From NCBI GenBank assembly GCA_017409205.1, contig JAFQTF010000058.1:1-41219 (forward strand): a DNA stretch of 41,219 bases, in the 5' to 3' direction. The notes beneath the pieces were generated by a model. It ran no database searches. It was not told the origin of the DNA and was given only the letters and a program-made list of their open reading frames with translations. This DNA is from Oscillospiraceae bacterium. Its GTDB lineage: Bacteria > Bacillota > Clostridia > Oscillospirales > Oscillospiraceae. This document shows, piece by piece, positions 1 to 41,219 of this stretch (positions are counted from its first letter, which is position 1; each line of letters opens with the position of its first letter). Both the position numbers and the translations under genes were made by a program.

Positions 1-165
1 AACAGAGGAAACAAGCTGGTCAAATTCACCGTCCCGTCCGGCTAAGAATTCAATATACTCTTTTTCTCTCAGCAACTTACGAATCAGTATTTCAAGCCGC
101 TTTTCTATAAGAAGAGGTTCTTCGATGAACCGATGACCAAAAAACGAAACTGTATATGTGTTCAT
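1..165 (-). CDS. SLOG-like hypothetical protein, N-terminal part (runs off the window)
   Basis: The reverse strand from an ATG at 165 reads MNTYTVSFFGHR and stays open to base 1, giving 55 codons. The opening FFGHR followed by an EKRLEILIRKLL helix and AGRDGEFD matches a small, widespread Clostridia family with a Rossmann-like SLOG-type fold and no experimentally fixed function. The rest lies outside the window. A clear promoter sits upstream: TTGACT at 245-240 and TATAAT at 222-217, with a 17-bp spacer. It lies inside a set of repeated TGCTTAC motifs, so the gene is probably repressed by the divergent XRE protein. The family call rests on the first 55 residues only. Confidence 0.6.
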   Translation of the reverse strand, partial: MNTYTVSFFGHRFIEEPLLIEKRLEILIRKLLREKEYIEFLAGRDGEFDQLVSSV

Positions 166-205
166 TGCTGACCAACACCCGCTTTTGCACATAAATAAAG
201 TCACC

Positions 206-264
206 TGCTTACGGAAATTATAGTATTGCTTACTAAAACAGTCAAGTGCTTGCTGAAACAAGCA
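206..264. promoter_or_regulatory. Iterated operator over the divergent promoter
   Basis: Three related direct repeats, TGCTTACGGAAA (206-217), TGCTTACTAAAACA (227-240) and TGCTTGCTGAAACA (247-260), start 21 and 20 bp apart, about two helical turns. The third is also part of an inverted repeat TGCTTG/CAAGCA (247-252, 259-264). The leftward promoter (-35 at 240-245, -10 at 217-222) is embedded in them: one repeat fills the spacer and one lies just past the -10. This fits a repressor site for the XRE protein encoded at 325. Confidence 0.65.
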
Positions 265-324
265 GAAAGTAAAAATTAGAAAAAGTATAATAAAGAGGAA
301 ATCTTGCTGTAAAGGGTGAATGAT

Positions 325-600
325 ATGGGCAAAGATGTTTCCTTTAAGAATAGGGATAGATTTATTCAAATTGGTATTGCAATCGCTACACTGAGAAAGC
401 TCCGTGGAATGTCCCAAGAACAATTAGCTGAAGAAGCAGGGATCAGCCGTTCTCTTCTAAGCTGCATTGAAGCACCCGGCATGGCACACAGTTTTTCTTT
501 GGATGTATTCTTTAGCATAGCTGATGCTTTGAAAGTAGATCCCGCAGAATTGATCAATGCTTCTGTTTTTCCTGATCAAATTTTGAAGAAAAAGCAATAA
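325..600 (+). CDS. XRE-family helix-turn-helix regulator
   Basis: A small DNA-binding protein, about 91 residues from the ATG at 325. The HTH_3 domain covers roughly residues 15-70: IATLRKLRGMSQEQLAEEAGISRSLLS is followed by a second helix pair ending in DALKVDPAEL. A GTG at 316 would add three residues, but AAAGGG at 311-316 is a better-spaced ribosome site for ATG 325, so I chose that start. TATAAT at 286-291 lies upstream. The gene is divergent from the SLOG-like gene, with repeated operators between them, so it is probably a local autoregulated repressor. A hairpin terminator follows. It is AT-richer than the core genes further right, consistent with acquired DNA. Confidence 0.8.
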   Translation: MGKDVSFKNRDRFIQIGIAIATLRKLRGMSQEQLAEEAGISRSLLSCIEAPGMAHSFSLDVFFSIADALKVDPAELINASVFPDQILKKKQ

Positions 601-610
601 AAAGATTTAC

Positions 611-645
611 GCCCACCGGTTTGATCCCGGTGGGCGTTCGCTGTT
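611..645 (+). terminator. Terminator after the XRE gene
   Basis: GCCCACCGG (611-619) pairs with CCGGTGGGC (627-635) around a 7-nt loop, followed by a T-rich but interrupted tail. It also lies just beyond the stop of the convergent small gene at 650, so it may serve both strands. Confidence 0.6.
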
Positions 646-649
646 TCGT

Positions 650-811
650 TTAGTGGCGTCGCTTGGCTTTCTGTAATTTTATCATCAGTTCATCAATGGC
701 ATCCGGATATCTACCCGGTGCAATCAATTTGTTGCGGAAATGAAGTAAGCCATGGAGCACAAATCGGTATTCTGACGAACTGAGCACCAATATTCTTTTA
801 GGTTGTTTCAT
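650..811 (-). CDS. Small conserved mobile-element protein (53 aa)
   Basis: The protein starts MKQPKRILVLSSSEYRFVLH and ends in a basic KLQKAKRRH tail. Its start codon overlaps the tnpV-like stop in an ATGA arrangement (811-808), and AAGGAG lies about 11 nt upstream, so the two are translationally coupled. A longer upstream reading has no ribosome site. I recognise the type from integrative elements of gut Firmicutes but know no function. It does not resemble the TnpW family. It appears intact although its upstream partner is truncated. Confidence 0.5.
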   Translation of the reverse strand: MKQPKRILVLSSSEYRFVLHGLLHFRNKLIAPGRYPDAIDELMIKLQKAKRRH

Positions 812-969
812 ACACAGATCAACTCCTTCCACACGACCTCCGCGGCACGATTGCGGACACTGTTCATCCGTTGAACCCAGTCCCATTGATCGGTTACCTT
901 CAACTGTTCAGTGATACCTTCCTGCTCTGCCAGCTGTGAGGTTAAGTGATCATACATTTCAGTGGCGGT
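808..969 (-). pseudogene. C-terminal remnant of a TnpV-type transposon protein
   Basis: The reverse strand reads YDHLTSQLAEQEGITEQLK, then DWVQRMNSVRNRAAEVV, then stop. This matches the C-terminal half of TnpV, a small protein carried on Tn4451-type and related elements. The N-terminal half is missing: at about 960-970 the sequence switches to the C-terminal part of an acetyltransferase gene on the other strand. The fragment is therefore a recombination scar. The exact joint is uncertain by about 10 bp. Confidence 0.65.
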
Positions 970-1146
970 GCGATTGCTGGAAATCTCTTGAACATGGCTG
1001 TGGAAGATCTGCGGGCCAAGGGTATCTCTCCTGCCTATCTGGTGACCGACCACATCGGCTTCTATGAACGATATGGCTGGGAATTCTTGTGTATGGTCCA
1101 GGGTGACGGTGAGCCCGATATGACTCGGATGTACATTCACAGTTAA
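970..1146 (+). pseudogene. C-terminal fragment of a GNAT acetyltransferase
   Basis: About 58 codons (IAGNLLNMAVEDLRAKGIS to the stop) are nearly identical in protein to the end of the intact acetyltransferase at 2181-2633, including YLVTDH, GFYERYGWEFLCMVQGDGE and the MTRMYIH end. The N-terminal two thirds, including half of the acetyl-CoA site, are gone and replaced by the tnpV remnant. No start codon or ribosome site supports translation. Codon choices differ from the intact copy, so this is a diverged paralogue rather than a recent duplicate. An imperfect hairpin (about 1178-1201) follows. Confidence 0.8.
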
Positions 1147-1213
1147 AGTACAGTCTTAGAATCATTCCAAAACCTTCACTAAGGTGACATCACCCTTAGG
1201 TTCCTCTGTCTTT

Positions 1214-1454
1214 GACGTGCAGGTTCGAGTCCTGTTGCCCGCACCACATCAGAACAGGCACCCAATGGGGTGCCTGCTTTTCTTACAGCGAAAAAGGACT
1301 CGAACCCAGCAAATGCAGATGTCCGGCGGACATCTGCTTGCTGCCGGCCGGACGGCGGCAACTCCTTACGTTTCTCCAATGGAGAAACGGCAGTCGAGTC
1401 CTGTTGCCCGCACCCCGTCGGAGCAAGCTTTGTATCACTTGCTCCGACTTTTTT
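1214..1454 (+). repeat. tRNA 3'-end fragment followed by a hairpin element (tRNA-tail element A)
   Basis: Bases 1214-1246 have the form of a tRNA T-arm, acceptor strand and CCA (GGTTCGAGTCC, then TGCCCGCACCA), but no tRNA body precedes them. Next come a terminator hairpin (1256-1275), an inverted copy of the T-arm (GGACTCGAACC, 1296-1306), a long hairpin (1307-1343; inner stem 1315-1324 with 1328-1337 around GGC), a GC-rich stretch, a second hairpin (1370-1377 with 1381-1388 around AAT), then a 21-bp direct copy of the tRNA end (1394-1414, matching 1225-1245). A strong terminator closes it (1417-1427 with 1438-1448, then six T). The same order occurs after tRNA-His at 24204-24420. Confidence 0.7.
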
Positions 1455-1577
1455 CAAAAGTCAGAGCGCACTCACTCCGCTGCTCCTCCTTTTCAGCCGC
1501 GACCCGCTTGCGCTGGGCTCGCGTCTGATGATGAGAACGGTTCGAATCAGAATTGCTTAACTGCACCAAAAAAGTTT
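1455..1577. other. Gene-free stretch with a T-loop-like motif
   Basis: No credible reading frame was found. A second tRNA-like tail, GGTTCGAATC followed at a distance by GCACCA (about 1539-1567), resembles a degenerate T-arm and CCA, but its stems do not pair well. It probably belongs to the same tRNA-derived repeat debris. Confidence 0.3.
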
Positions 1578-1599
1578 GAGCCGGGATCACTCCCGGCTC
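1575..1599 (-). terminator. Terminator of the CD3324-type gene
   Basis: GAGCCGGGA (1578-1586) pairs with TCCCGGCTC (1591-1599). On the reverse strand the hairpin is followed within a few bases by a run of T (the A-run at 1568-1573). Confidence 0.65.
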
Positions 1600-1618
1600 T
1601 GCACTCTCGGCTCCTGGT

Positions 1619-1882
1619 TTATGATTTTTGCAGGATCCTGCGGATACTCTTTTCGGACAGGTGGTATTTGCGACTCAGTGCAGTCACACCTTCGCCCGAT
1701 GCGTAGTCGTTGCGGATACGGTCATTCCGGGCTTTCAGCTCGTCTTTGTAATCCGTTTCCTGTCCCCAGGTGTGCCGGGTGCCCGGCTTTCGGGGTATGT
1801 AGATGTACACACCGTCGGCGTACTCCTGAATTTTCCGGATCAGCTCCTCCGGCAGGATCTCTTCTGCTTTTATATAGCTCAC
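1619..1882 (-). CDS. CD3324-family (Mor-like) helix-turn-helix protein
   Basis: An 87-residue protein beginning with GTG at 1882, with AAGGAGG five bases upstream. It shows the family pattern: YIKAEEILPEELIRKIQEYADG, the strand VYIYIPRK, and a C-terminal HTH with EGVTALSRKYHLSEKSIRRIL. Related proteins are small DNA-binding regulators similar to the C-terminal part of the Mu Mor activator; their targets are generally unknown. A 10-bp imperfect inverted repeat (1923-1932 and 1952-1961) lies upstream and could be its own operator. It is encoded alone, with its own terminator. Confidence 0.75.
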   Translation of the reverse strand: MSYIKAEEILPEELIRKIQEYADGVYIYIPRKPGTRHTWGQETDYKDELKARNDRIRNDYASGEGVTALSRKYHLSEKSIRRILQKS

Positions 1883-1922
1883 GGCTGCCTCCTTGTAGAA
1901 TTTGCTTCATAAGAAAAGCATC

Positions 1923-1961
1923 GGCTATACAAAGTCAGTATTTTGTTTTTCTTGCATAGCC
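1923..1961. promoter_or_regulatory. Inverted repeat upstream of the CD3324-type gene
   Basis: GGCTATACAA (1923-1932) and TTGCATAGCC (1952-1961) form a 9/10 inverted repeat with a 19-bp AT-rich spacer, 40-80 bp upstream of the GTG at 1882. It is a candidate operator. Between this point and 2181 I see no other gene. Confidence 0.35.
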
Positions 1962-2180
1962 AACGCTTATGCAGCCATTACATAACGAATCAAAACGCAG
2001 ATCCTCCTTTTTCCGGGATTCCATCCTATAATATATGGCAAAACGGGAGCACTTGCAATCGCAAAGATTTTTCCGAAAAATCCTTGTCCCGGAAATGGAT
2101 CCTTCGGAAAAATGTTTGGGAATAGCGTCAGCTTGTTTTCTGTGATAGCATAGAGAAAACTGCAAAGGAAGGTGTCGTAC

Positions 2181-2633
2181 GTGACAGGTTTTCAATATAT
2201 CGGATTAATAGAACGGCCTGAACTGATGAACAAGGCCGCAGAGTGGTTCCACAGCAAGTGGGGCGTACCGAAGGAATCCTATCTGGCGTGCATGGACGCT
2301 TATCTCAGACAGGAAACCGAATTAGGCTGGTTCCTCTGTCTGGATGGTGACAGGATTGCCGGCGGCCTGGGTGTGATCGAAAATGACTTCCATGACCGGC
2401 CTGATCTGACACCCAATGTCTGCGCAGTCTATACAGAAGAAAGCTACCGCTGTCAGGGCATTGCCGGGACGCTGCTGAATATGGCGGTGGAGGACTTAAG
2501 ATCCAGAGGCATTTCTCCTGCCTATCTGGTCACCGACCATACCGGCTTTTATGAGCGGTACGGCTGGGAATTCCTGTGTATGGTTCAGGGTGATGGCGAA
2601 CCGGATATGACTCGTATGTATATCCACAGATAA
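2181..2633 (+). CDS. GNAT-family N-acetyltransferase
   Basis: About 150 residues. The N-terminal half has FQYIGLIERPELMNKAAEWFHSKWG. The acetyl-CoA motif is seen in the strand-turn-helix VCAVYTEESYRCQGIAGTLL (the Q/RxxGxA/G loop RCQGIAG), followed by NMAVEDLR, and GFYERYGW is the typical C-terminal GNAT segment. The substrate is unknown. GTG 2172 is in frame, but AAGGAAGG at 2165-2172 is properly spaced only for GTG 2181, so I used the latter. A terminator follows. A broken paralogue lies about 1 kb upstream (970-1146), showing that the locus once had two copies. Confidence 0.85.
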   Translation: MTGFQYIGLIERPELMNKAAEWFHSKWGVPKESYLACMDAYLRQETELGWFLCLDGDRIAGGLGVIENDFHDRPDLTPNVCAVYTEESYRCQGIAGTLLNMAVEDLRSRGISPAYLVTDHTGFYERYGWEFLCMVQGDGEPDMTRMYIHR

Positions 2634-2650
2634 CACAGGAATGTATTCCA

Positions 2651-2674
2651 AAGGCACCTCCGGGTGCCTTTTCT
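2651..2674 (+). terminator. Terminator after the acetyltransferase gene
   Basis: AAGGCACC (2651-2658) pairs with GGTGCCTT (2663-2670), followed by TTCTCTTTTC. Confidence 0.8.
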
Positions 2675-2762
2675 CTTTTCCATGGCGCACAGAAAGGGAA
2701 ACCATATTGCATCCCCTTTACAAATATGATAAAATTAATGAAAATACAAAGGAGATGGCATT

Positions 2763-3182
2763 ATGGCAGCGAAGAAAGTAGGAACCCTCATCAAGGAAGC
2801 CCGTCTGGCGGCAGAAATGACCCAGGAGCAGCTGGCCCGGCGAATCTCCGGCCTGTCGGCCTCGGATATCAGCATGGCGGAGCGGGGCCTGAAGGATCTG
2901 ACCCAGGAACAGCTGAAACGGATCGCCAAGGTCACCGGCGTCACCCAGGCATCCCTGCTGAATGCAGCCAAGGGCTCCGCCAAAAAGACTTCCTCTTCCA
3001 CTGCGGCCAAGACCTCCATGCGGGTCACTGCCACGGAGAAGCGGCTGGTGGAGCTGTACCGTGAGGCCTCCTCGGATAAAAAGAAGGCTGTCCTCAACGT
3101 GCTCCGGGGCAATGACGCCACCGCCGGAGAGATCTTCGACACCATCCTGGAAGGCGTTCAGGATATCATCACCGGAAAATAA
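2763..3182 (+). CDS. XRE-family helix-turn-helix regulator with a C-terminal extension
   Basis: A 139-residue protein starting at an ATG preceded by AAAGGAGA. The HTH_3 domain covers roughly residues 6-65 (VGTLIKEARLAAEMTQEQLA, DISMAERGLKDLTQEQLKRI). A Ser/Ala/Lys-rich linker (about 70-85) leads to a helical C-terminal part with EKRLVELYREASSDKKKAVLNVL, which resembles the short tails of chromosomal XRE regulators in Clostridia that follow cell state rather than phage lysogeny. It is monocistronic, with a shared terminator downstream. Its targets cannot be read from the sequence. Confidence 0.8.
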   Translation: MAAKKVGTLIKEARLAAEMTQEQLARRISGLSASDISMAERGLKDLTQEQLKRIAKVTGVTQASLLNAAKGSAKKTSSSTAAKTSMRVTATEKRLVELYREASSDKKKAVLNVLRGNDATAGEIFDTILEGVQDIITGK

Positions 3183-3185
3183 GGA

Positions 3186-3212
3186 AAAGCACCCCGATGG
3201 GGTGCTTTTTCG
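3186..3212. terminator. Bidirectional terminator between convergent genes
   Basis: AAAAGCACCCC (3186-3196) pairs with GGGGTGCTTTT (3200-3210) around GAT. Runs of T on both strands serve the XRE gene and the convergent lipoprotein gene. Confidence 0.85.
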
Positions 3213-3222
3213 TTTGATGAAA

Positions 3223-4620
3223 TTATTCCGCGGTCAGACTGGCGGGGGCGGCTGCCGTCAGATAGCCGGCAAACTCTTCTGGCGTGATGTCAGCATTTTT
3301 GGAGAAGCCCATACCGTCGTTATAGCCATCGGTCACTTCCACATACAGATAGTATGTTCCGGTGGCGTCGCTGCCAACAGGCGCCCAGGCGTACAGATTG
3401 GCATCCTCCCGCCCGGAGCCCCAGGTGGTTGCCAGCAGGTCGCAGGTGAAGGAGAGGGTGTCGGAGGGCAGTGTCAGCTGTTCCCGATGGACCTTGCCGC
3501 CGTTGGCGTTCCAGCGGCGTTCGGAGCTGTCATTTTGTGCCAGGAAGCTTTCGCCGGATCCGGGAACCAGCTCGTTGGTGATGTGGTACATCATGTAGGT
3601 GATCTCCCGGTAATCTTCCCGGCGGAAGGTCACATGATCGTAATCCTTGCTGGTCAGGTCAAAGCCTTCGGGGGGAACCAGATCGATGAGACAGGTGCCT
3701 TCCCGAATGGTGAAGGTGCCGTCGCCGTTGTCCGGTTCGCCGGAAAGCAGCCGGTCCCAGACTGCGGCCTTTTCCGCAGCCCCTTCAGGCAGGGTCAGGG
3801 CAGGCTGGGGATCGTAGGAAAGGAAGGCTCCGGTGAAGCTGCACTCCGTCACCTCCACGGTGATGCCCATTTCCTGATACAGGGGCGCCATCATCTCGGA
3901 CATGCCTGCAAACTGCATTTCCTCGGCCAGCGGCAGACAGGTGGCCGGATCCAGATAGATCACAGAATCACAGGTAAGCCGGGAATAATCCATGGCAGGC
4001 TGTTCCTCCGCTGTGCCGCCCTGCTGACCGGCGCTGCTCAGGGTGCTGCTGAGGATGGCTTCGATCTCACTGCCGGTCAGGGTGGTCTTCAGACAGATGA
4101 CATCCCGGCCGTTCCATTGTGTTACCGTTTCGTCCAGAGAAACGCTGGCCGGATTCAGGGAGGCAGGAGCGGCGGCGCGGCGCAGCTCCGCTTCGGTCTG
4201 ACCGGAGGGAAGCCGCATCCAGAGTCCGCCGGATTTGAGATAGGAAACCAGCTGACCGTCTTCTTCAATGGTGTAATTCTCAGCAAGGGTCTGGGTGGCG
4301 TCATTGCCGAAGGTTACATTGGTGGTGACGGAGGTATGGGCGGAAACCGGCTCCAGAGACAGAGCCATTTCCGTAATGGTCTCGGTGGACATATCCATGG
4401 TGCCCATTTCTCCGGCATCCAGAGACATGGAAAGGGTAACAATGGTCTCCAGTTGGCTGCAAGGAGTGGCTGCAATGGCCTGCTGCATGTTGGTGGTGAT
4501 CTGCTCTGCCGTCAGAGCCGCAGGCTCGGTGGGAGCGGGAGCGGCATTGCTGCCGCAGCCGCAGCACAGCAGAGTCGCTGCCAGAGCGAGACAGAGAACG
4601 GAACGGCTTTTCTGTTTCAT
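3223..4620 (-). CDS. Predicted secreted lipoprotein of unknown function
   Basis: A 465-residue protein with a lipoprotein signal: MKQKSRS, a hydrophobic stretch VLCLALAATLLCC, then GC-GSNAAPAP with the likely lipidated Cys near residue 22. The mature part begins with a low-complexity Ala/Pro/Thr linker. Next is a region of alternating beta strands (METIVTLSMSLDAGEMGTMDMSTETIT-like) that resembles the DUF6612/LolA-like fold of Firmicutes lipoproteins. A further beta-rich domain covers roughly residues 290-450. It is expected on the outer face of the membrane. An extended -10 (TGG then TATAAT, 4655-4650 on the reverse strand) lies 30 bp upstream. The gene is monocistronic. Fold assignment is tentative. 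Confidence 0.65.
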   Translation of the reverse strand: MKQKSRSVLCLALAATLLCCGCGSNAAPAPTEPAALTAEQITTNMQQAIAATPCSQLETIVTLSMSLDAGEMGTMDMSTETITEMALSLEPVSAHTSVTTNVTFGNDATQTLAENYTIEEDGQLVSYLKSGGLWMRLPSGQTEAELRRAAAPASLNPASVSLDETVTQWNGRDVICLKTTLTGSEIEAILSSTLSSAGQQGGTAEEQPAMDYSRLTCDSVIYLDPATCLPLAEEMQFAGMSEMMAPLYQEMGITVEVTECSFTGAFLSYDPQPALTLPEGAAEKAAVWDRLLSGEPDNGDGTFTIREGTCLIDLVPPEGFDLTSKDYDHVTFRREDYREITYMMYHITNELVPGSGESFLAQNDSSERRWNANGGKVHREQLTLPSDTLSFTCDLLATTWGSGREDANLYAWAPVGSDATGTYYLYVEVTDGYNDGMGFSKNADITPEEFAGYLTAAAPASLTAE

Positions 4621-4649
4621 GATAATGCCCTCTTTTGTGTTTTCCTTCC

Positions 4650-4658
4650 ATTATACCA
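4650..4658 (-). promoter_or_regulatory. Extended -10 promoter of the lipoprotein gene
   Basis: The reverse strand reads TGG then TATAAT at 4655-4650. A TTGACA lies only 7 bp upstream of it and so cannot be its -35; an extended -10 mode is more likely. Confidence 0.5.
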
Positions 4659-4731
4659 CTGCTGTCAACAATGTCGTCTGTGGTTTTTTCGGGATACAGC
4701 CGGATCGCCCGGATTATCTGCGGAAAACATC

Positions 4732-4760
4732 TTGTGTTTCGCCCGGAAAAATGATAAGAT
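4732..4760 (+). promoter_or_regulatory. Promoter of the RNHCP gene
   Basis: TTGTGT (4732-4737), a 17-bp spacer, then TAAGAT (4755-4760), about 38 bp upstream of the start codon. Confidence 0.6.
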
Positions 4761-4797
4761 AGGCCGGAAGATAACATTTTCTGACGAGGATCTTACT

Positions 4798-5211
4798 ATG
4801 AACAGAGAAAACAAGAGAAAACAGTATGAAAAGGGTTACTACAAGACCCATGCCTGTGACGAAAGCTTCACCTGCCGCAACTGTGACCGGCTGGTGGTGC
4901 CCATGGGTGCCGGCAGCGACCACCGGAACCACTGCCCCTACTGCCTCCATTCCCTCCATCTGGACATTGAGCCCGGCGACCGGGAAGCAGACTGCGGCGG
5001 TATCATGGAGCCCATTGCCGTATGGGTCCGCAAGAACAACGAATGGGCCATCATTCACCGCTGCAAGCGCTGCGGTGATCTGAGCTCCAACCGGGTGGCT
5101 GCAGACGACAATCCCATCAAGCTGATGTCCATCGCCATGAAGCCCATCGGCAATCCTCCCTTCCCCATCGAGCGTATGCAGGAGATCAGCGACAGGCTGG
5201 AGGAACTGTGA
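4798..5211 (+). CDS. RNHCP-domain protein
   Basis: A 137-residue protein from the ATG at 4798 (GAGG about 8 nt upstream). It carries three Cys pairs: FTCRNCDR near residue 20-25, the family signature RNHCPYCLHSLHLD near residue 43-56, and HRCKRCGDLSSNR near residue 91-103. These are presumably zinc-binding. The RNHCP family (named after this motif) is broadly distributed in Gram-positive bacteria; its role is unknown, but nucleic-acid binding is often assumed. It has its own promoter and terminator. A much longer in-frame reading begins far upstream but is only the antisense of the lipoprotein gene. Confidence 0.85.
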   Translation: MNRENKRKQYEKGYYKTHACDESFTCRNCDRLVVPMGAGSDHRNHCPYCLHSLHLDIEPGDREADCGGIMEPIAVWVRKNNEWAIIHRCKRCGDLSSNRVAADDNPIKLMSIAMKPIGNPPFPIERMQEISDRLEEL

Positions 5212-5239
5212 TTTCCCTTCCTTCGACTATGACGCACAG

Positions 5240-5266
5240 AAGCCGTCCCGCCGGGGCGGCTTTTTC
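5240..5266 (+). terminator. Terminator after the RNHCP gene
   Basis: AAGCCGTCCC (5240-5249) pairs with GGGGCGGCTT (5253-5262), followed by TTTTCTT. Confidence 0.8.
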
Positions 5267-5295
5267 TTGCCTTTGAACCGCCGGAGTGGTACAAT
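5267..5295 (+). promoter_or_regulatory. Promoter of the EutH-type gene
   Basis: TTGCCT (5267-5272), a 17-bp spacer ending in TGG, then TACAAT (5290-5295), 28 bp before the ATG. Confidence 0.6.
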
Positions 5296-5323
5296 GACCC
5301 CGGTCTGAAAAAGAGGGAAATAT

Positions 5324-6403
5324 ATGGATTTCAATCAGATAATACTATATGGTATGGCCTTCGGCGTTGTTCTGGGCGGAATGGATCGGATGCTGGGAAA
5401 CCGTCTGGGCTTCGGTGACAAATTTGAGCAGGGCTTCCAGCTGCTGGGGCCGGTGGCGCTGTCCATGGCGGGTATCATCTGTCTGGCACCCCTGCTGTCC
5501 AGAATTCTGGCCATTGCTGTGGTTCCCCTGTGCCGGTGGATGGGCATGGATCCCGGCATTTTCGGCAGTATTCTGGCCATCGATATGGGAGGCTACCAGC
5601 TGGCTATGGATCTCTGTGCCGATCCGGCGCTGGGCGCCTTTTCCGGCATCATCGTGGCGGCGGTCTTTGGCTGCACCGTGGTGTTCACCATTCCCGTGGG
5701 ACTGGCGGCCATCCCGGCGGAGCAGCGGCCGGATTTTACCCGTGGCATCCTGCTGGGATTCGGGGCCATGCCCGCCGCCATTGCGGTGGGGGGACTGGTC
5801 ATAGGGATCGACGGGAGCAGTATCCTGTGGAACAGTCTGCCGGTGCTGCTGATCGCTCTGGCGCTGGCAGCCGGTGTCCTGCTGCGGCCGGAGGCAATGA
5901 TGGCGTTCTTCCGGGGTTTTGCGGCTCTGATCCGGGGCCTGGCCACCCTGGGGCTGACGCTGGCGGCAGCAGCCCACCTGACGGGCGTTGCCATTGTGGA
6001 GGGAATGTCTCCCCTGACAGAGGCCATGGAAACGGTTTGCTCCATCTGCATCGTTATGCTGGGCAGCATGCCTCTGGCGGAGCTGATCCAGCGGGTGATG
6101 AAAAAGCCCTTTGGCTGGCTCCAGAGCAGAACCGGTCTCAGCGGCACCTGCACCACAGCCCTGTTGCTGGGTATGGTCAGCACCACCCCGGCGCTGGCGC
6201 TGCTGTCCCGGATGGACCGCCGGAACCGGACGGTCTGCGCTGCGGGACTGGTCTGCGGCGCCGGCGTGTTCGGCGCCCATCTGGCTTTTACGGTGGGAGT
6301 CCAGCCGGGTATGACGGCGGCTCTGCTGGCGGCAAAGATCACAGGAATGGCTCTGGGGCTGCTGCTGGCTCTGACTGTCACCGGCAGGGAACATGAAAAA
6401 TAA
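5324..6403 (+). CDS. eutH: EutH-family ethanolamine permease
   Basis: A 359-residue integral membrane protein with about ten hydrophobic segments. Family features are GMAFGVVLGGMDRMLGNRLG near the N-terminus, FGSILAIDMGGYQLAMDL around residues 87-104, and the TTALLLGMVSTTPAL segment. EutH moves ethanolamine across the cytoplasmic membrane. It is shorter than the enteric protein (about 408 residues), as is usual in Clostridia. No ethanolamine ammonia-lyase, microcompartment or eut regulator gene is next to it; the gene has its own promoter and terminator. The exact substrate is therefore inferred from family only. Scavenging ethanolamine for lipid or nitrogen use is one possibility. Confidence 0.8.
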   Translation: MDFNQIILYGMAFGVVLGGMDRMLGNRLGFGDKFEQGFQLLGPVALSMAGIICLAPLLSRILAIAVVPLCRWMGMDPGIFGSILAIDMGGYQLAMDLCADPALGAFSGIIVAAVFGCTVVFTIPVGLAAIPAEQRPDFTRGILLGFGAMPAAIAVGGLVIGIDGSSILWNSLPVLLIALALAAGVLLRPEAMMAFFRGFAALIRGLATLGLTLAAAAHLTGVAIVEGMSPLTEAMETVCSICIVMLGSMPLAELIQRVMKKPFGWLQSRTGLSGTCTTALLLGMVSTTPALALLSRMDRRNRTVCAAGLVCGAGVFGAHLAFTVGVQPGMTAALLAAKITGMALGLLLALTVTGREHEK

Positions 6404-6406
6404 CAG

Positions 6407-6441
6407 GGAAAGGGATGTCCGCAAGGGGCGTCCCTTTGTTT
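6407..6441 (+). terminator. Terminator after the EutH-type gene
   Basis: AAAGGGATG and CGTCCCTTT form a 9-bp stem (about 6408-6435) with one G-T pair, followed by GTTTTT. Confidence 0.7.
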
Positions 6442-6514
6442 TTGAGCCAATTACAACCAAAATCTGAAAATTCTGTAAAATCGCATAAAATCAATTCTGG
6501 ATCGATTTTGACAA

Positions 6515-6529
6515 TGTGCAGATTGCACA
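6515..6529. promoter_or_regulatory. Palindrome upstream of the TAXI-TRAP operon
   Basis: TGTGCA (6515-6520), GAT, TGCACA (6524-6529): a perfect inverted repeat resembling the GTGCAA-N3-TTGCAC site upstream of malQ (9800-9814). A candidate LacI-type operator or other regulator site, about 115 bp upstream of the -35. Confidence 0.4.
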
Positions 6530-6643
6530 ACAATAAAAACGAAATGATGGCAAAATGAGGAGAATTATGAAGCTGTTCTTGCAGATTGGGAGGGTATAAC
6601 CGGGCTTTGTCGGGCAGGATTCAGGCAAAACGCAATTTTATGC

Positions 6644-6672
6644 TTGCAAAAATGCAAAAACCGTTGTATGAT
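6644..6672 (+). promoter_or_regulatory. Promoter of the TAXI-TRAP operon
   Basis: TTGCAA (6644-6649), a 17-bp spacer, then TATGAT (6667-6672), followed by a 45-bp leader with AAGGAGG before the ATG at 6718. Confidence 0.7.
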
Positions 6673-6717
6673 TATGACAAATTTTTGGATCCCATCCAAA
6701 GTTAAGGAGGAAAAATT

Positions 6718-7677
6718 ATGAAAAAGATGATTTCTGTACTGCTGGTTCTGGCTATGGCTCTGTCCCTGGCTGCCTGCGGCGGCGCTGCTGCTTCCAAGAT
6801 GACCATGGGCACCGGCGGCACCACCGGCACCTACTACGGCTACGGCGGCGTTCTGGGCCAGTACATCAAGAACAATGCCGGTATCGATGTGACCGTTGTT
6901 TCCACCGATGGCTCCAAGGCCAACATCCAGGGCATCGACGCTGGCGACTATCAGCTGGGCACCGTCCAGTCTGACGTTATGGCTTACGCCTGGGAAGGCA
7001 CCCGTTCCTTCGAGAACGAGGGCAAGATCGATTCCTTCCGCGTTGTGGCCGGTCTGTACGCTGAGTCCGTTCAGCTGATCACCATGGACGAGTCCATCAA
7101 GTCCGTTGCCGACCTGAAGGGCAAGGCTGTTTCCATCGGCGCTCCCGGCTCCGGCGTTTACTTCAACGCTATGGACGTTCTGGCTGCTGCCGGTCTGACC
7201 GAAAACGACATCCAGCCCCAGTATCTGAGCTTCGGTGACTCCACCGACGGCCTGAAGGACGGCAAGATCGATGCAGCCTTCATCGTTGCCGGCGCTCCCA
7301 CCCCCGCTATCACCGAGCTGTGCACCACCAACAATGCTTATCTGGTGCCCATCGACGGCGAAGTGGCTGAGAACCTGATGGCTTCCTGCCCCTTCTACAC
7401 CGTTTACAACATCCCCGCCGGCACCTACGCCGGTCAGGCTGAGGATGTGCAGACCGTTACCGTTAAGGCTACCCTGATCGTCAGCGCTGCCGCTTCCGAG
7501 GAGGATGTCTACAACCTGACCGCTGCCATCTTCAACAATATCGACGCCATCACCGCTGAGAACGGCAAGGGCGCCGAGCTGAGCATCGAAAATGCCACCA
7601 GCGGTATGACCGCTCCCTTCCATGCAGGTGCTGCCAAGTACTTTGCTGAGCAGGGCGTCCAGGTGGACGTGGGCTAA
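6718..7677 (+). CDS. TAXI-family TRAP transporter solute-binding lipoprotein
   Basis: A 319-residue extracytoplasmic binding protein. The lipoprotein signal is MKKMISVLLVLAMALSLAAC with the lipidated Cys at residue 20. The TAXI signature MGTGGTTGTYYGYGGVLGQYI (about 29-49) is followed by the type-2 periplasmic-binding fold: DYQLGTVQSDVMAYAWEG, LKGKAVSIGAPGSGVYFNAMDVL, KDGKIDAAFIVAGAPTPAI. It feeds the fused permease encoded next. TAXI systems have been linked to glutamate and other organic acids; the ligand here is unknown. Codon use is strongly biased to C-ending codons, suggesting high expression. A strong hairpin between this gene and the permease would keep the binding protein in excess. 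Confidence 0.9.
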   Translation: MKKMISVLLVLAMALSLAACGGAAASKMTMGTGGTTGTYYGYGGVLGQYIKNNAGIDVTVVSTDGSKANIQGIDAGDYQLGTVQSDVMAYAWEGTRSFENEGKIDSFRVVAGLYAESVQLITMDESIKSVADLKGKAVSIGAPGSGVYFNAMDVLAAAGLTENDIQPQYLSFGDSTDGLKDGKIDAAFIVAGAPTPAITELCTTNNAYLVPIDGEVAENLMASCPFYTVYNIPAGTYAGQAEDVQTVTVKATLIVSAAASEEDVYNLTAAIFNNIDAITAENGKGAELSIENATSGMTAPFHAGAAKYFAEQGVQVDVG

Positions 7678-7700
7678 TTCAGCCAATGCGAGACCCCCCC

Positions 7701-7733
7701 GGCTGCGGCGAAGCTTCGCCGCAGCCTTTTTAT
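7701..7733 (+). terminator. Intra-operon hairpin between binding protein and permease
   Basis: GGCTGCGGCGAA (7701-7712) pairs with TTCGCCGCAGCC (7715-7726), followed by TTTTTATT. It is a strong intrinsic terminator shape, yet the permease starts only 24 bp later without a visible promoter. It therefore most likely gives partial termination or 3'-end protection of the binding-protein mRNA. Confidence 0.75.
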
Positions 7734-7756
7734 TAAACTATCCCAAGGAGGCGCCT

Positions 7757-9709
7757 ATGGCATTGTTCGGCAAGAAAAAGGATGCCGCCGTCCAGGAACC
7801 TATGGATCTGGATGCGGTGATGAGAAAGTTTGACCGGGAATCCAACACCCGGATCTGGGAAGGCAAGCCCAAAATGGCAGTTACCTGCATTCTGGCGGTC
7901 TTCTCCCTGTTCTGTATTTATGTTACCCTGTTCACCAGCTGGCTGGAGGAGATCCGCCTGACCTCCTTCGTAGCCTTCATCATTTTTATCGGCTATCTGG
8001 TGTTCCCTGCCCGCAAGGGTGTCCAGAAGGTCAACCACATTCCCTGGTATGACATCGTTCTGATGCTCATGGGTACCGGCGCATTCCTGTATTACACCGC
8101 CAACGCCATGACCATCATCCAGCAGGGCAGCAAGTTTGAGGTCTATCAGATCATCATCGGCATCATGGGCATCATCTCCCTGATGGAGGTCTGCCGCCGC
8201 AGCGTGGGTATTCCCATTCTGGTGATCGCCGGCTGTCTGGTGGCCTATGCCCTGATCTGGGGTCTGGCCAATCCTTCTCTGTGGGGCAAGCTGAACTATA
8301 CCGTCCGGTACCTGTTCTACTCCAAGGAAGGCATCCTCTCCACCCCCATCAATGTCTGCTCCAAGTTCATCGTGGTGTTTATCATCTTCGGCGCCTTCCT
8401 GGAGCGCACCGGCATCGGTGAGTTCTTTATCAATATCTCCAATGCCATCGTGGGCGGCTTCTCCGGCGGCCCTGCCAAGGTGGCCGTGGTGGTCAGCGCT
8501 ATGGAAGGCATGGTATCCGGCTCTTCTGTTGCCAATACCGTGGGCTCCGGCTCCGTTACCATCCCCCTGATGAAAAAGACCGGCTATAAGCCGGAGTTTG
8601 CTGCTGCTTCCGAGGCTGCTGCCTCCACCGGCGGTCAGATCATGCCCCCCATCATGGGCGCCGCCGCTTTCCTGATGGCGGACTATGTGGGCGTTCCCTA
8701 CAGCAATATTGTGGTCCGGGCCATTCTGCCGGCTGTGCTGTACTTTGCCGGTATCTTCATCGCCGTCCATCTGGAGGCGAAGAAGGAAGGCCTGCGGGGC
8801 CTGACCAAGGAAGAGCTGCCCCGGCTGAAGCCCCTGCTGAAGCAGAGCTACCTGCTGCTGCCTCTGATCCTGCTGGTCTATCTGGTGGGCACCAGCCAGC
8901 GCTCCATCCAGTATGCCGCTGCCATCGCCATCATCGCCGCCATTGTGGTGAGCCTGTTCAACAAGCATAACCGCATCACCCTGGGTAAGATCTGGGAGGC
9001 TCTGGCCGCCGGTGGTCAGGGTATGATCACTGTGGCTGCTGCCTGCGGCGTGGCCGGTATCATTGCCGGCACCATCACCATGACCGGCCTTGCCAACATG
9101 ATGATCAACGGCATCGTGGCACTGGCAGGCAACCAGGTCATCATTGCCCTGTTCCTGACCATGCTGTGCTGCATCGTGCTGGGTATGGGTGTTCCTACCA
9201 CCGCCAACTACTGCATCATGGCTGCCACCTGCGCCCCCATCCTGGTGCGCATGGGTGTGCCCACCATTGCAGCCCATTTCTTCGTGTTCTACTTCGGCAT
9301 CGTGGCCGACCTGACCCCGCCCGTGGCTCTGGCCGCCTATGCAGGCGCCGCCATTGCCCAGGCAAATCCCATGAAGACCGCCTTCACCGCCACCAAGCTG
9401 GCCATCGGCGCCTTCATCGTGCCCTATGTGTTTGCACTGAATCCTGCCATGCTCTTCGTGGATACCACCGTGTGGGAGGTCATCCTGATCTGCATCACCT
9501 CCTTTGCCGGTATCTTTGGCGTGTCTGCCGCTCTGGAAGGCTGGATCCTGCACCACATGCGGTGGTATGAGCGTATTCTCAGCGCCGCCGGCGGCCTGAT
9601 GCTGATCTATCCCGGTCTGGTCACCGATACCCTGGGCCTGTGCCTGGTGGCACTGGTTCTGGTGCTCCAGATCACCAGCCGGAAGAAGGCTGCGGCCCAG
9701 ACCCTGTAA
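7757..9709 (+). CDS. TRAP transporter fused permease (small plus large membrane subunit)
   Basis: A 650-residue integral membrane protein with ATG at 7757 and AAGGAGG upstream. The N-terminal part has about four segments (DctQ-like small subunit fused in), followed by the large DctM-type domain with family motifs FGAFLERTG, GGPAKVAVVVSAMEGMVSGSSVANTVGSGSVTIPLMKK, ASTGGQIMPPIMGAAAFLMA and LGMGVPTTANYCIMA. Together with the TAXI binding protein it forms a sodium- or proton-coupled secondary transporter in the cytoplasmic membrane. Single fused permeases are the normal partner of TAXI proteins. No catabolic gene sits in the operon, so the substrate stays unknown. Confidence 0.92.
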   Translation: MALFGKKKDAAVQEPMDLDAVMRKFDRESNTRIWEGKPKMAVTCILAVFSLFCIYVTLFTSWLEEIRLTSFVAFIIFIGYLVFPARKGVQKVNHIPWYDIVLMLMGTGAFLYYTANAMTIIQQGSKFEVYQIIIGIMGIISLMEVCRRSVGIPILVIAGCLVAYALIWGLANPSLWGKLNYTVRYLFYSKEGILSTPINVCSKFIVVFIIFGAFLERTGIGEFFINISNAIVGGFSGGPAKVAVVVSAMEGMVSGSSVANTVGSGSVTIPLMKKTGYKPEFAAASEAAASTGGQIMPPIMGAAAFLMADYVGVPYSNIVVRAILPAVLYFAGIFIAVHLEAKKEGLRGLTKEELPRLKPLLKQSYLLLPLILLVYLVGTSQRSIQYAAAIAIIAAIVVSLFNKHNRITLGKIWEALAAGGQGMITVAAACGVAGIIAGTITMTGLANMMINGIVALAGNQVIIALFLTMLCCIVLGMGVPTTANYCIMAATCAPILVRMGVPTIAAHFFVFYFGIVADLTPPVALAAYAGAAIAQANPMKTAFTATKLAIGAFIVPYVFALNPAMLFVDTTVWEVILICITSFAGIFGVSAALEGWILHHMRWYERILSAAGGLMLIYPGLVTDTLGLCLVALVLVLQITSRKKAAAQTL

Positions 9710-9720
9710 GTTTCTGATTA

Positions 9721-9757
9721 AAAAGACCGAATCCGTATGGATTCGGTCTTTTTGTTT
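9721..9757 (+). terminator. Terminator of the TRAP operon
   Basis: AAAAGACCGAATCC (9721-9734) pairs with GGATTCGGTCTTTT (9739-9752), followed by TGTTTT. Confidence 0.9.
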
Positions 9758-9799
9758 TGGGCGTCAGGAAACGGAAACGGATGATGTGTTTCACAAATT

Positions 9800-9930
9800 G
9801 TGCAAAAATTGCACTCGGTGTTTTTCAACAGAAAGATTGTGCTAATGTGAAGTGCATGCGAATAAATTCGGAGATTCTCAAGAAATGCGGTGTAAAAATC
9901 CATGAATTCAGGGAAGTGGATTTGTGCAAA
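9800..9930. promoter_or_regulatory. Candidate LacI operators upstream of malQ
   Basis: Two sites lie in the 418-bp gap before malQ: a perfect palindrome GTGCAA-AAA-TTGCAC (9800-9814), and GATTTGTGCAAA (9919-9930). The latter is identical to a 12-mer at 12997-13008, upstream of the GH13 gene. A third weaker match (GTTGCAGAAACAGTTGCAC, about 10005-10023) lies past the promoter. They probably bind the LacI protein encoded at 11845. No gene is seen in this gap. Confidence 0.55.
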
Positions 9931-9963
9931 AAATAGAAAGTCAATGTTTCTGTAAAAATACAC

Positions 9964-9992
9964 TTGCATTTTATCGGGTAATACGATATCTT
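9964..9992 (+). promoter_or_regulatory. Candidate malQ promoter
   Basis: TTGCAT (9964-9969), a 17-bp spacer, then TATCTT (9987-9992), leaving a leader of about 130 nt. Confidence 0.45.
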
Positions 9993-10127
9993 AATTTCAG
10001 AAAAGTTGCAGAAACAGTTGCACGAAAAAGAGGAAATGCGCTCCTCCCGGATGGTATTCAACGGAAAAATGTGCCGGTGGTCTCCGACCGCTTCGGCGTG
10101 ATGATCGAAATAAAGGAGTAATGAATT

Positions 10128-11651
10128 ATGCAGCGAGCAGCGGGCGTCCTGATGCCCATTTCCAGCCTGCCGGGCAACTACGGTATCGGCTGCTTCTCCA
10201 AAGAAGCCTATGCCTTTGTGGACTGGATCCGGGATGCAGGCCAGACCTTCTGGCAGATCCTTCCCATCCATCCCACTTCCTATGGCGACTCTCCGTATCA
10301 GTCCTTCTCCACCTTTGCGGGCAACCCCTATTTTATTGATCTGGAAGCGCTGATCGATGAGGGAGTTCTGGCCCGGGAGGAATGTGCCGGCCGGAATTTC
10401 GGCAGCCGGGAGGATGATATCGACTATGAGGCCCTGTACAAAAACCGGTATTCCCTGCTGCGGCTGGCCTATCAGCGGAGCAATATCAGCGAAAACCCGG
10501 AATATCAGAAGTTCCTTTGGGAAAACCGCTGGTGGCTGGAGGATTACGCCCTGTTCATGGCGCTGAAGGATTTCTTCGGCGGCAAATGCTGGTATGAGTG
10601 GCCGGAGGACATCCGGCTGCGCTGGGGCTTTGCCATGGACTACTACCGCCGGGAGCTGTATTTTGATATTGAATTCCAGATGTATCTGCAGTTTCAGTTC
10701 TTCCGGCAGTACTGGCAGCTGAAGCAGTATGCCAATGAGCAGAATATTCAGATCATCGGTGATATCCCCATTTATGTGGCCATGGACAGCGCCGACACAT
10801 GGGCCCATCCGGAGCTGTTCCAGCTGGACGAAAACAATATGCCCACGACGGTTGCCGGTTGTCCCCCGGATGGCTTCTCTGCCACCGGCCAGCTCTGGGG
10901 CAATCCTCTGTACCGCTGGGATTACCATGCCCAGACCGGATACAGCTGGTGGCTCAGCCGTCTGAGCTATGTGTTCCGGCTTTATGATGTGACCCGGATC
11001 GATCATTTCCGGGGCTTCGACGAATATTATTCCATCCCTTATGGGGAAACCACGGCCCAAAACGGCCATTGGGAAAAGGGTCCCGGCATTGACCTGTTCC
11101 GCTGTGCCGAGCGCAGCCTTGGCTGGCACGAGGTCATTGCCGAGGATCTGGGTTATGTGACGGATTCCGTCCGGCAACTGGTTCGGGATTCCGGCTTCCC
11201 CGGCATGAAGGTGCTGGAATTTGCCTTTGATTCCCGGGATTCCGGCTCTGCCAACGATTATCTGCCCCATAACTACACCACCAATGCAGTGGTATACACC
11301 GGCACCCATGACAACGAGACGCTGGTGGGCTGGTTCGATACCATCTGCTGCAAGGACCGGTGTCTGGCCCGGCACTACATCTGTGATTTCTATACCCCCG
11401 AGGAGGAGATCCATCTGCCCTTCATCTCCCTGGCTATGAGCAGCGTTGCCAAGTACTGCATCGTGCCCATTCAGGACTGGCTGGGTCTGGACAATTCCTG
11501 CCGTACCAATACCCCCTCCACCATCGGCTGCAACTGGCGCTGGCGGGCGGCAAAGGCACAGCTCAGCGTTGAGCTGCGGGACAAGATGCTGCGCTATGTC
11601 CGGCGCTACGGACGCATGAACTGGTCCAACGACCGGAGGCTTACCGACTGA
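10128..11651 (+). CDS. malQ: 4-alpha-glucanotransferase (amylomaltase, GH77)
   Basis: A 507-residue cytoplasmic enzyme, the usual length for the family. It moves maltodextrin segments between acceptor chains, releasing glucose and making longer substrates for phosphorylase. The N-terminal SLPGNYGIGCFSKEAYAFVDW and PIHPTSYGDSPYQSFSTFAGNPYFIDL are typical. Catalytic residues seen: nucleophile Asp292 in TRIDHFRGF, acid/base Glu339 in VIAEDLG, and Asp395 in GTHDNET. AAAGGAG lies nine bases before the ATG. It faces a LacI gene (convergent) and lies near a GH13 glucosidase, forming a small alpha-glucan locus. Candidate LacI sites upstream suggest control by substrate. Confidence 0.95.
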   Translation: MQRAAGVLMPISSLPGNYGIGCFSKEAYAFVDWIRDAGQTFWQILPIHPTSYGDSPYQSFSTFAGNPYFIDLEALIDEGVLAREECAGRNFGSREDDIDYEALYKNRYSLLRLAYQRSNISENPEYQKFLWENRWWLEDYALFMALKDFFGGKCWYEWPEDIRLRWGFAMDYYRRELYFDIEFQMYLQFQFFRQYWQLKQYANEQNIQIIGDIPIYVAMDSADTWAHPELFQLDENNMPTTVAGCPPDGFSATGQLWGNPLYRWDYHAQTGYSWWLSRLSYVFRLYDVTRIDHFRGFDEYYSIPYGETTAQNGHWEKGPGIDLFRCAERSLGWHEVIAEDLGYVTDSVRQLVRDSGFPGMKVLEFAFDSRDSGSANDYLPHNYTTNAVVYTGTHDNETLVGWFDTICCKDRCLARHYICDFYTPEEEIHLPFISLAMSSVAKYCIVPIQDWLGLDNSCRTNTPSTIGCNWRWRAAKAQLSVELRDKMLRYVRRYGRMNWSNDRRLTD

Positions 11652-11705
11652 TTTTTTGTGGGTTTCGGGGAATACCGCACCCCGTTTCCCGTTCCTCCTT
11701 ATTTT

Positions 11706-11738
11706 GGGAATACCCCGGTTTTGCCGGGGTGATTCCGA
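11706..11738. terminator. Hairpin after malQ
   Basis: GGAAT-ACCCCGG and CCGGGGT-GATTCC fold around TTTTG (about 11705-11737). It lacks a T-tract and probably acts with the bidirectional terminator just downstream. Confidence 0.45.
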
Positions 11739-11786
11739 ACATTCCGGGCACTGACTTCCGCCCGTTTTTCATACAGCCTTCCCTTC

Positions 11787-11835
11787 AAAAAAATAGAGCT
11801 GTCTCTGGAACATTTCCAGAGGCAGCTCCGTTTTT
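11787..11835. terminator. Bidirectional terminator between malQ and the LacI gene
   Basis: A 15-bp stem with one mismatch (11796-11810 with 11814-11828, loop CAT) is flanked by CGTTTTT on the right and AAAAAAAT on the left, giving T-tracts on both strands. Confidence 0.85.
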
Positions 11836-11844
11836 AGGCTGAAT

Positions 11845-12867
11845 TTATTCCGGATCCCGCCGGGCGCAGCTGGCGCGCTCCACGATGCGGTGGGGAACGA
11901 TGATCTTGGTGGGACGCAGGTTGGGATTGTCCATGCAGCTGATGATCTGGGTAGCGGCTTCCTGACCCAGCTGATAGGAATGGATATCCACAGAGGTGAG
12001 CTGGGGTTCTGCCAGTTGACTGAAGAGGGAATTGTTGAAGGTAATGATGGAGATATCCTCCGGAATGGACAGCTTCCTCTTTGCACAGGCCCGTTCCAGT
12101 GCAAGGGCAAGCAGATCCTCGCCGACCACAAAGGCGGTGGGACGATCCTCACGGGCCAGCAGAGACATCAATGCCTCATCACTGGCGTGGACATTTTCCA
12201 TTTCCACGCTGTATTCTTCCGGCACGGTGATGCCGTGGAGCATCATGGACAACTGCCAGCCGGTATGGCGGTCAGAGGCAAACACAAAATCCTTGCGGCC
12301 GCCCAGATAGCCAATGCGCCGGTGGCCCAGATCATAGAGGTAGTCGGTGGCCTCCCGGCTGGCCAGCAGATTGTCGTTGTCGATGCTGAGTGTCTGGCCT
12401 GCCAGTTCCTGGGGCTTACCCACGATGACATACAGAATACCGCGTTCGCACAGATAATCGGTAACCGGGTCATTTTTTCGGGAATAGAGCAGGATAAAAC
12501 CATCCATCCGGCCGCTTAGGTGCAGGGTCTTCACGGAGCGAAGCAGCTCTTCGGGATCACGGCCGGTGACAACGGTACTGGCGATCTGCTTCTGGTTGCA
12601 CACCTGACTGATGCCCCGGATGGCCTTCAGGAAGAAGTTATTTTCAAAGGTATCCATGCCCGCAGGAGGCAGCACGATGCCGATCATTTTGATGGGGGTG
12701 GCGGGGGTCTCTGCAGGTGCAGCCGGCTCATAGCCCAGTTCGGCCATGGCCTTGCGCACACGCTCCTGGGTTTCACGGCTGATTGCAGGATTGTTGTTGC
12801 AAACTCTGGAAACGGTGGATGTGGAGACGCCTGCCAGAGCGGCCACGTCCCGGATGGTAACTGCCAT
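11845..12867 (-). CDS. LacI-family transcriptional regulator (MalR-like)
   Basis: A 340-residue repressor. The N-terminal HTH and hinge are clear: VTIRDVAALAGVSTSTVSRVCNNNPAIS, then ERVRKAMAELGYEP. The rest is a periplasmic-binding-like sugar domain (KMIGIVLPPAG, DGFILLYSR, RRIGYLGGRKDFVFASDRHTGW, PTAFVVGEDLLALAL). It lies between malQ and an alpha-glucosidase, and its own promoter is near-perfect (TTGACA, 17 bp, TACAAT at 12926-12898). By context it responds to maltose or maltodextrin; this is inference. Candidate operators lie upstream of malQ and the GH13 gene. Confidence 0.9.
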   Translation of the reverse strand: MAVTIRDVAALAGVSTSTVSRVCNNNPAISRETQERVRKAMAELGYEPAAPAETPATPIKMIGIVLPPAGMDTFENNFFLKAIRGISQVCNQKQIASTVVTGRDPEELLRSVKTLHLSGRMDGFILLYSRKNDPVTDYLCERGILYVIVGKPQELAGQTLSIDNDNLLASREATDYLYDLGHRRIGYLGGRKDFVFASDRHTGWQLSMMLHGITVPEEYSVEMENVHASDEALMSLLAREDRPTAFVVGEDLLALALERACAKRKLSIPEDISIITFNNSLFSQLAEPQLTSVDIHSYQLGQEAATQIISCMDNPNLRPTKIIVPHRIVERASCARRDPE

Positions 12868-12897
12868 AATATTTGCTCCTTATCGGGTGTTTTGTTT

Positions 12898-12926
12898 ATT
12901 GTAATCCATTGAAATACCGGTGTCAA
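12898..12926 (-). promoter_or_regulatory. Promoter of the LacI gene
   Basis: The reverse strand reads TTGACA (12926-12921), a 17-bp spacer, then TACAAT (12903-12898). Confidence 0.75.
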
Positions 12927-12996
12927 CGTTTTTGCCCGGTTTTGGCCAGCGGAACAGCCTTTGGGGAGCGAAAAGTTACATAAATTTTGGTTTTCC

Positions 12997-13059
12997 GATT
13001 TGTGCAAACAGCAGAAACCGCTGATGTAATTTGAAATTATGCAATAAATCGCATATAGT
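12997..13059 (+). promoter_or_regulatory. LacI-type site and promoter of the GH13 gene
   Basis: GATTTGTGCAAA (12997-13008) is the same 12-mer as at 9919-9930. It is followed by TTGAAA (13031-13036), a 17-bp spacer and TATAGT (13054-13059). The site lies 22 bp upstream of the -35. Confidence 0.6.
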
Positions 13060-13138
13060 AGTGCGAAGAAAAATGTATTTGATTGCGCATCGTCTGCAGA
13101 AACATACCGCAGGCGATGGACGGAAAGAGGTTCCATTT

Positions 13139-14815
13139 ATGGCGATCACAAAAAAATGGTGGCACGACAAGGTTGCCTACCAGATCTACCCCAAAAGCTT
13201 CCGGGATACGGATGGCGATGGCGTGGGTGATCTGCGGGGCATCACCCAAAAGCTGGATTATCTGAAAGACCTGGGCATTGATATCCTCTGGATCTGCCCG
13301 GTGTACCCCTCTCCTTTTGTGGATCAGGGCTATGATATTTCCGATTATTATGATATCGATCCCGCCTTCGGTACTATGGCGGATCTGGAGGAACTGCTGG
13401 CGGAGGCAAAGAAGCGGGATATGTATATCCTGATGGATCTGGTCATCAACCACTGCTCCGATCAGCATCCGTGGTTCCGGAAGGCTTTGCAGGATCCCTT
13501 CGGAAAATACGGCGATTATTTCTATTTCCGCAGGGGCGAAAATGGCCTGCCGCCCAGCAACACCCGCTCCTATTTCGGCGGAAGCACCTGGGAAAAGGTA
13601 CCGGGGTATGAGGATCTGTATTACTTCCATGCCTATGCCGCTGCCCAGCCGGATCTGAACTGGGAAAATCCGGAGGTCCTGGATGAGTTGTATACTATGG
13701 TGAACTGGTGGCTGGAAAAGGGCGTTGCGGGTTTCCGTATCGATGCCATCATCAATATCCAGAAGGATATCTCCTTCCCCAGCTATCCTCCGGATGGCGA
13801 GGATGGAATGGCCACCGTGGTCCGGATGGTGGAAAGCGTGGAGGGTGTGAATGAAAAACTCCAGGCACTGAAGAAAAACACCTTCGACAGGTATGACGCC
13901 CTGACTGTGGGTGAGGTTTTTAACATGCGAAAGGATGCGCTGGATGCCTTCGTGGGGGAAAACGGCCATTTTTCCACCATGTTCGATTTCTCCGTCAACT
14001 GCCTTTCCGATGGCCCCGGCGGCTGGTACCGGAACCGGGAGATCACGTTCCGGGATTTCCGGGAAACACTGTTCCACTCCCAGCTGGAATGTCAGGGAAT
14101 CGGCTTCCTGGCCAATTTCCTGGAAAATCATGACGAGCCCAGAGGTAGCAGCCGGTATCTGCCGCCCTGCGTCCGAAATGAGCAGGGCATGAAGATGCTG
14201 GCTACCGTCAGTATTTTGCTGCGGGGTATCCCCTTCCTGTTCCAGGGTCAGGAGATTGGCATGACCAACTGCCCCATGGTCAGCGTGGAGGAATACAACG
14301 ATATCAACACCAAAGCGGAATATGCCCTGTGTCGTCAGGCGGGCCTTTCGGACCGGGAGGCGTTGAATGTCTGCCAGAGGTTCAGCCGGGACAACGGCCG
14401 TACCCCCATGCAGTGGGATGCTTCCCCCAATGCCGGCTTCACCACCGGAACTCCCTGGCTGAAGGTGAATCCCAACTATGTGGATATCAATGTGGCGGAG
14501 CAGGAGGGCCGGGAGGATTCCATCCTGAATTATTACAGGCGGCTCATCGCCCTGCGGAAATCCCCGGAATACCGGGAGGTATTTACCTACGGCGAATTTG
14601 TCCCTCTGTTCAGGGAAGCGGAAAATATTCTTGCCTATCGCCGGGTTCTGGAGGGCAGGGAGACCGTGGTCATTGCCAATTTCGGCCCTGAAGAGGCGGT
14701 ACTTCCGGCAGATACCTTCCGGGATCATCGGCTGCTGCTGACCAATGCCCCCGCAGAGACCGCTTCCGGCGCCATCACTCTGAAAAGCGCTCAGGTTATC
14801 GTACTTGGCCGCTGA
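13139..14815 (+). CDS. Alpha-glucosidase, GH13 (oligo-1,6-glucosidase family)
   Basis: A 558-residue cytoplasmic enzyme, the normal length for GH13 subfamily 31. The start at ATG 13139 follows AAGAGG by eight bases, and homology begins at WWHDKVAYQIYPKSFRDTDGDG. Catalytic residues: nucleophile Asp202 in GFRIDAI, acid/base Glu259 in TVGEVF, and Asp332 in LENHDEPR. Ala203 follows the nucleophile where alpha-1,6-specific members carry Val; an Ala or Thr here is associated with alpha-1,4 (maltose-type) activity, so a maltase role is likely. Together with MalQ it would degrade imported maltodextrins. It is transcribed away from the LacI gene, from a promoter next to a candidate operator. Confidence 0.92.
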   Translation: MAITKKWWHDKVAYQIYPKSFRDTDGDGVGDLRGITQKLDYLKDLGIDILWICPVYPSPFVDQGYDISDYYDIDPAFGTMADLEELLAEAKKRDMYILMDLVINHCSDQHPWFRKALQDPFGKYGDYFYFRRGENGLPPSNTRSYFGGSTWEKVPGYEDLYYFHAYAAAQPDLNWENPEVLDELYTMVNWWLEKGVAGFRIDAIINIQKDISFPSYPPDGEDGMATVVRMVESVEGVNEKLQALKKNTFDRYDALTVGEVFNMRKDALDAFVGENGHFSTMFDFSVNCLSDGPGGWYRNREITFRDFRETLFHSQLECQGIGFLANFLENHDEPRGSSRYLPPCVRNEQGMKMLATVSILLRGIPFLFQGQEIGMTNCPMVSVEEYNDINTKAEYALCRQAGLSDREALNVCQRFSRDNGRTPMQWDASPNAGFTTGTPWLKVNPNYVDINVAEQEGREDSILNYYRRLIALRKSPEYREVFTYGEFVPLFREAENILAYRRVLEGRETVVIANFGPEEAVLPADTFRDHRLLLTNAPAETASGAITLKSAQVIVLGR

Positions 14816-14928
14816 ATGAGGATTTCGCAGATGGCGGATTCTCCGTTCGCTGGGAGAGCGACTCTGACAGCCTCTGGGGCCTGTTGTGATCTGCAGGAAA
14901 AACGACCCTGTACCAAGCCCGCAGCTGC

Positions 14929-14962
14929 CTACCCACACATCTTCTGATGTGTGGGTTTTCGT
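14929..14962 (+). terminator. Terminator after the GH13 gene
   Basis: ACCCACACATC and GATGTGTGGGT form an 11-bp stem with loop TTCT (about 14932-14957), then TTTCGTTTTTT. Confidence 0.85.
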
Positions 14963-15069
14963 TTTTTGGTATATTCTGTATTCGGTGAGAAAGTCACAGA
15001 AGAAGGAACGAGGCATGGCTATAATAAAGCCACAAAGAACAAAACACCAAACAAACGGAGGTAATACCT

Positions 15070-15225
15070 ATGAAATATATCTGTGATGTCTGCGGCTGGG
15101 AATATGACGAAGCGCTGGGCTGTCCCGAAAAGGACATTGCCCCCGGCACCAAATGGGAAGAGCTTCCCGAAGATTTTGAGTGCCCCCTGTGCTATGTGGG
15201 CAAGGAGCAGTTCTCCGAAGCGTAA
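15070..15225 (+). CDS. Rubredoxin
   Basis: A 51-residue protein, too short for routine ORF lists. It reads [17 protein letters not shown], then [26 protein letters not shown] and stop. The two Cys pairs CDVCG (residues 5 and 8) and CPLC (38 and 41) hold one iron. Rubredoxins carry single electrons to oxygen- and peroxide-reducing enzymes in anaerobes. The residue after the second CPLC is Tyr instead of the usual Gly, a mild oddity. GGAGG lies about 8 nt before the ATG. It sits directly upstream of ahpC and the AhpF-like reductase, which fits an oxidative-stress role. Confidence 0.93.
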
Positions 15226-15242
15226 ACGGAGGACGCTCTTCC

Positions 15243-15278
15243 ACCGGCTGTACCGAACTCCTCTGCGGTACAGCCGGT
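15243..15278 (+). terminator. Large hairpin after rubredoxin
   Basis: ACCGGCTGTACCG and CGGTACAGCCGGT form a 13-bp stem around a 10-nt loop (15243-15278). No T-tract follows, so it may be an mRNA-stabilising hairpin or a weak terminator. Confidence 0.5.
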
Positions 15279-15288
15279 ACATAAAAGG

Positions 15289-15312
15289 TTATAGGTTAGC
15301 TGATGCTAACTC
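15289..15312. promoter_or_regulatory. Palindrome upstream of ahpC
   Basis: GTTAGC-TGAT-GCTAAC (about 15294-15309), within TAGGTTAGC and GCTAACTCA, lies about 60 bp upstream of ahpC. The arms recall DtxR-type metal-repressor half-sites but the spacing is not canonical; it is not a PerR or Fur box. Confidence 0.4.
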
Positions 15313-15371
15313 ATAATACAAGAAAAACTACTTATACTAAACTGAAATCAAAGAAAAAGGAGCGTATGATT

Positions 15372-15935
15372 ATGTCTATGATCAACAAGGAAATCGGTGC
15401 CTTCACCGCACAAGCTTATGTGAACAATTCATTCAAGGCCGTTACCAAGGAGGATATCCTGGGTAAGTGGAGCGTATTTTTCTTCTATCCCGCTGACTTT
15501 ACCTTTGTCTGCCCCACCGAGCTGGAGGATCTGGCCAATATCTATGACAAGTTCGTGGCAGCGGGCTGCGAGATCTACTCCGTCTCCACCGACACCCACT
15601 TTGTCCACAAGGCCTGGCACGATGCCTCCGACCGGATCAAGAAGATCCGCTATCCCATGCTGGCGGATCCCACCCATGCCATCAGCAAGGACTTTGAAGT
15701 TCTCATTGAGGCCGACGGTATGGCTGAGCGGGGCACCTTCGTCATCAATCCCGAGGGCAGGATCGTGTCCTATGAGGTCAGCGCAGGCAATGTAGGCCGG
15801 AATGCCGATGAGCTGTTCCGGAAGCTGCAGGCGCTGCAGTTCGTTCATGAACATGGCGATGAGGTATGCCCTGCCAAGTGGCAGCCCGGCGCCGAGACGC
15901 TGAAGCCCAGTCTGGATCTGGTGGGCATGCTGTAA
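15372..15935 (+). CDS. ahpC: Alkyl hydroperoxide reductase subunit C (peroxiredoxin)
   Basis: A 187-residue typical 2-Cys peroxiredoxin of exactly the usual AhpC length. Of three close ATG codons, 15372 has the best spacing from AAGGAG (15357-15362) and gives the standard start MSMINKEIG. The peroxidatic Cys47 sits in DFTFVCPTE and the resolving Cys166 in EVCPAKW. The enzyme reduces hydrogen peroxide and organic hydroperoxides in the cytoplasm and is recycled by an AhpF-type reductase. The natural candidate is the gene at 16430. An 11-bp hairpin (about 15950-15975) follows the stop. Confidence 0.97.
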   Translation: MSMINKEIGAFTAQAYVNNSFKAVTKEDILGKWSVFFFYPADFTFVCPTELEDLANIYDKFVAAGCEIYSVSTDTHFVHKAWHDASDRIKKIRYPMLADPTHAISKDFEVLIEADGMAERGTFVINPEGRIVSYEVSAGNVGRNADELFRKLQALQFVHEHGDEVCPAKWQPGAETLKPSLDLVGML

Positions 15936-15949
15936 GGTGTACCAGCCAG

Positions 15950-15975
15950 TGCCGGGGAAACCCGGCACTGGTGTT
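15950..15975 (+). terminator. Hairpin after ahpC
   Basis: CCAGTGCCGGG pairs with CCCGGCACTGG around GAAA. No T-tract follows, so termination may be partial, allowing read-through to the reductase. Confidence 0.5.
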
Positions 15976-15980
15976 GAGCT

Positions 15981-16391
15981 AAATGATCGTTTATCTTAGC
16001 AAGGAGATGTTACTTTCTTGTCACCGAACAAGAAAGTAACCAAAGAAGTCGTCTTAAGGGGGACTTTTCAAAAAGCCGTCCCCCTTAAGAAGCCCCCTCC
16101 TGTGCTGTCAGGCCGGTTGGTTTTAACACGGAGGCGGGAATGTTCCGATTCCCGCCCATCCGTCCTCAGTACCACCCCATTTGGGCAGAAATCGGGACAT
16201 TTCTGCCCAAATCAGGATCCAGGTTAAGGTGCTCCAGCGCCTATGGCAATGCGGCCGGGGGATTCACAAGGGGACGGCTGGGGCGCGCGGGAGCGCGACT
16301 TACAGGACCCCTTGTGCCTGCTTCTTTTGGTACTTTTCTTGCAGGAGCAAGAAAAGTACATTCCATCCCATAGGATGAGAAACGATCATTT
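15981..16391. mobile_element. Hairpin-array element with inverted ends (MITE-like)
   Basis: A 411-bp gene-free segment bounded by AAATGATCGTTT (15981-15992) and its exact inverse AAACGATCATTT (16380-16391). Inside are at least six separate stems: 16009-16020/16029-16040 (12 bp), 16053-16064/16078-16089 (12 bp), 16133-16141/16148-16156 (9 bp), 16179-16192/16199-16212 (14 bp), 16265-16273/16308-16316 (9 bp, with an inner CGCGC hairpin), and 16330-16342/16347-16359 (13 bp). The first and last stems are similar (TTACTTTCTTG versus TACTTTTCTTG). No credible protein is encoded. It lies between ahpC and its likely reductase gene. Confidence 0.6.
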
Positions 16392-16429
16392 ATCTGAACA
16401 AACCTATGAAATAGAAAGGAGACTTTCTT

Positions 16430-18034
16430 ATGAATAATCTGTATGATGTAATCGTAATCGGCGGCGGGCCGGCTGGCCTGACAGCCGCTTTGTATCTTGC
16501 CCGGGCCCGGTATCGCACCCTGGTGGTGGAAAAAGAAAAATTTGGCGGTCAGATCACCATTACCCATGAAGTGGTGAACTACCCCGGTGTGAAGAAAACC
16601 ACCGGCGAAGCCCTTACCGCCACTATGCGCGCCCAGGCCGAAGCCTTCGGTGCGGAGTTCCTGCTGGCGGAGGTGGAGGGACTGGAGCTGGATGGAGAGA
16701 TCAAGACCGTCCGGACTGCCCGGGGCGAGCGGAAGGCCTTCGGTGTGCTGCTGGCCACCGGCGCCCATCCCAGACAGGTGGGCTTCCGGGGAGAGGCGGA
16801 GTTCCGGGGCCGGGGCGTGGCCTACTGTGCCACCTGTGACGGGGAATTCTTCACCGGGAAAGAGGTCTTTGTGGTGGGCGGCGGCTTCGCGGCTGCGGAA
16901 GAGGCCGTGTTTTTGACCAAGTATGCACGCCATGTGACCATTCTGGTCCGGGGCGAGGACTTTACCTGTGCCGCCGGTGTGGCTGAGGCTGCCCGGAAGC
17001 ATCCGAAGATCACCGTACTGTGCAACACCGAGGTGGAGGAGGTGCAGGGGGACAGTGTCCTCCGGGCCATCCGCTACCGGAACAACAGGACCGGCCAGGT
17101 CACCGAGTACCGGGCCGAAGCCGGGGAGAATATCGGCGTTTTCGTCTTTGCCGGCTATGCCCCCGCCACCGCGCTGGTGAAGGGACTTGCAAAACTGGAT
17201 GACCAGGGCTATGTGGAAACGGACAGGAATCAGAAAACCAGTATCGACGGCCTTTATGCTGCGGGAGATGTCTGCGTCAAGCAGCTGCGGCAGGTGGTTA
17301 CTGCGGTGTCGGATGGCGCCGTTGCGGCCACGGAGCTGGAAAAACATGCCGCCCGGATGCAGCGAAAGACCGGCATCCACCCGGAGAAGCCTGCTGCACA
17401 GCAGACCCGGGATCCCTCCCCTGCCGCCGGAAAGAGTTCTCTGTTTGACGGGGATATGCTGGCCCAGCTGAACGCTGTTTTTGGCCGGATGGCAGGCAGC
17501 CTGATTTTGCGGGTTTCTCTGGATGACCGGCCCGTATCTGCTGAACTGAAGGCATACATGGAGGAACTGGCTGCGCTGACGGACAAACTGTCTCTGGAGA
17601 TCACCCCCGGCGGCGAAGCTGCCCCCTGCGTCCAGGTCTGCCGGGCTGACGGAACCGAGACGGGCCTTGCTTTCCACGGTGTACCCGGAGGGCATGAATT
17701 CACCTCTTTTGTGCTGGGACTTTACAATGCGGCAGGCCCCGGCCAGCCTCTGGAAGCAAACGTCCGCAGGGATATTGCCGCTCTGGGGAAGAAGGATCTG
17801 CAGGTGCTGGTGTCCTTAAGCTGCACCATGTGCCCGGAGTTGGTGACTGCTGCCCAGCGGATCGCCGCGGAGAACCCCAATGTGACGGCGGAGGTTTATG
17901 ATCTGACCCATTTCCCTGCCCTGCGGGAGAAGTACAATGTTATGAGTGTTCCCTGCCTGGTGGTGAACGGCGGCGAGAAGATCAGCTTCGGCAAGAAAAA
18001 TATCCGCCAGCTGCTGCAGCTGCTGGCAGGATAA
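16430..18034 (+). CDS. AhpF/TrxB-type flavin disulfide reductase with a C-terminal thioredoxin-fold module
   Basis: A 534-residue protein. Residues 1-305 form a thioredoxin-reductase-like domain: FAD site VIGGGPAG at 10-16, redox pair CATC (Cys133, Cys136), NAD(P) site VVGGGFAAAEEA (148-159), and the FAD-closing TSIDGLYAAGDV. After a Pro/Ala-rich linker (about 315-340), residues 341-534 resemble the double thioredoxin-fold N-terminal domain of AhpF, with CTMC (Cys465, Cys468) and the cis-Pro region VMSVPCLVVNG. In classical AhpF this module comes first, so here the order is swapped. The likely role is to reduce AhpC. AAAGGAG precedes the ATG. A rhodanese gene follows 60 bp later. Confidence 0.88.
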   Translation: MNNLYDVIVIGGGPAGLTAALYLARARYRTLVVEKEKFGGQITITHEVVNYPGVKKTTGEALTATMRAQAEAFGAEFLLAEVEGLELDGEIKTVRTARGERKAFGVLLATGAHPRQVGFRGEAEFRGRGVAYCATCDGEFFTGKEVFVVGGGFAAAEEAVFLTKYARHVTILVRGEDFTCAAGVAEAARKHPKITVLCNTEVEEVQGDSVLRAIRYRNNRTGQVTEYRAEAGENIGVFVFAGYAPATALVKGLAKLDDQGYVETDRNQKTSIDGLYAAGDVCVKQLRQVVTAVSDGAVAATELEKHAARMQRKTGIHPEKPAAQQTRDPSPAAGKSSLFDGDMLAQLNAVFGRMAGSLILRVSLDDRPVSAELKAYMEELAALTDKLSLEITPGGEAAPCVQVCRADGTETGLAFHGVPGGHEFTSFVLGLYNAAGPGQPLEANVRRDIAALGKKDLQVLVSLSCTMCPELVTAAQRIAAENPNVTAEVYDLTHFPALREKYNVMSVPCLVVNGGEKISFGKKNIRQLLQLLAG

Positions 18035-18094
18035 AAGGGTGGAAAAATCCTGCATCCTGTGGTAAAATAAAGAAAAACCAATGGAGGGATCATA

Positions 18095-18403
18095 ATGCCT
18101 GTGAAAAAAGAGATTCATGCCGGCGTTCAGGAAGCCGGATCTGTTCCCGACGCCCTGCTGGTGGATGTACGCAACGATTTTGAGTACAATACCGGCCATA
18201 TTCCCGGCAGCTTCAATCTGGCTCTGAGCCGGATCCTGAAGGAAGCGGAGGAGCAGCTGCCCGATAAGGCCCAGCCCCTCTATATCTACTGTCAGAGCGG
18301 TGCCCGCAGCGCAAGGGCCGCCAAACTGCTGGAACTGATGGGCTATGAGAATGTTACGGATATCGGCGGCATCGCCGACTACACCGGCCCCAGGGAAAAA
18401 TAA
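18095..18403 (+). CDS. Rhodanese-like sulfurtransferase (single domain)
   Basis: A 102-residue single rhodanese domain. It shows LLVDVRNDFEYNTGHIPGSFNL (about 21-42) and the active-site loop IYCQSGARSARAAKLL with the persulfide Cys66, followed by GYENVTDIGG. Such proteins carry sulfane sulfur or act in thiol and sulfide stress. GGAGGG lies upstream of the ATG. It follows the AhpF-like reductase by 60 bp and ends the redox island with a clear terminator. Exact substrate unknown. Confidence 0.92.
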   Translation: MPVKKEIHAGVQEAGSVPDALLVDVRNDFEYNTGHIPGSFNLALSRILKEAEEQLPDKAQPLYIYCQSGARSARAAKLLELMGYENVTDIGGIADYTGPREK

Positions 18404-18407
18404 AAAT

Positions 18408-18433
18408 AACCCGCCCTGCAAAGGGCGGGTTTG
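18408..18433 (+). terminator. Terminator of the redox island
   Basis: AACCCGCCCT (18408-18417) pairs with AGGGCGGGTT (18422-18431) around GCAA, followed by a short T-run. Confidence 0.75.
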
Positions 18434-18450
18434 CTGTATTTTGCGATATA

Positions 18451-18865
18451 TCAGTCCAGAACGGGAGTCCAGGCCAGAGCCATGATCTCGTCAATATCGC
18501 TCATATTGGTGATCAGCCCCAGACGGACATAGTTCTCGGTGATCTCCCGCAGAGATGCTTCGGTGCACTCATCGGAGACACCGAACTGTAGGAAGCTGTT
18601 CAGCAGGACGTTCATGTCGAAGCCGCCGCCGTTCCGGCCCCTGTGCATCAGAAACAGGGTGGCGTCAGCGCCGTTCTCACGCACCCAGCAGTGAGCCTTC
18701 TGGACACGCTGAACGCTCTTATTGGCATGACCGGTACCCAGAGCTTCCACCTTCGCACCGGCTTGGTCTACGGTGACGGAACCATCTTGGTATCGCCCGC
18801 AATCATGGGGGCAGATTCCTCTGCACCGCAGGCAGTCAGGGACAGAAATATGGAAACGGAATAAC
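18451..18865 (-). pseudogene. Decayed lipoprotein gene
   Basis: The reverse strand carries a coding-looking C-terminal part (VQRVQKAHCWVRENGADATLF, then ASLREITENYVRLGLITNM and ALAWTPVLD). In another frame just upstream it reads SIFLSLTACGAEESAPMIAGD, which has the shape of a lipoprotein signal and lipobox (LTAC-G). The two parts are out of frame near 18785-18800, and no start codon remains before the fumC terminator. It is therefore probably a truncated and frameshifted lipoprotein gene. I do not recognise the C-terminal domain. Confidence 0.5.
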
Positions 18866-18895
18866 AAAACCCCGCCTGCGGCTGCAGACGGGGCA
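18866..18895 (-). terminator. Terminator of the malic enzyme-fumarase operon
   Basis: On the reverse strand CCCCGTCTGCAG and CTGCGGCGGGG-type arms (about 18869-18893) form a GC-rich hairpin followed by TTTTGTTATT. Confidence 0.75.
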
Positions 18896-18899
18896 GTAT

Positions 18900-20276
18900 T
18901 TATACCATTTGCTCCGGATGGAACACGTCGTCAAAGCGCTCTGCGGTCAGATATCCCAGAGCAACACAGGCCTCCTTCAGACTGGTATTTTCCCTGTAGG
19001 CCTTTTTGGCAACCCTGGCGGCGTTTTCGTAGCCAATGTGGGGGTTCAGAGCGGTGACCAGCATCAGGGAGTTATGGAGATTCTGCTGCATTTTTTCCCG
19101 GTTGGGCCGGATGCCCGCCACACAGTGCCGGTGGAAGGTGCCCATGCAGTCTGCCAGCAGCCGGGCAGACTGGAGGAAATTGTAGATCAGCACCGGCATG
19201 AACACATTCAGCTGGAAATTGCCCTGGCTTGCGGCAATGCCGATGGCAGTATCGTTGCCCATGACCTGCACCGCCACCATGGTGACAGCTTCGCACTGGG
19301 TGGGATTTACCTTGCCGGGCATGATGGAGGAGCCGGGCTCATTTTCCGGGATGAAGATCTCCCCCAGACCCAGCCGGGGGCCGGAAGAGAGCCAGCGGAT
19401 ATCATTGGCGATCTTCATCAGATCTGCCGCCAGAGCCTTCAGGGCACCGTGGGCAAAGACCAGTTCATCTTTGGAGGTCAGGGCGTGAAATTTGTTGGGA
19501 GCGGTGACAAACTGTCTGCCGGTCAGCCGGGAGACCGCTTCGGCAACGGCGGTATCGAAACCGGCGGGAGCATTCAGTCCGGTGCCCACGGCAGTGCCGC
19601 CCAGAGCCAGCTCCTTCAAAGGCGGCAGGGAAGCCAGAATCAGCTGCTTATCTCGTTCCAGACTGGTTCTCCAGCCGGAGATCTCCTGAGAAAAGGAAAT
19701 GGGAGTGGCATCCTGCAGATGGGTGCGGCCGGATTTGACGATGCCTGCATTTTCCTTCTCCAGCCGGAGAAAGGCGGAGATCAGAATGTCGATGGCAGGG
19801 ATCACCCGGTCTTCCAGGATCAGCACCGCGGCGATGTGCATAGCAGTGGGAAAGGTATCGTTGGAGGACTGAGACATGTTCACATCATCATTGGGGTGCA
19901 GCAGCTTCCTTCCGGCTATCTCGCTGCCCCGGTTTGCGATGACTTCATTGGCGTTCATATTGCTCTGCGTACCGGAGCCGGTCTGCCATACCACAAGGGG
20001 GAAGTGGCTGTTCAGACTGCCGCTGATGACTTCGTCACAGGCAGCGCAGATGGCAGCGTATTTTTCTGCTGTCATTTTTTCCGGCTTCAGGGCGTGGTTT
20101 GCCATGGCGGCAGCCTTTTTGAGGATGCCGAAGGCCTGGGTGATTTCCCGGGGCATGGTTTCCAGCCCTACGCCGATGGGGAAATTTTCCACACTCCGCT
20201 GGGTCTGGGCGCCCCAGTATTTTCCGGCAGGCACCCGGACTTCACCCATGGAATCATGTTCGATGCGGTATTCCAT
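18900..20276 (-). CDS. fumC: Class II fumarate hydratase
   Basis: A 458-residue enzyme starting at ATG 20276, with AAGGAG six bases upstream. It interconverts fumarate and malate in the cytoplasm without an iron-sulfur cluster. The superfamily signature [15 protein letters not shown] is intact. [14 protein letters not shown] carries the active-site His, and [13 protein letters not shown] and [16 protein letters not shown] are standard class II segments. Ten bases separate it from the upstream malic enzyme gene, so the two are co-transcribed. The pair links pyruvate, malate and fumarate, a reductive or anaplerotic branch in an anaerobe. An oxygen-stable class II form is less usual than class I in strict anaerobes. 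Confidence 0.96.
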
Positions 20277-20286
20277 GCTGTTCTCC

Positions 20287-21459
20287 TTATATCCGGGCCA
20301 CGCCGGTTCGTCTGGCGGCTTCTGCCACAGCCTTCGCCACGGCAGGAGCCACCCGGGGGTCGAAGGGCCTGGGGATGATGTAATCCTCGCTGCGCTCTTC
20401 ATCGGAGATCAGATCGGCCAGTGCCATGGCAGCGGCCAGCTTCATCTCCTCGTTGATATCGGAGGCTCTTACATCAAAGGCGCCCCGGAACACGCCGGGA
20501 AAGGCCAGCACATTGTTGATCTGGTTGGGATAGTCACTGCGGCCGGTGGACACAATCCGGGCGCCGCCTGCCTTTGCCTCCTCCGGGAAGATTTCCGGTG
20601 TGGGATTGGCGCAGGCAAAGATGATGGCATCCCGGTTCATCCGGCTCACCATTTCCCGGGTGACGATGCCGGGGGCAGAGGTGCCAATGAACACATCGGC
20701 GCCCACCAGCTTTTCTGCCAGTGTACCGGGTGTCTGATCGGGATTGGTACGCTTCGCCATTTCTGCCTGGGCCCAGTTCATGCCGGGGCAGCCCTCATAG
20801 AGGGCGCCCTGCTTGTCGCACATGGTAATGTTGGTAAAGCCTACGCTGAGCAGCAGCTTTACGATGGAAATGCCGGCAGCGCCTGCGCCCACGGTGACGA
20901 TCTTCACGTCCTCCTTTTTCTTGCCCACCACCTTCAGGGCATTGGTCAGGCCTGCCTGAGTGACGATGGCAGTACCATGCTGATCATCGTGGAAAATGGG
21001 GATGTCGCAGACCTCCTTCAGCTTCCGCTCGATCTCGAAGCACCGGGGGGCGGAGATATCCTCCAGATTGATGCCGCCGAAGGAACCGGAGATCATGTAC
21101 ACCGTACGGACGATCTCCTCTACCTCCTTGCTTTTGACGCACAGAGGGAAGGCGTCCACATCGGCAAAGGCCTTGAACAGCACGCACTTGCCCTCCATGA
21201 CGGGCATGCCCGCCTCGGGGCCGATATCTCCCAGACCCAGCACGGCGGTGCCGTCGGTAATGACGGCGCAGAGGTTGTGGCGGCGGGTCAGTTCGTAGGA
21301 TTTTGATACATCGTTTTTGATCTCCACACAGGGCTGGGCCACGCCGGGGGTATAGGCCAGGGAGAGATCCTCCTTGGTGGCCACGGGCACAGTTGCCACC
21401 ACTTCAATTTTGCCCTGCCACTGCCGATGCAGCTTCAGGGATTCTTCTGCGTAATTCAT
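20287..21459 (-). CDS. NAD(P)-dependent malic enzyme
   Basis: A 390-residue compact bacterial malic enzyme. ATG 21459 follows CAGGAGGA by about seven bases. It catalyses malate to pyruvate plus CO2, or the reverse. Visible family features: [14 protein letters not shown] (catalytic Tyr), [14 protein letters not shown] (catalytic Lys region), [11 protein letters not shown] (metal-binding Asp), the dinucleotide site [16 protein letters not shown], and [17 protein letters not shown] versus NADP preference cannot be decided by eye. It is the first gene of an operon with fumC, from a promoter TTGTCA, 18 bp, TACTAT (21520-21491). Confidence 0.95.
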
Positions 21460-21490
21460 AGGAATTCCTCCTGAAAAATGAGTTATATGG

Positions 21491-21520
21491 ATAGTACCAC
21501 ATTTCACCACCCTTTGACAA
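21491..21520 (-). promoter_or_regulatory. Promoter of the malic enzyme-fumC operon
   Basis: The reverse strand reads TTGTCA (21520-21515), an 18-bp spacer, then TACTAT (21496-21491). Confidence 0.6.
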
Positions 21521-21584
21521 TCCCCCCGGGGGAAGTTTCTGAACGGAAATCCTCCTTTCGGCAGGAAGGGACAGTATGCAGAAT

Positions 21585-21613
21585 TTGACTTTCCATCCCG
21601 GCCATGATATGAT
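21585..21613 (+). promoter_or_regulatory. Promoter of lspA
   Basis: TTGACT (21585-21590), a 17-bp spacer, then TATGAT (21608-21613), 28 bp before the ATG. Confidence 0.8.
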
Positions 21614-21640
21614 AAAAATAACCGACAGGAGGAATTTTTC

Positions 21641-22120
21641 ATGCAGTTTCTTGCTTATGTACTGTTTGTGGCCGGGATCGTGGCCGCAGATCAGTTTACC
21701 AAATATCTGACAGTTGCCAATATCGCCCTGTATGAGGACATCCCCTTCATCCCCGGACTGCTGCAGCTGACCTATGTGCAGAATACCGGCGCGGCATTCT
21801 CCTCTTTTGAGGGACAGCAGTGGCTGTTTGCTCTGATCTTTGTGTTCTTCACGGGACTGGTGCTCTGGGAATACTTCAAAAAGCCCATGGGCTTCACCAC
21901 GCTGGAGCGGTGGTGCATTGCTGCCATCTACGGCGGCGGTCTGGGCAACATGATCGACCGGGTCCGGATGGGCTACGTGGTGGACATGATCGAGACAACC
22001 TTCATCGAGTTCCCAGTGTTCAATGTGGCCGACTGCTTCATCACCTGCGGATGTATTCTGATGATGATCCATCTGGTGCTGTTCAACAAGGAATTCTGGA
22101 AGGATGAGAAGAAAAAATGA
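21641..22120 (+). CDS. lspA: Lipoprotein signal peptidase (signal peptidase II)
   Basis: A 159-residue membrane protease with four hydrophobic segments. It cleaves prolipoproteins before the lipidated Cys. The two catalytic Asp residues are visible: Asp106 in GGLGNMIDRV and Asp131 in VFNVADCFI. The conserved ADQFTK and QNTGAAFS segments are also present. ACAGGAGG precedes the ATG. Its stop overlaps the rluD-like start by four bases (ATGA, 22117-22120), the standard lspA-rluD arrangement in Firmicutes. It would process the lipoproteins encoded at 3223 and 6718. Confidence 0.97.
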   Translation: MQFLAYVLFVAGIVAADQFTKYLTVANIALYEDIPFIPGLLQLTYVQNTGAAFSSFEGQQWLFALIFVFFTGLVLWEYFKKPMGFTTLERWCIAAIYGGGLGNMIDRVRMGYVVDMIETTFIEFPVFNVADCFITCGCILMMIHLVLFNKEFWKDEKKK

Positions 22121-23022
22121 TCCTCACCGCTGATATCCCCGGAGAGCGTCTGGACGCATTCCTGGCCCGCTGCGCCGACAATTTAAGCCGCAGCGCTGCC
22201 CAGAAGCTGATCGAAGAGGGCCTTGTGACCCGAAACGGCAGACCCGGAAAGAAAAATGATAAATTGAATGTGGGAGATACTGTGGAATACACCATCCCCC
22301 AGCCCAAAGAGGTGGACATCACCGCCACGGAAATGCCGCTGGACATCGTCTACGAGGATGATGACCTGCTGGTGATCAACAAGCCCAAGGGGCTGGTGGT
22401 GCATCCCGCAGCCGGCCATCAGGATGATACACTTGTAAACGGCCTGCTGTATGCACTGGGAGATGACCTGTCCGGTATCAATGGTGAGCTGCGGCCCGGT
22501 ATCGTCCACCGCATTGACAAGGATACCTCCGGTCTGCTGGCAGTCGCCAAGAATGACTATGCCCATACCTTCCTGGCCAGTCAGCTGAAGGATCACTCCA
22601 TGGCCCGGACTTATGAGGCCATTGTCTGCGGCTCCTTCCGGGAGGACAGCGGCACTGTGGATGCGCCCATCGGACGGCATCCTTCCGACCGGAAGAAGAT
22701 GTGTGTCACGGAGCGCAATTCCCGCCATGCCGTTACCCACTGGGAAGTTGTCGCCCGGTACCGGGGTTATACCCATATCCGCTGTAAGCTGGAGACCGGC
22801 CGTACCCACCAGATCCGGGTGCACATGGCGCATATTGGTCATCCCATTCTGGGTGATACTGTCTATGGTCATAAAAAACCGGAACTGGGACAGGACAGCC
22901 AGTGCCTCCATGCCGGCGCTTTGTGCTTTACCCATCCCCGCACCGGCCGGCCGGTCATGGTGTTTGCCCCCCTGCCCCAGTATTTCCAGGATGTGCTGGC
23001 GAAGCTGCAGAAGATGAATTAA
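22117..23022 (+). CDS. rluD: RluA-family 23S rRNA pseudouridine synthase (RluD-like)
   Basis: A 301-residue enzyme. An N-terminal S4 RNA-binding domain (RLDAFLARCADNLSRSAAQKLIEEGLVTRNG) is followed by the pseudouridine synthase core with LLVINKPKGLVVHPAAGH. The catalytic Asp134 lies in GIVHRIDKDTSGLL. C-terminal LETGRTHQIRVHMAHIGHPILGD completes the family pattern. It isomerises uridines in 23S rRNA, probably in the helix-69 region if a true RluD orthologue. Translationally coupled to lspA by overlap, and followed after 20 bp by a HAD phosphatase. Confidence 0.93.
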   Translation: MILTADIPGERLDAFLARCADNLSRSAAQKLIEEGLVTRNGRPGKKNDKLNVGDTVEYTIPQPKEVDITATEMPLDIVYEDDDLLVINKPKGLVVHPAAGHQDDTLVNGLLYALGDDLSGINGELRPGIVHRIDKDTSGLLAVAKNDYAHTFLASQLKDHSMARTYEAIVCGSFREDSGTVDAPIGRHPSDRKKMCVTERNSRHAVTHWEVVARYRGYTHIRCKLETGRTHQIRVHMAHIGHPILGDTVYGHKKPELGQDSQCLHAGALCFTHPRTGRPVMVFAPLPQYFQDVLAKLQKMN

Positions 23023-23042
23023 ACGACAGAAAGGAGCCTCCC

Positions 23043-23897
23043 ATGGGTATTTTTTCCGATGTCCTGCTGACCGTGGACTTTGACCGGACCCTCACCGGAC
23101 CGGATTCCCGGATCCCGGAGCGGAATCTCACTGCCATCCGGTATTTTATGGAAAACGGCGGCGTTTTCACTGTCAATACCGGCCGGAGCCTGCCCATGAC
23201 GAAGGTGTTCCGGGATATCGTGCCGGTCAATGCGCCGCTGCTGCTGTACAACGGCTCCGCTGCCTATGATTTGCAGAAAAAGCAGATCCTGAACGCGGCT
23301 CTGATCCCTCTGGATCAGGAGGCCACCATCCGGCGGACCATGGAACTGTTCCCGGATATGACTGTGGAGATCCAGGGGCTGGATGCCCATTATATTTTTG
23401 AAGAAAATCCCGCCTGGGATGCCTTCAGCGAAGGCAATCAGTGTGCCTGGGCCCATGCCCAGCCTGGCGATGATCTGGGCCCCTTCCTGAAGTTTGCCCT
23501 GTATGGGCGCATCGGAAGCGCCAGTGTAGCAGCCCTGTACGAGTATACCCGGGAGGAGCTGCGTCAGTTTGACGAAGCAGAGGCTATCCTGCGGGAGGAA
23601 TTCGGCCAGTTCTGCGAAGTGTTCCGGGCGGCGCCCAAGATCATCGATATCCACGCCAGGGGCGTTTCCAAGGCCAATGCAGCCAGAACCCTGCAAAAGG
23701 AGCTGGGCCGCTCCATTCTGGTGTGCGTGGGCGACGGAGAAAACGATCTGACCATGCTGCATGATGCGGACTATGCTTTCTCCCCCGCGGACGCCATTGT
23801 GGCGAAGCAGTTTCCCAACGTGTGCAAATGCGCTGACGGTGCTGTGGCAGACGTGATTTACCAAAAAATCCCGGAGATCCTGAAAATTAAGGCTTGA
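23043..23897 (+). CDS. Cof-type HAD-family phosphatase
   Basis: A 284-residue hydrolase. Motif I is VDFDRTLTGPD (nucleophile first Asp, with Thr). Motif II-like TVNTGRSLP, a C2-type cap (about 80-200), the conserved Lys in RGVSKANAARTL, and motif IV GDGENDLTMLHDADYAF follow. Members act on sugar phosphates or flavin and pyridoxal phosphates; the substrate is unknown. AGAAAGGAG precedes the ATG. It is the last gene of the lspA-rluD operon, with the tRNA promoter beginning right at its end. Confidence 0.9.
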   Translation: MGIFSDVLLTVDFDRTLTGPDSRIPERNLTAIRYFMENGGVFTVNTGRSLPMTKVFRDIVPVNAPLLLYNGSAAYDLQKKQILNAALIPLDQEATIRRTMELFPDMTVEIQGLDAHYIFEENPAWDAFSEGNQCAWAHAQPGDDLGPFLKFALYGRIGSASVAALYEYTREELRQFDEAEAILREEFGQFCEVFRAAPKIIDIHARGVSKANAARTLQKELGRSILVCVGDGENDLTMLHDADYAFSPADAIVAKQFPNVCKCADGAVADVIYQKIPEILKIKA

Positions 23898-23922
23898 CAA
23901 CTGTCCTTTTCTATGGTAAAAT
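23894..23922 (+). promoter_or_regulatory. Promoter of the tRNA cluster
   Basis: TTGACA (23894-23899), a 17-bp spacer, then TAAAAT (23917-23922), about 30 bp before tRNA-Gly. It overlaps the end of the HAD gene. Confidence 0.85.
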
Positions 23923-23954
23923 GCTCTGGCTGAATCAAAACAGCATAGAGATTC

Positions 23955-24028
23955 GCGGGTGTAGTTCAATGGTAGAACACCAGCCTTCCAAGCTGGATAC
24001 GCGGGTCCGATTCCCGTCACCCGCTCCA
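23955..24028 (+). tRNA. tRNA-Gly (anticodon TCC)
   Basis: A 74-base cloverleaf with encoded CCA. The acceptor GCGGGTG pairs with CACCCGC; anticodon loop CTTCCAA gives TCC. First of three tRNAs. Confidence 0.97.
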
Positions 24029-24036
24029 TTCAACAT

Positions 24037-24113
24037 GCGCCAGTAGCTCAGCTGGATAGAGCAACTGCCTTCTAAGCAGTAGGTCAGGGGTTCGAGTCCC
24101 TTCTGGCGTGCCA
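24037..24113 (+). tRNA. tRNA-Arg (anticodon TCT)
   Basis: A 77-base cloverleaf with encoded CCA. The acceptor GCGCCAG pairs with CTGGCGT, ending in the GT wobble; anticodon loop CTTCTAA gives TCT. Confidence 0.96.
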
Positions 24114-24147
24114 ATCTCTTCGGGTGCTGATTCAGCCAAGCAATATG

Positions 24148-24224
24148 GTGGGTGTGGCCTAGTTGGCTAAGGCGTCAGATTGTGGCTCTGAAGATCGTGG
24201 GTTCAAGTCCCATCATCCACCCCA
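24148..24224 (+). tRNA. tRNA-His (anticodon GTG)
   Basis: The acceptor GTGGGTG pairs with CATCCAC, the discriminator is C, and CCA is encoded. The anticodon loop TTGTGGC gives GTG. The G at 24147 provides the extra 5' G-1 of tRNA-His. Its 3' end is copied downstream (see the element at 24204-24420). Confidence 0.95.
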
Positions 24225-24420
24225 GAAAAAAGAAAGGATACCATCTGGTATCCTTTCTTTTTTATTTCTGATGGGACTTGAAAAACTGAATGCAATGCTC
24301 CGATGGAGCATTGCTCGATGCGGGCTTGACCGCATCGACACCTTAATGTTACAAGTCCCATCATCCTGTTCCGAAAAAGTACCTGCCTGGATGCAGTTTC
24401 CAGACAGGTACTTCTTTTTT
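24204..24420 (+). repeat. tRNA-tail hairpin element B, after tRNA-His
   Basis: The order of parts is as in the element at 1214-1454. The tRNA T-arm and acceptor (CAAGTCCCATCATCC, 24204-24218) are followed by a terminator (24229-24242 with 24247-24260, then T). Next come an inverted T-arm copy GATGGGACTTGAA (24270-24282), a hairpin with 10-bp stem and GAT loop (24292-24314), a 9-bp hairpin (24315-24338), an exact 15-bp direct copy of the tRNA tail (24352-24366), and a strong terminator (24377-24385 with 24405-24413, then six T). The inverted and direct copies can pair over 11 bp (24270-24280 with 24352-24362), enclosing both hairpins. Confidence 0.75.
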
Positions 24421-24465
24421 ATGTTGGAATGATGCCCGGAACCGGATATTGTTCCAGGAGATACG

Positions 24466-24500
24466 AAAACTCCCTGTACCGCAATACAGGGAGTTTTCTT
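24466..24500 (-). terminator. Terminator of the amidohydrolase-MFS operon
   Basis: AAAACTCCCTGTA (24466-24478) pairs with TACAGGGAGTTTT (24485-24497); on the reverse strand the stem ends in TTTT. Confidence 0.8.
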
Positions 24501-24527
24501 GTGGAAAGGAAATCTATGGAACGGCAA

Positions 24528-25949
24528 TTATGCCTTGGTCTCGGTTTCCAGCATGGGACGGATCTTGGACAGACACAGAACCACGCCGATGACAGTAACA
24601 ATACCGGCGGTCAGGAACACGCCGTTTACACCCTTCTGCACAGTATCTGCGGTGACACCGGAAGCGGTACACATACCGTAAATGGCACTGTAAATGGCAG
24701 CGGCAATCGAAGCAGACAGGGAGTTGGCGAAGTTAATCATGGAAGTGCCGATGCCAATATCCTCGGTTTTCAGTACACTCTGGGCGGCGGGAGTGAAGGA
24801 GATGCCACGGAAGGATTCACCAACACCGGAGACGGTGATGACAACGAAATAGACGATGATGTACCAGCCGGCCTGCACGGTAAAGCCCATGGCCAGCAGA
24901 GGAATGGCAAACAGCAGAGTGGAGAGGAACATAGCCTTCCACATATTGGCCTTCTTCTTGGCCATCCATGCGCCGGCAATGGCAGGCAGGATCATGGTGA
25001 CAATGGTCTTGGGGAACTGGAGCATGCCGGACAGGGCCACGGAGGTTTTGATAACCTGCTGTGCACCCAGAGGTGCGTAGTTGTCAACAGCGCCACGGCC
25101 AAAGTAGCAGATGGCACCCACCAGCAGGAACAGCAGATAATCTCTCTGCTTGAACAGCTTGATGGGGATGATGGGAGCTTCAATGGAAGCTTCGTGCTTC
25201 AGCAGAACGACCACAAAGACAACGCCTACAACGAAAATAATGCCGCTGACCAGCAGGCTCCAGCCCAGAGTTGTACCACTTAAGGACAGGGTCACACAAG
25301 GCAGTGAGATGGCCATGAGCACGATGCCCTTGTAGTCAATGGCAACCTTCTTGCCGGACTTGTCATTGGGATAGCACAGACCGATCAGCAGAATACCAAC
25401 AACCAGGGGAACTGCAGGGAACAGGATAGCTGCATTCAGCATGCCCATATCGGTCAGGATACCGGCAAGAATGGAGCCGCCGGTGCCGCCGATGGCCAGA
25501 GCCATGGTCAGATAGCCCATAGCCTTGGGAACGTTCTTCTTCTCGTTGATCAGGCCCATGATGATATAGGGTGCGGAAACGTAAGCGCCCTGGGAGAAGC
25601 CGACACCGAAGCAGCAGATCAGCAGAACCAGAACATTGGAGGAGAAGGCGATGCCGACACCGCAGACCAGGTTGATCAGACCTGCCACGACAACAACTGC
25701 CTTACGGCCGAAGATATCGCCCAGCTTGCCGCCGATGGGAGACAGCAGGGTAATGCCCAGGGAAATGCACAGGCCAACCAGACCTGCATAGCTCATGCCA
25801 TCCAGACGCTGCAGAATGGGGGGAACCAGAGTCATCAGCGCCAGACCGTAGCAGGCAACGGCAACGGTCAGCATGATGGCGCCAAACTGTACAAGGTTCT
25901 TTTTGCCCTTGGGCAGCGGGATAATGGCGGTGGAATTTTCGTTTGCCAT
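24528..25949 (-). CDS. MFS transporter (14-segment, DHA2-like)
   Basis: A 473-residue membrane protein with about 14 hydrophobic segments. The MFS signature between segments 2 and 3 reads GGKLGDIFGRKAVVV, and segment 5 has GGTGGSILAGIL. The fold is that of DHA2 drug/proton antiporters, which are often called multidrug pumps, but the context argues for a metabolite. The gene is 51 bp downstream of an M20D amidohydrolase in the same operon, so it may import the amide substrate or export its product. No family detail fixes the substrate. Confidence 0.88.
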   Translation of the reverse strand: MANENSTAIIPLPKGKKNLVQFGAIMLTVAVACYGLALMTLVPPILQRLDGMSYAGLVGLCISLGITLLSPIGGKLGDIFGRKAVVVVAGLINLVCGVGIAFSSNVLVLLICCFGVGFSQGAYVSAPYIIMGLINEKKNVPKAMGYLTMALAIGGTGGSILAGILTDMGMLNAAILFPAVPLVVGILLIGLCYPNDKSGKKVAIDYKGIVLMAISLPCVTLSLSGTTLGWSLLVSGIIFVVGVVFVVVLLKHEASIEAPIIPIKLFKQRDYLLFLLVGAICYFGRGAVDNYAPLGAQQVIKTSVALSGMLQFPKTIVTMILPAIAGAWMAKKKANMWKAMFLSTLLFAIPLLAMGFTVQAGWYIIVYFVVITVSGVGESFRGISFTPAAQSVLKTEDIGIGTSMINFANSLSASIAAAIYSAIYGMCTASGVTADTVQKGVNGVFLTAGIVTVIGVVLCLSKIRPMLETETKA

Positions 25950-26000
25950 AATTGGTAATTCTCCTAACTTCTTTAATTTGAAATGCCGTGAGACATTTTC

Positions 26001-27176
26001 TTACTTGTTGTTCTTCAGCCACTCAGTTGCGCAGTGGGCGTAGCAGGCGGCGCCCATGGGGCACACATCCTCGTTGAACTGAACCTTGGGGTTGTGGGCA
26101 GGTGCCAGGCCACGGTCATCCAGGAAACCTGCAGACAGGTACATGAAGGTGCTGGGGATCCGCTCAGCGATGGAAGCGAAGTCCTCGGAAGCGGAGGCGG
26201 AAATGCCGGGATAGGGCATAGCGCCGGGGATGCCCATGGCAGACATATATCCCACAAACTCATTGGTCAGCTTGGGATCGCAGATCAGAGGAGCAACGCC
26301 GGAGGGACGCTCGATCTCCACGGTGCCGCCGTATACGGCAGCGATGCGTTCTGCAACTTCCTGCATACGGCGGACCAGCAGTTCCCGGGAGGCCTTGTCG
26401 TTAGAGCGGATGGTGCCTTCCAGAACGGCAGACTCGGGGATGATGTTGGGGGCAGAACCGGCGTTGAACTTGCCGATGGTCAGAACGTTTGCCTTGGCAG
26501 GATCCACTTCCCGGGCAATGAGGGATTCCAGACCCATATAGATATGGGCAGCGATATTGATGGGATCGATGCCGGAATGGGGGTAAGCACCATGGGAGCC
26601 CTTGCCATGGACTGTGATTTTGAAGCCGTCCACAGAGAACATCATGGTACCGGTGGCATTGTACATATAAATACCCACAGGCATCTTGCCAGAGGTGACA
26701 TGGTAGGCCAGAGCAGCATCGGGAACAGGATTCTCCAGAATGCCGTTTTCGATCATGTCCTTTGCGCCCTCAAAGGTCTCCTCTGCAGGCTGGAACATGA
26801 ACTTGACAGTACCTTCCAGATTTGCTTCGTTTTCCTTCAGCATTTTGGCAGCGGTCAGCAGCATGGCAACATGGAAGTCATGGCCGCAGGTGTGTGCTTC
26901 GGTGCCGGTGGGGCAAGCAAAGTCCAGACCGGATTCCTCTGCCATGGGAAGGGCATCCATATCGGCCCGCAGCAGCAGGCACTTACCACTCTTACCGACG
27001 GTAGCAGTAACACCGTGGCCGCAGGGCTTGGCATCGATGCCCAGCTTCTTCAGCTCTTCCAGAACATAGGCCTGGCCCTTGGGCATATTCAGACCGATTT
27101 CTGCATTGACATGGAAGAACCGGCGGTGAGCGATGGTTTCTTCCTTCAGGGCAAGGGCTCTTTCATAATAATTCAT
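26001..27176 (-). CDS. M20D-family amidohydrolase (N-acyl-amino-acid hydrolase type)
   Basis: A 391-residue cytoplasmic metallohydrolase of the M20 subfamily D, the usual length. It hydrolyses N-acyl or peptide amides. Metal-site residues: LLRADMDALP, AHTCGHDFH (Cys97, His99), FQPAEE (Glu132, Glu133), ALAYHVTS, and HNPKVQFNEDV near the C-terminus. The dimerisation domain is between about 185 and 290 (HGKGSHGAYPHSGIDPI). Hippurate hydrolase and N-acetyl-amino-acid deacetylase are close relatives; the substrate is unknown. It has a near-perfect promoter (TTGACG, 17 bp, TATACT) with an operator directly after it, shared with the divergent DUF5058 operon. Confidence 0.93.
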   Translation of the reverse strand: MNYYERALALKEETIAHRRFFHVNAEIGLNMPKGQAYVLEELKKLGIDAKPCGHGVTATVGKSGKCLLLRADMDALPMAEESGLDFACPTGTEAHTCGHDFHVAMLLTAAKMLKENEANLEGTVKFMFQPAEETFEGAKDMIENGILENPVPDAALAYHVTSGKMPVGIYMYNATGTMMFSVDGFKITVHGKGSHGAYPHSGIDPINIAAHIYMGLESLIAREVDPAKANVLTIGKFNAGSAPNIIPESAVLEGTIRSNDKASRELLVRRMQEVAERIAAVYGGTVEIERPSGVAPLICDPKLTNEFVGYMSAMGIPGAMPYPGISASASEDFASIAERIPSTFMYLSAGFLDDRGLAPAHNPKVQFNEDVCPMGAACYAHCATEWLKNNK

Positions 27177-27227
27177 GAAATATCATCCTTTCTTTTCCGG
27201 CAAATGGAGCATCTGTCAGAAAAATGA

Positions 27228-27286
27228 ATTTTGGTATATTTATGGAATACTATAAAAAGTATACCAGTGTTTTTCTTTTCCGTCAA
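27228..27286 (-). promoter_or_regulatory. Promoter and operator of the amidohydrolase-MFS operon
   Basis: On the reverse strand: -35 TTGACG (27286-27281), 17-bp spacer, -10 TATACT (27263-27258). Then two abutting 11-bp motifs, TATTCCATAAA and TATACCAAAAT (27249-27228), lie at the transcription start. The same motif appears at 28759-28789 and 28915-28936. Confidence 0.75.
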
Positions 27287-27348
27287 CAAGTGTTCCTAAA
27301 TTCTACGATATTTGAAAAAAGTATATGCATTCTTTGTGAAATAACAAC

Positions 27349-27386
27349 AAAATTCCGCTTCCATAAGAAAAGGAAGCGGAATTTTA
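27349..27386. terminator. Terminator of the sensor-regulator gene
   Basis: AAAATTCCGCTTCC and GGAAGCGGAATTTT (about 27349-27385) form a 14-bp stem that can end transcripts on either strand. It insulates the regulator from the amidohydrolase operon. Confidence 0.8.
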
Positions 27387-27398
27387 ACGTATACCATA

Positions 27399-28727
27399 TT
27401 ATTGGAAAGCTGTTCCAAAATCCAGAGCATATACCTGGATGGGGCGGCCCCGGGAGTGCGTTGTCTGGGTATAAACAGGTTTTGCCACATTCCCCCGGCA
27501 CAGATTCAGCATGATGCGGTTTGCATTGCGAATGGTGGTGTTCATTTTCTGTGCCATTTCCGGAATGGTGATCTTATCAGATCCATTGCTGTTGATAATA
27601 TTCTGAAGCTTCTGAATGGTCATGGCAGAAAGGCTGCAGCGTTTGGCGATCTGGCTGACATCCGGCAGGGAATTGGGAGAAATCACCATCCGGTTATCTG
27701 AATTCAAAGGGCCGATCAGATTGCCGTTGGTATCCACAACAAAGGAATGTCCCAGAATCTTGGCCTCTTTGGACGCGATCTGTACATTGTTCATGGCATG
27801 GGAAACCGTGGTTCCAATGCCATAGGCTACCGCCACAGCGAAGTCCAGCTGTTCCTCCAGCCAGGAAGCAATCCGGCAGACCTGGAATTCATTGGTCAAA
27901 AACCGCAGAATTCCCATGGAGCTGATGATGGTGCAGGACTGTCCATTCTGCTGCAGAACACCGTCAATGAAATGATTGTTCATATACTGCTGCAGCAGAT
28001 CGTAGATATGCTGGATATGTTCAGCTGTCGTATCGCTGGAATGCCGGGGAAAGATCTGAATGATCGAGGGATGATTGTCGTGCAGGTGATTCAATTCGAT
28101 TTTCACAAGGACTTCCTGAACCACCCTATACAGATCGGCATCAGAGATATAAGGGCACCGGAAAGGAATGCCCTTCTCCTGCAGTGCCGGAACAATGCTG
28201 GCATACAGGCAGAGCACCATATCGATGGCATTCTGCTCCCAGAGAGCAACAATCTGCTCCAGAATTACAGTTTCCAGAGACTTAGAATTCTGGGTGCCCA
28301 CAATCTCAGTCAGGCTGTCATTTTGACTGATAACAGCTTCCATGGTATCCAGCTTCAGAAAATCCACCACAGAAAAACCGCAGTTCAGTGGAACCAGAAA
28401 GTCCACTGCAATCCGGCTGAAATCCAGATTATGGGTTTCAATGGCAAACCGAAGAATATCCCGGTGCAGCGCATCAGAATCCACCTGAAAAGCGGTGATC
28501 AGCTTCTGTGTATCCGGAAATTTCAGATCCAGAACATGCTTGGCACTGGTACCGGTGATGAGAACGGCATCAAAATCATCGGCATACTGTTCGTATACCT
28601 GTGGAATATGGTCAAAGCTTTGGTAGGTGACGACCTTTGTCGCACAATCCAGATTCATTCTGGACAGGGCGCTTACCGTAGGCTGAAAGAAATACTGGTT
28701 GGTGAGAAATAAAAGTTTTTTCTGCAT
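27399..28727 (-). CDS. Sensor-type transcriptional regulator (PrpR_N-like, GGDEF-like, C-terminal HTH)
   Basis: A 442-residue protein. The N-terminal third (KLLFLTNQYFFQPTVSALSRM, DAVLITGTSAKHVL) reads like a Rossmann-type ligand sensor, perhaps PrpR_N-like. The middle part (about 255-345: ISSMGILRFLTNEFQ, FAVAVAYGIGTTVSHAMNNVQIA, SFVVDTNGNLIGPL) resembles the degenerate GGDEF-like domain of CdaR-type regulators. The last 90 residues form a helix-turn-helix region (SDKITIPEMAQKMNTTIRNANRI) ending in GRPIQVYALDF. Its promoter contains the same 11-bp motif as its two neighbouring operons, so it likely represses all three and responds to the substrate. Domain names are my reading, not a search. 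Confidence 0.65.
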   Translation of the reverse strand: MQKKLLFLTNQYFFQPTVSALSRMNLDCATKVVTYQSFDHIPQVYEQYADDFDAVLITGTSAKHVLDLKFPDTQKLITAFQVDSDALHRDILRFAIETHNLDFSRIAVDFLVPLNCGFSVVDFLKLDTMEAVISQNDSLTEIVGTQNSKSLETVILEQIVALWEQNAIDMVLCLYASIVPALQEKGIPFRCPYISDADLYRVVQEVLVKIELNHLHDNHPSIIQIFPRHSSDTTAEHIQHIYDLLQQYMNNHFIDGVLQQNGQSCTIISSMGILRFLTNEFQVCRIASWLEEQLDFAVAVAYGIGTTVSHAMNNVQIASKEAKILGHSFVVDTNGNLIGPLNSDNRMVISPNSLPDVSQIAKRCSLSAMTIQKLQNIINSNGSDKITIPEMAQKMNTTIRNANRIMLNLCRGNVAKPVYTQTTHSRGRPIQVYALDFGTAFQ

Positions 28728-28744
28728 GAGATCACCCCAGGCGC

Positions 28745-28789
28745 ATTATATCGCAGTGTATTCCATAATTCAACAGAATATTCCAAAAA
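28745..28789 (-). promoter_or_regulatory. Promoter and operator of the sensor-regulator gene
   Basis: The reverse strand has -35 TTGAAT (28773-28768), a 17-bp spacer and -10 TATAAT (28750-28745). Motif TATTCCATAAT (28759-28769, + strand) fills the spacer, and a second copy TATTCCAAAAA (28779-28789) lies just upstream of the -35, 20 bp away. Confidence 0.7.
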
Positions 28790-28874
28790 CTATCGAATTG
28801 CTCAGAAATGTCCTGTCCATTTTGTGATAACTTACGAAATCCAGATCCTGAATTCAAAAATGTCGCAGCGTGCG

Positions 28875-28938
28875 TTGACAATGGCCCGGAAATAGGATAT
28901 TTTATTGTGTAAGGTATTCTAAAAATATTCCATAAATA
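28875..28938 (+). promoter_or_regulatory. Promoter and operator of the DUF5058 operon
   Basis: TTGACA (28875-28880), a 17-bp spacer, TATTTT (28898-28903). Two abutting motifs, TATTCTAAAAA (28915-28925) and TATTCCATAAA (28926-28936), follow just after the expected start of transcription. Confidence 0.75.
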
Positions 28939-29006
28939 GAAGGATACCCACGCGGCCCAAACAGGAATGTTTGGATTTTTATCAGGTAGAAAGGAATGTT
29001 TGAATT

Positions 29007-29723
29007 ATGGCAACCATCAAAGACATTATTGGCAGTCCTCTGCTGCTGGCACTGGTCTGCGGCGGCCTGCTGTACATCACTGCTTTTTCCGTGGTGTATC
29101 TGCTGAAGGCAAGAAAGCGGGCACTGGAAATGGGCATCACCCAGAAGGAGATCAATGATATCATTAAGTCTTCTTTGATTTTCTCTGTTGTTCCCTCTCT
29201 CTCCATCGTCATCGGCCTGGTGGCACTGGCTGCCTCTCTGGGTACTGTGTGGGCATGGTGGAGACTGTCTGTTATCGGCTCTCTGTCCTTTGAGACGCAG
29301 ATCGCATCCAACCTGGCTCCTACCATGGGTTTTGCTTCCACCACGGAGCTGATGGAGAAGGCCACCGGCGAGCAGTTCGGCGTGGTTATGATTCTGATGT
29401 CTGTCGGTATGCTGGCCGGCTTCGCTATTCTGCTGCCCCTCGGCAAGAAGCTTATGACCTCTGTGGACAAGACCAAAGGCGGTAACGGCTGGAGCAACGT
29501 TCTGTCCGGCTGCTTCATGCTGACTCTGCTGGCTGTCTATGTGCCGCTTCTGCTGATCTGTGACACCTACCAGGCTCTGGTTATGGTCACCGGTCTGATC
29601 GTGGCGATCGTCCTGGGTATCTTCGCCAAGAAGCCCGGCATGGCGTGGATGAACAACTTTATCATGGCAGGCTCCATGATCGTTGCAATGGTCTCTGCTC
29701 TGCTGTGGACTTCCATTTTCTAA
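29007..29723 (+). CDS. DUF5058-family membrane protein
   Basis: A 238-residue integral membrane protein with about six hydrophobic segments. It matches DUF5058: VCGGLLYITAFSVVYLLKARKRALEMGI, then FSVVPSLSIVIGLVALAASLGTVWAWWRLSVIGSL, and a long middle loop with AMGFASTTEL-like sequence (APTMGFASTTELMEKA). The function is unassigned. The next gene, 18 bp downstream, is another membrane protein, and the pair likely forms one complex. Shared regulation with an amidohydrolase suggests transport of an amide or amino-acid-like compound. This is inference. Confidence 0.82.
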   Translation: MATIKDIIGSPLLLALVCGGLLYITAFSVVYLLKARKRALEMGITQKEINDIIKSSLIFSVVPSLSIVIGLVALAASLGTVWAWWRLSVIGSLSFETQIASNLAPTMGFASTTELMEKATGEQFGVVMILMSVGMLAGFAILLPLGKKLMTSVDKTKGGNGWSNVLSGCFMLTLLAVYVPLLLICDTYQALVMVTGLIVAIVLGIFAKKPGMAWMNNFIMAGSMIVAMVSALLWTSIF

Positions 29724-29741
29724 GAGTAGGAGGATAATACA

Positions 29742-30494
29742 ATGAGCAAGAAGAATTATACACTGGATCCCTTCCAGGCATGGGCACACCGCTGGGGCCG
29801 TATCGGAACCCTGATCGCCCTGGTCTACATGATTGCCCTGCCCTTCATTGTTCTGAATTACTACAACTGCATGCCTTCTCTGGGCAGCGTCTTTAATGTG
29901 GCTACCTTTGGTATTCTGGCCATCTACATCCCCGTCGGTATCTCCGAGGCTCTGAGCTACACCCCCCTGATGGGTGCATCCAGCTATCTGGGCTTCATCA
30001 CCGGCAACATCATGAACCTGAAGCTGCCCTGCGCCGTCAACGCTCTGAAGATCGCCGGCAAGGAAGCCAACACCCCTGAGGGCGACGTAGTTGCTTCCAT
30101 CGGTGTTGCTGCCAGCTCCATCATGACTGTGGTTATCCTGACCATCGCTGCTCTGCTGGTCAACCTGATCAGCCCCATCTTCGAGCTGCCTGCTGTCAAG
30201 ACCATGTCCAACTATCTGCTGCCCGCTCTGTTCGGCTCCATGACTCTGGGACTGTTCTCCTCCACCTCCGCCGGCTCCAAGGTGGTCGTTGGTGGCCTGA
30301 AGGGTGTTATGCCTGTTATCATCATTGTTTCCCTGATCGCTCTGGCCAACCGGATCCTGAATATCATGCCCGGTACCACTCTGATGGGCATGGTCGGCTT
30401 CCTGATTCTGGCCATGCTGCCCGTTGCCATCATTACTTCCCGCATTATGTGGAAGAAGGGTAAGATCAAAGTCATCGACAAGGAGCAGGAATAA
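29742..30494 (+). CDS. Membrane partner of the DUF5058 protein
   Basis: A 250-residue membrane protein with about seven hydrophobic segments and a short basic C-terminus (WKKGKIKVIDKEQE). Notable segments are IYIPVGISEALSYTPLMGASSYLGFITGNIMNLKLPCAVNALKIAG and NYLLPALFGSMTLGLFSST. The first, with small residues and a helix break, looks like a substrate-binding re-entrant loop. AGGAGG lies before the ATG. I do not know a named function; it is translated with the DUF5058 gene and probably forms a two-subunit transporter. Confidence 0.7.
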   Translation: MSKKNYTLDPFQAWAHRWGRIGTLIALVYMIALPFIVLNYYNCMPSLGSVFNVATFGILAIYIPVGISEALSYTPLMGASSYLGFITGNIMNLKLPCAVNALKIAGKEANTPEGDVVASIGVAASSIMTVVILTIAALLVNLISPIFELPAVKTMSNYLLPALFGSMTLGLFSSTSAGSKVVVGGLKGVMPVIIIVSLIALANRILNIMPGTTLMGMVGFLILAMLPVAIITSRIMWKKGKIKVIDKEQE

Positions 30495-30582
30495 TCTGAC
30501 TGCCGCGGCTCTTGGATTGCCTTCATAGTCCTATAGCAGCACTGGTTCCTTCTCTTCTCCGGTGTCTGGCATCCATATGTTA

Positions 30583-30622
30583 CCTCCGGTTTGGGCCTTT
30601 GCGCTTAAACCGGAGGCTTTTG
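30583..30622 (+). terminator. Terminator of the DUF5058 operon
   Basis: CCTCCGGTTT (30583-30592) pairs with AAACCGGAGG (30607-30616), followed by CTTTTG. From 30495 to 30790 I see no credible gene. Confidence 0.75.
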
Positions 30623-30796
30623 TTCGCAGAACTGTTCGCCGCAACATAACAACCCGTCCACCCATTTCACATGTGACAGCTGTCCTTTCTGTCCCTGTTG
30701 TCCTTAGGATCGAACGCAAAAACAGATGGTGCATTCCACAGTAAGACTGTGCATTGTATCAACTTATTGTAGTTTTGCCAGAAAAGTTACCTTGAA

Positions 30797-31725
30797 ATGG
30801 ACAATACCGATTTTCTTGTCGAAATAGGTGCTTGTACGCGGGTACGATCAACGGGTGAGCTTAAGATCAAACGGGGTGCTCTTCTTTTCCTTGGAAAAGT
30901 TAACTCCATTAAAGAGCTGTTTCCACATTATCATGTTGATTTTTTCAATCATCGGGGCAACAATCCCAGATGGTCTGATCGGGTATCTGATGATGAGCCG
31001 AGCGATGATGAAATGAATCTTTTTAATTTCTATCGAATCGTCTATGAGAAAATGCGTTTACTGCTGCAGGAAGGGTTCCAACTTGACGGGCAGCAGCTCC
31101 GTATCCCAATTTCCGCTTTTGACGAAACTATTCGTGAGTGTCTGGTTAACTGTCTCGCACATGCGGACTACATTCTCGGCTATCCCTCTACAAAAATCGA
31201 TGTATATGATGGATGGTTCCGGTTTACAAATCCCGGTAAAATGCTGATTTCTCCTCAGCAGTTTTGGTCTGGTGGTGATTCCAGGCCTCGAAACGAAATT
31301 ATAATGAAACTTTTCCGTTTACTGGGTATGTCTGAACGGCAGGGTTTTGGTGGTCCTCTTATTTATAAAACTGCTATGCAGCATGATTATCGGAGACCTG
31401 AAATCATATCTGACATTGAGCATACTGAAATCACAGTTTGGAATATTGATCTTGCTGATTCGTATCCTAATTTAACTACAGATGAAAAGAGCGCTCTCCG
31501 TTTTATTGCAAAGGGGAACAAGACCCATCAATTAAAAATATCAAAGAGGCATTAGGAATCACCGATTACGCAACCAGAAAAGCAGTACAATCTTTGGAAG
31601 AATCCCAGTTGATCAGAAAGATTGGCAGTGGACCGTCAACAGCATATACCCTGCAGATCGACAGTATTGAATTCCTAACACAGCTTCAAGTAGCAATGGA
31701 ACAGTTAAGAAAACAGATGCAGTAA
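30797..31725 (+). pseudogene. C-terminal half of an AlbA_2/Schlafen-type ATP-binding regulator, frameshifted
   Basis: The sequence opens within the protein: RGALLFLGK, then IPISAFDETIRECLVNCLAHADYI (the histidine-kinase-like ATPase C-terminal region usual in these proteins), DGWFRFTNPGKML and PRNEIIMKLFRLLGMSERQGFG. The N-terminal AlbA_2 DNA-binding domain is missing. Around 31510-31525 the frame changes inside GCAAAGGGGAACAAG: after FIAKG the homologous C-terminal winged-helix part (SIKNIKEALGITDYATRKAV, then LRKQMQ and stop at 31725) continues in the next frame. A truncated start plus a frameshift make it nonfunctional. It is AT-rich relative to its neighbours, so it is likely acquired DNA. 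Confidence 0.8.
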
Positions 31726-31754
31726 TCGTACTCTTGTTGGACTCTATCTTTTGT

Positions 31755-31873
31755 TTATCTTTTGATCATCTTTTGAAGCATCTATAGATAGTTCTTGGTT
31801 TTCATTAATTTTGTGCAAAATCAGAACATTTACAGGCGATATAGTTGTAAATTATCTTTTGATCATCTTTTGA
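31755..31873. repeat. 22-bp direct repeat pair
   Basis: An identical 22-bp unit starting TTATCTTTTGATC occurs at 31755-31776 and 31852-31873, 97 bp apart. Each contains two ATCTTTTGA-like words, and a further TATCTTTTG lies at 31745. The pair follows the AlbA_2-type remnant; it could be a binding array or deletion debris. Confidence 0.6.
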
Positions 31874-32111
31874 CATTTTAGGGGTTCAATCACAATCCCC
31901 CAAGGGCCTGGTCAGATCTCTGGCCGCAATTCAGCTGCTGACCGGCATGGGGGCTCGTGTAAATTTTCGCAGAATTCGGTAGGGGGGATACCCCGATAGC
32001 CGGGACAATGGGGACACAAAGGACAAAATCCCTTCTGCCGCCAAAGTTTTGGCTATTTACAGCATTTTCCTTTTGCGAAATAGTTCGCAAAACTGCATCA
32101 AAAGCATAACA
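31874..32111. other. Gene-free end of the recombinase element
   Basis: Reverse-strand reading frames exist here but none has a ribosome site or recognisable domain. The sequence contains several G/C runs and a CCGATAGCCGGG-type hairpin, consistent with a mobile-element end. I cannot define exact element boundaries. Confidence 0.3.
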
Positions 32112-32160
32112 AAAAGGACCCTTAGTAGCAGGATTTTCGCTGCTGACAGGGTCCTTCTTT
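32112..32160 (-). terminator. Terminator of the serine recombinase gene
   Basis: AAGGACCCT (32114-32122) pairs with AGGGTCCTT (32148-32156), with an inner GCAG/CTGC stem. On the reverse strand TTTTTGTT follows. Confidence 0.8.
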
Positions 32161-32171
32161 TTTAGTCCTTT

Positions 32172-33716
32172 TCATAGCATCGTTGTGATCTCCGGGCCGT
32201 CCTTGAAGTGGAAGACGATCCGTTCATCAGCATACACCGTGGCATGATCCACCAGAGTGTGCCACAGGGATTCCTTGAAGGTCACCGAGATCTCATCCAG
32301 TTCCCGCAGTTCAAACAGCATTCCGCCAAAGATGATTGCTGTTTCATTCATCTGCTTCCGCCGATCCTGCAGTGCTTCGTACTTCACTTTCAGATCCTCA
32401 TACTGCCGGGTCAGTTCTTCGTACTGCTGCAGGTATTCCCGTTCCGTTACTGTGGCGGATGCGTTCAGCATGATGCAGTTGCGGATCATGCCGGAAAGCA
32501 GCTCCATTTTCTGCCCGGCTTCCTCCAGATCGGCATCGATGAAGGTGGTATCCGTCATAGTCCGCTGCACATATTGCAGACCTTCCAGCCGATCCTCCGG
32601 ATCATCCATATACTGCCCAAGCGCTTGAACAAACAGATCCTTCAGATCTTCTTCCCGGAGATGGGGTGTACCGCATTTTTCTCCGCTGTCATATTTGTGA
32701 TTACACTGCCAGATAACTCTACGGTACTTGTCGGTGGAGTGCCAGGTCTTGGAGCCGTACACACTGCCACAGTCCCCGCAGAAGATCTTTCCGGAGAAAG
32801 GACTGCCGCAGTCGTGGCGTCTTCCTTTGGACCGGCGCTGCTCCATTTCTACCTGCACCGCTTCCCATTCCACAGGCTTGATGATGGCCGGATGACTGTC
32901 TTCCACATAGTACTGTGGAACTTCGCCCTCATTGACCTTCATAGTCTTGATCAGGAAATCCATCGTGTACTTCTTCTGGAGCAGAAGGTTGCCAGTGTAG
33001 GTATAGTTTTGCAAGATCTGCATGATGCTCCGCTGACCCCATCCATTGCCGAACCGACTGACCGCCGTGCTTTCGTTCAGCATCTTTGCAATGGCGGTAG
33101 CACCCATTCCCTCCAGATAACTATCAAAAATCAGCCGGACAGTTTCCGCCTCTTTCGGCTCAATGGTGTAGCTGCCATGATTATACCGGTAGCCCAGCAA
33201 GGTTGGATTCCAGGCAAGGCCGTTCTGGAAATTGCTGTGAATCCGCCACTTCATATTTTCGCTGTTGGACAGGCTCTCCTCCTGGGCATAAGAAGCAAGG
33301 ATCGAAAGCATCAGTTCTCCGTCAGAGGTAGCAGTATCAATGTTCTGCTCTTCAAAATAGATGCTAATACCCAGGGATTTCAGTTCCCGAACCGTTTCCA
33401 GAAGGGTGACCGTGTTCCGGGCCAGGCGGGAAATAGACTTGGTAATAATGTGGTCGATCTTGCCGGATCGGCAGTCCGTGAGCAGCCGCCGGAACTGCTC
33501 CCGACCGTCCTTTGTTCCGGTTTTAGCCTCATCTGCGTATACTCCGGCATATTCCCATCCCGGATGGCGACAGATATAGTTGCTGTAGTAGTCCACCTGG
33601 GATGCCAGGGAGTGCAGCATGGCGTCTTTGCCACAGGACACTCTGGCATATGCCGCCACCCGCTTTTGTTTGGGTGCTGCCGCAGGAAACTTTACTTTCT
33701 GCACTTTTCTTCCCAT
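32172..33716 (-). CDS. Large serine recombinase
   Basis: A 514-residue site-specific recombinase starting at ATG 33716 with AAGGAGG upstream. The resolvase-type catalytic domain begins VAAYARVSCGKD with the nucleophile Ser27, followed by KIDHIITKSISRLARN. The recombinase domain (GYRYNHGSYTIEPKEAETVRLIFDSYLEG) and zinc-ribbon domain (FSGKIFCGDCGSVYG, WQCNHKYDSGEKC) follow. The C-terminal coiled coil runs from about 385 to 455 (EREYLQQYEELTRQYEDLKVKYEAL). Enzymes of this type integrate and excise conjugative or transposable elements. No cargo or relaxase genes surround it, so it may be the remnant of an element whose rest was lost. Confidence 0.95.
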   Translation of the reverse strand: MGRKVQKVKFPAAAPKQKRVAAYARVSCGKDAMLHSLASQVDYYSNYICRHPGWEYAGVYADEAKTGTKDGREQFRRLLTDCRSGKIDHIITKSISRLARNTVTLLETVRELKSLGISIYFEEQNIDTATSDGELMLSILASYAQEESLSNSENMKWRIHSNFQNGLAWNPTLLGYRYNHGSYTIEPKEAETVRLIFDSYLEGMGATAIAKMLNESTAVSRFGNGWGQRSIMQILQNYTYTGNLLLQKKYTMDFLIKTMKVNEGEVPQYYVEDSHPAIIKPVEWEAVQVEMEQRRSKGRRHDCGSPFSGKIFCGDCGSVYGSKTWHSTDKYRRVIWQCNHKYDSGEKCGTPHLREEDLKDLFVQALGQYMDDPEDRLEGLQYVQRTMTDTTFIDADLEEAGQKMELLSGMIRNCIMLNASATVTEREYLQQYEELTRQYEDLKVKYEALQDRRKQMNETAIIFGGMLFELRELDEISVTFKESLWHTLVDHATVYADERIVFHFKDGPEITTML

Positions 33717-33837
33717 AATAAACCTCCTTTGTATCCATTTGGGGTACTACATCATCGACCGTAAATTCTACAGAATTTGCGATTTGTATTTTAAATGATT
33801 TATTACAAGCGGGATGAAGTGAACGAATAACCAAAAC

Positions 33838-33873
33838 ACCCCCTTGTGCAGTTCAGTATCCTGCACAGGGGGG
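33838..33873. terminator. Terminator of the epimerase operon
   Basis: CCCCCTTGTGCAG and CTGCACAGGGGGG (about 33840-33873) form a stem around TTCAGTATC. On the reverse strand it lies 40 bp after the epimerase stop and is followed by TGTTTTGG. It separates the operon from the recombinase region. Confidence 0.7.
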
Positions 33874-33911
33874 CATTTTGTTAACTGCCTGATTTTCTCT
33901 TTCCAAAATCG

Positions 33912-34766
33912 TTATTTCTCCGGCAGGAAGCTGCGCAGATAGTCTGCGGAGCGCCGGATGGAGGTATGGGGGTCCTCCCAGTAGATGGAGTCGTTGATCT
34001 CCAGATCCAGGCCGTTTTTGAAGTCATATTTTTCCAGAGTACGGACATAGCCTTCCAACTTTTCCCGACCATAATCGCCGTCACCCAAGATCATGTGGTG
34101 GCTGTCGGAATAGTGGACCCACTGCAGTGTATCGCCCAGGGACTTGCAGTAGTCCTCCAGATTTTCACCGGCCACTTCCATGGCCACCAGATCCACACAG
34201 ACCTTCAGGGCAGGAGAATCCACCTCCTTCAGCATCTGCTGAATGTGGGGCAGGGTGGTGCAGAGATTGCTCTCATAGGGCTGCAGCTGCTCCAGCACCA
34301 GATGGATGCCCATCTTTTCGGCCACGTCGCACAGGGACCGGTAGCTGTCCACGGTGCGCTTCCAGCCCTCTTCCCGGGGCAGGTCCCGGCTATGGCAGCC
34401 GGTGTTCAGGAATACCCGGTGGGTGCCAAATTCCAGAGCATCCTCCATGGCGTACTTCATGAAATCAATGGTACGGCTGCGCAGCGCAAAATCCGGGGTA
34501 GAATAGTTGAAGGGGTAGCCCAAAGTCTCTGGCGTGTAGATCACTACATCCTGTCCCCGGTCAGCCATCATGGCCCGAAGCTGGGCGATTTTCCGGGCAG
34601 CTTCCCGGGAGGAATTGTGGTCAAGGCGGCAGTAGTGGGGAGCGCCGCCCCACATGTCGATTCTGGAAAAACCGCACTTGCGCATGGAATCCAGATAATA
34701 GGGGAAGCTGTACTGAACGTACTGAACGCTCATCACAGCGATATCATTCATGGTAATACGGGACAT
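33912..34766 (-). CDS. Sugar-phosphate isomerase/epimerase-family protein (FrlC-like paralogue)
   Basis: A 284-residue xylose-isomerase-like TIM barrel. It shares FrlC features: DMWGGAPHYCRLD (compare ELWGGRPHAYAPD in the FrlC at 39379), YTPETLGYPFNY, LVLEQLQPYESN with the metal-binding Glu, VCVDLVAM, VHYSDSHHMILGDGDYG and LDLEIND. It likely epimerises a ketose moiety of an Amadori or related compound, with a substrate different from the FrlC protein. It is the last gene of the YtcJ-like/NhaC operon; 12 bp separate it from the transporter gene. AAGGAGG lies before the ATG. The substrate is inferred. Confidence 0.8.
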   Translation of the reverse strand: MSRITMNDIAVMSVQYVQYSFPYYLDSMRKCGFSRIDMWGGAPHYCRLDHNSSREAARKIAQLRAMMADRGQDVVIYTPETLGYPFNYSTPDFALRSRTIDFMKYAMEDALEFGTHRVFLNTGCHSRDLPREEGWKRTVDSYRSLCDVAEKMGIHLVLEQLQPYESNLCTTLPHIQQMLKEVDSPALKVCVDLVAMEVAGENLEDYCKSLGDTLQWVHYSDSHHMILGDGDYGREKLEGYVRTLEKYDFKNGLDLEINDSIYWEDPHTSIRRSADYLRSFLPEK

Positions 34767-34778
34767 AAAACTACCTCC

Positions 34779-36290
34779 TTATGGGGTTTCGGTTGTCTTT
34801 CGGGTCAGCGCCAGCAGCAGGACGGCCAGCGCTGCAAAGCTGATGCCCAGAGTCATCACCAGATTGCCATCCGTCAGGCCTGCCACGATATAACCAATGG
34901 CAGCACATCCGGCGCTGCACAGTGCATAGGGCAGCTGAGTGGACACATGGAGCATATGGTCGCATTCCGCGCCAGTGCTGGAGAGAATGGTGGTATCGGA
35001 AATAGGGGAGCAGTGGTCGCCAAAGACACTGCCGGACAATGTGGCAGAGAGGGCCACGATCAGCAGATTGGGGCTGAGGGCTGTGGCCACGGGAATTACA
35101 ATGGGAATCAGAATGCCGAAGGTGCCCCAGGCAGTGCCGATGGAGAAGCTGAGGAAAGCAGCCACCACGAAAATGATGACAGGCAGCAGGAAGCCGGGAA
35201 TAGAAGAAGCTGCCATCAGATCCCGGATATACTCAGCCGTCAGCAGCTGATCCCGGCAAACACCGCTGATGGTCCAGGCCAGGATCAGAATGGCGCAGGA
35301 GGGAACCATGTTCTTCATACCCTCGGTGATGCCTTCCATAAATTTGTTGAAGGACATGAGTTTTCTGGGAACAAACATCAGAAAAGCCAGGATCAGCGCA
35401 CAAAGGCCACCCCAGGTCAGGGCTTCGGCAGCAACGCAGTTACCCAGCGCACCGATAAGATCCATATTGTAATCGCCGCCGAAGAATCCTCCGTTATACA
35501 GCATACCCAGAATGGTGATGATGATCAGGGCCACAATGGGGATGATCATATCGCTGACCTTTCCGTTGGGCACCTCCTGCTGCACCGTTTCTTCCTGCGC
35601 ATAGTCCAATTCCCGGGCCAGCAGTTCCTGCTTGCGCATAGGGCCAAAATCCCGACCCCGTACACTGAGATATACCACCATGCCGATGGTAAGCAGGGCA
35701 TACAGATTATAAGGGATGGTTGCGCAGAAAGCAGAAAAATCACTGGTAAAAGCGCCGGTGCCTCTTAAGTTGCTGCCCACGGCGGCAGCCCAGGAGGAGA
35801 TGGGAGCCAGAATGCACACAGGCGCTGCGGTACTGTCAATGATATAGGCCAGCTTTGCCCGTGAGACCTTCTGCCGGTCAGAAAGAGGCCGCATGACGGT
35901 TCCCACCGTCAGGCAGTTAAAATAGTCATCAATAAAAATCAGGACACCCAGCGCAGAGGTGGCAAGCAAGGTGGAGCGGCGGGTCTTCAGCCGTCGGCTT
36001 CCCCAGCGGCCATATGCAGCAGAAGCGCCGGAGTTGGCGATAACCTGCACCAGCGCACCCAGCAGGCAGATGAACAGGATGATGTAGACATCAATGCCCT
36101 CCATGGTGGCCCGGAACAGCACCTCAATGGGGCCGATGAGAGGATTGATTCCTGCCAGGAGAGAGTAGATCAGGGTTCCGGACAGGGCGCCCAGCAGCAG
36201 AGAAAACACCACATCCTTTGTAATGATGGCCAGGATAATGGCGATGATGGGAGGGAGGATCGACAGCCATCCCGCTTGCACAGCTTCCAT
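34779..36290 (-). CDS. NhaC-family Na+/H+ antiporter-type transporter
   Basis: A 503-residue membrane protein with about 12 segments. NhaC features are LLGALSGTLIYSLLAG, IFIDDYFNCLTVGTVMRPLSDR, ISSWAAAVGSN, SFSIGTAWGTFGILIPIVIP and GSVFGDHCSPISDTTILSSTGAECDHMLHV. NhaC homologues exchange sodium and protons, and some take up amino-acid-like compounds such as malate/lactate or amino acids. Placement in an operon between an amidohydrolase and a FrlC-like epimerase suggests uptake of the cluster substrate, perhaps an Amadori compound. A hairpin terminator lies just upstream, so its expression may be lower than the first gene. Confidence 0.88.
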   Translation of the reverse strand: MEAVQAGWLSILPPIIAIILAIITKDVVFSLLLGALSGTLIYSLLAGINPLIGPIEVLFRATMEGIDVYIILFICLLGALVQVIANSGASAAYGRWGSRRLKTRRSTLLATSALGVLIFIDDYFNCLTVGTVMRPLSDRQKVSRAKLAYIIDSTAAPVCILAPISSWAAAVGSNLRGTGAFTSDFSAFCATIPYNLYALLTIGMVVYLSVRGRDFGPMRKQELLARELDYAQEETVQQEVPNGKVSDMIIPIVALIIITILGMLYNGGFFGGDYNMDLIGALGNCVAAEALTWGGLCALILAFLMFVPRKLMSFNKFMEGITEGMKNMVPSCAILILAWTISGVCRDQLLTAEYIRDLMAASSIPGFLLPVIIFVVAAFLSFSIGTAWGTFGILIPIVIPVATALSPNLLIVALSATLSGSVFGDHCSPISDTTILSSTGAECDHMLHVSTQLPYALCSAGCAAIGYIVAGLTDGNLVMTLGISFAALAVLLLALTRKTTETP

Positions 36291-36318
36291 AGTTCAAGGG
36301 TCCTTTCGTTTTGAAATG

Positions 36319-36357
36319 GGCAAAACCGTACGGCAGAAACTGCCGTACGGTTTTTTG
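36319..36357 (-). terminator. Hairpin between the YtcJ-like and NhaC genes
   Basis: AAAACCGTACGGCAG and CTGCCGTACGGTTTT (about 36322-36354) form a 15-bp stem with loop AAA. The T-run is on the + strand side, and a shorter one is on the reverse strand. It probably causes partial termination within the operon. Confidence 0.6.
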
Positions 36358-36361
36358 TTTT

Positions 36362-37915
36362 TTACAGGGCGTTGTGGACGACCTTGCCGCCCAGCAGGGT
36401 CAGGTCACACTTCAGGCTCCGGGCCTCTTCCACGGCAGTGGTGAAGATGTTGCCGGAGAGAACAGCAATGTCGGCCTTCTTGCCGGCTTCCAGAGTGCCC
36501 AGGCAGTCGTCGCAGTACAGGTTGTAAGCACCGCCCTTTGTCCAGGCAGTCAGCAGTTCGGTGACAGTGAGCATGTTCTGCTTATTAAAGGGCTCGCCGC
36601 CTTCGGGGAAGTAACCGCCCACGGTGTGGTAGACGGATTCGGGAATGTTGTCGATCAGCAGGGGCAGGTCGGTGCCGCAGCTGAGGAGGACACCGGAATC
36701 GGCCATCTTGCGGCGGTTCCAGTAGTACTGACCCCGGTCCATGCCGATCTTCTCGGCGATCATGCTGAGCTTTCCTTCCCGGTCAGCAATGGACTGGATC
36801 TGGGGATAGATCTCGGCGATAACGCCCATCTTACCCATCCGCTCCAGGTCGGCAGGATCGGAAAATTCCAGGTCGGTGATGGAGTGACGGTTCACCATCC
36901 GGCCGTTTTCGTCCCGCTTGCAGGTCTCGTAGATGTCCAGAACCTTGGCAATGGCGCCGTCGCCTTGGGCATGGAGGGAGAAGCGGAAGCCTTCGGCATC
37001 CACAGCGCGGGCTTCCTTGCCCAGCTTTTCCCAGTTGATGTCCTGGGCGCAGATGGTATCGGCGCAGTTGTAGGGCTTTTTCAGGTAGCCGCACAGCTGG
37101 CTGATGGAGCCGTCGGTCATCTGGTTGTAGCCAGAGAAGCGGACAAACTCGCCCTGGAACTTGTCCCGCATGGCCTTGCCGTATTCCAGGTTGGCATCGG
37201 CGGCCACGGGCTGGCTCATGAAGTTGACGCGCAGGGTCAGGTCACCGGCGGCTTCCAGGTCGGCAAGCACATCGGTGAAGCCATAGAAGCAGTCGAAGCC
37301 CATTTCCTTCACAGAGGTGACGCCCCGGCTGTTCATCATTTTCATGTACTTCTTAAATTCGGGAACGATGAAGTCCCGGTCGCCCAGAATATCGGGCAGC
37401 AGACGCACATAGGCCTCGGGATAGCAGGTTTCGGGGGTAAACTGATACTTGTTCAGGGCTGCCTGGTTCATCCAGCAGGTCTCGCAGCCTGCGGCAAACA
37501 GGATGGCAGGACGATCGCCGAAAGCGGCATCCAGGGCAGAGGTTCCGTTGACGGAAACGGCCTCTGCATTCCAGCCGTGGCACAGAACGCTCTTTTCAGC
37601 GGGGATGGTGGCAGCATAGGCCAGGGCAGCCTCCACCAGCTCTGCTTCGCTGGCACAGGCACTGAGATCGGCACCGACAAAACCAACGGAGTAGCCGGTA
37701 AAGAAGCAGTGGACATCAGAGAAGCCGGGGCTGACAGTACGGTCGCCCAGATCGTAAACAGCGGTGTCCGGACCGATCAGAGCATCATCGGCAGCGCCCT
37801 TGCCGACGCAGAGGATCTTACCGTCAGCAATGGCGACGAAGCCTGCGAAGGGCTCCTCTCCTGCAGCGGTAAAAACGCAGTTGGATTTCAGCAGAATGTC
37901 TGCAAATTTGGGCAT
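36362..37915 (-). CDS. YtcJ-like amidohydrolase with altered metal motif
   Basis: A 517-residue amidohydrolase-superfamily protein of the YtcJ type, starting at ATG 37915. The flanking beta sandwich (MPKFADILLKSNCVFTA, IADGKILCVG) and barrel are clear. The usual metal motif DSHxH reads SDVHCFF here: His69 is kept, but Phe71 replaces the second His. Other sites are GVTSVKEMG, LHAQGDGAIAKVLD, NRHSITDLEF and CGTDLPLL with the catalytic-type Asp. This suggests a shifted or mononuclear site. The C-terminus has the standard LEAGKKADIAVLSGN. First gene of the operon, preceded by a 155-nt structured leader. Function unknown; amide hydrolysis is likely but the altered motif makes it uncertain. Confidence 0.8.
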   Translation of the reverse strand: MPKFADILLKSNCVFTAAGEEPFAGFVAIADGKILCVGKGAADDALIGPDTAVYDLGDRTVSPGFSDVHCFFTGYSVGFVGADLSACASEAELVEAALAYAATIPAEKSVLCHGWNAEAVSVNGTSALDAAFGDRPAILFAAGCETCWMNQAALNKYQFTPETCYPEAYVRLLPDILGDRDFIVPEFKKYMKMMNSRGVTSVKEMGFDCFYGFTDVLADLEAAGDLTLRVNFMSQPVAADANLEYGKAMRDKFQGEFVRFSGYNQMTDGSISQLCGYLKKPYNCADTICAQDINWEKLGKEARAVDAEGFRFSLHAQGDGAIAKVLDIYETCKRDENGRMVNRHSITDLEFSDPADLERMGKMGVIAEIYPQIQSIADREGKLSMIAEKIGMDRGQYYWNRRKMADSGVLLSCGTDLPLLIDNIPESVYHTVGGYFPEGGEPFNKQNMLTVTELLTAWTKGGAYNLYCDDCLGTLEAGKKADIAVLSGNIFTTAVEEARSLKCDLTLLGGKVVHNAL

Positions 37916-38107
37916 AACAAATTCACTCCTAACATGGTGGCCGCTTTTTGCGGCAGTCCTTGGGAAAAAGGCCGCACTGACCGAGGTCGCAGTGCGGCCT
38001 TTCCTTTCCCCGTCAGGAGCGGCGGAAATATCGGCAGATCTTCCCGGACGTTGCACACCGCCGGGGCTGATCAAGGCAAATATAGCATGAGATTTTGGGG
38101 GCTGCAA
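37916..38107 (-). promoter_or_regulatory. Promoter and structured leader of the YtcJ-like operon
   Basis: On the reverse strand: TTGCAG (38107-38102), a 17-bp spacer, TATATT (38084-38079). The expected leader runs about 155 nt to the ATG at 37915. It can form a CCCC/GGGG plus GGCGG/CCGCC enclosed fold (about 38065-38005), then a perfect terminator: AAAGGCCGCACTG (38003-37991 region) with CAGTGCGGCCTTT and TTTCCC (37968-38003). A small GCCGC-TTTTT-GCGGC hairpin follows before the ribosome site. This is the layout of a transcription attenuator. No known riboswitch class or T-box sequence was recognised. Confidence 0.6.
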
Positions 38108-38170
38108 GGCATGCGGAGCGATTTCGTTGGATGCTCCAGTTTTGAAGGATCCCATTTGTCTATCTTGAAA

Positions 38171-38280
38171 AAGTGGTATATTTATGCATCTGAAAACTAT
38201 CCAATATGCGGAAATGGTAAAAATTTACAGAAGTGGTATAGTCGAAAAATATAAACTATACCACACGAAAATGGTATCGT
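38171..38280. promoter_or_regulatory. GTGGTATA operator array between the two Amadori operons
   Basis: Five TGGTA-type sites: 38174 (TGGTATA), 38215 (TGGTAAA), 38234 (TGGTATA), 38257-38263 (TATACCA, reverse) and 38272 (TGGTATC). Two form an exact inverted repeat GTGGTATAGT (38233-38242) and ACTATACCAC (38255-38264). The half-site resembles the TGGTATAG word of HutC/GntR-type operators (for instance NagR/YvoA sites), and enterobacterial FrlR belongs to that family. No such regulator gene is in the window. Bases 38281-38533 hold no gene; a weak promoter (TTATAC near 38393) may serve frlD. Confidence 0.6.
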
Positions 38281-38533
38281 TCGGTTTCTGCGATAAATAT
38301 TGGGTAATCCATAACATTTTTGAGATTCATACGTCGAATTATGTTTTTAATATGTATTAAATCCGGATTTTATCGAAATTTCGTTTCTCATATTATACAA
38401 GAAAATCCTAACTTTTTTATTGGAAATGCAAATTGAAATTGGTAAGAAATATCCGTATACTTGTCAGTGTGGTTTAAAAAATGCAGCATCCTGTAAGGAG
38501 CTGCCTTCCATAATAAAAACAGGAGATGAGACC

Positions 38534-39349
38534 ATGAAAACTGCAATGATCGGCGACAACTGTATTGACGTCTATGTCCGCATCAATGGTGAAGTGGTGA
38601 ACCGCCGCTACCCCACCGGCAACTGCGTGGACACCGGCGTGAACCTGCAAAAGCTGGGCATCCCCACTGCCATCATCAGCACCACCGGTTCCGATGCCGA
38701 CGGCAAGTGGATGATCGAAGCCCTCACCAAAGAAGGTCTGGACATCAGCCATCTGAAGGTGGGCAACGGTGCCACTGCCATTACCTACATGGATATGAAC
38801 GGCAACGACCGTGTCCATGGCGACTACATCGAAGGTGTTCTGGAAAACATCGTGTTTGACGAAGAGGACATTGCTTTTGCTGCCTCCCACGATCTGGTGC
38901 ACACCGCGCTGTGGGGCAAGGCAGAAGATGCGCTGCCTGCCATCAAGGCCGCCGGCTGCAAGGCCATCTCCTTTGACTATGCCGACCGGCTGGAGCATCC
39001 TCTGGTGGAGAGCACCCTGCCCTATGTGGACTACGGTTTCTACTCCTATCACAGGGACCGGGATGAATTTATTGAGAATTTCCTGAAGGACAAGGTGGAT
39101 CGGGGTATGAAGATCGCCGTGGCCACCTTCGGCGAAAAGGGAAGCCTGGCCTACGATGGCAAGGAATTTACTTCTTTCGGTATTTACCCCGCTCCCAATG
39201 TGGTCAACACCGTGGGTGCCGGTGACAGCTTCATTTCCGGCTTCCTGTACGGCGTGCTGCAGGGATGGCCTGTAAAGGACTGCCTGAGCAAGGGCGCAGA
39301 GGTTTCTGCCCAGGTGGTTCAGGTCTTTGAACCCTGGGTCACTGAATAA
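38534..39349 (+). CDS. frlD: Fructoselysine 6-kinase-like PfkB-family kinase
   Basis: A 271-residue ribokinase-family protein at ATG 38534 with AGGAG upstream. It parallels the enterobacterial FrlD in detail: MIGDNCIDVY at the start, NDRVHGDYIEGV (residues 91-102), HDLVHTALWGKAEDALPAIKAAG (119-141), and the PfkB signature NTVGAGDSFISGF with catalytic Asp231. FrlD phosphorylates the Amadori product fructoselysine to its 6-phosphate. FrlB deglycase, which splits this to glucose 6-phosphate and lysine, is not in the window and may lie further right. First gene of a tight operon with frlC. Confidence 0.88.
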   Translation: MKTAMIGDNCIDVYVRINGEVVNRRYPTGNCVDTGVNLQKLGIPTAIISTTGSDADGKWMIEALTKEGLDISHLKVGNGATAITYMDMNGNDRVHGDYIEGVLENIVFDEEDIAFAASHDLVHTALWGKAEDALPAIKAAGCKAISFDYADRLEHPLVESTLPYVDYGFYSYHRDRDEFIENFLKDKVDRGMKIAVATFGEKGSLAYDGKEFTSFGIYPAPNVVNTVGAGDSFISGFLYGVLQGWPVKDCLSKGAEVSAQVVQVFEPWVTE

Positions 39350-39378
39350 CACACCACTCTATATAAGGAGGAACCTTT

Positions 39379-40215
39379 ATGACCATGCAGATCGGTATGT
39401 TCACTTCCGGTTATCAGCGTAATCCTCTGGAGCACTGCTTCCAGGATGCAAAGGAATACGGCTACGATTACATCGAGCTGTGGGGCGGCCGTCCCCATGC
39501 CTATGCCCCCGACCTGAAGGCCGGCGACATCAATGAGGTCAAGCGCCTCATCGAAAAGTATGAAATGCCCGTCCGGGGCTTTACTCCCGAGCACAACGCC
39601 TATCCCTTCAACTACATGATCGGCTCCGAGGCCCAGCGTCAGGATGCTGTCAACTATCTGAAGCTGTGCCTGGATATGGCCAAGGAAATGGGTGCGGAAT
39701 TTGTGCTGACCAGCCCCGCCAACGGCGGTTATCTGGCTACCTACGATCAGCTGTGGACCCGTCTGGAAAAGACCATCCGGGAACTGGGTGACCACGCCGC
39801 CAAGGTTGGTGTCAAGCTGACGGTGGAGGCCCTGACTCCCTACGAATCCAACTTCTTCACCCGGGCCAACGACCTGGTGGAGCTGTTCCGCCGCATTGAC
39901 AACCCTTACATCGTGGGTATGTGCGACGTGGTGCCTCCCTTCGTGCAGCACGAATCCATCATGGCCTATTTTGACAAGCTGGGCGACAAGATGGATCACA
40001 TGCACATCATCGACGGCGACAACGGTACCGACAGCCACATCATGCCCGGCGAAGGCTCCATGCCCCTGCCTGAGATGTTCTATGAGCTCAAGCGCATCGG
40101 CTATGACCGCACCGCTACCCTGGAACTGGTCACCGGTTACATCAACGAGCCCAGAATGTACGCCAAGCGGGCCATCGATAATGTCCGCAGCATGATGGCA
40201 CAGGTGGGCCTGTAA
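39379..40215 (+). CDS. frlC: Fructoselysine 3-epimerase-like protein
   Basis: A 278-residue xylose-isomerase-like TIM barrel. It closely follows enterobacterial FrlC: MFTSGYQRNPLEHCFQDA, GYDYIELWGGRPHAYAPDLKAG, LTVEALTPYESNFF with metal-binding Glu, YFDKLGDKMDHMHIIDGDNGTDSHIMPGEG, and LELVTGYINEPRMYAKRAI. FrlC interconverts psicoselysine and fructoselysine, widening the Amadori substrates that FrlD can use. AAGGAGG precedes the ATG, 29 bp after frlD. A distant paralogue sits in the divergent operon (33912). Confidence 0.9.
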   Translation: MTMQIGMFTSGYQRNPLEHCFQDAKEYGYDYIELWGGRPHAYAPDLKAGDINEVKRLIEKYEMPVRGFTPEHNAYPFNYMIGSEAQRQDAVNYLKLCLDMAKEMGAEFVLTSPANGGYLATYDQLWTRLEKTIRELGDHAAKVGVKLTVEALTPYESNFFTRANDLVELFRRIDNPYIVGMCDVVPPFVQHESIMAYFDKLGDKMDHMHIIDGDNGTDSHIMPGEGSMPLPEMFYELKRIGYDRTATLELVTGYINEPRMYAKRAIDNVRSMMAQVGL

Positions 40216-40232
40216 GAAAGAGGCGACAGTTC

Positions 40233-41081
40233 ATGTTTATTGATATTCATGTCCATCCGGCCTTTTATGAGCCCATCAACGAAGATCCTGTAAAGGAAGA
40301 TCTCCGCCACGATGCCCTGGATATCCACAAAAACGGCACCGCCCCCCTGGAGCACATCTTCAACCAGATGCGCTGCGCAGGCCTGGATAAGCTGTGCCTG
40401 CTGCCGGAGGATTATTCCGGAAGCGTGGGCTGCCTCGTTACCAATGAAGAGATCAAAAAACTGGTGGATATGGCCCCGGACAAGTTCATCGGCTTTGCTT
40501 CCGTGGATCCCCGGGATCCCGAAGCGGCGCAAAAGCTGGAGCATGCCTTCCGGGATCTGAAGCTGAAGGGTCTGAAGCTCCATCCCGGCCGGGTCCATGT
40601 GATGCCTTCCGACCCCATCATGGAGCCCATCTACGCCGTCTGCGAAAAGTATAACAAGCCCATCCTCTTCCACGCAGGTCTGAGCTGGGAGCCTGATACG
40701 CTGACATCCTACTGCCAGCCCATGGCATTTGAGAGCGTGGCAGCAAATCACCCCAATCTGCGCATCTGTCTGGGTCATTTCGGCTGGCCCTGGGTCCGGG
40801 AAACCGCCATGCTGATGGTGAAATATCCCAACGTCTACGCCGACACTGGCGCTTTGTATTTCGACAATGCCAAGGAATTTTACACCCAGATGCTGACCCG
40901 GGACATCCCCATCACCTGGATCGACCGGAGCCTGCGGCATCAGGTGATGTTCGGCTCCAACAATCCCCGGTTCGAGCAGATCCGCATGGCCCAGGCCATT
41001 CAGGAGCTTGGCTTCCGGGAGAGCACCCTGGAGCTGATCATGGGCAAAAATGCCATCGAGTTCCTGGGCGGACTGGATTAA
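40233..41081 (+). CDS. Amidohydrolase_2-family metal-dependent hydrolase
   Basis: A 282-residue TIM-barrel hydrolase of the amidohydrolase_2 (PF04909-like) family. The metal motif HxH is intact in FIDIHVHP (His6, His8). Further conserved segments are LKGLKLHPGRV, KPILFHAGLSW, RICLGHFGWPW (His in place) and the C-terminal VMFGSNNPRF. Relatives include decarboxylases and lactonases. It is encoded 17 bp after frlC and 12 bp before a YjbQ-type gene, so it belongs to the Amadori operon; the reaction is unknown. Confidence 0.85.
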   Translation: MFIDIHVHPAFYEPINEDPVKEDLRHDALDIHKNGTAPLEHIFNQMRCAGLDKLCLLPEDYSGSVGCLVTNEEIKKLVDMAPDKFIGFASVDPRDPEAAQKLEHAFRDLKLKGLKLHPGRVHVMPSDPIMEPIYAVCEKYNKPILFHAGLSWEPDTLTSYCQPMAFESVAANHPNLRICLGHFGWPWVRETAMLMVKYPNVYADTGALYFDNAKEFYTQMLTRDIPITWIDRSLRHQVMFGSNNPRFEQIRMAQAIQELGFRESTLELIMGKNAIEFLGGLD

Positions 41082-41093
41082 GGAGGAAGTGCC

Positions 41094-41219
41094 ATGTTTG
41101 TAAAAACCATCCGCATCCTCACCAAACAGTATGTGGAACTGGATGTGATCACCCCCCAGGTGGAACAGATCGTTGCGGAAAGCGGCGTGAAAAACGGTAT
41201 GGTCACTGTGATGACCAAG
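41094..41219 (+). CDS. YjbQ-family (UPF0047) protein, N-terminal part
   Basis: 42 codons from ATG 41094 (GGAGG upstream) to the window end: MFVKTIRILTKQYVELDV, then ITPQVEQIVAESGVKNGMVTVMT. This is the start of the YjbQ/UPF0047 family, about 130-140 residues when whole, with reported weak thiamine-phosphate-synthase-like activity. Twelve bases separate it from the amidohydrolase. Its role in an Amadori operon is unknown; the pairing of YjbQ with amidohydrolase_2 and FrlC-type genes is notable. Confidence 0.75.
   Translation, partial: MFVKTIRILTKQYVELDVITPQVEQIVAESGVKNGMVTVMTK

Follow-up and report, generated by a model that had tools for sequence, protein, structure and literature searches.

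Direct repeats are described for two regulators of the GntR family, TGGTATAW for NanR and TGTATTAWTT for FarR (PMC4494728). For the IclR family, PMC8222616 describes locally acting, often autoregulated regulons obtained by phylogenetic footprinting. Here we describe a locus of Oscillospiraceae bacterium, probably an inhabitant of an animal gut, within a 41-kb stretch of 41,219 nt (the window), in which a regulator, REG, lies between two gene pairs. REG resembles NanR-type and other GntR direct-repeat regulators as a likely catabolic regulator acting on short direct repeats, and it resembles IclR regulons in that the operators are common to the regulator and co-localised genes and that recognition-helix residues correlate with the sites (PMC8222616). 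The IclR sites described there have palindromic parts, whereas those assigned to REG run head-to-tail. The literature searched contained nothing on this REG/operator system and no mention of DUF5058. Comparative sequence analysis gives good support to a local regulon of familiar type that is controlled by an uncharacterised regulator. For DUF5058 proteins, whose Pfam name denotes unknown function, it supplies an operator, a regulator and a set of genes open to testing, and it connects these membrane proteins with M20 hydrolases.

Organisation of the locus

Three genes on the minus strand are followed by two on the plus strand, in the order MFS, AMH, REG, DUF5058, P5:

24528..25949, minus strand: MFS transporter, second gene of the hydrolase operon (MFS_1, 107.4 bits against a cut-off of 33.4)
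26001..27176, minus strand: M20-family amidohydrolase (AMH), first gene of the operon (TIGR01891, 274.1 bits against a cut-off of 153.75)
27350..27385, no strand assigned: inverted repeat between the REG 3´ end and the AMH promoter, likely REG transcription terminator (by eye)
27399..28727, minus strand: regulator REG, 442 aa, with a C-terminal winged helix-turn-helix and without a whole-protein Pfam/NCBIfam model
29007..29723, plus strand: DUF5058 membrane protein (PF16481, 144.6 bits against a cut-off of 28.2)
29742..30494, plus strand: second membrane protein P5, the DUF5058 partner, without a Pfam match

AMH scored above the curated cut-off of TIGR01891 and also matched Peptidase_M20 and M20_dimer of Pfam. 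The DUF5058 protein scored above the curated cut-off of PF16481 and is encoded by the first gene of a likely two-subunit transporter. AMH and MFS, separated by a 51-bp intergenic gap, keep their order in three related loci (L053, L055 and L061), and P5 adjoins DUF5058 in ten (L045, L048, L053, L055, L061, L062, L087 and L137-L139); we infer that the second genes are co-transcribed with the first. DUF5058-P5 pairs also accompany M20 hydrolases in L048, L087, L138, L139 and L045, with DUF5058, P5 and AMH all in one direction in L138; the sequence retrieved around the L137 and L062 pairs revealed no AMH. The L048 pair, from the same genome as the window (C57:8000-20000), is a second DUF5058-P5 pair with another M20 peptidase and has in its vicinity a gene that, judged by eye, probably encodes a dimethylarginine dimethylaminohydrolase-like protein.

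An inverted repeat similar to that at 27350..27385 was seen by eye in L053, L054 and L061; it was absent among the three terminator-like matches of the promoter/terminator scan. An Rfam search of 24000-31600 returned two tRNAs and nothing else. These genes (24037-24110 and 24148-24221) lie ~0.3 kb downstream of MFS and possibly mark the border of a variable segment.

Paired operators at three promoters

The initial annotation had placed pairs of the motif TATTCCAWAAA at three promoters, and all six half-sites were recovered at the positions it gave:

27228..27249, minus strand: AMH operator, two abutting direct repeats of 11 bp, TATTCCATAAA-TATACCAAAAT, whose start is 8 nt past the -10 box
27258..27286, minus strand: AMH promoter TTGACG-17-TATACT (promoter scan)
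28745..28773, minus strand: REG promoter TTGAAT-17-TATAAT (promoter scan)
28759..28789, plus strand: REG-promoter operator, two copies 20 bp apart, in reversed orientation relative to REG
28875..28903, plus strand: DUF5058 promoter TTGACA-17-TATTTT (promoter scan)
28915..28936, plus strand: DUF5058 operator, abutting TATTCTAAAAA-TATTCCATAAA, beginning 11 nt past the -10 box

The two AMH copies match unequally, with two mismatches at 27228-27238 (minus strand) and none at 27239-27249 (minus strand). On the plus strand, the REG-promoter copies have one (28759-28769) and zero (28779-28789) mismatches, and the DUF5058 copies one (28915-28925) and zero (28926-28936). The -35 and -10 boxes, described as well matched with 17-bp spacers, bore this out: each promoter matched at 10 of 12 bases, and the three were the top three of seven promoter-like matches, against 4.0 expected from shuffles. 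The positions claimed for the motif also held, with both target operators just after the -10 box and the third over the spacer and -35 box of the REG promoter. There, the copy at 28759-28769 covers the spacer and the edge of the -35 box and that at 28779-28789 lies upstream of it, leaving the box TTGAAT between, and partly under, the two sites. Relative to transcription, the repeats read forward at both targets and reversed at the REG promoter.

Exact matches to TATTCCAWAAA in the 41-kb window numbered three, one per promoter. When up to two mismatches were allowed, 31 matches were found against 15.3 expected (maximum of 100 shuffles, 25).

REG belongs to a family with a C-terminal winged helix

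No Pfam or NCBIfam model covered REG at full length, and a search with the single protein revealed no relative among solved structures (best E 0.37). The two-row model of the full-length protein was poor (pLDDT 38.6, pTM 0.27), with the first ~60 residues modelled as E-H-E-H-E at moderate confidence. An alignment of 13 family members, however, showed a winged helix at the C-terminus and, close to the end, an invariant GRP, and the family profile matched the solved wHTH regulator 6cmv_A (positions 374-447, E 2.8e-5), one of three matches to solved structures with E <0.01 (6cmv, 3cta, 2d1h), all confined to the C-terminal HTH part. Winged-helix membership was likewise evident at the family level, with HTH_24 matching 9 of 13 members (best 2.2e-6) and HTH_Crp_2 10 of 13 (best 1e-4); on the C-terminal 88-aa piece of REG itself, HTH_24 matched residues 31-57 under the cut-off (E 0.055). 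The corresponding feature is:

27495..27575, minus strand: HTH match in REG, residues 385-411, holding the predicted recognition helix T-x-RNANRI (HTH_24 and alignment)

GntR proteins carry an N-terminal winged helix. Assignment of REG to this family was rejected, as its HTH is C-terminal and a GntR match occurred in 1 of 13 members (E 0.063). The IclR family, defined by an N-terminal HTH_IclR and an IclR ligand domain at the C-terminus, was rejected as well, given the C-terminal HTH and weak HTH_IclR matches in 5 of 13 members (best 0.0043); the IclR ligand domain was absent among the 25 of 38 families listed for REG members. Judged by eye, a Rossmann-like start and motifs such as YGIG...A..NA..A..E resemble those of regulators whose sensor part is PrpR_N-like or GGDEF-like; no PrpR_N-like or GGDEF-like Pfam/NCBIfam model for REG appeared among the matches listed (25 of 38 families for members).

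T-x-RNANRI was present in all nine regulators at loci with sites, including the relative of 26% identity, whereas 13 further family members all lack it. REGs with this helix group into a single clade (support 0.75 with the full alignment and 0.90 without the HTH part) in which the 26% relative has a long branch, so the helix was retained and not invented repeatedly. At the 13 family loci L035-L047, AMH-like M20 genes were detected by tblastn in 6 (L045 included), and BmpA/ABC-like and UbiD/UbiX-like genes were recognised by eye. Given these varied catabolic neighbours, the members of the family seem to act as local regulators.

Conservation of the operators beside REG relatives

REG is patchily distributed, with any match at E <=0.001 in 7 of 136 genomes of the genus (own genome included). 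Within the genus, the relatives have 97% (L002, L031, L055; G696), 69% (L053, L054), 52% (L061) and 46% (L062) identity; beyond it, L003 from a different genus has 39% and L045 from a different family of the same order has 43%. A distant REG-linked relative in G774 (L063) has 26%. Loss of the motif in relatives that keep the gene order had been proposed as evidence against the regulon. Instead, good abutting pairs (1-3 mismatches) accompany REGs of 97, 69, 69, 52 and 39% identity. In L053, L054 and L061, the pair lies at about the same distance past the -10 box as in the window, and the AMH -35 and -10 boxes are unchanged in L053 and L061. L003 has TATTCCATAAATATTCCAAAAG between REG and AMH, an abutting pair with one mismatch, and in L063 the pair at an AMH promoter reads TATTCCTAAAG-TATTCCTTAAC. 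L062 and L045 (46 and 43%) retain a good 20-bp pair in front of REG, with 4 and 3 mismatches, respectively; the pairs at L062 DUF5058 and L045 AMH are degraded (6 mismatches each), and the 350 bp upstream of DUF5058 in L045 lack such a pair (8 mismatches).

Chance similarity of AT-rich promoter sequence, common through recent descent, would be one explanation for the repeats, given that start regions are AT-rich and that the spacers of the window and L055 are almost identical. This is contradicted by how the operators compare with their surroundings. Against L053 and L061, 21, 20, 20 and 18 of 22 operator bases are kept, compared with 63-71% of the remaining spacer; the DUF5058 operator is the most conserved 22-mer of its spacer (rank 1 of 258 each) and the AMH operator ranks 3 and 20 of 201. 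Against L062, the DUF5058 operator ranks 66 of 258, with 15/22 bases kept and 64% of the remaining spacer. The one-mismatch pair of L003, in another genus beside a REG of 39% identity, also argues against recent descent, as does the fit at seven of nine helix-bearing loci, which was reached in 0/200 shuffles of the flanks. We therefore give this explanation next to no credence. The two exceptions are L062 and L045, where shuffles reach the observed fit in 14/200 and 9/200 cases. A tandem with at most 4 mismatches was found at 7/9 helix-bearing loci versus 0/13 others (Fisher p 2.1e-4). Among loci lacking the helix, L035 has a pair with 6 mismatches, equal to L045 and L062 and reached by 8/200 shuffles, and in L046 a 20-bp pair lying in AT-rich DNA has 4 mismatches.

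The phased pair is specific to the locus

The single 11-mer is weakly specific, with 95 matches at <=1 mismatch genome-wide versus 53 for the reversed control. By contrast, a search of the 1.76-Mb assembly (76.6% complete) for the abutting 22-mer at <=3 mismatches gave two matches, both at this locus (the AMH and DUF5058 promoters), and 0 for the reversed control; the paired motif is not due to chance. Four other exact single words in the assembly had no partner with <5 mismatches at offsets of -22, -21, -20, -11, 11, 20, 21 or 22, and no unlinked regulon target was found in this 76.6% complete assembly. Specificity resides in the phased pair, not in the single 11-mer.

Across the 136 genomes of the genus, a degenerate tandem pattern, composed after the relatives' sites had been seen, matched 22 places at <=2 mismatches, nine of them with 0, compared with 4 for the reversed control. 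Eight of the nine zero-mismatch tandems are at REG-linked AMH or DUF5058 promoters, and such tandems occur in 4/5 genomes with a helix-bearing REG versus 1/131 others (Fisher p 1.8e-6). Of the 13 two-mismatch tandems, one is the AMH site of L061 itself, one is at AMH of L087 and 11 are elsewhere, a number above the 4 of the reversed control; 8 of these 11 overlap a mechanical ORF of >=80 aa, 3 do not, and none adjoins a relative of the five window genes. The L087 tandem (12406-12427, G774 C33) lies upstream of AMH in an AMH-DUF5058-P5 set, on a contig that stops just beyond a divergent gene start.

These counts bear on the idea that the motif is the site of another, unlinked protein, such as a nucleoid or global regulator, with the proximity of REG being coincidental. 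The word is AT-rich like many global-regulator sites, the ninth zero-mismatch tandem is in a genome without a REG match (G756), and there are the 11 two-mismatch tandems elsewhere. A global regulator would, however, be expected to have many sites, and the own assembly has the pair at this locus only. We consider this idea very improbable, the more so as related genes of the same genus that are not beside REG lack the pair and the REG helix tracks it.

The pair accompanies an adjacent REG

The comparison of promoters with and without an adjacent REG used only the word TATTCCAWAAA from the initial annotation, applied to the 350 bp upstream of AMH or DUF5058, with REG relatives of 26-100% identity. 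The best abutting pair had 1-6 mismatches in 13/13 REG-linked upstream regions and 7-10 in 15/15 others, with no overlap (Mann-Whitney p 2.7e-6; 2.2e-5 without the window and its 97% sibling); since the promoters are related by descent, these p-values, like the Fisher value of the genus scan, overstate independence and are too small, with the direction unaffected. Omitted from the counts were L087 AMH, whose neighbour is beyond the contig end (2 mismatches, which would favour the association), L045 DUF5058, which is separated from REG by AMH (8 mismatches, which would disfavour it), and L141, which is identical to L140.

The non-linked genes are close relatives of those in the window. In genomes without a REG match (L137-L148), DUF5058 is 77-87% and AMH 55-79% identical; the others are an AMH of 57% identity in G774 (L149) and the second DUF5058 of the own genome (L048), which is without a REG operator. 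These last two come from genomes with REG elsewhere, and the absence of REG in the remaining genomes was judged from draft assemblies. Among the 15, L138 and L142 are from the same genome, and AMH of L138 is third in its operon, with a coding upstream stretch. The cleanest case is L139, where AMH (79%), MFS (87%), DUF5058 (77%) and P5 (78%) are all present, without REG and without the pair.

The initial annotation had also pointed to helical phasing of 11 or 20 bp, and the same spacings emerged across relatives. Among spacings of 9-25 bp, 11 was best in the target regions (n=13; mean 2.5 mismatches versus 5.1-6.6) and 20 was best at REG promoters (n=8; mean 4.0 versus 5.4-7.6). The 20-bp pair has 1-5 mismatches at 6/8 of these REG promoters and 7 in L003 and L063. 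That the sites track an adjacent REG and that the helix is invariant tie the sites to REG. With the pair present beside REG and absent elsewhere, a single REG regulon of three operons and five genes, as originally suggested, is the best reading.

A probable autorepressor

A protein bound on or just after promoter elements normally represses. The target operators lie just past the -10 box and the REG operator lies over the -35 box and spacer, which suggests repression by occlusion together with autorepression. We consider it quite probable that REG is a local autorepressor acting on head-to-tail 11-bp words and occluding the three promoters until a ligand releases it. The C-terminal winged helix would bind TATTCCAWAAA, with two REG protomers arranged head-to-tail along the same DNA face; their spacing would be 11 bp, or one turn, at the targets and 20 bp, roughly two turns, at the REG promoter. 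At the AMH-MFS and DUF5058-P5 promoters, REG covering roughly +1 to +25 would block RNA polymerase, and REG over the -35 box and spacer of its own promoter would give autorepression. Release would follow when the N-terminal part bound a small ligand, the likeliest being a dipeptide or N-acyl amino acid handled by the M20 hydrolase, or its product; uptake (DUF5058-P5, MFS) and cleavage (AMH) would then rise together. A ligand related to the hydrolase is suggested by gene content, as DUF5058-P5 recurs with M20 hydrolases. Here we infer binding by REG, repression, ligand, cooperativity and transporter function from sequence.

The architecture agrees with an autorepressor in that the operators at its own and the target promoters overlap promoter elements or the start; this is less clear in L003, L045 and L062. 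In L003, the best pair is 204 bp upstream of AMH, off what by eye appears to be the AMH promoter, and has further copies nearby, a position that fits repression less simply, and the mode of action may vary. Such copies upstream of a promoter would suit REG as an activator or dual regulator of the targets that represses nothing but its own promoter, and promoters close to consensus are still open to modulation. Target operators 8-11 nt downstream of the -10 box, a distance similar in L053, L054 and L061, would nevertheless be unusual for an activator, and the window promoters, being near consensus, should need no help. We regard activation as unlikely and favour the autorepressor.

Regulator alleles in a conserved cassette

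Against L061, the neighbours of REG have 87-96% protein identity (DUF5058 96%, MFS 94%) and dS of 0.4-0.6, compared with 52% and dS ~2, near saturation, for REG. Against L053, dS is ~0.2 for AMH and MFS, 0.7-0.8 for DUF5058 and P5, and ~1.8 for REG. The pattern is reversed against L055, where dS is lowest for REG (0.11) and highest for P5 (0.51). G696 carries both a 97% and a 69% REG allele, each by an AMH 98-99% identical to that of the window. It looks as though REG alleles were exchanged inside a conserved cassette with matched operators retained; codon bias in the transport genes or strain mixing in a MAG could also give such a mosaic.

More tentatively, and with considerable doubt, we propose that REG represents an undescribed family of ~440 aa (Rossmann-like start, middle sensor, C-terminal winged helix) that reads head-to-tail 11-bp words. 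In one clade, helix and word would have stayed fixed down to 26% identity and the rest been replaced by divergent alleles between conserved neighbours, such that the sensor could be exchanged without rewriting the operators. The REGs of 26-100% identity, with one helix and one word, form a natural series for learning how a sensor may diverge under a constant DNA code. Of all these results, the fixed helix and word beneath a changing sensor most merit further study.

Hairpins of differing sequence were observed in the DUF5058 leaders of the window (28937-29006), L053, L061, L062, L137, L138, L139 and L045, with z of -6.0 for L138, -5.4 for L045, -1.6 for the window and -1.4 for L139 (mononucleotide shuffles). 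In L138, which has no REG, the leader hairpin is followed by a T run and is terminator-like, and the leader in the window contains a terminator-like match at 28957-28974. Attenuation at DUF5058 leaders is possible.
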